From a virus: a stretch of 33,675 nucleotides of DNA. A program made the translations under genes and the position numbers. Under the pieces are notes generated by a model. It saw only the letters and a program-made list of their open reading frames with translations. It was not told where the DNA came from and did not search any database. Shown here one piece after another: positions 1 through 33,675 of the stretch. The stretch spans positions 1 through 33,675 of the IMG/VR virus record IMGVR_UViG_3300014913_000043; one strand, given 5' to 3'. The number at the start of each line of letters is the position of its first letter. Positions within the stretch are counted from its first letter, which is position 1.

Positions 1-103
1 CTCCAGACATTTGATCATTATCCCCCAAAGCATTAAGTTGTTTTGCTAGGTCTTTTATGGATTTGTTGTATGTTGGCCGTCTTTCTTGTGGAATATATGG
101 CAT
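1..103 (-). CDS. Conserved small phage protein, N-terminal part only
   Basis: Thirty-four codons are visible and the gene runs off the left edge of the window, so its C-terminus is missing. It opens with MPYIPQERRPTYNKSIKDLA. The MPYI...R...Y..aI..L opening resembles a family of short uncharacterised phage proteins of unknown function. The ATG at 101-103 has a purine-rich GGGGAAAA SD a few bases upstream. It lies 12 bases downstream of the 32-aa membrane peptide and is probably co-transcribed with the macrodomain gene. The family resemblance is from memory of the N-terminal pattern only. Confidence 0.6.
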   Translation of the reverse strand, partial: MPYIPQERRPTYNKSIKDLAKQLNALGDNDQMSG

Positions 104-115
104 TAATTTTCCCCG

Positions 116-214
116 TTATAGGAAATCCTTCAAAAAATCATAAAAACAATACATAGTAAGTACGCCACAAACTATGAAAATAAAAAACAAAAGATACAGG
201 AGTATCAGCAACAT
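116..214 (-). CDS. 32-residue single-span membrane peptide
   Basis: A very short ORF starts with ATG at 212-214, one base after the TAA of the macrodomain gene. The SD GAGGAA lies inside the last codons of that gene, so translation is probably coupled. Residues 2-20 are almost entirely Leu, Ile, Phe, Val and Tyr and would form one transmembrane helix. The remainder, CFYDFLKDFL, is short and amphipathic. There is no cleavable signal peptide. Function is unknown; small phage membrane peptides of this kind can act in lysis or host takeover, but nothing here selects one role. The SD and coupled start make it a likely real gene. Confidence 0.55.
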   Translation of the reverse strand: MLLILLYLLFFIFIVCGVLTMYCFYDFLKDFL

Positions 215-215
215 A

Positions 216-689
216 TTATTCCTCAAAATTCTTGGATGCTTGTGGATTAAAGACATACACTGTTGCATTTTGTAAGTCACCCAAACTTTCTTTTATCATA
301 TCTGAGACAATATCCCAATCAAGCCCACCATGACCACAACCCAATGCAGGTATAGCAACAGAAATATGGAAATCACCCTTTTTCTCAAGAAATGACCTTA
401 ATGCCTTGAGTCCATTCGAAATATATGAATATTTTGATGGATTTCTCCAGTGATCCTTCGTTGGGAAATTGACAATCAAAACACCATCTCCATCATTCAA
501 ATAATTCCACAAAACTCCAGGAAATATTTTTCCATTGGTGCATTCACGCCTATATTCTTTATACATCTTAGGATATCTTTGTTTAAATTTTGCAGCAACA
601 CCACATCCCATGACACCAACACAATTAACTGTGTTAACTATGATATCTGCTCCAACATCAAACATATCGCCAGACATAAACTTTAACAC
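216..689 (-). CDS. Macrodomain protein, DarG/TARG1-like ADP-ribosyl hydrolase
   Basis: A 157-aa single macrodomain. The first strand and loop (LKFMSGDMF, residues 2-10) bind ADP-ribose. NTVNCVGVMGCG (19-30) matches the DarG signature NTVN..GVMGKG, and NFPTKDHWR (74-82) contains the Lys (K78) equivalent to the catalytic Lys of DarG/TARG1. A second glycine-rich loop, PALGCGHGGLDW, lies near residues 114-125. The family removes ADP-ribose from thymidine in DNA (DarG) or from glutamate in proteins (TARG1). The start is GTG at 687-689, chosen because a GGAGGT SD lies about nine bases upstream and because the first strand needs these residues. The Lys of the GKG loop is Cys here. It sits in an apparent operon with an RNA ligase. 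An anti-DarT role is inference. Confidence 0.88.
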   Translation of the reverse strand: MLKFMSGDMFDVGADIIVNTVNCVGVMGCGVAAKFKQRYPKMYKEYRRECTNGKIFPGVLWNYLNDGDGVLIVNFPTKDHWRNPSKYSYISNGLKALRSFLEKKGDFHISVAIPALGCGHGGLDWDIVSDMIKESLGDLQNATVYVFNPQASKNFEE

Positions 690-692
690 AAT

Positions 693-839
693 TTATCTAC
701 CTCCACCTTTTCGATCATTACCTTGTCTGGCTGGCTTTCCTGGTTTTGTAGTTCTCTTCCTTCTTCGTGGCGTAGGAACTCCTTGGTTATTCTTCTTTGG
801 ACCATTCCCATCTGGACCAGTTCCATCTTTTCCTGGCAT
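693..839 (-). CDS. 48-residue basic Gly/Pro-rich protein, MPGKDGTGP type
   Basis: This short ORF reads MPGKDGTGPDGNGP at its start and continues with a Lys/Arg-rich, Gly/Pro-rich tail ending in KGGGR. The N-terminus resembles the opening of the DUF5320-type small proteins (MP.GDGTGP.G.GP) of anaerobic bacteria and some phages, whose function is unknown. The ATG at 837-839 follows a good AAAGGA SD, and the gene lies 11 bases after the RNA ligase stop. Its last codons carry the SD of the macrodomain gene. It is predicted to be intrinsically disordered and strongly basic, so nucleic-acid binding is possible but not shown. Confidence rests on the SD, spacing and recognisable start. Confidence 0.6.
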   Translation of the reverse strand: MPGKDGTGPDGNGPKKNNQGVPTPRRRKRTTKPGKPARQGNDRKGGGR

Positions 840-850
840 AATACGTCCTT

Positions 851-1822
851 TCAACTTTTGTTCAAATATCTATTACCAACAATCTTTAATTGAACTCTTC
901 CAATATTTCGATCGGTTCGTTCATGAACTGGTTTAATTACAACACCTTCCCTATGATGATCTGCTTTTCCACAAATACTGTCTTCTTCAGCAAACATCAA
1001 CAGCTTTTCCTTATCAAACGGACCTCTGTATACCAAAGGAACCCACGGCAATCCAGAACCAACACTAATAGCATCGTCGTAGTCAAGCCATCTATCTCCA
1101 CTCAATATGTCAAATGCAGCAAAGAAAATTTCTCCACACTTTGCTCCATATTTAAGGTTTTGTACCTGACCATATATTTCCCCATAAACCGTCATATTTT
1201 GGTTGTGTCTAAGCCACGCTTCTAATGCTGGAGTCCAACTCAATGCTTTCCACCACAAATTGTTTTCATCTTCCTTTTTCCAAAATTTCCTTGATCCACA
1301 ATAAATCTTATCATCAATACATACAAATCTAGCATTTGCACCGTGAATTTTTTCTGTACAAATGATTTCTTCTCCATCTACAAATTTACTTGAATATTTT
1401 CTAAAATTCATTACATCATATACGGGATGAAATCCTGGTGGAGGAGTTGCTCCATCACCACCAGTTTTAAAACACGCTCTCATTTGTGGTTCATAGTGGA
1501 CTATCCCCAATGCATCCATCAAATCGTCTCCTACTTTTGCATCTATTGGTGCCTGCACAAGTAGTCCAGTTGACCATTCACCCCTAAGTCTTCTTGCTTT
1601 GATTCTACGGTGGCCACCAAGAAATTGAAACATTGGAGTATCTGGCACAACACTGTCTGGCGGGATATATACTGCAAGATCTCCATCATTCCAATCTGAT
1701 GTTCTAACAACACATTGAAAATCACCAACATAAACGATACTTAGAGAATCAGCATTCGGGTGATCTAAAAGCTTGATTTTGACAACATCACATGTGTGTT
1801 CATTCACGTGGAGTATCTCCAT
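851..1822 (-). CDS. ATP-dependent RNA ligase, Rnl5/DraRnl-like
   Basis: A 323-aa protein. An N-terminal module of about 100 residues, with an HPNADSL segment (21-27), resembles the N-terminal OB-type domain of Deinococcus radiodurans RNA ligase. The C-terminal nucleotidyltransferase has motif I TEKIHG (catalytic K158), motif Ia SRK (177-179), motif III YGEIYG (213-218), motif IIIa FFAAFDI, motif IV EGVVIK (292-297) and motif V QLKIV (311-315). The family seals nicks with a 3'-OH RNA end through ligase-AMP and RNA-adenylate intermediates. The start is placed at ATG 1820-1822 (MEILHV) rather than the in-frame GTG at 1849; both overlap the upstream gene. It probably repairs broken RNA, such as tRNAs cut by host anticodon nucleases, but the substrate is inferred. 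Confidence 0.88.
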   Translation of the reverse strand: MEILHVNEHTCDVVKIKLLDHPNADSLSIVYVGDFQCVVRTSDWNDGDLAVYIPPDSVVPDTPMFQFLGGHRRIKARRLRGEWSTGLLVQAPIDAKVGDDLMDALGIVHYEPQMRACFKTGGDGATPPPGFHPVYDVMNFRKYSSKFVDGEEIICTEKIHGANARFVCIDDKIYCGSRKFWKKEDENNLWWKALSWTPALEAWLRHNQNMTVYGEIYGQVQNLKYGAKCGEIFFAAFDILSGDRWLDYDDAISVGSGLPWVPLVYRGPFDKEKLLMFAEEDSICGKADHHREGVVIKPVHERTDRNIGRVQLKIVGNRYLNKS

Positions 1823-2117
1823 ATAAAAACCATTCTTCTTCTTCAGCACTCATTCCATCAATACCTAATGTTTGCTTAGCATTTTGAATTAATACTTCGT
1901 CACTTGGCAATAAACATCCAACATCTCTCAATAATGGTATTAATGGATAAACCGCCATATCTGTTCCATTGAAACCTTGTTCACCAATTTCTAGAAAAAG
2001 CGTATGCATTGCCGGGTTACTCACTAATTCTTCAACTGCTTTGATTGCCCCAGTTTTTATGTCTGGAGCATCCTTAATCGTCTTAAACGTTCCACTTACG
2101 AAATAAAATTTAGCCAT
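1800..2117 (-). CDS. Hypothetical protein, 105 aa
   Basis: I do not recognise this protein. It is 105 aa and acidic towards the C-terminus (SAEEEEWFLYGDTPRE), with no transmembrane segment and no cysteine pattern typical of zinc binding. The start FYFVSGTFKTIKDAP looks like a folded beta/alpha protein. The ATG lies at 2115-2117, three bases after the stop of the 73-aa gene upstream, and its 3' end overlaps the RNA ligase start by about 23 bases, so it is part of the same operon. Confidence 0.65.
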   Translation of the reverse strand: MAKFYFVSGTFKTIKDAPDIKTGAIKAVEELVSNPAMHTLFLEIGEQGFNGTDMAVYPLIPLLRDVGCLLPSDEVLIQNAKQTLGIDGMSAEEEEWFLYGDTPRE

Positions 2118-2120
2118 AAT

Positions 2121-2342
2121 TTACTCCAAATCTCCAGCATTCCCAGATCTTCTTCTCTCAATTTGTTCATCAACAACTTTATCATTCAAAAATACTTGAG
2201 GCTTAAAAATTGCTTTCCTATCAATACTACATTCAAGATCATCTAACAAAAACTTAATGACCCTACATAAATCAATAATATGAAAATTACTTGAACAAGA
2301 CTCAACAAAATTAACCTTATCTCTTGCTTCTTGAATATTCAT
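2121..2342 (-). CDS. Hypothetical protein, 73 aa
   Basis: A 73-aa protein of unknown function, predicted mainly helical, with a central segment IDLCRVIKFLLDDLECSI and a charged C-terminus. Its ATG at 2340-2342 lies inside the last codons of the hypoxanthine phosphoribosyltransferase gene (26-base overlap), and its stop is three bases before the next start, so it is an operon member probably translated by coupling. No motif indicates a role. Confidence 0.6.
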   Translation of the reverse strand: MNIQEARDKVNFVESCSSNFHIIDLCRVIKFLLDDLECSIDRKAIFKPQVFLNDKVVDEQIERRRSGNAGDLE

Positions 2343-2865
2343 TTATTTTCTCCAACACGACTATATCAGATAATTCTCTAAATTTATTGTCATAATCCAA
2401 CCCACATCCAACTACAAATTTATTTGGAATATCAAATCCAACAAAATCTGCTTTTGATTCTTGTATGATTCTTGACGATTCTGGTTTTCTCAATAATGTA
2501 GCAACAGACAAACTATTTAAACCAGATCTATTTAATCTTTGTTTTATAAACTCGATAGTTGTGCCTGTATCAAGAATATCGTCAACCAATAAAACATCAG
2601 CGTCTTCAAGACATACACTTTGATCATGAATCATTACAGGGGTCTGATTGGTCGTGTTTTTATCAGGATATGTGGATACCCTGATAAAATCAAGTGTTGT
2701 CTCTGTTTTCATTTGTCTAACTAGATCTGCCATAAAAAAAATAGCACCAGCCAATACACCCAAAACAACAACCGGTTTTTCAACATCAGCATAATGTTGA
2801 TCTATTTCTTTTGCCATAGACAAAATTCTGTTTCTAATTTGTTGTTGTGTTATAAGCATATTCAT
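2317..2865 (-). CDS. hpt: Hypoxanthine(-guanine) phosphoribosyltransferase
   Basis: A 182-aa purine salvage enzyme that converts hypoxanthine or guanine plus PRPP to IMP or GMP. The PRPP-binding motif VLLVDDILDTGTT spans residues 91-103, the VVVLGVLAGAIFFMADL segment (32-48) is the PPi-loop strand, and the C-terminal PNKFVVGCGLDYDNKFREL matches the purine-binding end of bacterial Hpt (P.KFVVGYGLDY...YR.L). The start is taken at ATG 2863-2865, which gives the normal family length; the longer reading frame to 2958 would add 31 residues overlapping the membrane protein gene and has no homology. The neighbours are small unknown genes. A complete salvage enzyme on a phage suggests purine recycling for replication. 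Confidence 0.9.
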   Translation of the reverse strand: MNMLITQQQIRNRILSMAKEIDQHYADVEKPVVVLGVLAGAIFFMADLVRQMKTETTLDFIRVSTYPDKNTTNQTPVMIHDQSVCLEDADVLLVDDILDTGTTIEFIKQRLNRSGLNSLSVATLLRKPESSRIIQESKADFVGFDIPNKFVVGCGLDYDNKFRELSDIVVLEKINEYSRSKR

Positions 2866-2902
2866 AAATTTTACCAAAAAATAATCTGTTTTAGTCTCTT
2901 GT

Positions 2903-3241
2903 TTATACGTGGAACCACGCTGGTTGTTGCAAAATAAACCAAAACAACCACCACCCACAAATAACTACACACGCCAATAAACCAAAAATAGTCGTAAAAA
3001 GTATATATTTTTTATTTGGTCCACATAACACAATTCCATTACACGCACAAGATACGAAAACAACCGCAATCTTGAACACAACTAACCCATCAGTCCCATA
3101 ATTGTCCCAAACATACAGAGCAATTGGGTTTGCTTCTTCAAAATTTTTGAACGTTCTTGCAGAATAAATCGTTACAAAAAGATCTAACGAAAAAACTACA
3201 AATATAATCGAAGGCAGAATTATATACCAATATTTTTTCAT
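2903..3241 (-). CDS. Small multi-span membrane protein, DUF5658-like
   Basis: A 112-aa protein from the ATG at 3239-3241, with three hydrophobic segments at about residues 4-26, 52-71 and 77-104. Between the first two lies NFEEANPIALYVWDNYG; the E.NP pattern after a first helix is like the DUF5658-type membrane proteins of unknown function. The start is problematic: the T-tract of a terminator hairpin directly precedes the ATG and no SD is present. An in-frame GTG at 3272-3274 would read through the hairpin and overlap the stop of a tiny upstream ORF as TAGTG. The role is unknown; an inner-membrane location is predicted. Confidence 0.6.
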   Translation of the reverse strand: MKKYWYIILPSIIFVVFSLDLFVTIYSARTFKNFEEANPIALYVWDNYGTDGLVVFKIAVVFVSCACNGIVLCGPNKKYILFTTIFGLLACVVICGWWLFWFILQQPAWFHV

Positions 3242-3269
3242 AAAAAGACGGGGGCCTTTTAGGCCCCCG
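3242..3269 (-). terminator. Rho-independent terminator (minus strand)
   Basis: A perfect 9-bp GC-rich stem, CGGGGGCCT paired with AGGCCCCCG (3249-3257 with 3261-3269) and a 3-base loop, is followed on the minus strand by TCTTTTTA. It ends transcripts coming from the ligase side or from the promoter at 3347-3375. The tract touches the ATG of the membrane protein gene, so it could also act as an attenuator for that gene. Confidence 0.85.
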
Positions 3270-3340
3270 ATCACTAAGGTAACGAACGACGCGCAAGGAT
3301 GGCGTGACTAAATATTGACGCCTGCTTAACACTTTCGTCC
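3242..3340 (-). ncRNA. Candidate ~100-nt phage small RNA
   Basis: A promoter-like TAGACA-N17-TATAAT ends at 3347 and an intrinsic terminator ends at 3242, with no gene of normal size between. A transcript starting near 3340 would begin GGACGAAAG and be about 100 nt long. The interval is clearly richer in G and C than its surroundings. It can form a GGCGT/ACGCC hairpin (about 3316-3320 with 3301-3305) before the terminator stem. A 24-27 codon ORF (MSLDESVKQASIF...) overlaps it, but its start codons lie inside or upstream of the -10 box, would be absent from this transcript and have no SD. An RNA gene is therefore favoured over a peptide. No known RNA family is recognised. Confidence 0.45.
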
Positions 3341-3346
3341 AAAGAC

Positions 3347-3375
3347 ATTATACACATAATTTTGCTTTTTGTCTA
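3347..3375 (-). promoter_or_regulatory. Sigma-70-like promoter with GTGTATAAT box
   Basis: On the minus strand TAGACA (3370-3375) and TATAAT (3347-3352) are separated by 17 bases; the -10 is preceded by TGTG as at seven other intergenic sites. This is the best -35 match of the set. It points at the terminator 80 bases downstream. Confidence 0.6.
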
Positions 3376-3380
3376 AAATT

Positions 3381-5264
3381 TCAATTATTTTTCACAATAT
3401 ACAAAAACGTTTCTGGAGACATTAATTTAAGTCCCATCTCTCTTGCTTTAACGGCTTTCGCCGACCTGCTATCTGGGTCTGCAATAACCAATATTGTAGT
3501 TTTGTTGTTGATGGAACTGCAAACCTTAGCACCACACGCTTCTGCGATTTCGCTCATCCTTGATCTTGGGTGGGGAGATTTCCCGGTAAAACAAATTGTT
3601 TCTCCATCAAACTCATTAGTTGTTTCTTGATCACTGTCATCGGAAATTGACATATAACTTGCCAATTTCACAACCTCATCCCTATTGTCAACAAGCCAGT
3701 CACAAAATGCTTGAGATCGCACATCCCCAAAACCATCAAGTTTAGCAACATCTTGTGGGGTAAGATCGAACAAATCGTCAAGTTCAACAATATTCAGGCT
3801 ATTACACAAAATAGAGGCCAAAGATCTACCAACACCTTTTATACATATTGAACCAATAAAATCTGATAAAGAAACGGATCTAGATTGTTCTAGTGAGTCA
3901 ATAATTTTCAAAGCCCTTTTGTCACCCAATATACCATTTTTCATTTTTACTGAAGCCCATTCAGATTTTGTTGTTTCATACAATTCTGTGATAGACCTAA
4001 TATTAGCTCCGACGATAGCACCTTGTCCAAGATTCAGAATATTCCTCTTGTGTATCCAGGTCATAACTCTACCAATAGATTTCCCGGAACATTCTTTATT
4101 TTCACACACCATTTTAGCCCCATCCGGATAAACATCAAAACCACATTCTGGACATTTATCTGGACATACTATTGGTTTTCTATTCTCACCATTTCTAATT
4201 TTTGTTGATACTTTTGGAATAACATCTCCCGCCCTAATAACTTCTACCGTATCACCAATAGCTATCTGTAGTCTGTTGATCTCATCAATATTACACAAAA
4301 GAGCACTACGTATAATTGTTCCCCCTACACCAACTGGAGCTACTTTCCCGACAGGAGTCAACGCACCAGTTTGCCCAACCTGCCATTGGACGTCTAGCAA
4401 AACAGTTTCTCCACCACGTGGCTTGAATTTATATGCTATCTGCCCTTTAGGTCTGTTATTTTTAACACCCATCTCAAAAGACGCTTTTTTGTTGTCTACT
4501 TTAAAAACAATCCCATCAATTTCATACAACAGATTATTTCTACCAGATTCTTCTGAACAACAAAATGAATACATTTCATGTATTCTGTTACCATCAATAT
4601 ATCTGTATTCAACAATAGTATATTTCGGTATCAGAAACCACTGTTCCAAAAAAGTCAACATACTGTTTTCGGTTTCAAACGTATCTAAACATTTATCATC
4701 CACTATAGCATCAAAAGCGTAAAATCGTAAAAACTTAGCATTTTTACTATCACGTCGCCTTAATGTTCCAGATGCTGAATTTCTTGGATTTGCATCACCA
4801 GTAAAATTTTTATCCCAATCATTTTTGTGAATTAGACACTCACATCTAACAGAAACAATATGTTTGTCAATTGTTAATGGAATATTCCCAGATCTAACAA
4901 CATTAGTTGTCACATCTTCTCCAACGTCTCCATCTCCACGAGTTATAGCCTGAACAAAACTTCCATTTTCATATTTTAGTTCTACAGATAAACCATCTAA
5001 TTTATGTTCAAGACAAAAATCTACTCCATGTGGTAGCCACTCGATAAGTTCTTTTTTATTGTTTGCATTATTTAAACTACCCATTTGAATATCGTGCTTG
5101 ACTTTACTTGTTCCTGGTACTGGAGCACCTATCCTTTTTAAAAACGGATTTTTTGGATCTTTGGATCTCAATGCTATAATTGCGGCATCAAACTCCTCAT
5201 CAGTCATTATTGGAGAACCATTGTAGTACGCATCGCTTGCTTCTTCTAATTTTTGTATATCCAT
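3381..5264 (-). CDS. ligA: NAD-dependent DNA ligase
   Basis: A 627-aa, full-architecture LigA that seals DNA nicks using NAD+. Residues 8-32 (AYYNGSPIMTDEEFD region) form a shortened Ia domain. The adenylation domain has motif I EHKLDG with catalytic K88, then RGDGDVGEDVTTN and IAYKFKP. An OB-fold follows. A four-cysteine zinc finger reads CPECGFDVY...CENKEC. After it come helix-hairpin-helix repeats and a C-terminal BRCT domain (TICFTGKSPHPRS to the end). The start is ATG 5262-5264 with a GGGG SD; the in-frame TTG at 5279 is unlikely. It lies alone between two terminators. Only a weak upstream promoter can be proposed (TTGCAA-N17-TAAACT near 5290). Phages more often carry ATP ligases, so a complete LigA is notable. 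Confidence 0.95.
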   Translation of the reverse strand: MDIQKLEEASDAYYNGSPIMTDEEFDAAIIALRSKDPKNPFLKRIGAPVPGTSKVKHDIQMGSLNNANNKKELIEWLPHGVDFCLEHKLDGLSVELKYENGSFVQAITRGDGDVGEDVTTNVVRSGNIPLTIDKHIVSVRCECLIHKNDWDKNFTGDANPRNSASGTLRRRDSKNAKFLRFYAFDAIVDDKCLDTFETENSMLTFLEQWFLIPKYTIVEYRYIDGNRIHEMYSFCCSEESGRNNLLYEIDGIVFKVDNKKASFEMGVKNNRPKGQIAYKFKPRGGETVLLDVQWQVGQTGALTPVGKVAPVGVGGTIIRSALLCNIDEINRLQIAIGDTVEVIRAGDVIPKVSTKIRNGENRKPIVCPDKCPECGFDVYPDGAKMVCENKECSGKSIGRVMTWIHKRNILNLGQGAIVGANIRSITELYETTKSEWASVKMKNGILGDKRALKIIDSLEQSRSVSLSDFIGSICIKGVGRSLASILCNSLNIVELDDLFDLTPQDVAKLDGFGDVRSQAFCDWLVDNRDEVVKLASYMSISDDSDQETTNEFDGETICFTGKSPHPRSRMSEIAEACGAKVCSSINNKTTILVIADPDSRSAKAVKAREMGLKLMSPETFLYIVKNN

Positions 5265-5324
5265 CACTAATATCCCCAACTAGTAAGTTTATTTGTTGTA
5301 CATGGAATTTGCAATATTGTTCCA

Positions 5325-5360
5325 CAAAAAAATCGGGGTGGTCTTAAAACCACCCCGATT
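5325..5360 (-). terminator. Strong rho-independent terminator after the tail tube gene
   Basis: A perfect 12-bp stem, AATCGGGGTGGT (5331-5342) with ACCACCCCGATT (5349-5360), has a 6-base loop and is followed on the minus strand by a run of T. It ends the tail-tube transcript 28 bases after its stop codon. Confidence 0.92.
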
Positions 5361-5388
5361 CATTGGTCACAAACTAAATTGTGAATTA

Positions 5389-6501
5389 CTATGTAGCCAA
5401 ACCGGCTGGATCTGCCGTATGAGTAACTTTCAAACTATTAAAGTTTGAATAATTATATGATACTGTAACGTTACCGCCTCCAGCATCACCACCACCATAG
5501 CTTACCGAAGCAAGCTTGTTTTTTGGTCCAAGATTAATTCTGGTACCCTCTTCAACCCAGATGAAAATCTTCTGGTTTGTTAGATTGGTTCCCCCTACAG
5601 GATCTGCCAGGGCATCAATTAAATCACCTTCCGAAGATGTTGTGTCAATAACACACGTGACTTCAGTTGGGAATGAAACAAATCTATGGTATGGTCCTCT
5701 ACGCCCTAATTCAAACAATTCTTCTCTACCAAGATCACTGGAGATTGTAACTGTTTGAAGGTGAGCACTGTACGCATTAGCAGATTCTACGTTGTGGCCA
5801 TTACTATCTATTCCATCTATTTCTGTTGGCCAGATACTCCCACTAACTCCGGTAATATCACCATTAGCATCCATTGAACATCCAGTACCCATCAAAATAT
5901 TTTCTCTTTGAGCTACTCCACCAGATGCGGCCAAAGACTGTGGTTCATCTGATCCATCAAAAGATGTTGGAGTAAAGTGGTTGAGCCCAGAAGCAGTCCA
6001 CTCCTTGTTGTTCCCAACAAGGGTCACATCTTCTGTTGAACTTCCTTCAACCTGAAGAGTATATGTCAGAGCAGAAACATACATACCAGACATACCGACA
6101 GACTGAAGTGGTGTTCCGGAAGCATTGTCGAATGTGTCTGGATAAATATTCAATCCAGCAAAACATCTCTCATTAGACCTACCAACCAAAGTAGCAGATG
6201 AAGCCCCAGGTGTGGCAAGATGATATAGTAATGGATATCCATCCAAAACTTTTTGTAATGTCATCTCGATATCTGGAATACCTTCAATATTTTCGTATAG
6301 TTCTAGTTGACCAAGCTCGAAAACTTGCTGAAGATTGAACGTAGTATTTAAACCAACACTTTGCACACCATGCGCGGTAACAAAACCAGACGGATGTGTC
6401 CCAGAACCATCATGTAAATTGCCAGCATCTAGTGGACACAATACGTCATGCTCAGCAAATCCAACTGCCTGAATTGCATAAAAAATTCTATTATTTGCCA
6501 C
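5389..6501 (-). CDS. Virion structural protein, probable major tail tube protein
   Basis: A 370-aa protein, rich in Gly, Ser and Thr with few Lys and Cys, as expected for a highly expressed beta-rich virion protein. It begins MANNRIFYAIQAVGFAEHD and contains QQVFELGQLELYENIEGIPD (residues 58-77) and a second FELGRRGPYHRF segment later, suggesting two related halves or an internal repeat. The start is GTG 6499-6501, supported by the SD AAGGGGGAG; the ATG at 6518-6520 is out of frame. It has its own promoter box (6546-6554) and a strong terminator, as expected for an abundant product. Tail tube is inferred from length, composition and position after the neck genes; no decisive motif was seen, and another major virion protein is possible. 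Confidence 0.6.
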   Translation of the reverse strand: MANNRIFYAIQAVGFAEHDVLCPLDAGNLHDGSGTHPSGFVTAHGVQSVGLNTTFNLQQVFELGQLELYENIEGIPDIEMTLQKVLDGYPLLYHLATPGASSATLVGRSNERCFAGLNIYPDTFDNASGTPLQSVGMSGMYVSALTYTLQVEGSSTEDVTLVGNNKEWTASGLNHFTPTSFDGSDEPQSLAASGGVAQRENILMGTGCSMDANGDITGVSGSIWPTEIDGIDSNGHNVESANAYSAHLQTVTISSDLGREELFELGRRGPYHRFVSFPTEVTCVIDTTSSEGDLIDALADPVGGTNLTNQKIFIWVEEGTRINLGPKNKLASVSYGGGDAGGGNVTVSYNYSNFNSLKVTHTADPAGLAT

Positions 6502-6545
6502 AGATCACTCCCCCTTTCATTAGAAGCTATCCTACCATTATATGT

Positions 6546-6554
6546 ATTATACAC
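6546..6554 (-). promoter_or_regulatory. GTGTATAAT promoter box upstream of the tail tube gene
   Basis: The minus strand reads TGGTGTATAATACATATAATGG: the conserved box followed nine bases later by a second TATAAT. No convincing -35 is present at 16-18 bases. It is about 45 bases upstream of the GTG start of the probable tail tube gene, in a 62-base gap. Confidence 0.6.
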
Positions 6555-6563
6555 CACAAATTC

Positions 6564-7502
6564 TTAAATTGACCCAAAGTCTATTTCTATTTCCCAAACA
6601 ACTCTAGCTCTAAAAATTTGAGAATTTAATGAATTTATTACGTGTGGGTTACTATCTATCACCCTAAGACGTTTCCACGGATAATCTGCAACCATTTTTT
6701 CCCAATTTGTCACTCCAGAAACTAGATCCCCATATCCATCAAATGGGAATATAATATTATTTAAATCTGCCATCCAAAAAGTACTTCTGCTTTGATAATC
6801 TAACCAATCCATTAGCAAATTTCTGTCTGATGGATTGTCTGCAAATACGTGAAAAGTCAAATATCTTGTCTTTATTTGCCCACCACCCAATTGCCATCCA
6901 CGTTGTGTTCCTCTATTTAATTCCAAAAATATACTTGGCAACCATACCTGATGTTCTCTTGTCGGTACGCCAGACGTCGAAAGGTCTGATAAAAACTCAG
7001 TAGCTGCGTTTAACATTAAGGTTCTAAATTCTATGTGATCCGCAAAGCCTACAAAAACAGATCTGCTGGTGAATTCTGCTCTAATATCTTCATCTGTACT
7101 CTTGGCTTCATCAAAAATTATTCTACCATTATTGTAATCAACATGGTGGGAATTAATACCAACTTCTGTAGTTGGATAAAAATCACCATTTATGTACACA
7201 CCAGAAACACGGAATGGATCAACAGACCCGCTAGCTGATAATGCAGCACCGCTTTCCCAGACCCATTCTCTTCCAACACCTTCCCATACACAACCATCTC
7301 CGTATCTTTCGTCCTTTACTGGATGCAATTTTGATTCATCGTCATCATACCAACTAGACGAATCATATTCATATATACCATATGCTCCATTATTTAATAG
7401 ACCCCAATCAACAAACCACTTCAAATTGTACAACAACTGATCTGTTAGTTCGTATCCTCCGAAACCACCATCGTTTGTTCCCTTAAAATCTAAAGCACAC
7501 AT
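6564..7502 (-). CDS. Virion structural protein, neck/tail region, 312 aa
   Basis: I do not recognise a named family. It is a 312-aa acidic, Trp- and Tyr-rich protein without membrane segments. Features are an N-terminal DGGFGGYELTDQLLYNLKWF, a central VYINGDFY.TTEVGINSHHVDYNNGRI segment that reads like beta-strands and turns, and a C-terminal half with FADNPSDRNLLMDWLDYQS followed by RARVVWEIEIDFG. The ATG at 7500-7502 follows an AGGA SD overlapping the preceding stop. Its place between a probable neck gene and the tail tube suggests a neck, tail-terminator or connector role, by position only. Confidence 0.6.
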   Translation of the reverse strand: MCALDFKGTNDGGFGGYELTDQLLYNLKWFVDWGLLNNGAYGIYEYDSSSWYDDDESKLHPVKDERYGDGCVWEGVGREWVWESGAALSASGSVDPFRVSGVYINGDFYPTTEVGINSHHVDYNNGRIIFDEAKSTDEDIRAEFTSRSVFVGFADHIEFRTLMLNAATEFLSDLSTSGVPTREHQVWLPSIFLELNRGTQRGWQLGGGQIKTRYLTFHVFADNPSDRNLLMDWLDYQSRSTFWMADLNNIIFPFDGYGDLVSGVTNWEKMVADYPWKRLRVIDSNPHVINSLNSQIFRARVVWEIEIDFGSI

Positions 7503-7504
7503 AT

Positions 7505-8203
7505 TTATCCTACCTTTTCCATTAATATTTTGGCAGCGTCTACTAAAACATTTGGCTGACCAAGAGCATATTCTATAAAGTTCTGACCAGCATTACCAGC
7601 AACTATCGCAGGCAAAACATATCCTCCACTTCCACCAAGTGCTTCAAGTGAAACCATAATGGCTCTACCACTTCTAGATGTATGCTGAATTCGTACATCA
7701 AAATCGGCATCTTCACCTTTGAAAACTATGTCATATGCGGCTTGACCAACATCTATATTTGGGTCCACCAATAACCATTTTGCAACAGGAATAACGATAT
7801 TAGACTGAGAAGAGACATAACTTGCACCAGGTAAACTCAAATAATCGTTCCAATTTGTTTCAACAGCCTGTATTCTAACGGAAACAGCATCGCTTTCTGA
7901 TCTGCTTCCTATTTTTACGGACGATCTTATTAGTTGAGACATACCATCAACCAAAGAATTTGCCAAACTATCACTTAACCCAAAATGTGCTGGTAAATCC
8001 TCTGAGCCTTGACCACGCAAAGCCATTGCAACTTCTGTGTTCTCAAAATTTTTAACCAACATTTGACCAATTGCATCGCTGATAGCTTTACCTTTTGTTA
8101 TAGCTATTTTTGCCCACAAACGAGATCCAAAAATCTTGGTACCCTTTACTAGTCGCTCAAGAGTTAAGTTCGTAGACTGGAGTGTCCATTTTATACTAGC
8201 CAT
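7505..8203 (-). CDS. Virion structural/neck protein, 232 aa
   Basis: A 232-aa protein starting MASIKWTLQSTN at ATG 8201-8203, with SD TTAGGAG directly upstream; the longer frame to 8242 overlaps the preceding gene and lacks an SD. The first 100 residues are helical with a Lys-rich stretch (LVKGTKIFGSRLWAKIAITKGKA) and a segment AMALRGQGSEDLPAHFGLSD. The C-terminal half (YDIVFKGEDADFDVRIQHTS) looks beta-rich. The general plan (helix, then mixed domain, in a head-to-tail position) resembles phage tail-completion/neck proteins, but no family is firmly recognised. Confidence 0.55.
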   Translation of the reverse strand: MASIKWTLQSTNLTLERLVKGTKIFGSRLWAKIAITKGKAISDAIGQMLVKNFENTEVAMALRGQGSEDLPAHFGLSDSLANSLVDGMSQLIRSSVKIGSRSESDAVSVRIQAVETNWNDYLSLPGASYVSSQSNIVIPVAKWLLVDPNIDVGQAAYDIVFKGEDADFDVRIQHTSRSGRAIMVSLEALGGSGGYVLPAIVAGNAGQNFIEYALGQPNVLVDAAKILMEKVG

Positions 8204-8211
8204 AACAACTC

Positions 8212-8799
8212 CTAAGAAAGTAATTCCCAAAAACTTATACAATACTTATCTTCCCTCAAACCTACCGGAATTGGACCTTTGATGCGTTTTACTCTCAAAG
8301 TCAAAACATCTCTAATATCGTAGTTAACTATTGCTGTTTGTGCTCTCATTAAACTTGACATGTGGTCAAGATATGTCTTTATACGAACAATACCATTATG
8401 TTTTGATACAGATATTCCATACTCTTCTGCGTTTTTCGGATTCCATTTTAACAGAGCGTGTATGCATTCATTTGAACTTTCAGAAAGCAAACCAGCACCC
8501 TTACAGTGAGGACATTTTCTACCCCTAACAAACGGACGTGACCCACCACTCCTGTAAACTCCATTTGACCTTTTGCGAACAGGATCATAATAACAATTTG
8601 TACATGGGATTTGTATCGGTGGAAATTCAAGAAAAACATGTTTTCCAAGTTGATTTATTAATGCATTTATCCTAGACTGATATATGTCTATAAGTGTGTC
8701 TGTTATCTGAATTGATGCGGTTGGATCTAACGTTGGACACGTAGCTGCAACCGGATCTGAAGCACCATTAACAAAAACATTAATTGTTCCACTTTCCAT
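8212..8799 (-). CDS. Zinc-ribbon neck/connector-like protein, stand-alone paralogue of the fibre C-terminus
   Basis: A 195-aa protein with two CxxC pairs, C66/C69 and C96/C99; the second is CPHCKGAG, a DnaJ-like zinc knuckle. It is clearly homologous over its length to residues ~845-1031 of the protein encoded just upstream. Shared features are CP.LDP..S.QI at the start, an INQ.GK segment, C.NCY.D.V..., KCP.CKG.G, WNP....YGISVS and a KGP.P.GLRED.YCISFW end. The start is ATG 8797-8799 with SD GGAGG; it overlaps the upstream stop as TAATG. It probably belongs to the neck or head-tail joint and arose by duplication of the domain. The exact role is unknown. Confidence 0.7.
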   Translation of the reverse strand: MESGTINVFVNGASDPVAATCPTLDPTASIQITDTLIDIYQSRINALINQLGKHVFLEFPPIQIPCTNCYYDPVRKRSNGVYRSGGSRPFVRGRKCPHCKGAGLLSESSNECIHALLKWNPKNAEEYGISVSKHNGIVRIKTYLDHMSSLMRAQTAIVNYDIRDVLTLRVKRIKGPIPVGLREDKYCISFWELLS

Positions 8800-11700
8800 T
8801 ATATGGTCCTCCAAAAACTAATACAATACCTATCTTCACGCAACCCAATCGGATATGGACCCTTAACCAGCTTTGCCCTATACTCAGTAATACCAGATAC
8901 TTGACGGTCTATCAATGCGACATTGGCTCTTTTCAATTTATCTGCATATGTAATCAATGTCTTTAATTTTATTATTTCTCCAGTACTACTAACAGATATT
9001 CCATAATTATCGATATCCTGCGGGTTCCATGTTATCAAACATTTTATACACAATTCGGCGTTTTCACCAACAACACCGTTGCCCTTGCAATACGGACACT
9101 TCTGTCCTTCATTAAATGGCGATGGTCCTCCAAGCTTATATCTTCCAGAAGATTTTTGGCTAACATTGTCAAAATAACAATTGGGGCATTCTGAGACTAT
9201 TTTATCAAATTGTAGTACAACATTTTTTCCAGCTTGATTAATCATTGAATCAATTCTATCTTTATATAAATCAATAAGCCTTGAGGGAATCTGGAAGCTA
9301 GCATTTGGATCTGGGATAGGACACACTGGGGCCGGGGTTGGCTCATATCCATTTATTATTAACGAGAATTCACCAGAACAAGGTACTCCGCTAATGCGGG
9401 TAACAATTCCATCAATGAATAATGGAATATTATCGTCGTAGGTATTTCCCGTAGATCCAGAAATAAACAGATCGCAAGACGCAAAAGTGGGGGATAAACC
9501 ATTTATATACAGATCTACGCTATCGCTTGAGGTATTCAAACCACTGATGAATAACTCTATGTTGTCGTCCAGCAAGCCACGGCCACCGATGAACAATTCC
9601 GAAGACGATGAATTAGTTTCAAATCCACCAATAAAAAGATCTCCAGATTGAATTAAAGTATCATGTCCATCAATAAACAAATCTACATAAGATGATTTTA
9701 GTGAATATCCACCTATAAATAAATTTACATCCGAATTAACATTGTCAAACCCTCCAACATACAACGTCGTATTATTTGATAAATCATGACTACCATGTAT
9801 GAATAAGTCGCACGATTGTGTTAAGCCATAGTGTCCATGTATAAATAGCGGAAAAATCAGTGTATCAGAATCATCACCATTGATAAACAAATTACATGAT
9901 TCTGTAAAACTGTTTTTCCCATCAATAAACAATGTAATAAACGAAGTACTTGCATTATATCCACATATGTACAAATCTGCAGAAGAAATTGTTGTGTAGA
10001 ATCCTCCAATATACAAATCAATGTTGGAATTTTCTTCACTAATCCCAGCGATGTATAATGTCGTATTATCTGATGAATAGTTTTCCCCAGCTATAAATAA
10101 ATCACAAGATTGTGTCGAATCATCACACCCATGTATAAATAATGTAGTAGATTCATCAACATTATTTCTGCCATTAATTACTAAGGTGGTATATGAAGTT
10201 GTTTTGTCATACCCATTGATAAACAAATCAATGTCATCATTTACGACATTCAACCCAGCAAGATACAATGTTACATCGTCAGATAAATCTTCATTCCCAG
10301 TAATGAATAAATTACAATCCCCTATTTTGGTGTCCTGCCCATACATAAACAAATCAATAGAAGATGTTGATTCATCATGTCCACAAACAAACAAATCACA
10401 GCTATCATCATTTGAATGTTTTCCATGAATTAATAAATCAAATGAATTATCACATGTATCGTATCCAGTAACAAATAGATCACAAGAATCATTTATTTCT
10501 TCATTCCCAAACATAAACAACGCAAAATTATTGTTTGCCTCATTTTGTCCGTGGATGAATAAATCATTATTGCCACTGTATGGTATAAATTCTTCGACAG
10601 ATTTTGATTTGACCCAAATCATGGTCCGCCATGGACCACGACAGTCTCCAGATGTGGTCTCAACATTTTCGCTTATAATCGCCCCACCTGATGTCGACGT
10701 AACTGTCCACGTATGTGTATGGGATGTTCTTTCTTTTGGAGAATTGTTTTGCGGGAGAGTATTATTTCTGGCAACACCACCACGAGCCATGATTACTGTT
10801 GTTGAGTGAGTGTGTGTTCCAGATGGCAAATCATGTGTATGTGAAGAGAAATGCGAATGATTATTGCTTGATCCATCCGTATTTCCAATTTCAGAAATAT
10901 CTGTTGTTATTTTTATTTGAGTTTCAGATAAATCAGTTGTGCCAAAATCTCCATTACATATTTCCCATTCATCTAAATTTAAATCACCAGATTGACCAAC
11001 ATATCCAAAAATAAGACCAGACGGAATACTGGTTGACCCAGTTGTTTGAACACCCAATAATTTTGTATATGCTGGTTCGTATACACCAGATGTTATGACT
11101 ATATTTTCTGAACTAGTATCCCCATTACCCGAAGATGTTGCTGTTAGACGTACATTATGGTGAAAACTTGAAAGATATCCAGGACTAACAAATCCAGTAT
11201 ACGTGTCGAACGTAGGAGTCGAATAACTACAAAGATTATAATTGTGGTGATGAACATTTTCCGTATGTTTATGTAATTTACTCACATTATGTGAATGACC
11301 ACTTGCTTCATTTACTTGTCCACCATCACCACCAGATACTGCACCAACAACAAACAAACCGCTTAAATTAGGATATTCGTTTATTCCACTAGCTACCGAA
11401 AAATCATTCGGAATTGTCCCCGTATCAGTAAAAGCAATAACACCACTAGGAATATGTGAAATTGCTGATAATGGCTTAATTATTATCGCGGTTATGTGTT
11501 GTGGGAAACATCCAGTTCCATTGTCTGTCGTACATGATCCACTGGCAGAATATGTTATCGAAGCAGCACTCGACGGACCACTTACGTGTGAGTGTGTCAC
11601 ATGTGGTGCCTGATAAAATGTTATGTTCGGCGATGCGTCCCTTACTCCGACAACAGTAGATGCTGTTGCTGATCCGGCAGAAACATAGTGAACGTGTGAA

Positions 11701-11894
11701 TCAGATGTGTGTGTATGGTTATCTAAATCGTGTGTATGTCCACTACCACCACCATTTATTTGACCACTAGCATGTCCCTGAATTGCCCTTCCATCATATT
11801 GGTTGTCTCTGGCAAACCCTGCGGGAATACCACTAGCTCCTGATTCATTGTGTATCCAAATCAGTCGGAAATTAGGATCAAAGTGCGCTGACAT
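8799..11894 (-). CDS. Large fibre-like adhesin: collar-like domains, 14-residue repeat stalk, zinc-ribbon anchor
   Basis: A 1031-aa protein. Residues 20-146, 150-284 and 290-432 are three tandem modules, each with HxH clusters (H53/H55, H60/H62, H67/H69 in the first; similar at 200-217 and 346-363) and ending in a hydrophobic strand such as ITAIIIKP. This is like the metal-binding loops of phage tail-collar/short-fibre proteins. Residues 445-824 are 27 tandem units of about 14 residues with consensus LFI.G.......D. Residues ~845-1031 are a four-Cys zinc-ribbon domain homologous to the next gene product. There is no membrane segment. It is probably a surface appendage attached by its C-terminus and exposing the N-terminal modules for host binding; this is inferred from architecture. 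Confidence 0.75.
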   Translation of the reverse strand: MSAHFDPNFRLIWIHNESGASGIPAGFARDNQYDGRAIQGHASGQINGGGSGHTHDLDNHTHTSDSHVHYVSAGSATASTVVGVRDASPNITFYQAPHVTHSHVSGPSSAASITYSASGSCTTDNGTGCFPQHITAIIIKPLSAISHIPSGVIAFTDTGTIPNDFSVASGINEYPNLSGLFVVGAVSGGDGGQVNEASGHSHNVSKLHKHTENVHHHNYNLCSYSTPTFDTYTGFVSPGYLSSFHHNVRLTATSSGNGDTSSENIVITSGVYEPAYTKLLGVQTTGSTSIPSGLIFGYVGQSGDLNLDEWEICNGDFGTTDLSETQIKITTDISEIGNTDGSSNNHSHFSSHTHDLPSGTHTHSTTVIMARGGVARNNTLPQNNSPKERTSHTHTWTVTSTSGGAIISENVETTSGDCRGPWRTMIWVKSKSVEEFIPYSGNNDLFIHGQNEANNNFALFMFGNEEINDSCDLFVTGYDTCDNSFDLLIHGKHSNDDSCDLFVCGHDESTSSIDLFMYGQDTKIGDCNLFITGNEDLSDDVTLYLAGLNVVNDDIDLFINGYDKTTSYTTLVINGRNNVDESTTLFIHGCDDSTQSCDLFIAGENYSSDNTTLYIAGISEENSNIDLYIGGFYTTISSADLYICGYNASTSFITLFIDGKNSFTESCNLFINGDDSDTLIFPLFIHGHYGLTQSCDLFIHGSHDLSNNTTLYVGGFDNVNSDVNLFIGGYSLKSSYVDLFIDGHDTLIQSGDLFIGGFETNSSSSELFIGGRGLLDDNIELFISGLNTSSDSVDLYINGLSPTFASCDLFISGSTGNTYDDNIPLFIDGIVTRISGVPCSGEFSLIINGYEPTPAPVCPIPDPNASFQIPSRLIDLYKDRIDSMINQAGKNVVLQFDKIVSECPNCYFDNVSQKSSGRYKLGGPSPFNEGQKCPYCKGNGVVGENAELCIKCLITWNPQDIDNYGISVSSTGEIIKLKTLITYADKLKRANVALIDRQVSGITEYRAKLVKGPYPIGLREDRYCISFWRTI
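9423..10562 (-). repeat. Array of 27 in-frame 42-bp repeats (14-residue units)
   Basis: Within the fibre-like gene, a Leu-aromatic-Ile-x-Gly motif recurs at exact 14-residue spacing: LFIHG, LFMFG, LFVTG, LLIHG, LFVCG, LFMYG, LFITG, LYLAG and so on. Twenty-six units are exactly 14 residues and the last is 16; two further degenerate copies follow (LFIDG, LIING). The DNA copies are diverged, so selection acts on the protein pattern, probably one beta-strand and turn per unit. Confidence 0.9.
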
Positions 11895-11908
11895 ACCGCC
11901 CTATTTCT

Positions 11909-12133
11909 TTATATTTCGACTATTTTTTCCTGAGCTTTCTCGATAAATGGCTGCATACATATATCAAGACCATGCAATGCACTTTTAATAGCTATGGCAT
12001 CTCCATGATGGTGAAATATTAATCCATCACTGTGTATGGCTGCTAGCCCAAAACATTTTACATTTTCTAAAATAATCGCAGGTATTGGGTTACCATCTAT
12101 GTCGTCTTGTTCTAAATCAATTATTAGTTTCAT
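11909..12133 (-). CDS. Hypothetical protein, 74 aa
   Basis: A 74-aa protein of unknown function in the neck operon. It begins MKLIIDLEQDDIDGNPIPAI and looks like a small mixed fold with a helical C-terminus (MQPFIEKAQEKIVEI); HHHGD lies mid-sequence. The ATG at 12131-12133 overlaps the stop of the preceding gene as ATGA, so translation is probably coupled. It lies 14 bases upstream of the fibre-like gene, so a chaperone or accessory role for the fibre is possible by position only. Confidence 0.6.
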   Translation of the reverse strand: MKLIIDLEQDDIDGNPIPAIILENVKCFGLAAIHSDGLIFHHHGDAIAIKSALHGLDICMQPFIEKAQEKIVEI

Positions 12134-12351
12134 ATACCATTAATCTCCGAAACAATCCCTGAAGAATAAGTCTGTAACTGTGCAAGATAATGATTTAACA
12201 TATTAATAGTAGTTGAATCATTATCGAGAAACGACCTCAATTCTAGAGTACTCTTGATACCCTGTGTAGCTACAATTAAACTGTTGACATGAATATCAAC
12301 AGCGTGCATGGCACTCATGATACTTTCTTCATCAATATTTGTGATTGTCAT
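12130..12351 (-). CDS. Hypothetical helical protein, 73 aa
   Basis: A 73-aa protein, predicted almost entirely helical (IMSAMHAVDIHVNSLIVATQ, then a second helix NMLNHYLAQLQTYSSG). No cysteine and no membrane segment. The ATG at 12349-12351 overlaps the TAA of the connector-like gene (TAATG) with SD AGAGGTAG. Function is unknown; it may be a small virion assembly or helical-bundle protein of the neck region. Confidence 0.6.
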   Translation of the reverse strand: MTITNIDEESIMSAMHAVDIHVNSLIVATQGIKSTLELRSFLDNDSTTINMLNHYLAQLQTYSSGIVSEINGI

Positions 12352-12878
12352 TATTTTCTACCTCTTTCGGTAACAAATTGATCATAATACCATGTGATAG
12401 TGTCATATGCATTATTTCCAGGAACCCTGTTCGGGCCTAGAACAGCTTTTCCTACACTGGAAGCTTCTCCTGAAGCCAACAATGACCATCTTAATTTTTC
12501 ATATGCAGCACATGGTCCTAATTCAAGGATATCTTTATATCCTTTAAAACTTACACTTGTATCTATTTGACTATCTCCATCTCTAACCTTGATCCCTTGA
12601 CCAAGGGCATTCTTAAAATCGCTTTGTGTTAATATACATGCAGCTTTCAGTGGAACCAAAGCCATAAAAATTTGATCATCACTTGTTACTGGATCTGGAA
12701 CTATCGTTGAATCACTAAGACTATAAATATAATCATAACTAAATGGAATTTCTGCGTCGACCATTATTCCTGCAGTAATCAAAACACTTTTGATGTAATC
12801 ATCTTCGTGAGTTTGCGGAGAGTTATGGTCACCAATTAATATCCTAACCATCAAAACTAAATCACTATCCCATGCCAT
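12351..12878 (-). CDS. Probable head-tail connector protein (gp6-like)
   Basis: A 175-aa protein. The N-terminus VRILIGDHNSPQTHEDDYIK followed by alternating helices, DDQIFMALVPLKAACILTQS and a C-terminal Tyr/Trp-rich helix (AAYEKLRWSLLAS) resembles the all-helical head-tail connector proteins (HK97 gp6/SPP1 gp15 type), which typically start R..I.D.......D..L and contain a .L..lkA...L. helix. It is encoded downstream of capsid genes, where a connector is expected. The start is ATG 12876-12878 with SD GAGGAAAG. Its 5' end overlaps the adhesin gene by 14 bases. The assignment is by pattern and position, not a unique motif. Confidence 0.5.
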   Translation of the reverse strand: MAWDSDLVLMVRILIGDHNSPQTHEDDYIKSVLITAGIMVDAEIPFSYDYIYSLSDSTIVPDPVTSDDQIFMALVPLKAACILTQSDFKNALGQGIKVRDGDSQIDTSVSFKGYKDILELGPCAAYEKLRWSLLASGEASSVGKAVLGPNRVPGNNAYDTITWYYDQFVTERGRK

Positions 12879-15300
12879 CTTTCCTCACTCTCCTTCTTCT
12901 TATTACATTTTTATTTTTGAATGTGAAAATAAATTCATTACATTGTTCTTCCCCAGTATCTGACGTCATCCTGAAATAACAATGCTGTCTTGACAATTCT
13001 TTTACTTGTGGCAAATATTCAGTAGACCATCCCCACTTACCAGTATTGCCAATACTGTAACATCCACTATTGGATATTGATATAACTGTATTTGCTCCAT
13101 TGGTTATATTCCATAATTCAACATTTACTGACGTAGCAGCATTCGCGAAAGATGATATGATTTGTGGATCATAATCTTGTGCTCTAGTAAGTGTCGCAAT
13201 TTTGTCAGACACAACACTAGAACCAATTCCACCGATGTAAAGATTGGATGTGTTTGTTTTTTGTTTGGTTACTTCCAAATATAAATTTGTACTATTTGTT
13301 TTGAATATCGGACCCTTAACAAATAAATTGGTAGAATCATTTGATGGTTCGACAACTTTTAGATACAAATTTATCGCATCTACTGGGGCGGGAACAAGAG
13401 ATATGCCCAAAGGTTTCGGAAGATTGCTCGCAAGAATCTCCGGATTAGACCCGTCAAGGTCTATTTTGCTTATAGTTCCATTGCCGCTACTAGCAATATA
13501 TACTTTTTGATCCGCAGGTTCAACAGCAAGTCCGTAAACATTTTTGTATCCAATATCTGTTGGAACAACAACACCAGAATTAACTCCAGAAATGTCTATC
13601 CTACATATCTCTGCTTTTTCTCCATCATATTCGTTGGACCAATATATGCTATTATTGGTCGTATCTATTGTTATTGGTTTTGGATAAGACAATATTCCTG
13701 ATGTATTTGTTGAACCACCTCCAGCAATACTAAATACTTCCAGTTGGCCAATAGTAGCAGTAGTGTCCGCACTATATAGTGTAAAACTATTGTCTGTAAT
13801 TTTTGTTAACCACAGGTATGCAGCAACATCCTTCGTGATAATATCTCCCAACACACCTGACGATCCGCTAAGCTTGCATATTTGGACACTAGTAGTTGGT
13901 TCTTCATATGTACACAGAGCCAATATGCTTGAATCTAAAACAACCATAGCATGTTTATCTGAATGTTGAACATGTATTCCGTCAGTAAGTGTTTCTGTTA
14001 TATTTCCACTAGACCCAAGAGAATATGTATATATTTTGTTGTCTTCAGAAAGAATACTACCAAATAAAGCTACCTTATCTGTTTCCAACTTTTGTGATAT
14101 TGGTAGTTGTACTTTCTTGTTGTCTCCTATAACTCCACTTTCCCCAAATGTAATATCTAACCCACTAACACTTCCATATCTATACCTACTATCGGTGCTA
14201 GTTGGAGCAAAAAAAGTTACAAATTCACTTGAATTAAATGGTGCAACAGCCAAATATGTGGTATGGCTAAGTTCTCCATCCGGGCTTAGGCGAGATCCTG
14301 TTATAGCAGTTGTTCCGCTGATGGCAACCACTCTGTCGTATACATAGTTGTTCGATAAACTTTTGCCAGCAACAATATATGTACCAGAAGACGTTGGTGT
14401 TTGCGGAGACAATTCCGTTGGATACATCTCATACATAAATTGAGTATCTAATGCAGTCTTTGAATCAACACTCACAGATAATGTTCCACTAAGACTGCAA
14501 ACTACCAAATCTGTACCACTATCCTGGCCGAAAACAATAAAAAACTGTGTATCATTAATTCTTTGAAGATTTACAGATCCCGCATAAGCCGGGTAAATTG
14601 TTCCACTTTGAATGAGTACTTCATCGCCAGATGTCGCAATATGATCTGAGTATTCTATAATACGACAATATAATTCGGTATTGTGGGAATTTGAGTGGGT
14701 ATAAACCAGTGCATGTGTAGTATCGGTAAGCCTTATTGCTCTTGGTATGAATACATTGTGTTCATAAAAAGTTTGTGCGCTGTACGACGTAACCACGTCC
14801 CCCAACGGCTCAGAATATCCCATATATTCCATATTAGAGCCATCAAGATCAGCCTTCATTATTGACCCAGAAGCATCAGCAACCGTCCAATATATTTTAT
14901 TGCTGTTGGTATCAACAGCAACTCCGACAGCATTCATTCCACTAACTATTGTAGTTTGGTCAGTCCCATCCAAATTGGACATAACAAGAGTATCTGCTAA
15001 ATCATCACACCAATACAACTTGCTATTATTTGAATCTATGGCAAGACCACGTGGGTCACTTAAGCCAGACGCAATAGTGACTTCATCAGTCCCAGACACT
15101 GATGATCTTTTGATTGTATTTGTTCCCCAGTCTGCGTAGTAAACGGTGCTATTGGCAGTATCAACAACAATCCCGTATGGATTATCCAGCCCTGTTGTAA
15201 CAATTTCTGTAGTAGTACCACCATATATCCCAGAATGTGATATTTTATCTGAACCTGGATCTGACCAAAAAAGCGTAGTATTGTCTGGACAATAAGCCAT
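12865..15300 (-). CDS. YWTD beta-propeller adhesin with 14-residue repeat stalk
   Basis: An 811-aa protein from ATG 15298-15300 (AGGA SD; the in-frame GTG at 15321 is not favoured). Residues ~1-160 have four LDL-receptor class B-type blades with motifs LFWSD, VYYADW, LYWCDD and IYWTVAD followed by IMKADLDGS. About 360 residues of a different repetitive beta-rich sequence follow. Two more blades (IYWSNEY with ICRIDISG; VYIASS with ISKIDLDGS) complete a set of six. Four 14-residue units follow (NLYLKV, NLFVKG, NLYLEV, NLYIGG). The last ~100 residues are homologous to the neighbouring 108-aa protein (GC..IGNTG...WST; SRQ..F.RM), plus a basic tail RRRRVRKDG. It is probably a virion adhesin; target unknown. 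Confidence 0.7.
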   Translation of the reverse strand: MAYCPDNTTLFWSDPGSDKISHSGIYGGTTTEIVTTGLDNPYGIVVDTANSTVYYADWGTNTIKRSSVSGTDEVTIASGLSDPRGLAIDSNNSKLYWCDDLADTLVMSNLDGTDQTTIVSGMNAVGVAVDTNSNKIYWTVADASGSIMKADLDGSNMEYMGYSEPLGDVVTSYSAQTFYEHNVFIPRAIRLTDTTHALVYTHSNSHNTELYCRIIEYSDHIATSGDEVLIQSGTIYPAYAGSVNLQRINDTQFFIVFGQDSGTDLVVCSLSGTLSVSVDSKTALDTQFMYEMYPTELSPQTPTSSGTYIVAGKSLSNNYVYDRVVAISGTTAITGSRLSPDGELSHTTYLAVAPFNSSEFVTFFAPTSTDSRYRYGSVSGLDITFGESGVIGDNKKVQLPISQKLETDKVALFGSILSEDNKIYTYSLGSSGNITETLTDGIHVQHSDKHAMVVLDSSILALCTYEEPTTSVQICKLSGSSGVLGDIITKDVAAYLWLTKITDNSFTLYSADTTATIGQLEVFSIAGGGSTNTSGILSYPKPITIDTTNNSIYWSNEYDGEKAEICRIDISGVNSGVVVPTDIGYKNVYGLAVEPADQKVYIASSGNGTISKIDLDGSNPEILASNLPKPLGISLVPAPVDAINLYLKVVEPSNDSTNLFVKGPIFKTNSTNLYLEVTKQKTNTSNLYIGGIGSSVVSDKIATLTRAQDYDPQIISSFANAATSVNVELWNITNGANTVISISNSGCYSIGNTGKWGWSTEYLPQVKELSRQHCYFRMTSDTGEEQCNEFIFTFKNKNVIRRRRVRKDGMG
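13201..13368 (-). repeat. Four 42-bp repeats (14-residue stalk units) in the propeller adhesin
   Basis: Units begin LYLKV, LFVKG, LYLEV and LYIGG at exact 14-residue spacing, each preceded by Asn and with Ser/Thr-Asn at the unit end. The pattern is the same as the 27-unit array of the other large adhesin gene. Confidence 0.8.
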
Positions 15301-15355
15301 ATGTTCCTGCCTTTCTTGCACAACTAACTGTGCTAGGCTATATCATTTTATCCTG

Positions 15356-15682
15356 TTATGCCAAGTATGAACTTTTGTCATTTAGCGACGGCATACCACC
15401 ATCATAATTTTCCATGGCGATTAAAACAAAATCACCTTCATCTGTATTAGACCCATCAGACATTCTCCAATGGAACTGCTGCCTACTAGACGTCAAAACT
15501 TCTATACCACTAGTAGACCAACTAAAATTCCCAGTATTACCAATTTCAGTACATCCACTGGATGACGGAACAACGCTAACACCATTTTCCCACAACTCTA
15601 TATTTACTGTCCCGCCAGTCACCAATGTCCCAACTACAGAAGGTGCAGCATCTGGATAAAAATTGAATTCTACAATCGTCAT
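15356..15682 (-). CDS. Small virion protein, stand-alone paralogue of the propeller adhesin C-terminus
   Basis: A 108-aa protein rich in beta-strand residues. Residues ~26-90 match the end of the propeller adhesin: VNIELWENG against VNVELWNIT, SSGCTEIGNTGNFSWST against NSGCYSIGNTGKWGWST, and SRQQFHWRMSDGS against SRQHCYFRMTSDT. The start is ATG 15680-15682 with SD AAGGGGCG, the first gene after the promoter box at 15745-15753. The domain is probably a virion-attachment or neck/decoration module that exists both alone and fused to an adhesin. Its biochemical role is unknown. Confidence 0.65.
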   Translation of the reverse strand: MTIVEFNFYPDAAPSVVGTLVTGGTVNIELWENGVSVVPSSSGCTEIGNTGNFSWSTSGIEVLTSSRQQFHWRMSDGSNTDEGDFVLIAMENYDGGMPSLNDKSSYLA

Positions 15683-15744
15683 ATAATCGCCCCTTATCTT
15701 TTATAAGTGTTATTTTAGCAAAATAACTACGTATCTATCAATAG

Positions 15745-15753
15745 ATTATACAC
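15745..15753 (-). promoter_or_regulatory. GTGTATAAT promoter box for the neck/adhesin operon
   Basis: The minus strand reads ATGGTGTATAAT, followed directly by the palindrome ATCTATTGATAGAT. It lies between the capsid terminator and the first neck gene. No good -35 is present. Confidence 0.6.
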
Positions 15754-15803
15754 CATAGAACCAGACGACAAAAAACATGTCTTCACAAAAAATTTTAATC
15801 CAA

Positions 15804-15840
15804 CAAAAAAAAGAGAGGGAAGATTTTACCCTTCCCTCTC
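15804..15840 (-). terminator. Rho-independent terminator after the major capsid gene
   Basis: A perfect 10-bp stem, GAGAGGGAAG (15813-15822) with CTTCCCTCTC (15831-15840), has an 8-base loop and is followed on the minus strand by eight T. It is about 40 bases after the capsid stop codon. Confidence 0.92.
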
Positions 15841-15880
15841 GTATTAGATTAAAAAACATAAACTATTTGTTTACAATGGT

Positions 15881-16909
15881 CTAGAAGCTTCCCAAGAGAA
15901 CACGACGTCCGTCTAGAGCAGCAAAACCATGTTCTTGCCAACCATAAAAACCTGCCTTCTGTCTCCTGTGAAGTGTGTCGTCTTCAAAGATTGACAGTTC
16001 TCTTTTGACTGGCATAACAAACGAGTCATCCTTGGAAAGATCCAGGCCAATTACAACCTCTACGTCGCTTGTACCCATACTTAGACCAAGTGTGTCAAAA
16101 TATGTCTGAAGTTCATAGCCTTCACCAAGCTCATCTAGTGGATGTAGATTGACACCATAGATGCGAGATAGTGTACCACCACCATCTTCTGCAACCATGA
16201 TTTCTCTCCGAGTTACTTCATCAACATCATCGGCATCCCACTCACGAATATCTTCGATAGCCTCTGGGCTTAGATATAGGTCAGTAAGCTTACCACGGTT
16301 GAGCGAAGCGGAGTTCCCGCCAGCGAGACGAGTCATTGTGGTCTTCATGAGAGAAACTAGTCTCTTTGTGAATTGACCAGCAGTAGCAGCACTATCGTAA
16401 ACAAGTGGAGCCCCACCAGAATAATCGGTACGACCTGCACCAGCAGCCAAAATAACTCTCCATCCATCAGTATTCATCTTTGTGACGAATCCAGCTTCAA
16501 GAACTTCCATTGCACGTGCTACGATATTCCATCGTGCAGAGAAGGAGTATTTTAGCGGCCAATCAATTGCATTACCAACATCGTATGTGTTGACTGTTAC
16601 TGCATCTCCGGAAATTGTGCGCTGTGGTAGAGCACCCTCGCTCGGAATCATATATGCAGCATAATCGCCTTCACTTGCAGTCTGATAAAGATCCAATGGA
16701 TATTCAGCAGTAGCACTTGGATCGAGAACTTCGGGAGTAAAGATTCCACTCAAAATGTCTCCATCCAACAGCGCAGAACGCAGAGGGATTTGCAGGGCTT
16801 TAGCCAGCTCACCCATTGCTTCCATAGCTTCAGCCCTGTTCTGTGAACCAGTACGTCTCAAAAGTTCAATTTGCTCTTGAGTAGGCTTTTGAATTCTATT
16901 GCGCTTCAT
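15881..16909 (-). CDS. Major capsid protein (HK97-like fold)
   Basis: A 342-aa protein with the features of a phage major capsid protein: a helical N-terminal arm (TQEQIELLRRTGSQNRAEAM), a central P-domain-like region with long helices (VARAMEVLEAGFVTKMNTDG) and a C-terminal segment KAGFYGWQEHGFAALDGRRV typical of several HK97-fold capsid proteins. It lies downstream of portal, protease/scaffold and a decoration-like gene in canonical order and is followed by a terminator. The start ATG 16907-16909 has SD AAGGGGGTG. Codons here are visibly more G/C-rich than in neighbouring genes, consistent with high expression. It probably loses no large N-terminal domain, because the scaffold is a separate gene. 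Confidence 0.85.
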   Translation of the reverse strand: MKRNRIQKPTQEQIELLRRTGSQNRAEAMEAMGELAKALQIPLRSALLDGDILSGIFTPEVLDPSATAEYPLDLYQTASEGDYAAYMIPSEGALPQRTISGDAVTVNTYDVGNAIDWPLKYSFSARWNIVARAMEVLEAGFVTKMNTDGWRVILAAGAGRTDYSGGAPLVYDSAATAGQFTKRLVSLMKTTMTRLAGGNSASLNRGKLTDLYLSPEAIEDIREWDADDVDEVTRREIMVAEDGGGTLSRIYGVNLHPLDELGEGYELQTYFDTLGLSMGTSDVEVVIGLDLSKDDSFVMPVKRELSIFEDDTLHRRQKAGFYGWQEHGFAALDGRRVLLGSF

Positions 16910-16923
16910 TCTTCTTCACCCCC

Positions 16924-17403
16924 TTATGTTATATCTATAGAAACCCTAGCAAATCCATTAGCATCCTTTGTGGTCTCGAACCGACCAACCTGTGGAGCAC
17001 CAGTGGCTTGCGATGAACTAATATACCCACTTGCAGCTAGATACGCAGCGGCACCGGCAGTTGGTGTAACTCCCGATGGAATCATATCTGTTACTACAAA
17101 TCCTTTTTTGACCAAAGTGCATTTATCGCTTGGACGAATTTCTCCACTTTCAAAGTTGGGGAAATCACGAGTAGCACTCATGGCGGTAGCTACAGTCTGA
17201 AGAAGAACACCCTTCGCTATAGCACCAGATGGATCTGCAAGATACCCAACAACATTAGCCTGATCAGTAATGTTAGTACCGATTGCAGCACCCGATCCTT
17301 GTGTAACGACACTAGCTATTCCACCCTTTTCAGCAGCAACTGTGGTCCAGAAATTAGTTATGTCTGTTACCTCATTATACTCACGATCTGGTTTTAGAGC
17401 CAT
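16924..17403 (-). CDS. Probable capsid decoration/head-stabilising protein
   Basis: A 159-aa Ala/Gly/Thr-rich protein directly upstream of the major capsid gene, with a strong AGGAGGTG SD before ATG 17401-17403. It contains a beta-rich core with GVLLQTVATAMSA, a lysine-rich strand TLVKKGFVVTDMI and a C-terminal AAAYLAASGYISSSQATGA. The combination of a GxAAYL segment, a TGAPQVGRFE end and a location between scaffold and capsid is like DUF2190/head-decoration proteins that bind outside the shell. The function is inferred from composition and synteny. Confidence 0.55.
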   Translation of the reverse strand: MALKPDREYNEVTDITNFWTTVAAEKGGIASVVTQGSGAAIGTNITDQANVVGYLADPSGAIAKGVLLQTVATAMSATRDFPNFESGEIRPSDKCTLVKKGFVVTDMIPSGVTPTAGAAAYLAASGYISSSQATGAPQVGRFETTKDANGFARVSIDIT

Positions 17404-17417
17404 TCCTACTCACCTCC

Positions 17418-18854
17418 TTAATCTTTCTGTTCTGAGCGCTTCAATAGCGCGTGTGCGGTTGATATCCACTGATCAGATTCAGTCTTGGCGACATCTTCCG
17501 TAGCAGTAAATTCAGCATCATTCTTTTCTTCTACATTCTCCAAAACTGCTTCTGCTTTAGCATCATCTGTTTCAACAGATTCACCTTTGCTATTTTCTCC
17601 AGCATACTTTAGAACCAATTCAAATGTTTCGTCAGTCATGTCTCGAAGTTCAGCGAGAGTTGCCTCTTCACTTTCGATCTCTTTAACATCTGACAATTTT
17701 CCAAGACGATCACGGGCCATCTCTGTTTTGCGGATTTCGTCTAATTCCGCATCACTCTTTTCAGCGCGTTGTGTCGCCTCATCGAGTTGCTTTTGAAGTT
17801 CAGCCTTCTCAGCCTCGACAGCCTCAATCTTCTCCAACGCCTCCTGCGAACTAACCATTAGTTCATCTACCTTCTCTGCAAGAGTGGTAATTTGCCCCTC
17901 ATAATTCTTGGCCTTCACCTCTTCAGCAGCCTTCTGCAGTTCAGCGATCTCTCCAACTTTGCTCTCTAGACTCGCCTGAGCCTCTTCAAGCTTTGCCTGA
18001 AGTTCTTTTAATTCTTTAGCATCCACGTCTTCTACACCTCCTTCCGACAATTCACTCAATTCAGCAGTCACAAAAACATCCGAAACGTCCATTTTATTGG
18101 CCGCAACTTTTATTACAGACTCAGGATTAGCTGGTGTTTCCACGAACCCCTGAGCACCAAACACAATATTCTTTAAAACTCTACCAATCTTATATCCCTG
18201 ATATTCACCATCGCCACCATAAATTCTTAAATGTTTCGTCAAAAAAGCAGTTTCTTCATTTCTTTCTATTAGTTTTGTTTGTCCGGTAGACGGATCTATT
18301 ATACCATAACAGAAATCTGGAAACCAAGCTTCCATAGACACAAATAATTCTCCAGCCTTAGCCTTAGCAATAATATTTTCAATTCTGTCAGCTAATGGTT
18401 CAAAAGCTTTATATAAAACCCCAGCAACTTCTATATCAAACTCGGATGGTGGGGTATCACCTTCAATTTCATCACCATTTTTGTCCAACGCTCTTGCTTT
18501 GACAATATGACCAAGAATTTTGTCTGCTTGATGATTATCATTCATGGGCTTATGTAGTGGGGTGGATCTTGCTGCCCACACTTCTTCTGGAGTAAAAATG
18601 TCGTCATTCCGGTTCCATCCAGTGCTTACAAGTATTGCTACTATTAGTGCTAGATCCGGCTGATCACTACCCAAAAGTTCTTCAACAGTCTGAACAGCAG
18701 AGTCTGACTCAAGCATATCTGCCACAGACATATTTTCACAGTATCTCTTGATATCACCAATTCTCGCTTGTGAAGTAACAAATGTCGAAAAATTACCTTC
18801 ACCATTCGATGATAAATTAATACCGTCTTTTTTTTCTGCTTGATAAACTTTCAC
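17418..18854 (-). CDS. Prohead protease fused to coiled-coil scaffold
   Basis: A 478-aa protein. Residues ~60-255 look like a prohead protease domain: TGWNRNDDIFTPEEVWAARS, HKPMNDNHQADKILGHIVKA (HxxADxxLG-type motif), GELFVSMEAWFPDF and FVETPANPESVI, the last resembling the end of capsid-maturation proteases. Residues ~275-410 are a long heptad-rich, Glu/Lys/Ala-rich coiled coil, as in delta-domain scaffolds, and the acidic C-terminus is a likely processing or capsid-contact tail. The start is GTG 18852-18854, supported by SD CTGGAGG. It sits directly upstream of the decoration and capsid genes and has its own promoter box. The protease type is not certain because catalytic residues cannot be assigned by eye. 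Confidence 0.7.
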   Translation of the reverse strand: MKVYQAEKKDGINLSSNGEGNFSTFVTSQARIGDIKRYCENMSVADMLESDSAVQTVEELLGSDQPDLALIVAILVSTGWNRNDDIFTPEEVWAARSTPLHKPMNDNHQADKILGHIVKARALDKNGDEIEGDTPPSEFDIEVAGVLYKAFEPLADRIENIIAKAKAGELFVSMEAWFPDFCYGIIDPSTGQTKLIERNEETAFLTKHLRIYGGDGEYQGYKIGRVLKNIVFGAQGFVETPANPESVIKVAANKMDVSDVFVTAELSELSEGGVEDVDAKELKELQAKLEEAQASLESKVGEIAELQKAAEEVKAKNYEGQITTLAEKVDELMVSSQEALEKIEAVEAEKAELQKQLDEATQRAEKSDAELDEIRKTEMARDRLGKLSDVKEIESEEATLAELRDMTDETFELVLKYAGENSKGESVETDDAKAEAVLENVEEKNDAEFTATEDVAKTESDQWISTAHALLKRSEQKD

Positions 18855-18874
18855 TAAAACCTCCAGTTGTAATA

Positions 18875-18883
18875 TTTATACAC
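18875..18883 (-). promoter_or_regulatory. GTGTATAAA-type promoter box before protease/scaffold
   Basis: The minus strand reads TTGTGTATAAATATT. It differs from the others by TATAAA in place of TATAAT and contains TATAAATA, the T4 late-promoter core. A TATAAT also lies a few bases upstream. The predicted leader to the GTG start is only about 14 bases. Confidence 0.55.
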
Positions 18884-18928
18884 AACATTATAAAAAAACA
18901 ATAAAAAAATTCAAAATAAAGAATATAA

Positions 18929-19258
18929 TTATTTTTTTGCTCTTTTACTCTTCAGAAATTCAACAACATCTGCTTTAGCTTTTTCTGAATCATACAACGC
19001 TTTTGTGGCAAAACCATTTTCATCCAAATTTTCGCTAGCCAACGATGCAAGCTCCTCATTAGATGGCAAAAATACTTGGTGCAGTGTTTTAAATCCCTCA
19101 GCATTTACTGATTCAGAGATATACCTAAATTCAACGAATGTCTCTCCATCATATGTATATTTGTTGAGACTACACTCTGAACATGGGACCAACACGCCAT
19201 TAACTGCCAAAGCAACCTGTCTTGTTGATGTATCTAAAGAAATATTAACAATAGCCAT
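18929..19258 (-). CDS. Hypothetical protein, 109 aa
   Basis: A 109-aa protein of unknown function in the head operon. The N-terminal half looks beta-rich (VNISLDTSTRQVALAVNG, then FVEFRYISESV), with VPCSECSLN containing one CxxC pair, and the C-terminus is Lys-rich (EKAKADVVEFLKSKRAKK). The ATG at 19256-19258 has SD GGGGGGTAG and is two bases after the FkbM stop. It may be a minor head protein or an assembly factor; nothing decides. Confidence 0.6.
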   Translation of the reverse strand: MAIVNISLDTSTRQVALAVNGVLVPCSECSLNKYTYDGETFVEFRYISESVNAEGFKTLHQVFLPSNEELASLASENLDENGFATKALYDSEKAKADVVEFLKSKRAKK

Positions 19259-19260
19259 AA

Positions 19261-19914
19261 CTACCCCCCAATTATATCAAGACTTTTATTCACAAAAAGA
19301 TGGCAAGGCCAATCATTTTGTTCCTCCACAACCCAAAAAAATTCAGACATTCTTCGCACTTTTTCTACAGTATCTTCTTGTGGATAAATGCGACCACCAT
19401 GAAAAGAAACACAAAGCTGTCCCAATCTACCTCTCAAAGCTGAATCAGATAATACTTCATCCAATATTCCCAATTCAGCACCCTCACAATTAAGAAAAAG
19501 TAAATCAATCTTAGAACAATCGTTTTCTGCCATTATCGTTTTTAGACCAACTGAACGAACCTCACTAGTCCTTCGTAGTCTTCTGCCTTCACCCTCATGT
19601 CTTGGATAAACACTGTTTGATGATATCTCATTAAATTCATAAAATTCCACAACACCATCAAAACCAGTAACAGCAGCACGATGTGCGACAATAGGTGTGT
19701 TTACTGTTCCTGCAACAAGACTGGCATTATTTTCCTGCCCTGCTTCATATGCAATCATTGTTAACTGATTATTAAATTTTTTGCACAATTTTATGCCATG
19801 AGCACCATGTATAGATCCTACTTCCACTATAACTGGATTATCTGGCAACATATTCGATGCAAAATACATATAAGTATCACAACGATCAAAATCAAAAGTT
19901 GGTGCTTCAGTCAT
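19261..19914 (-). CDS. FkbM-family methyltransferase
   Basis: A 217-aa SAM-dependent methyltransferase of the FkbM type. VIVEVGSIHGAHG (residues ~28-40) is the SAM-binding loop and IDLLFLNCEGAELGIL (~136-151) is the family signature corresponding to the usual IDVEG.E..VL. FkbM enzymes O-methylate sugars or other small substrates. The start is ATG 19912-19914 with SD AGGGGATAAGGA. It lies between portal and protease genes, an unusual site for this family. With the glycosyltransferase and GDP-mannose dehydratase encoded in the packaging region it may modify glycans on the virion or host surface; the target is unknown. Confidence 0.85.
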   Translation of the reverse strand: MTEAPTFDFDRCDTYMYFASNMLPDNPVIVEVGSIHGAHGIKLCKKFNNQLTMIAYEAGQENNASLVAGTVNTPIVAHRAAVTGFDGVVEFYEFNEISSNSVYPRHEGEGRRLRRTSEVRSVGLKTIMAENDCSKIDLLFLNCEGAELGILDEVLSDSALRGRLGQLCVSFHGGRIYPQEDTVEKVRRMSEFFWVVEEQNDWPCHLFVNKSLDIIGG

Positions 19915-19934
19915 TCCTTATCCCCTAATAACTC

Positions 19935-22061
19935 TTATCCTCTTTGATCTACCAATGTTGCCCAAGACAACGATGTCAACATACGACGCTCCCTAGAAGT
20001 TGGCTCTCTTTGTGTTGACGACCTAAAATCAGTCATCAATAAATGAAAAATACTCTCCATTTTATTTACAGAATCAGATGATTTTGTTAACTTATCTGAA
20101 ATCAATTGTTCCGAAAAAACGTCATTTGGGCGCAAGACCGACAAGATGGCCCGTTTTGTACCATCCAATTCAACCCTCTGCGCTTTAGTAATTGATCTAA
20201 GATTTTTGATTCCATGCTGTTCTAAATAGCGACCGTCAATTAAACTATCTATTTCGTCTATGAAACCATCTGCAACAGCATTCAAAACAGATATTGTTCT
20301 TGGAGTCCTCTCGTCTCTTGGCTTTGTGTCTTTTGTGGACGGTGGTCTACCAACATTATTGTCACCATCATCTTTTGGTTGGTCCCCTCTTGGATTATCC
20401 CCACCACCATTATCTCCACTGTTCGGCCCCCTCGGTGGATATTCACTGTCTCTCCTAAAACCTTGCTTAACTTTCTCCACCTCGATTTCAAGCTCTGTTT
20501 GCTTCTCCATTACTGTAAACGGCCTGTTATATGGATTAGACTTCTCCAAAACTCCAGGATTATCTTCTCTAATAGTCTGCTCAGACTTCATCCGTTCTAA
20601 TTCTATCATATAGTTGACACCAAATACTTCCGTAGCCTTTTCTGAGGAAATTATTCCACGATCAAGTAATTGAATCATCAATTGTTTTTCAGCAGCTTCA
20701 TCTCTCAAAGACATGATACCAAAATTTATTTCTGGAATTTTCTTGAAACCCATTGCATCTGCAACAAGTCTTAATTCACCACGAATCCATTTAATCGCAC
20801 TACTGCGAACATATTCAAGTCTCTCAACAAGTGTTTTTAGCTGGACAAAAGCAGATTGGGCATTTCTGGTCCCTAGATCTGCTCCACCAACCAAAGAATC
20901 TGGTATACCTATGCCACGAACAATATCTCCATTAACTCCAACGTATTTTTCTGGACCAAGGATTTTTTCGGTAGGTGGATATTCAACAGAAAGATCAATC
21001 ATATCGTCCCAGACCAAATCCATTACACCGCCACCAGTATTGTGCTGTAAAATGTCTATTAGCTTATCTACAGCAGCAGATGTTGGAAGAATTTGTTGTT
21101 CTGAATTACCTAATTTCCACAAACGGATAACGTTGATAACACCATCAAGAGCCGCCATGTCGGCGAGTCTCATTTTTTCCTTAAACATTATGTCTTCAAG
21201 AACCCCGTACAAAAATGGTGTTCCCCAGTCCTCCCAGTCGTCTTTTTTGTAATAAGATACATAAATTTTTTCCATGTCTAATTTTACAATAGACGCATTT
21301 GTTTTTGCTGCACGAACTACTTCTGCTGGTAATTTGTCTACAAAATCTTTTTCGGCATCAGTTCTTGGCTTTTGTATTGCTCTAGACAATGAGGCTGGAA
21401 TACGCATCCCCATATCATCTGACCCAAAAAATCTACCAACTTCTCCACCAATTTTTTCTATTAATACCGGAGATAAAAATGTATATTTCCAAGGAATCTC
21501 TCTTTTTCTCGTCTTCTTTTTTAACTTCTTTATTTTTTCTGGCGTTTCGTTAACATCTGTTTCGTCAACCATGTCTATAGAAACTACTTCACCTTTTGCC
21601 ATATCTCTTGCAACTGGCAATGTAATTACGGCATTTTTTCTACGTACAATAACATTTGCATCCCGCATTAACAATTTCATATAATCATGCGCTCTACCAG
21701 CCAGATCTACCCTTCTAGCCCATTCTCTAAAAAACCTCTCCTGGGTTTTCGTCGCATGTTGTAATTCTAAACCCTCTGATGCAAAATCAGTCATTAAATC
21801 TATGATATTCCTTACCATGCCAACTTTTCTGTAGACAGCTTGACATGCCTTAATTATTTCTGCATGTTCTGTTGGAAGCTTATCGTGTGGTCTATCCCTA
21901 TCATAATCAAATCTATTATTTCCAGTTCTGAGATTAACATCAGCAGCCAAAGACCTTCTAGGAAGACCACTATTTCTGTAACATACCTCTGGAAGCACAT
22001 GATTTTCAATACTTTGTTCACCACGAGTGTATAATTTACGTTCTTTTTTATCGTCAGGCAT
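19935..22061 (-). CDS. Portal protein
   Basis: A 708-aa protein. The order TerL - portal - (protease/scaffold) - capsid, the length and sequence features support a portal. These are an N-terminal clamp-like region (AVYRKVGMVRNIIDLMTDFAS, residues ~76-96), a central wing, KEKMRLADMAALDGVINVIR (~295-314) typical of portal stem and crown segments, a GGADLGTRNAQSAF motif, and a Pro/Gly-rich disordered linker (~545-600) before a C-terminal helical crown. The start ATG 22059-22061 has a GGGGGG SD five bases upstream. It forms the dodecameric DNA gate at the head vertex and docks the terminase. The promoter box lies 44 bases upstream. Confidence 0.8.
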   Translation of the reverse strand: MPDDKKERKLYTRGEQSIENHVLPEVCYRNSGLPRRSLAADVNLRTGNNRFDYDRDRPHDKLPTEHAEIIKACQAVYRKVGMVRNIIDLMTDFASEGLELQHATKTQERFFREWARRVDLAGRAHDYMKLLMRDANVIVRRKNAVITLPVARDMAKGEVVSIDMVDETDVNETPEKIKKLKKKTRKREIPWKYTFLSPVLIEKIGGEVGRFFGSDDMGMRIPASLSRAIQKPRTDAEKDFVDKLPAEVVRAAKTNASIVKLDMEKIYVSYYKKDDWEDWGTPFLYGVLEDIMFKEKMRLADMAALDGVINVIRLWKLGNSEQQILPTSAAVDKLIDILQHNTGGGVMDLVWDDMIDLSVEYPPTEKILGPEKYVGVNGDIVRGIGIPDSLVGGADLGTRNAQSAFVQLKTLVERLEYVRSSAIKWIRGELRLVADAMGFKKIPEINFGIMSLRDEAAEKQLMIQLLDRGIISSEKATEVFGVNYMIELERMKSEQTIREDNPGVLEKSNPYNRPFTVMEKQTELEIEVEKVKQGFRRDSEYPPRGPNSGDNGGGDNPRGDQPKDDGDNNVGRPPSTKDTKPRDERTPRTISVLNAVADGFIDEIDSLIDGRYLEQHGIKNLRSITKAQRVELDGTKRAILSVLRPNDVFSEQLISDKLTKSSDSVNKMESIFHLLMTDFRSSTQREPTSRERRMLTSLSWATLVDQRG

Positions 22062-22104
22062 ATTCCCCCCACATTAAAATCACAATACGATTGTAGTCCA
22101 ATCG

Positions 22105-22113
22105 ATTATACAC
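22105..22113 (-). promoter_or_regulatory. GTGTATAAT promoter box for the portal/head operon
   Basis: The minus strand reads AGTTGTGTATAATCGATTGG in the 72-base gap between TerL and portal. A 6-bp inverted repeat (CGATTG/CAATCG, 22088-22104) follows immediately. TTGTTG lies 17 bases upstream as a poor -35. Confidence 0.6.
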
Positions 22114-22133
22114 AACTTGCCACAGATCAACAA

Positions 22134-25100
22134 TTATCTAAATTTTTCACCACGTTTTAATGCACCAAATAGATTTCCATCTCTGGCACCATTGCTATTT
22201 CTCATTCTTCCGACACCAGGACCACGGTACAGAGACTTATCTTCTCCTGGTTTAGATCGTTTCTCTACATTCCCAGCAACGTCTTCATAATCAATATCGT
22301 AGTTTGGTGTAACCTCAGTATCATAAATAAATTTGTGGGCCAACATAAGTGCTGTATATCTATCTTTCTTGAGTCTACCTTTTCGTGTCCTGCCCTCTAC
22401 TGCCCCTGGCTTAATTACTGTAGGAGTATCAAATCTTTCTCTTCCTGTCGTGGTTTCACTCATTTGTATGGTACATAATTCATTCTTTAATTCTTCAATA
22501 TTAAATACATTTTCTTCATATGTATCTACTATTATACCTTCTGCTTTTTCTGCCTGAAGTGATGAAAACATTTTTACGCTATCAAATGCAGGAAACAAAA
22601 GAGTTCTGGTTTCAAGACTTTTGTGTAAAACAACATTAGCATTTTGGTTATATTCACTACTTTGTTGAACTAGGTGTAATATGTGTCTTCCGTCTGTTTC
22701 TCCATCTGTATCTTTTGGATTATCAAAATCAATGACCTCATAAATTGGAAAATCACCATTTTTAATATCCAACAATTTTTTATTTCTCAACATTTCTGAA
22801 ACTGCATAACCACCACCCTGGCTATCCATCTCTATCCTAACAGGATTAAAAATTCTGACTATTTCACGTATTTTTGAACAACAATAAGCATAATAATCAT
22901 CGTCATCAATAAACCCTAATTTTTTGCGTCTTAGGAATTCTTTTTTGTTGACAGCCCAACAATGAACTATTCTATAGTGGTTTGCCCAAACCTCTATTAT
23001 CACCACCGCCAAATTATCTTTTTCTGCTGCCGGATCTATCCCCATAACATATTTTCTGCCAGATTGGCCTCTCATCAAAGGAGTAAATGTTACTTGTCCA
23101 TCTGGTGTATCTATTGGTCTATTAGGGCCTACTGTGCATCCTTCTATTAGACTACGTGGATAAAATCCATCAGAATCTTTAACAAAAACAGCCCCATATT
23201 CCATGAGATAAATATTTTTGGGTAGCGTAGCTTTAGCGTGAGCTAGTTGGCGAGCATCCAACAATCCTTCTGGTAAGTGTGTATGCGGAATACGAATAAC
23301 AGAATAGTCTCTATAATCAAATTCATCTGGAACCAAATTTTCTCCACCAAAAATTTGAGCAACACGATCTGGATCTCCCTTACTACTTATAATATCCAAC
23401 CACATTTGATATTTCAATGCAAAATGATTGAACGCATAATATGCCGTACCAGAATACACTATTTGGTTACCATGCATTTTGCCGTCATCAGACAATAGTT
23501 TTTTCTTAATATCTCCTGGAATATCCATGTCAGACAATGTCTTGTTGAACGCTATTTTCTTTGCTTCTTCAACAGGAGTTTTTGCCGTGGCCGCGAAACC
23601 ACGAACAACAACATCGAATATATCTTCAGGAATCGAGTTGTGTTGAACAAATCCATTCCCATAAAAACTATTTGTTTTTGGTAAATAGAAGTCATACAAA
23701 TTGTCTTTGTTATCAAGCAATGAAACACTTTCAATCCTCATACACTCATTGTATTTTTTATTAAAAGAAATAACAGCATCTTTAGCCTCTGATTTGGTAC
23801 AATATCTGCCAAGATATCTTACTTTTCCAGAATACAACACCGCAGCTTTCCACTTATTCCTTGATTTATCAAATGTAACACTACAATCATCTGATGGATA
23901 ATATGTTTCTGTTTTAGATGCAATATGATTCCATTCTTTTATATCAAATAACTCAACAATACTTGCAGCATGTCTACCATTGGCTCTGATTATCCACTGC
24001 TTCTTATCGCTAATCTTACTATCTCTTTGTCGTCTCCCTGCTATTATGTCTAATTTCAACAAAATTGTTTGCACATCCTGTGACAACAAATCAGAAACAG
24101 TATAATAGGCAACACCAAGTTTTGATTTATCCTGATCTTTCCATTCAAAACAAGAACCATCACCAAGAAATAAACCTTTCAAGAATGACACAACAATATC
24201 TTTCGGAGATTGCAAAATAGAATTGGGTATGCACTTATCTTTTGCACAAACATAATCTATTCCCAATTCCTTAAGTTTACTTCTAAATTTTGTATTATGT
24301 ATACAAACCTCATATGACTTTTTGCAGTCCCATCCTCTTTTATCTTTATACGCTGGTCTAATATAAACCTTTGGCTCTAAATAGCCAAACCTTTTTCTCA
24401 TCTCATCAACAATTGCAATATCTGTTGTTTTAATTGATACCATATGCTTATTGGTAACTGTCCCTTCCGAAACCAATAATCCCATAAACCATGCAACATC
24501 TTTTGTAATAAAATCATCATATGATTTTTGTGGGAAAACATATTGATTTTCCATCACAATAAAATCGTCTCTAGTCAGGTCTTTCCCAAGTTTCCACCCA
24601 TTTGTTGTTAAAACCTTGTGTTTCTTTGAACATTTAAAGCTATACCCGTATTTGGTTACAACCTCGTACACATCAGTAAGCGGAGTCTTTATAAATCTCT
24701 CCGCGTGTTCAAATTCTCCATACATATTGATCATATCTGTTTTTGAGCAATCAACTTTTGATATTCTTTGAAGTCCATGGTCTGTTTCGACTAACGTATT
24801 CTTGTCCAAACATGCAAATTCATCAGCTATAACCACATTTGCACGGAATCCACGAATTTTTGTCCCGTCACCAAGTGGTAGTGCGTACACAATAGAATCG
24901 CCTATCTTAAAGTAACACAGATCAACACTTTGTCGTGGCCCTGCTTTTTTTCCACCACCAACGATACTCCTCAATACTGGAGAATTATTCCAAATAGTAT
25001 CTATGTAATTAAATACCAACCTTGCCTGTCGTAGTCCGGCACCAACAATAACTATTTTTGTACCTGGATCTAACAATGCCCTAAGCACTGAGTATGCAGC

Positions 25101-25409
25101 CAACATAAATGACTTACTCCCTCCGCGACACGCTATAAGCATTGGAAACGGAGTGTTCCACATAGTTTGTAATGTTGCTATTTGAATCGGAAACAAATCT
25201 AGACCAAGAATCACTTTTGCTGTCCATCCGATATAATCAATATTCAACATATGATCTACAACAACATGGTCTAGAGGGCGAGTTGATTGTTTCAAATTTG
25301 TGAATATGTGGTCCTTTATCGTTGGAACCTTTTTCCTAAATGGAAATAAAAATCCATATTCACCCTGATCACCATGCATCAGTTCTTGAAGTGTTATCTT
25401 ATCCGCCAA
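22134..25409 (-). CDS. Terminase large subunit (TerL) with in-frame intein
   Basis: A 1091-aa precursor. The ATPase domain has a Walker A-like ACRGGSKS (residues 93-100) and Walker B NVVIADE (191-197). An intein of 392 residues begins at Cys200, just after DEFA, and ends with Asn591 before Ser592. After splicing, TerL would be 699 aa. The C-terminal nuclease has VMGIDPAAEK, RIEMDSQGGG and a later KKDRYTAL acidic cluster, as in RNase H-fold terminase nucleases. TerL cleaves concatemeric DNA and pumps it through the portal. The start is TTG 25407-25409, chosen for an AGGAGGAG SD and the MADKITLQEL N-terminus; it overlaps the ERCC4 gene by 11 bases. Confidence 0.93.
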   Translation of the reverse strand: MADKITLQELMHGDQGEYGFLFPFRKKVPTIKDHIFTNLKQSTRPLDHVVVDHMLNIDYIGWTAKVILGLDLFPIQIATLQTMWNTPFPMLIACRGGSKSFMLAAYSVLRALLDPGTKIVIVGAGLRQARLVFNYIDTIWNNSPVLRSIVGGGKKAGPRQSVDLCYFKIGDSIVYALPLGDGTKIRGFRANVVIADEFACLDKNTLVETDHGLQRISKVDCSKTDMINMYGEFEHAERFIKTPLTDVYEVVTKYGYSFKCSKKHKVLTTNGWKLGKDLTRDDFIVMENQYVFPQKSYDDFITKDVAWFMGLLVSEGTVTNKHMVSIKTTDIAIVDEMRKRFGYLEPKVYIRPAYKDKRGWDCKKSYEVCIHNTKFRSKLKELGIDYVCAKDKCIPNSILQSPKDIVVSFLKGLFLGDGSCFEWKDQDKSKLGVAYYTVSDLLSQDVQTILLKLDIIAGRRQRDSKISDKKQWIIRANGRHAASIVELFDIKEWNHIASKTETYYPSDDCSVTFDKSRNKWKAAVLYSGKVRYLGRYCTKSEAKDAVISFNKKYNECMRIESVSLLDNKDNLYDFYLPKTNSFYGNGFVQHNSIPEDIFDVVVRGFAATAKTPVEEAKKIAFNKTLSDMDIPGDIKKKLLSDDGKMHGNQIVYSGTAYYAFNHFALKYQMWLDIISSKGDPDRVAQIFGGENLVPDEFDYRDYSVIRIPHTHLPEGLLDARQLAHAKATLPKNIYLMEYGAVFVKDSDGFYPRSLIEGCTVGPNRPIDTPDGQVTFTPLMRGQSGRKYVMGIDPAAEKDNLAVVIIEVWANHYRIVHCWAVNKKEFLRRKKLGFIDDDDYYAYCCSKIREIVRIFNPVRIEMDSQGGGYAVSEMLRNKKLLDIKNGDFPIYEVIDFDNPKDTDGETDGRHILHLVQQSSEYNQNANVVLHKSLETRTLLFPAFDSVKMFSSLQAEKAEGIIVDTYEENVFNIEELKNELCTIQMSETTTGRERFDTPTVIKPGAVEGRTRKGRLKKDRYTALMLAHKFIYDTEVTPNYDIDYEDVAGNVEKRSKPGEDKSLYRGPGVGRMRNSNGARDGNLFGALKRGEKFR
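23637..24812 (-). mobile_element. Intein with LAGLIDADG endonuclease and AP2-like DNA-binding domain
   Basis: A 392-residue intein inserted in TerL directly after Walker B. Splice block A starts CLDKNTLVETDHG and block B is FKCSKKHKVLTTNGW. The C-terminal blocks are YDFYLPKTNSFYGNG and FVQHN, followed by Ser in the host protein. Two LAGLIDADG-like helices are visible: WFMGLLVSEGT and SFLKGLFLGDG. Between the endonuclease and the C-terminal blocks lies an AP2-like segment (about 23740-23886) with KSRNKWKAAVLYSGKVRYLG followed by R.CTKSEAKDAVI. Such domains bind DNA in homing endonucleases. The element can self-splice and could home into intein-free terminase genes; activity is inferred. Confidence 0.9.
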
Positions 25410-25935
25410 TTATATCTCCTCCTCGTCTTTTCTGGGCAATCCATCTATCTTTCTCAACTCGAACAACTTCCTCAAAAATCATTTGAGCTATTCTTTTCCC
25501 GCATGCCCCGGCTGGAATTATCTTAACTCCATATTTGGCAGATAAAGACATTAACCATCTAACCATAGATTTACCTGGGACACCCTTTGAAAATTGTGGT
25601 GGGGACAACTCCAAAATATCTGGAGTAAATAATGATTCAATTACAATATATGCATGTTTCATATTGGACATTCTTTCCATTTCTGCTTCGAATGCTGGTC
25701 TTTTTGCTTTACTATAATTACCCCACAATTCGGAAAAAGCAAATTTTCGCTCGACCGCCAATATGTCAGTATATCCAATTAAACTATAATCCCCAGTTTC
25801 AAGAGTATTCGTAACAGTTCCATCGCATCTAGGAGAACGATGATCTGGAGAATGAGCACTAAATGTCCATCCATGTCCAGACTGTTCTCTTGTGTCTCTA
25901 ACAACAGTATAACTAGGTAAAATTAAGCGTGGCAT
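25399..25935 (-). CDS. ERCC4/XPF-type nuclease domain protein
   Basis: A 178-aa protein with the ERCC4 nuclease signature: VVRDTREQ (residues 11-18), LETGDYSLIGY (45-55) and AVERK (60-64), matching the D...GD..ERK plan of the family. The last element is normally ERKxxxD; here the D position is Ser (ERKFAFS). These nucleases cut branched or single-stranded-containing DNA in a metal-dependent way. The start ATG 25933-25935 has a GGAG SD. It overlaps the gmd gene upstream and the TerL start downstream, tying it to packaging. It may resolve branched DNA before packaging, by inference from context. Confidence 0.8.
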   Translation of the reverse strand: MPRLILPSYTVVRDTREQSGHGWTFSAHSPDHRSPRCDGTVTNTLETGDYSLIGYTDILAVERKFAFSELWGNYSKAKRPAFEAEMERMSNMKHAYIVIESLFTPDILELSPPQFSKGVPGKSMVRWLMSLSAKYGVKIIPAGACGKRIAQMIFEEVVRVEKDRWIAQKRRGGDIIGG

Positions 25936-26936
25936 TCTGACTCCATCCTATAATCACTTTGAACCATCATGTCTACCATTTCACCAAAACTAATGGTAGG
26001 ATTCCATCCCAAGACTTCTTTCGCTTTTGATGGATCTGCATGTAGCAAATTTACATCTGCTGGACGATAAAACTTTGGATCCACGACAACATAATCACTA
26101 TACGACAATCCTATTGTTCCGAAAGCCATTTCCAAGAAGTCTTTTACAGAATGAGTCTCTCCAGAACCTAATACATAATCATCTGGACTTTCATGCTGTA
26201 ACATCATCCACATTCCCTCTACCATGTCGATGGCATGAGACCAATCTCTCTTTGCCTCAATATTCCCAAGAGCTAATGGGAAGACATCTACATCAACTCT
26301 GGGAAATCCATCATTAGTATCCATCCATCTTTGTAGCATGGCTACATATTTTGTTATTTTCCTGGTAACGAAAGTTTCACCACGACGTTCACTCTCGTGG
26401 TTAAATAATATTCCAGCACAGGCAAAAATATTGTAGGCACGACGATAAAGGGCTACAAGATGATGTGCATACAATTTAGCAACCGCATATGGTGAATTCG
26501 GATTAAATTCTGTGTTCTCTGATTGAGGTGCATCCAGTGTATCTCCAAACAACTCTGATGTGCTAGCCTGATAATATTTTGTTTCAGGAGAAAATTGCCT
26601 AATTGCCTCAAGTATATTTAGTGGACCAACAGCATCAATATTACATGTAGTTATTGGTTGGTCAAACGAGGTACCAACATGACTCATTGCTGCTAGATTG
26701 TATATCTCGTCGAACTTAACCCCAGAGACTATTCTGCTCATACATGATGCATCTGTAATATCTCCTTCGACAAGTTCAAAACATGGGTGACGAACGAACC
26801 CTTTTATTCGTTCTGTGGTGTCGGTCGAAGATCTTCTTATAAGACCATATACTTTGTATCCCTTTCCCAAGAGCAATTCCGCCAAATAACTGCCATCCTG
26901 TCCAGTAACACCAGTAACTAGTGCTGTCTTATCCAT
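25923..26936 (-). CDS. gmd: GDP-mannose 4,6-dehydratase
   Basis: A 337-aa member of the extended short-chain dehydrogenase family that converts GDP-mannose to GDP-4-keto-6-deoxymannose, the precursor of GDP-fucose, GDP-rhamnose or perosamine. The Rossmann motif GVTGQDGSYLAELLL (residues 9-23), TSELFG, SPYAVAKLYAH (catalytic YxxxK), FNHESERRGETFVTRKIT and DYVLGSGETHSVKDF are all diagnostic of Gmd. The length is normal and no motif is lost. The ATG at 26934-26936 overlaps the SEC-C gene stop (TAATG). The enzyme for the next step is not encoded in this window, so the sugar product is not determined. Confidence 0.95.
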   Translation of the reverse strand: MDKTALVTGVTGQDGSYLAELLLGKGYKVYGLIRRSSTDTTERIKGFVRHPCFELVEGDITDASCMSRIVSGVKFDEIYNLAAMSHVGTSFDQPITTCNIDAVGPLNILEAIRQFSPETKYYQASTSELFGDTLDAPQSENTEFNPNSPYAVAKLYAHHLVALYRRAYNIFACAGILFNHESERRGETFVTRKITKYVAMLQRWMDTNDGFPRVDVDVFPLALGNIEAKRDWSHAIDMVEGMWMMLQHESPDDYVLGSGETHSVKDFLEMAFGTIGLSYSDYVVVDPKFYRPADVNLLHADPSKAKEVLGWNPTISFGEMVDMMVQSDYRMESECHA

Positions 26937-27199
26937 TATTTTGTCTCCCCTTTGTCTTCTGCTTGCTTATCCATTATGTCAATAAAATCCTGAACATCTT
27001 CTGGAACATCCCTAACAACCATATTCCCATCAGATAATGTCAAAGCGTCGAGATCTTTCATGCAACAATGCTTGTATTTTTTGTTACTTCCACATAAACA
27101 TTTCCAATTCCTATTCCATTTAATGCGTTTTTTGCTTATTGGCATAGTTACGCCAGATATTCTTCTTGCTACATTTCGCTGTTTAGATTTCTTACTCAT
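26936..27199 (-). CDS. SEC-C motif zinc-binding protein, 87 aa
   Basis: An 87-aa protein with a basic N-terminus (MSKKSKQRNVARRISG) and a SEC-C motif WKCLCGSNKKYKHCC (residues 32-46). C34, C36 and C45/C46 form the zinc site found at the C-terminus of SecA and in many small proteins. The C-terminus is acidic (DVQDFIDIMDKQAEDKG). The gene overlaps its neighbours at both ends, by 8 bases with the glycosyltransferase upstream. The role is unknown; SEC-C domains mediate protein or ribosome contacts, so a partner of the glycan enzymes or the terminase is possible. Confidence 0.8.
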   Translation of the reverse strand: MSKKSKQRNVARRISGVTMPISKKRIKWNRNWKCLCGSNKKYKHCCMKDLDALTLSDGNMVVRDVPEDVQDFIDIMDKQAEDKGETK

Positions 27200-28277
27200 T
27201 CGTCACTCCTTGTGTTTCAAGGTTAATCCTTGCGTCCATTTCTGCACAATGACTAAAAGCTTTTCTATTTCCAAATTTTTTAATTTCACGACACAGCCCA
27301 TCGAATGCAGAAGCATCAAACAAATCACACAATCTATTGAAATATGTATGATTGTTGGCAACGTGTTTTACTCCACTTCTTATTCTATCAAAACGATTAT
27401 TTTGACACTCAATATTTTTGACAACTCTGCCAATATAATCAGTTATGCTTGAAGCAAATTCACTGCTGTCAGACAAATAGTTTCCAGTTAGCGGATTGTC
27501 TGAAACCTGAATACCACCGCATAATGGTATCATAAAAGATCTTTCATTTATAAATGCACTCAACCTAACCTGTTGTTCTGTATGTACATTCGGGCATACT
27601 GCAGCATTCGCATAAATGTTTGCAAAATTGTTTCCGCACAAAGATATATTTCCCTGATAGGATAATCCTGCCCTAGCCCATATATCATCTCCAAATCCAG
27701 CATATGAATACCCCAATAACTCTATTCTTCTGCATAATGGCTCTATTACGTACTTCATTACACCTTGCTTGTTCGCAAAATTAGCTATCATAGCCATATC
27801 AACTATTGAACAACATGTATCTGGTAATGCATTGATTATATCTGCAGCGGCTGGGACATGAATAATGTGATGGTCACGCATCCATACTTCAAAATAAGAA
27901 TCCCATAAATGTTTTTCTATTTTTGTGTGAAGAACTAGAGAATCTATCCTATCAAGAACATCTGGTTCATCCAAATGAGCCATCTCATAAGAACCATCTA
28001 TTGTTAACCCATTATTGTTTAATGGGAGAATATCGACAAATACAGTAACACAATTTTTGTTTATAACATCAATTGGTAATTGCCTTATACCATACCTGGA
28101 ATGAGTAAAGATAAACGAAACACCATAGTTCTCTATTATTGACCTACACCCAAGTTTCGTTTTTGGATCTTCAACATACACTCGCCATCCCATGGCTCTG
28201 AGAGCCATAACATAACCACGAAATATCATGTTGTAATTATCCCCAGGTCTTGGTATAAATAATGCACACTTATTCAT
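27192..28277 (-). CDS. CgeB-like glycosyltransferase (GT-B fold)
   Basis: A 361-aa protein resembling the CgeB/GT4-like family. The N-terminal half is a Rossmann-like domain (ALFIPRPGDNYNMIFRGYVM, then GWRVYVEDP). The C-terminal half has NVHTEQQVRLSAFINERSFM followed by IPLCGGIQVSDN, corresponding to the N.R.FE....G...L.D. nucleotide-sugar-binding region of CgeB proteins. A GPRTF-like signature is absent. It lies in the gmd cassette, so the donor may be a GDP-deoxyhexose; neither donor nor acceptor can be read from the sequence. The ATG at 28275-28277 overlaps the preceding gene. Confidence 0.7.
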   Translation of the reverse strand: MNKCALFIPRPGDNYNMIFRGYVMALRAMGWRVYVEDPKTKLGCRSIIENYGVSFIFTHSRYGIRQLPIDVINKNCVTVFVDILPLNNNGLTIDGSYEMAHLDEPDVLDRIDSLVLHTKIEKHLWDSYFEVWMRDHHIIHVPAAADIINALPDTCCSIVDMAMIANFANKQGVMKYVIEPLCRRIELLGYSYAGFGDDIWARAGLSYQGNISLCGNNFANIYANAAVCPNVHTEQQVRLSAFINERSFMIPLCGGIQVSDNPLTGNYLSDSSEFASSITDYIGRVVKNIECQNNRFDRIRSGVKHVANNHTYFNRLCDLFDASAFDGLCREIKKFGNRKAFSHCAEMDARINLETQGVTNE

Positions 28278-29172
28278 CTAGTTCTTCTCCAAAATCTGTA
28301 TCGCTGTCCATAATAATTGGAGCAACACTTCCATCAGGAAACTCTGTTGGTTTTCTAAATTCTTCCTTTACATCCTCTGAAGCCAGTTTGGTTAATTCCG
28401 CCAAATGACCCTGTCTAGTTCTTTCATCTTGTGAATGCTGTAGTTGAGCAACTAAATCAAGAAATGTTTCTTTACCACCTCTCAATTCATCTAATCTATC
28501 TTTCCTGGTAGCAGCCAAACTGCTATGAATCTTTTGTCGTTCCTTAACAAGTGCATCATAACGATCCTGCACTCCCTTTAGTTCCTTATATTTGTCATTA
28601 ACTTGTCTTTGTTGTGCCAATCTGGACCTAATAGTATCTTTGTCTTCCCCTTCTTTCGGTGGATTCTTAGCAAACCATTCGTTCAATACAGCAACTTCTC
28701 TACCGATGGTTCTAGCTAAAATAAGCTGTCTATCAATTAAAATTCTATGCTTTAAAAAATCATCAATTTGCATAAATTCACTAACTACGATATCTTCAAA
28801 CTGACAACACAATGATCCAAAATTATCCAGATAAACACATACCTCGTCTGGCTCAAACTGTCTCTTTATCGTCACAAACATATTTGTTTTCTTAAATTGA
28901 TTAACAAACCATTGCATTTTTTCTAATTCAGACAGACCTGGAGGTGGCATAGTTAATATCGAAACATCGTATTTATCAGAATTTTCTGATTCATCAGTAG
29001 CAGATGTTGATCTCCTGTATCTACTAATTGTTTCTACCGCCCATTGGTATCCACATTCTTGAATAAGTCTTTGTTGTATTTGTTTGTCTGAAAATCCTTG
29101 TTCTACACACTCAGATAGAATTGTACAAGCCTTTTTGTTTTTAGATAATTTCTGATATTTAGGTTTTTTCAT
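28270..29172 (-). CDS. Probable terminase small subunit-like DNA-binding protein
   Basis: A 300-aa protein. Residues ~15-55 look like a helix-turn-helix: ILSECVEQGFSDKQIQQRLI followed by WAVETISRYRRS. The middle is helical and the C-terminal half (~170-255) is a charged coiled coil (QQRQVNDKYKELKGVQDRYD). The acidic tail ends DFGEELDE. DNA binding plus coiled coil, and position upstream of the TerL cassette, fit a small terminase subunit; no signature is unique. The ATG at 29170-29172 lies within the last codons of the sigma factor gene. Confidence 0.45.
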   Translation of the reverse strand: MKKPKYQKLSKNKKACTILSECVEQGFSDKQIQQRLIQECGYQWAVETISRYRRSTSATDESENSDKYDVSILTMPPPGLSELEKMQWFVNQFKKTNMFVTIKRQFEPDEVCVYLDNFGSLCCQFEDIVVSEFMQIDDFLKHRILIDRQLILARTIGREVAVLNEWFAKNPPKEGEDKDTIRSRLAQQRQVNDKYKELKGVQDRYDALVKERQKIHSSLAATRKDRLDELRGGKETFLDLVAQLQHSQDERTRQGHLAELTKLASEDVKEEFRKPTEFPDGSVAPIIMDSDTDFGEELDE

Positions 29173-29710
29173 TTTCGTCTCTTTCGGCCAAAATTTCTGC
29201 TATATTGTGTCTGAGATCAGAAACAACAGCACTTCTAATTTTATTATTTTCAACCAAATCTTCAAAAGGACCAAGCAGATCTTGTGGCAATCTCTCTCTT
29301 ATATAAAATAATGTTTCATCACATAATATGTGCTTAACTGGATCTACATTGATTATGCTAGACCCCAACAGCGTACCATGATTTGCAGTTTCACAAACAC
29401 CCAAAGATAAAGCATTAACTAAATTCATCCTAGTTTTCGCCAATCCAGAACTGGAAATATCACATCCTGGACGAAAATATTTGTCTCTTTTCAAATTTTT
29501 CATCCTGTTCGTTACGTGTCTAACTAGATAATTCTCTATCGGACCAATATCTGGATTATACCTACCCATAGCCTCTAAACACAAAGCCCATATTTCTTGA
29601 TAAACATCTGTTTTTTCATAATATGCAAAAGCACCATTGGTACTTCTTGATTTTGCTATTCTATCTATTATAGGGTAAGCCTCATGCAATAATTCATCAC
29701 TAACTACCAT
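29159..29710 (-). CDS. Small sigma-70-like RNA polymerase sigma factor
   Basis: A 183-aa protein from ATG 29708-29710. Residues ~34-78, VYQEIWALCLEAMGRYNPDI plus NYLVRHVTNRMKNLKRDKYF, match sigma region 2 (D..QE.w......YDP..G.f.nyl......R.kn.lR). The C-terminal segment (LPQDLLGPFEDLVENNKIRS onwards) may be a degenerate region 4. Length is close to T4 gp55, the late sigma that recognises only a -10 box. The longer frame to 29815 is rejected because its extra N-terminus lies in the other reading frame of the 55-aa gene. As second gene after the promoter box at 29886-29894, it probably directs transcription of the phage genes carrying GTGTATAAT. Confidence 0.75.
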   Translation of the reverse strand: MVVSDELLHEAYPIIDRIAKSRSTNGAFAYYEKTDVYQEIWALCLEAMGRYNPDIGPIENYLVRHVTNRMKNLKRDKYFRPGCDISSSGLAKTRMNLVNALSLGVCETANHGTLLGSSIINVDPVKHILCDETLFYIRERLPQDLLGPFEDLVENNKIRSAVVSDLRHNIAEILAERDENEKT

Positions 29711-29867
29711 CAATACTATCTTCTTTCTTAATAAATTTTTTAATAATATGTTCGCCAGTAGCCGTATCTGGGTCATTAACTTCAAAATCTTCTTTAATTT
29801 TTTCATCAACAACAACGTCGCTTTTTGTTGTCAAATGACAGTCAACCTTGATTCTTTTTTCGCTCAC
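29700..29867 (-). CDS. Hypothetical protein, 55 aa, first gene of the minus-strand block
   Basis: A 55-aa protein with a GTG start at 29865-29867 and a strong GGAGGTG SD; the longer frame to 29894 would begin inside the promoter box. The sequence is charged (SEKRIKVDCHLTTKS, then DEKIKEDFEVNDPDTATGEH), with no membrane segment. Its stop at 29700 overlaps the sigma factor start by 11 bases, so translation of the sigma factor is probably coupled to it. It could be a sigma-factor partner or a leader; function is unknown. Confidence 0.6.
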   Translation of the reverse strand: MSEKRIKVDCHLTTKSDVVVDEKIKEDFEVNDPDTATGEHIIKKFIKKEDSIDGS

Positions 29868-29885
29868 TTTTATCACCTCCGAGCA

Positions 29886-29894
29886 ATTATACAC
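29886..29894 (-). promoter_or_regulatory. GTGTATAAT promoter box for the morphogenesis operon
   Basis: The minus strand reads TTTGTTGTGTATAATTGC, directly before the SD of the 55-aa gene. A predicted start near 29879 gives a leader of about a dozen bases. No -35 consensus is present. Confidence 0.6.
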
Positions 29895-29998
29895 AACAAA
29901 GTCCTATATTAACATACCCGTCTATATATAGGGAGTGCAAAAATTTAAAAACACTTAATTTTTTTTGTTTTTTATTTTAGAACACATCATCCATTACT

Positions 29999-30007
29999 GT
30001 GTATAAT
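29999..30007 (+). promoter_or_regulatory. GTGTATAAT promoter box for the plus-strand operon
   Basis: The plus strand reads TTACTGTGTATAATAACG, about 39 bases before the methyltransferase ATG. TTTTAGAACA lies 17-18 bases upstream and resembles the TTTTAGACA of the promoter at 3347-3375. It is divergent from the box at 29886-29894; the 104 bases between them are extremely AT-rich, with long T runs and a TATATATA element. Confidence 0.6.
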
Positions 30008-30045
30008 AACGTTGAGTAAAACAATACACAATATTGGAAAATAAA

Positions 30046-30786
30046 ATGATCCAACTAATCCATGGCGATTTTGTTTCGGTGGCTTCACGTGTGCTCAAAA
30101 ATACAAAAATAGACCTAATAATAGCTGACCCACCAGACAATATCGGATTGAAATATGATGGATTCAAAGACAAAAAACCCACATGGGAATATCAAAACAA
30201 AATATCAGACTGGCTAGAAACAATGGCTAATTTAACTGATGGACCAATTTTTTTTACTTTTAATGAAAAATGGACATTCGAGGTTGAATCAGCTATACGT
30301 GATCTTGGTATACAAATAATACAGAGATTACAGTGGTATTATACGTTCGGACAAGATCAAACAAGAAATGGCAAATACGCGTTGTGCTACAGACCAATAT
30401 ATTGGTTAAATTCACCATACATAAATGCAGATCTGATCAAAGTACCAAGCGCAAGACAAACAAAATACAAAGACAAAAGAGCAGCCCCAGGAGGCAAACT
30501 ACCACAAAATGTTTGGGAATTTTCTCGAATATGTGGGTCATTTAAAGAAAGAAGATCTTGGGTTCCAACCCAACTGCCAGAACAAATGATTGAAAGAATT
30601 GTTTTGGGGCATTGTACCGGTGGTGGATGTGTCCTTGATCCATTTTTTGGTACTGGAACAACTGCAATAATATGTAAAAAACTTGGAATAAAATGTATCG
30701 GCACAGAAATAAGCGAACAAACAATACAAAAAACATCACGACACATAGGAGTACAATATGAAGCCTCACCCGATGAGAACTCTTGA
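30046..30786 (+). CDS. N4/N6-type DNA methyltransferase (beta-class order)
   Basis: A 246-aa DNA amino-methyltransferase. Catalytic motif IV is IADPPDNIGLKYDG (DPPD at residues 28-31, with D in place of the usual Y/F) and motif I, FFGTGTT (200-206), comes near the C-terminus, the order of beta-class enzymes. It transfers methyl groups to N6 of adenine or N4 of cytosine. The ATG at 30046-30048 follows GGAAA; the in-frame TTG at 30034 is less likely. It is the first gene after the divergent promoter and its end overlaps the next gene. It probably protects phage DNA from restriction; the recognition sequence is unknown. Confidence 0.88.
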   Translation: MIQLIHGDFVSVASRVLKNTKIDLIIADPPDNIGLKYDGFKDKKPTWEYQNKISDWLETMANLTDGPIFFTFNEKWTFEVESAIRDLGIQIIQRLQWYYTFGQDQTRNGKYALCYRPIYWLNSPYINADLIKVPSARQTKYKDKRAAPGGKLPQNVWEFSRICGSFKERRSWVPTQLPEQMIERIVLGHCTGGGCVLDPFFGTGTTAIICKKLGIKCIGTEISEQTIQKTSRHIGVQYEASPDENS

Positions 30787-31420
30787 AATAACAAGAGAAT
30801 ACTGTCACAATGATTTTCTACCAACAGATCTAACAAGAAGTGTAATTGGTATTGCTGAAGACATAACATTACTAGATGTATTTATGCTAATACAAACTGC
30901 CAACAGTATGATTCCAAATTTGTCGTCTATCATGGGTATGCCAAAATTCGAAGCATTTGTGGAAACAATTAATCTGCCAAAAGACGAATATTTTGTTGAC
31001 TTCGTTGACTCATTAGAACTTGCATGGTATTTCATGGATTGTCAAGAAGTTTTACCATCAATGCAAAACTTGATGTTGATGTTGGGAATTAATAACAACT
31101 GTCCAGCTTCGTTGTTCGACGAAAAACATATATGTACACCAGAATGCCACAAAAAAACACGTGTAGCTGTAGAATTTACAGCAATAAATAATATAGCAGA
31201 TATACCAATGCGAATTGATCCACATTTTAACGCAGAAGATCCACGCAAAGAACCATCAGACGACACAATAAAAATGACAATGCATCCAACATTGTGGTGT
31301 TTTCTTAGTAGCATATTGACTGGATTAACAATAGCTGGATCGACACCAGACGAAATACAACAAAATAGACAGATCTTGGTAGACATTATATTGGATAAAA
31401 ACAACGGAGAATTAGAATAA
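30758..31420 (+). CDS. Hypothetical protein, 220 aa
   Basis: A 220-aa protein of unknown function. It is mainly helical, rich in Met and Ile, with a cysteine-containing stretch near residue 120 (NNNCPASLFDEKHICTPECH). No membrane span is convincing; a moderately hydrophobic helix lies near WCFLSSILTGLTIAG. The ATG at 30758-30760 has AGGAG immediately upstream and overlaps the methyltransferase C-terminus in another frame. It sits in a plus-strand operon with ClpP and MazG-like genes and overlaps the next gene by one base (TAATG). Confidence 0.65.
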   Translation: MKPHPMRTLEITREYCHNDFLPTDLTRSVIGIAEDITLLDVFMLIQTANSMIPNLSSIMGMPKFEAFVETINLPKDEYFVDFVDSLELAWYFMDCQEVLPSMQNLMLMLGINNNCPASLFDEKHICTPECHKKTRVAVEFTAINNIADIPMRIDPHFNAEDPRKEPSDDTIKMTMHPTLWCFLSSILTGLTIAGSTPDEIQQNRQILVDIILDKNNGELE

Positions 31421-31773
31421 TGGATGTTGCAAAAGCTAAATTGTTGCTGGAAGAATGGATACTACTACTGGATGATGCAGAAATAACATGGCTAGAAAAA
31501 GCAGAAAATTGTGGTGGATTGTCCGGAAGAATAAAAAGAACCAATGGCGATCATATAGTTTTTGATATTGATTCACACAAAAAACAGATACAAATACAAA
31601 ATGCTCTATCTTCTGAATTACCAGAATTAGCCCATATTATTAAAAGCGATCCATCTCTTATGAATGGATTTCAATGGCAAAGAAGTGACTATATCTACCT
31701 ATACTTTGAACATTTCAGATTAGTAATTGAAAAAATATCACAGATATTGAACAAACAACAAAAGGGTTCATAG
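31420..31773 (+). CDS. Hypothetical protein, 117 aa
   Basis: A 117-aa protein of unknown function. The N-terminus MDVAKAKLLLEEWILLLDDAE is helical; a beta segment with GGLSGRIKRTNGDHIVFDID follows, and the C-terminal helix YFEHFRLVIEKISQILNKQQ is amphipathic. The small alpha/beta plan could be a protein-interaction module. ATG 31420-31422 overlaps the preceding stop and its stop is immediately before the ClpP-like start (TAGATG), so it is translated within the operon. Confidence 0.65.
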   Translation: MDVAKAKLLLEEWILLLDDAEITWLEKAENCGGLSGRIKRTNGDHIVFDIDSHKKQIQIQNALSSELPELAHIIKSDPSLMNGFQWQRSDYIYLYFEHFRLVIEKISQILNKQQKGS

Positions 31774-32478
31774 ATGGCTAACTACTCCAAATGGGATATA
31801 GATAAATGGTTCCAATACAGTTATATGCCTACCAAAAGAATCATTTTTGTGGGATCTCATAGCGCAGAAACTGCAGACGGAGAAGAATCTGGCACAGATT
31901 GTGAAATGTCTGAATTTTTTATTAAAGCAATGCTTCACCTTAATTCCACATCCAACAAACCAATAATGATACACATGAACAACTTGGGTGGAGACTGGTA
32001 TCATGGCATGGCAATGTACGACGCTATAAGAGCGTCTAAAGCCCACGTATATGGAATATGTTGGGGCTACGCAATGAGCATGGGATCAATAATAATACAA
32101 GCATGTGATTCAAGAATAGTCACTAGACATTGTACGTTTATGATACACGAAAGCAGTGATACACTAAGCGGGACAACCAAGAAGGTTCAGTCATGGGCTA
32201 AACACAACACCGATCTACAAAAACGAATGTATCAAATATACCACCAACGAATGAGAGCGGCTAAACCAAGAATCACGTTAAAGAAAATAGAAGAATTATG
32301 TGCTAGCGATACAATATATAACGCACAAGAGGCTGTCGACTGTGGACTTGCAGATTGGGTTCTAGAAACATTAAATGATCCATACGAATTTTGTGCGACT
32401 AATGAACCAAATGCTAAGTGGAAAGATGGGATGAAATTGGGCAAAAGAGAGTCTAGTCACAGTGAGGACGAAAATTAA
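31774..32478 (+). CDS. ClpP-like serine protease
   Basis: A 234-aa protein of the ClpP/crotonase-like fold. IMIHMNNLGGDWYHGMAMYD (residues 64-83) is the characteristic strand-GG-helix turn, GYAMSMGSI (98-106) holds the likely nucleophile S102, RHCTFMIHE (118-126) holds H125, and D179 in ASDTIYNAQEA is a candidate third residue. It ends with GLADWVL. Charged tail residues (KRESSHSEDEN) extend beyond the normal end. ClpP forms a barrel peptidase that degrades unfolded proteins delivered by AAA+ partners; no such partner is in the window. The ATG at 31774-31776 has AAAGGG upstream. A role in host shut-off or head maturation is speculation. Confidence 0.85.
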   Translation: MANYSKWDIDKWFQYSYMPTKRIIFVGSHSAETADGEESGTDCEMSEFFIKAMLHLNSTSNKPIMIHMNNLGGDWYHGMAMYDAIRASKAHVYGICWGYAMSMGSIIIQACDSRIVTRHCTFMIHESSDTLSGTTKKVQSWAKHNTDLQKRMYQIYHQRMRAAKPRITLKKIEELCASDTIYNAQEAVDCGLADWVLETLNDPYEFCATNEPNAKWKDGMKLGKRESSHSEDEN

Positions 32479-33044
32479 TGAATAGCAAACAATTCCAAAC
32501 AACAGCTAGGAAAACTGCAATCTACTTAACGCAACCATCATGTGCTATGATATATCCACTACTTGGATTAGTAGGTGAGTGTGGAGAAGTATCAGATAAA
32601 GTAAAAAAAATGTTTAGAGATGATAATGGTTTGATGACAGAAGAAAGATCTTCATCAATACTGAATGAACTAGGAGATTGTTGCTGGTATGTAGCTAGTG
32701 TATGCTCTGACGCTGGTATAGATCTTCAACTTATGTACGATATGAGGGGCACATTCAAGCATACCGCAAAATCAATGAACATAGTTCAATTGACTTTGCA
32801 TATGAACATACTTGCTTCAAAAATAGCTGAAGTATTATCTGAAAAATATTACGGAAACGGCGGAGACAACAAATATAACAATTTACACAATATATATGAC
32901 AATATATCCAACATATTGGTGTGTATTGAAGAATTGTCGATTAAGTTATCTTCTAAGCTTGAGGACGTTTATGATTTAAATATTAGGAAACTTCTTAGCA
33001 GAAAAAATAGAGGAACAATAAATGGAGATGGAGATGATAGATAA
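32478..33044 (+). CDS. MazG-like NTP pyrophosphohydrolase
   Basis: A 188-aa protein with the all-alpha NTP-pyrophosphatase motif: GECGE (E34, E37) and ELGD (E64, D67), the ExxE...ExxD metal-binding pattern. YPLLGLVGECGEVSDKVKKM is typical of MazG-like phage proteins. Residues 80-160 contain an Asn-rich insert (YGNGGDNKYNNLHNIYDN), and the end LLSRKNRGTINGDGDDR resembles the K..R..R..I.GdGD.R end of this family. These enzymes hydrolyse (d)NTPs to monophosphates and may lower alarmone or non-canonical dNTP levels during infection. ATG 32478-32480 overlaps the ClpP stop; SD GAGGA. Confidence 0.8.
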   Translation: MNSKQFQTTARKTAIYLTQPSCAMIYPLLGLVGECGEVSDKVKKMFRDDNGLMTEERSSSILNELGDCCWYVASVCSDAGIDLQLMYDMRGTFKHTAKSMNIVQLTLHMNILASKIAEVLSEKYYGNGGDNKYNNLHNIYDNISNILVCIEELSIKLSSKLEDVYDLNIRKLLSRKNRGTINGDGDDR

Positions 33045-33052
33045 AAAATTAT

Positions 33053-33061
33053 GTGTATAAT
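33053..33061 (+). promoter_or_regulatory. GTGTATAAT promoter box before the Nudix-like gene
   Basis: The plus strand reads TTATGTGTATAATTGTC in the gap after the MazG-like gene. It starts a second plus-strand unit. No -35 consensus is seen at 16-18 bases. Confidence 0.55.
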
Positions 33062-33101
33062 TGTCTTGCTGATTTAGTCGTCTAGCGAACCGGTGAAACA
33101 C

Positions 33102-33539
33102 ATGACAAAAACCGCATGGACTATTATAAGAAATAACAACAGACTATTACTTATTCAACAATCAGAATTTAGCAACAATAAATATTTGTGGACTTTGCCA
33201 GAGTGTGAATTATTGGAGGAAAATAACATTCCAGAACTTGCCGCAAAACAAGGATTGAAAAATATAGGAATCTATGGCACATCATTTAAACAATTATGCA
33301 AAATACAGACAAGAAATCACAGAAACATAGTTTTGTGTTGCAACCAATGGAGCATAGAACCATACACTTCAACAGAAAATATCTCAGGAATTGGATGGTT
33401 TACGCTTCCAGAAATGTATGCCCTAGGACAAAGCCTATCTCCATACATAAATTCCAGCATTATGTATATAGCATATTTAATACAGCATTTTGATCAATAT
33501 CCAGAAGAATGGATTGGACAATGGAGCAATATTAAATGA
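33102..33539 (+). CDS. Degenerate Nudix-fold protein
   Basis: A 145-aa protein. The N-terminus TKTAWTIIRNNNRLLLIQQS and YLWTLPECELLEENN have the strand order of the Nudix fold (LLL.Q.......W.LPgG....E), and ISGIGWFTLPEM matches the later W...eE/l region. The expected Nudix box GX5EX7REUXEEXGU is largely lost: after ECELLEENNIPELAAKQGL the REXXEE glutamates are absent. It may bind rather than hydrolyse nucleotides. The start is ATG 33102-33104 with GGTGA upstream; the in-frame GTG at 33093 is an alternative. Its stop overlaps the next gene. Confidence 0.6.
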   Translation: MTKTAWTIIRNNNRLLLIQQSEFSNNKYLWTLPECELLEENNIPELAAKQGLKNIGIYGTSFKQLCKIQTRNHRNIVLCCNQWSIEPYTSTENISGIGWFTLPEMYALGQSLSPYINSSIMYIAYLIQHFDQYPEEWIGQWSNIK

Positions 33540-33675
33540 AACCAGAAATAGTACAAAAATTTGAAAATATATTATGGGCATGCTCACCAAAATCCTGGAC
33601 ATTCAAAAGCACTTATTTTAAAAATACATTATTTATTTCAATACTTATAGAAATTTCAGATGGACAATTCAAAAA
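33536..33675 (+). CDS. Unidentified gene, N-terminal part only
   Basis: Forty-six codons are visible before the window ends: MKPEIVQKFENILWACSPKS, then a segment rich in Phe, Lys and Thr. The ATG overlaps the previous stop as ATGA, so coupling is likely. No family is recognisable from the fragment. Confidence 0.6.
   Translation, partial: MKPEIVQKFENILWACSPKSWTFKSTYFKNTLFISILIEISDGQFK

Follow-up and report, generated by a model that had tools for sequence, protein, structure and literature searches.

Putative fibre-bearing neck stoppers and a shared tip-and-stalk kit in an uncultured clade of large tailed phages

Neck appendages have been seen on many phages, and the way in which they are attached is often obscure. 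The whiskers of T4 consist of fibritin, a separate trimeric protein that is bound to gp13 and is not part of the stopper (PMC12270204). The neck passage structure of lactococcal phages (936 group and TP901-1) is a non-essential collar built from long modular proteins, in which the carbohydrate-binding tips vary and the anchor, an N-terminal BppU-like domain placed around the portal-adaptor junction, is constant (PMC6669499, PMC10747895). Staphylococcus phage 812 has neck whiskers near the adaptor and stopper, which separate stopper-decoration proteins are thought to hold in place (PMC12886913). Stoppers themselves are hexamers beneath a dodecameric adaptor (PMC12886913). In T4 gp14, a loop at the N terminus is followed by a long helix (residues 38–54) and a barrel, and the N-terminal arm wraps an adaptor loop (PMC12270204); the 812 stopper carries a zinc-binding tetra-cysteine loop, reported to be conserved only in Herelleviridae (PMC12886913). 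In the locus described here, we consider it likely that neck fibres consist of a tip and a stalk fused to the N terminus of the stopper, and that the same kit is also mounted on an unrelated anchor at a second virion site.

A fibre cassette between capsid and tail genes

The window (the whole stretch of DNA analyzed) is the entire IMG/VR virus record IMGVR_UViG_3300014913_000043, 33,675 bases long and probably a fragment of a larger genome. Its minus-strand structural genes run from terminase through portal and capsid genes to a fibre cassette, followed by genes in neck and tail positions. All cassette genes are on the minus strand, in an interval bounded by the major capsid gene (15881–16909, minus strand) and the tail genes. 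A reading of the window made from its sequence alone had placed the fibre proteins in this capsid-to-tail interval, and the cassette lies there in all 20 complete islands as well (non-redundant stretches spanning the whole island). The profile of the major capsid protein matches gp27 of giant phage G (6wkk; E = 5e-8), and a distant kinship with that phage is possible. The large terminase ORF (1091 aa; 22134–25409, minus strand) contains an internal stretch that matches endonuclease/HNH families and therefore probably holds an intein or an inserted homing endonuclease. An RNA ligase and an NAD-dependent DNA ligase (851–1849 and 3381–5279, both minus strand) are encoded near the structural genes.

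The first of two pairs of related proteins comprises a stand-alone 195-aa protein, whose family we named A3 (8212–8799, minus strand; predicted neck stopper with a tetra-cysteine, zinc-ribbon loop), and a 1031-aa protein that combines a histidine-rich tip, a stalk and a stopper domain by sequence comparison (8799–11894, minus strand). The small gene starts at an ATG at 8799, which agrees with the 195-aa length given originally; a 200-aa version of the ORF is a TTG extension. This ATG overlaps the stop codon of the fibre gene (TAATG) and its GGAGG Shine-Dalgarno sequence sits in the last codons of the fibre gene, so production of the plain and fibre-bearing proteins is likely coupled. The tip (residues 1–442; 10569–11894, minus strand) is rich in HxH modules that are evident in the sequence, as first described, and are without a Pfam match; it has a distant match to Pas28 of phiAsp2. 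Repeat analysis delimited the stalk (residues 443–820; 9435–10568, minus strand) as an uninterrupted row of 27 units, each of exactly 14 residues and each with the same invariant leucine and glycine; it has 126 lag-14 identities, compared to 30.7 ± 5.2 in 2000 shuffles (maximum 48). The C-terminal domain (residues 840–1031; 8802–9377, minus strand) matches the adjacent 195-aa protein with 44.8% identity over 192 aa (E = 1e-61).

The second pair has the same design. A stand-alone 108-aa protein, whose family we named A1 (15356–15682, minus strand), is encoded directly after the capsid gene and was recognized by its match to the C terminus of a longer protein and by its family profile. That longer protein (12865–15321, minus strand; 818 aa from a GTG, 811 aa from an ATG) has a propeller tip matching the YWTD/LDL-receptor class B repeat (E = 4e-14), as the sequence-only reading had recognized, four 14-residue stalk units identified by repeat analysis (residues 650–705; 13207–13374, minus strand; 14 lag-14 identities compared to 3.1 ± 1.7 in shuffles, maximum 9) and a C-terminal A1 domain (residues 701–808; 12898–13221, minus strand; fold assigned from relative L005). 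Residues 716–803 match the 108-aa protein with 34% identity (E = 2e-12), and the family profile also finds the domain (E = 2e-16). Both long proteins thus end in the domain of their small neighbor and share one stalk repeat, as had been claimed.

The stalk repeat is glycine-rich and common to A1- and A3-anchored fibres. As the plain 195-aa protein begins with a single N-terminal LFxNG unit, the stalk may have arisen by multiplication of a segment that the A3 anchor already possessed. A structure model of the stalk as a monomeric solenoid was of low confidence. A third stalk-bearing protein (∼600–2365 aa), with neither an A1 nor an A3 anchor, occurs among the tail genes (L100:2204–7783; equivalents in L102, L103, L104 and L105) and follows the tape-measure gene in L099/L100, the one record read there.

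Predicted folds and likely sites of the two anchors

An AlphaFold2 (AF2) model of the 195-aa protein, built from 43 homologues, reached a mean pLDDT of 85.7, with pLDDT of ≥90 for 125 of 200 residues, and has a predicted neck-stopper fold, an assignment absent from the original reading. In structural alignment to the PDB, all nine entries with Z of ≥8 were phage necks, the best being that of lambda (Z = 9.6, 97 aa, 3.9 Å), followed by Chi (Z = 9.5, 102 aa, 3.0 Å), Pam3 (Z = 8.7), T4 (Z = 8.4), phiCD508 (Z = 8.2) and the crystallized stopper of 812 (Z = 8.2). SPP1 gp16 scored Z = 7.4, equal to the best non-phage barrel, a flavin reductase. Foldseek returned weak E values (best 5e-3), and its top five matches were phage necks. 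The model consists of an N-terminal loop, a helix at residues 39–56 and a barrel, and two CxxC knuckles follow the helix, forming a tetra-cysteine loop in the same place as in the 812 stopper. The CxxCxGxG motif is also present in DnaJ-type zinc ribbons. Alignment of A3 with Herelleviridae stoppers (hhalign) gave marginal similarity over the helix and tetra-cysteine region (P = 2.8e-4, probability 41). The loop itself is more widespread than reported, since a tetra-cysteine protein resembling Herelleviridae stoppers is encoded outside that family by Enterobacter phage phiT5282EW (L112:3001–3657).

The gene order of the window is colinear with that of the phage 812 neck (capsid, small protein, adaptor, stopper, gp100, terminator; PMC12886913), with the neighbors of A3 placed by position only. 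A conserved 175-aa protein (12351–12878, minus strand), itself without a family match, occupies the adaptor slot, and conserved proteins of 245 aa (directly after the stopper; 7505–8242, minus strand) and 312 aa (6564–7502, minus strand) occupy the slots of gp100 and the tail terminator, respectively. In profile comparisons, none of these three families matched its 812 counterpart (adaptor, gp100 or terminator). Every one of the 20 complete islands, and every one of the 19 whole records searched, has at least one A3 domain. Taken together, the predicted neck fold, the tetra-cysteine loop and the gene slot matching phage 812 indicate that the A3 family is very probably the neck stopper (head-closure protein).

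For A1, modeling points to an Ig-like beta-sandwich unrelated to the A3 anchor; fold searches returned Ig-like domains in general and small uncharacterized phage proteins. The suggestion that both fibres belong to the neck is upheld for the zinc-ribbon anchor, as a predicted stopper, whereas the 108-aa anchor may sit at the neck or on the capsid. Ig-like domains often decorate capsids, and with its gene directly after the capsid gene the 108-aa anchor could be a capsid decoration or the base of a capsid fibre, which would put half of the kit on the head. The genes for the second half of the A1 fibres come after that of the 175-aa protein and lie among the neck genes, which argues against a head location, and we give that location slightly less than an even chance.

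Plain and fused copies across the clade and exchange of tips

Searches for relatives with the 175-, 195- and 108-aa proteins yielded a set of 41 stretches, in which the window is counted and four are near-duplicates. The clade is uncultured, several of its records are 140–181 kb long, and searches of cultured phages with the capsid, 195-aa and 108-aa proteins gave no match. One match, CP070695.1 (L081, L085–L093), is a metagenome-assembled genome labeled as a Heimdallarchaeota chromosome, in which contigs, including one viral contig of the clade, are joined by runs of 100 N, so this match says nothing about the host. Six records of 166–181 kb gave no match to the sheath family PF04984, which is not proof of a non-contractile tail.

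The modular fibre design is kept across ∼40 related contigs, in the order capsid, A1 and A1 fibres, 175-aa protein, further fibres, A3, 245-aa and 312-aa proteins; in one subgroup, the A3 fibre comes after the plain A3. Stand-alone A1 occurs across the whole clade (in one genome, it was detected by whole-record search alone). The 20 complete islands are divided between those with plain and fused A3 (8), plain only (5) and fused only (7). Three of the seven fused-only islands have a single A3 domain, with which a fibre of 983–1037 aa ends, and whole-record searches (120, 166 and 180 kb) found no second A3 copy. One of the eight islands with both forms lies on contig 3300043256_000236 (L041/L012), where the 572-aa A3 protein is a stand-alone stopper gene with an interruption of ∼310 residues; the insertion has intein-like ends (CPN|CWTSG...VVNGIASQN|C) and falls exactly at one cysteine in the first of the two CxxC knuckles.

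On the A3 tree, the plain/fused label requires ∼9–10 changes, although the bootstrap of this tree had yet to settle fully; the strongly supported branches alone force four changes, and plain and fused copies are sisters in places (support of 100/97 and 96/92). These changes suggest repeated gain and loss of stopper fibres rather than one ancient duplication. The earlier proposal that small proteins were duplicated and then extended is supported insofar as both anchors also stand alone, but is incomplete, given about ten plain/fused changes and 7 of 20 islands being fused only. In the stretch of the fused genes that was scanned, no internal start codon that might yield a short stopper had a Shine-Dalgarno sequence, a weak argument as the start sites of plain stopper genes are often weak themselves.

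Many fibre tips are beta-propellers: Pfam searches of 49 fibres found YWTD in 13, SGL in 10, Vgb in 7, RCC1 in 3 and NHL in 3, these being overlapping sets of propeller families. The tips had been called exchangeable, and for 21 of 31 A1 tips a homologous tip is indeed carried by an A3 anchor of a different genome (E < 1e-20, ≥150 aa). The best of these cross-anchor matches has 48% identity over 389 aa from the first residue of each protein, and another top match has 59% over 268 aa; weaker matches may merely reflect the common propeller fold.

Proposed arrangement of fibre-bearing stoppers

Under the preferred reading, a variable N-terminal tip, a stalk of 14-residue repeats and a C-terminal anchor would make up two classes of virion fibre. 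The zinc-ribbon anchor would be the neck stopper, which as a ring seals the DNA-filled head ahead of tail attachment. A fibre-bearing stopper would enter this ring by its C-terminal domain, with stalk and tip pointing outwards from its N-terminal arm; since this arm wraps the adaptor in T4 gp14, such a fibre could exit the ring and keep the channel free. Subunits with and without a fibre would be interchangeable. In the window, the 195-aa plain and 1031-aa fibre-bearing stoppers, encoded by overlapping and probably translationally coupled genes, could plausibly mix in one ring, and fused-only genomes would assemble rings in which every subunit carries a fibre. The Ig-like A1 anchor would play the same role at another virion site, and the tips probably bind the host surface, as is thought for other neck appendages. 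As the fibres would be covalently part of the stopper ring, host binding could be passed mechanically to the DNA gate, making the gate a receptor-sensing device in which the mix of plain and fibre-bearing subunits sets the number of fibres per neck; we regard this extension as unlikely.

Processing of structural proteins is common in tailed phages, and the fused proteins might be precursors that a protease cuts between stalk and stopper, the stopper entering the neck and the fibre attaching elsewhere or being lost. Such cleavage would account for fused-only genomes without an all-fibre neck, but fusion would be pointless where a separate plain stopper is made (the window and 12 other complete islands), and no conserved cleavage motif is obvious where the linker is aligned (a weak argument); we consider this quite unlikely. 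It is harder still to maintain that only stand-alone copies are true stoppers and that fused copies are re-used as anchors on the capsid, tail or baseplate. The divergence of the fused copy of the window (45% identity to its neighbor) exceeds that between stand-alone copies, and upstream fused copies fall in partly separate clades; however, fused copies retain the invariant core residues and cysteines, and fused-only genomes would be left without a stopper, making re-use improbable. Equally improbable is that the zinc-ribbon anchor is some other barrel-fold protein of the neck or tail junction (e.g., a collar or tail-completion protein). Phage necks and tails do contain many small beta-barrels, and tail-tube and other barrels appear lower in the Foldseek ranking, but the top matches are named stoppers or head-completion proteins in stopper position, and gene order and tetra-cysteine loop fit a stopper.

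If fibres are indeed fused to the stopper, attachment would be the simplest possible, the neck fibre being the N terminus of an essential neck-ring protein, and a genome-gating ring would tolerate very large N-terminal cargo and could be duplicated and specialized. This uncultured clade of large phages would possess a natural display kit, in which a single stalk repeat is used at two or three virion sites and tips move from one anchor to another. The predicted loop-helix-barrel layout of A3 and its slot after the adaptor position are like those of known stoppers (lambda, SPP1 gp16, T4 gp14 and 812; PMC12886913, PMC12270204), and its tetra-cysteine loop is like that of 812. Known stoppers are short, with at most a small external beta-sandwich (812), whereas fused A3 proteins bear 360–1740 N-terminal residues of stalk and tip and, unlike known stoppers, two or three paralogues can coexist. 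We found no fibre fused to a stopper in the open-access literature. T4 whiskers are also neck fibres, the location proposed for A3 fibres; no domain common to fibritin and the clade fibres and no fibritin-type family match was found. Fibritin is marked by a coiled-coil trimer with a foldon, the stalk by a glycine-rich 14-residue repeat. Compared to the lactococcal neck passage structure, the polarity of A3 fibres is reversed, with a C-terminal anchor whose model aligns with stoppers.
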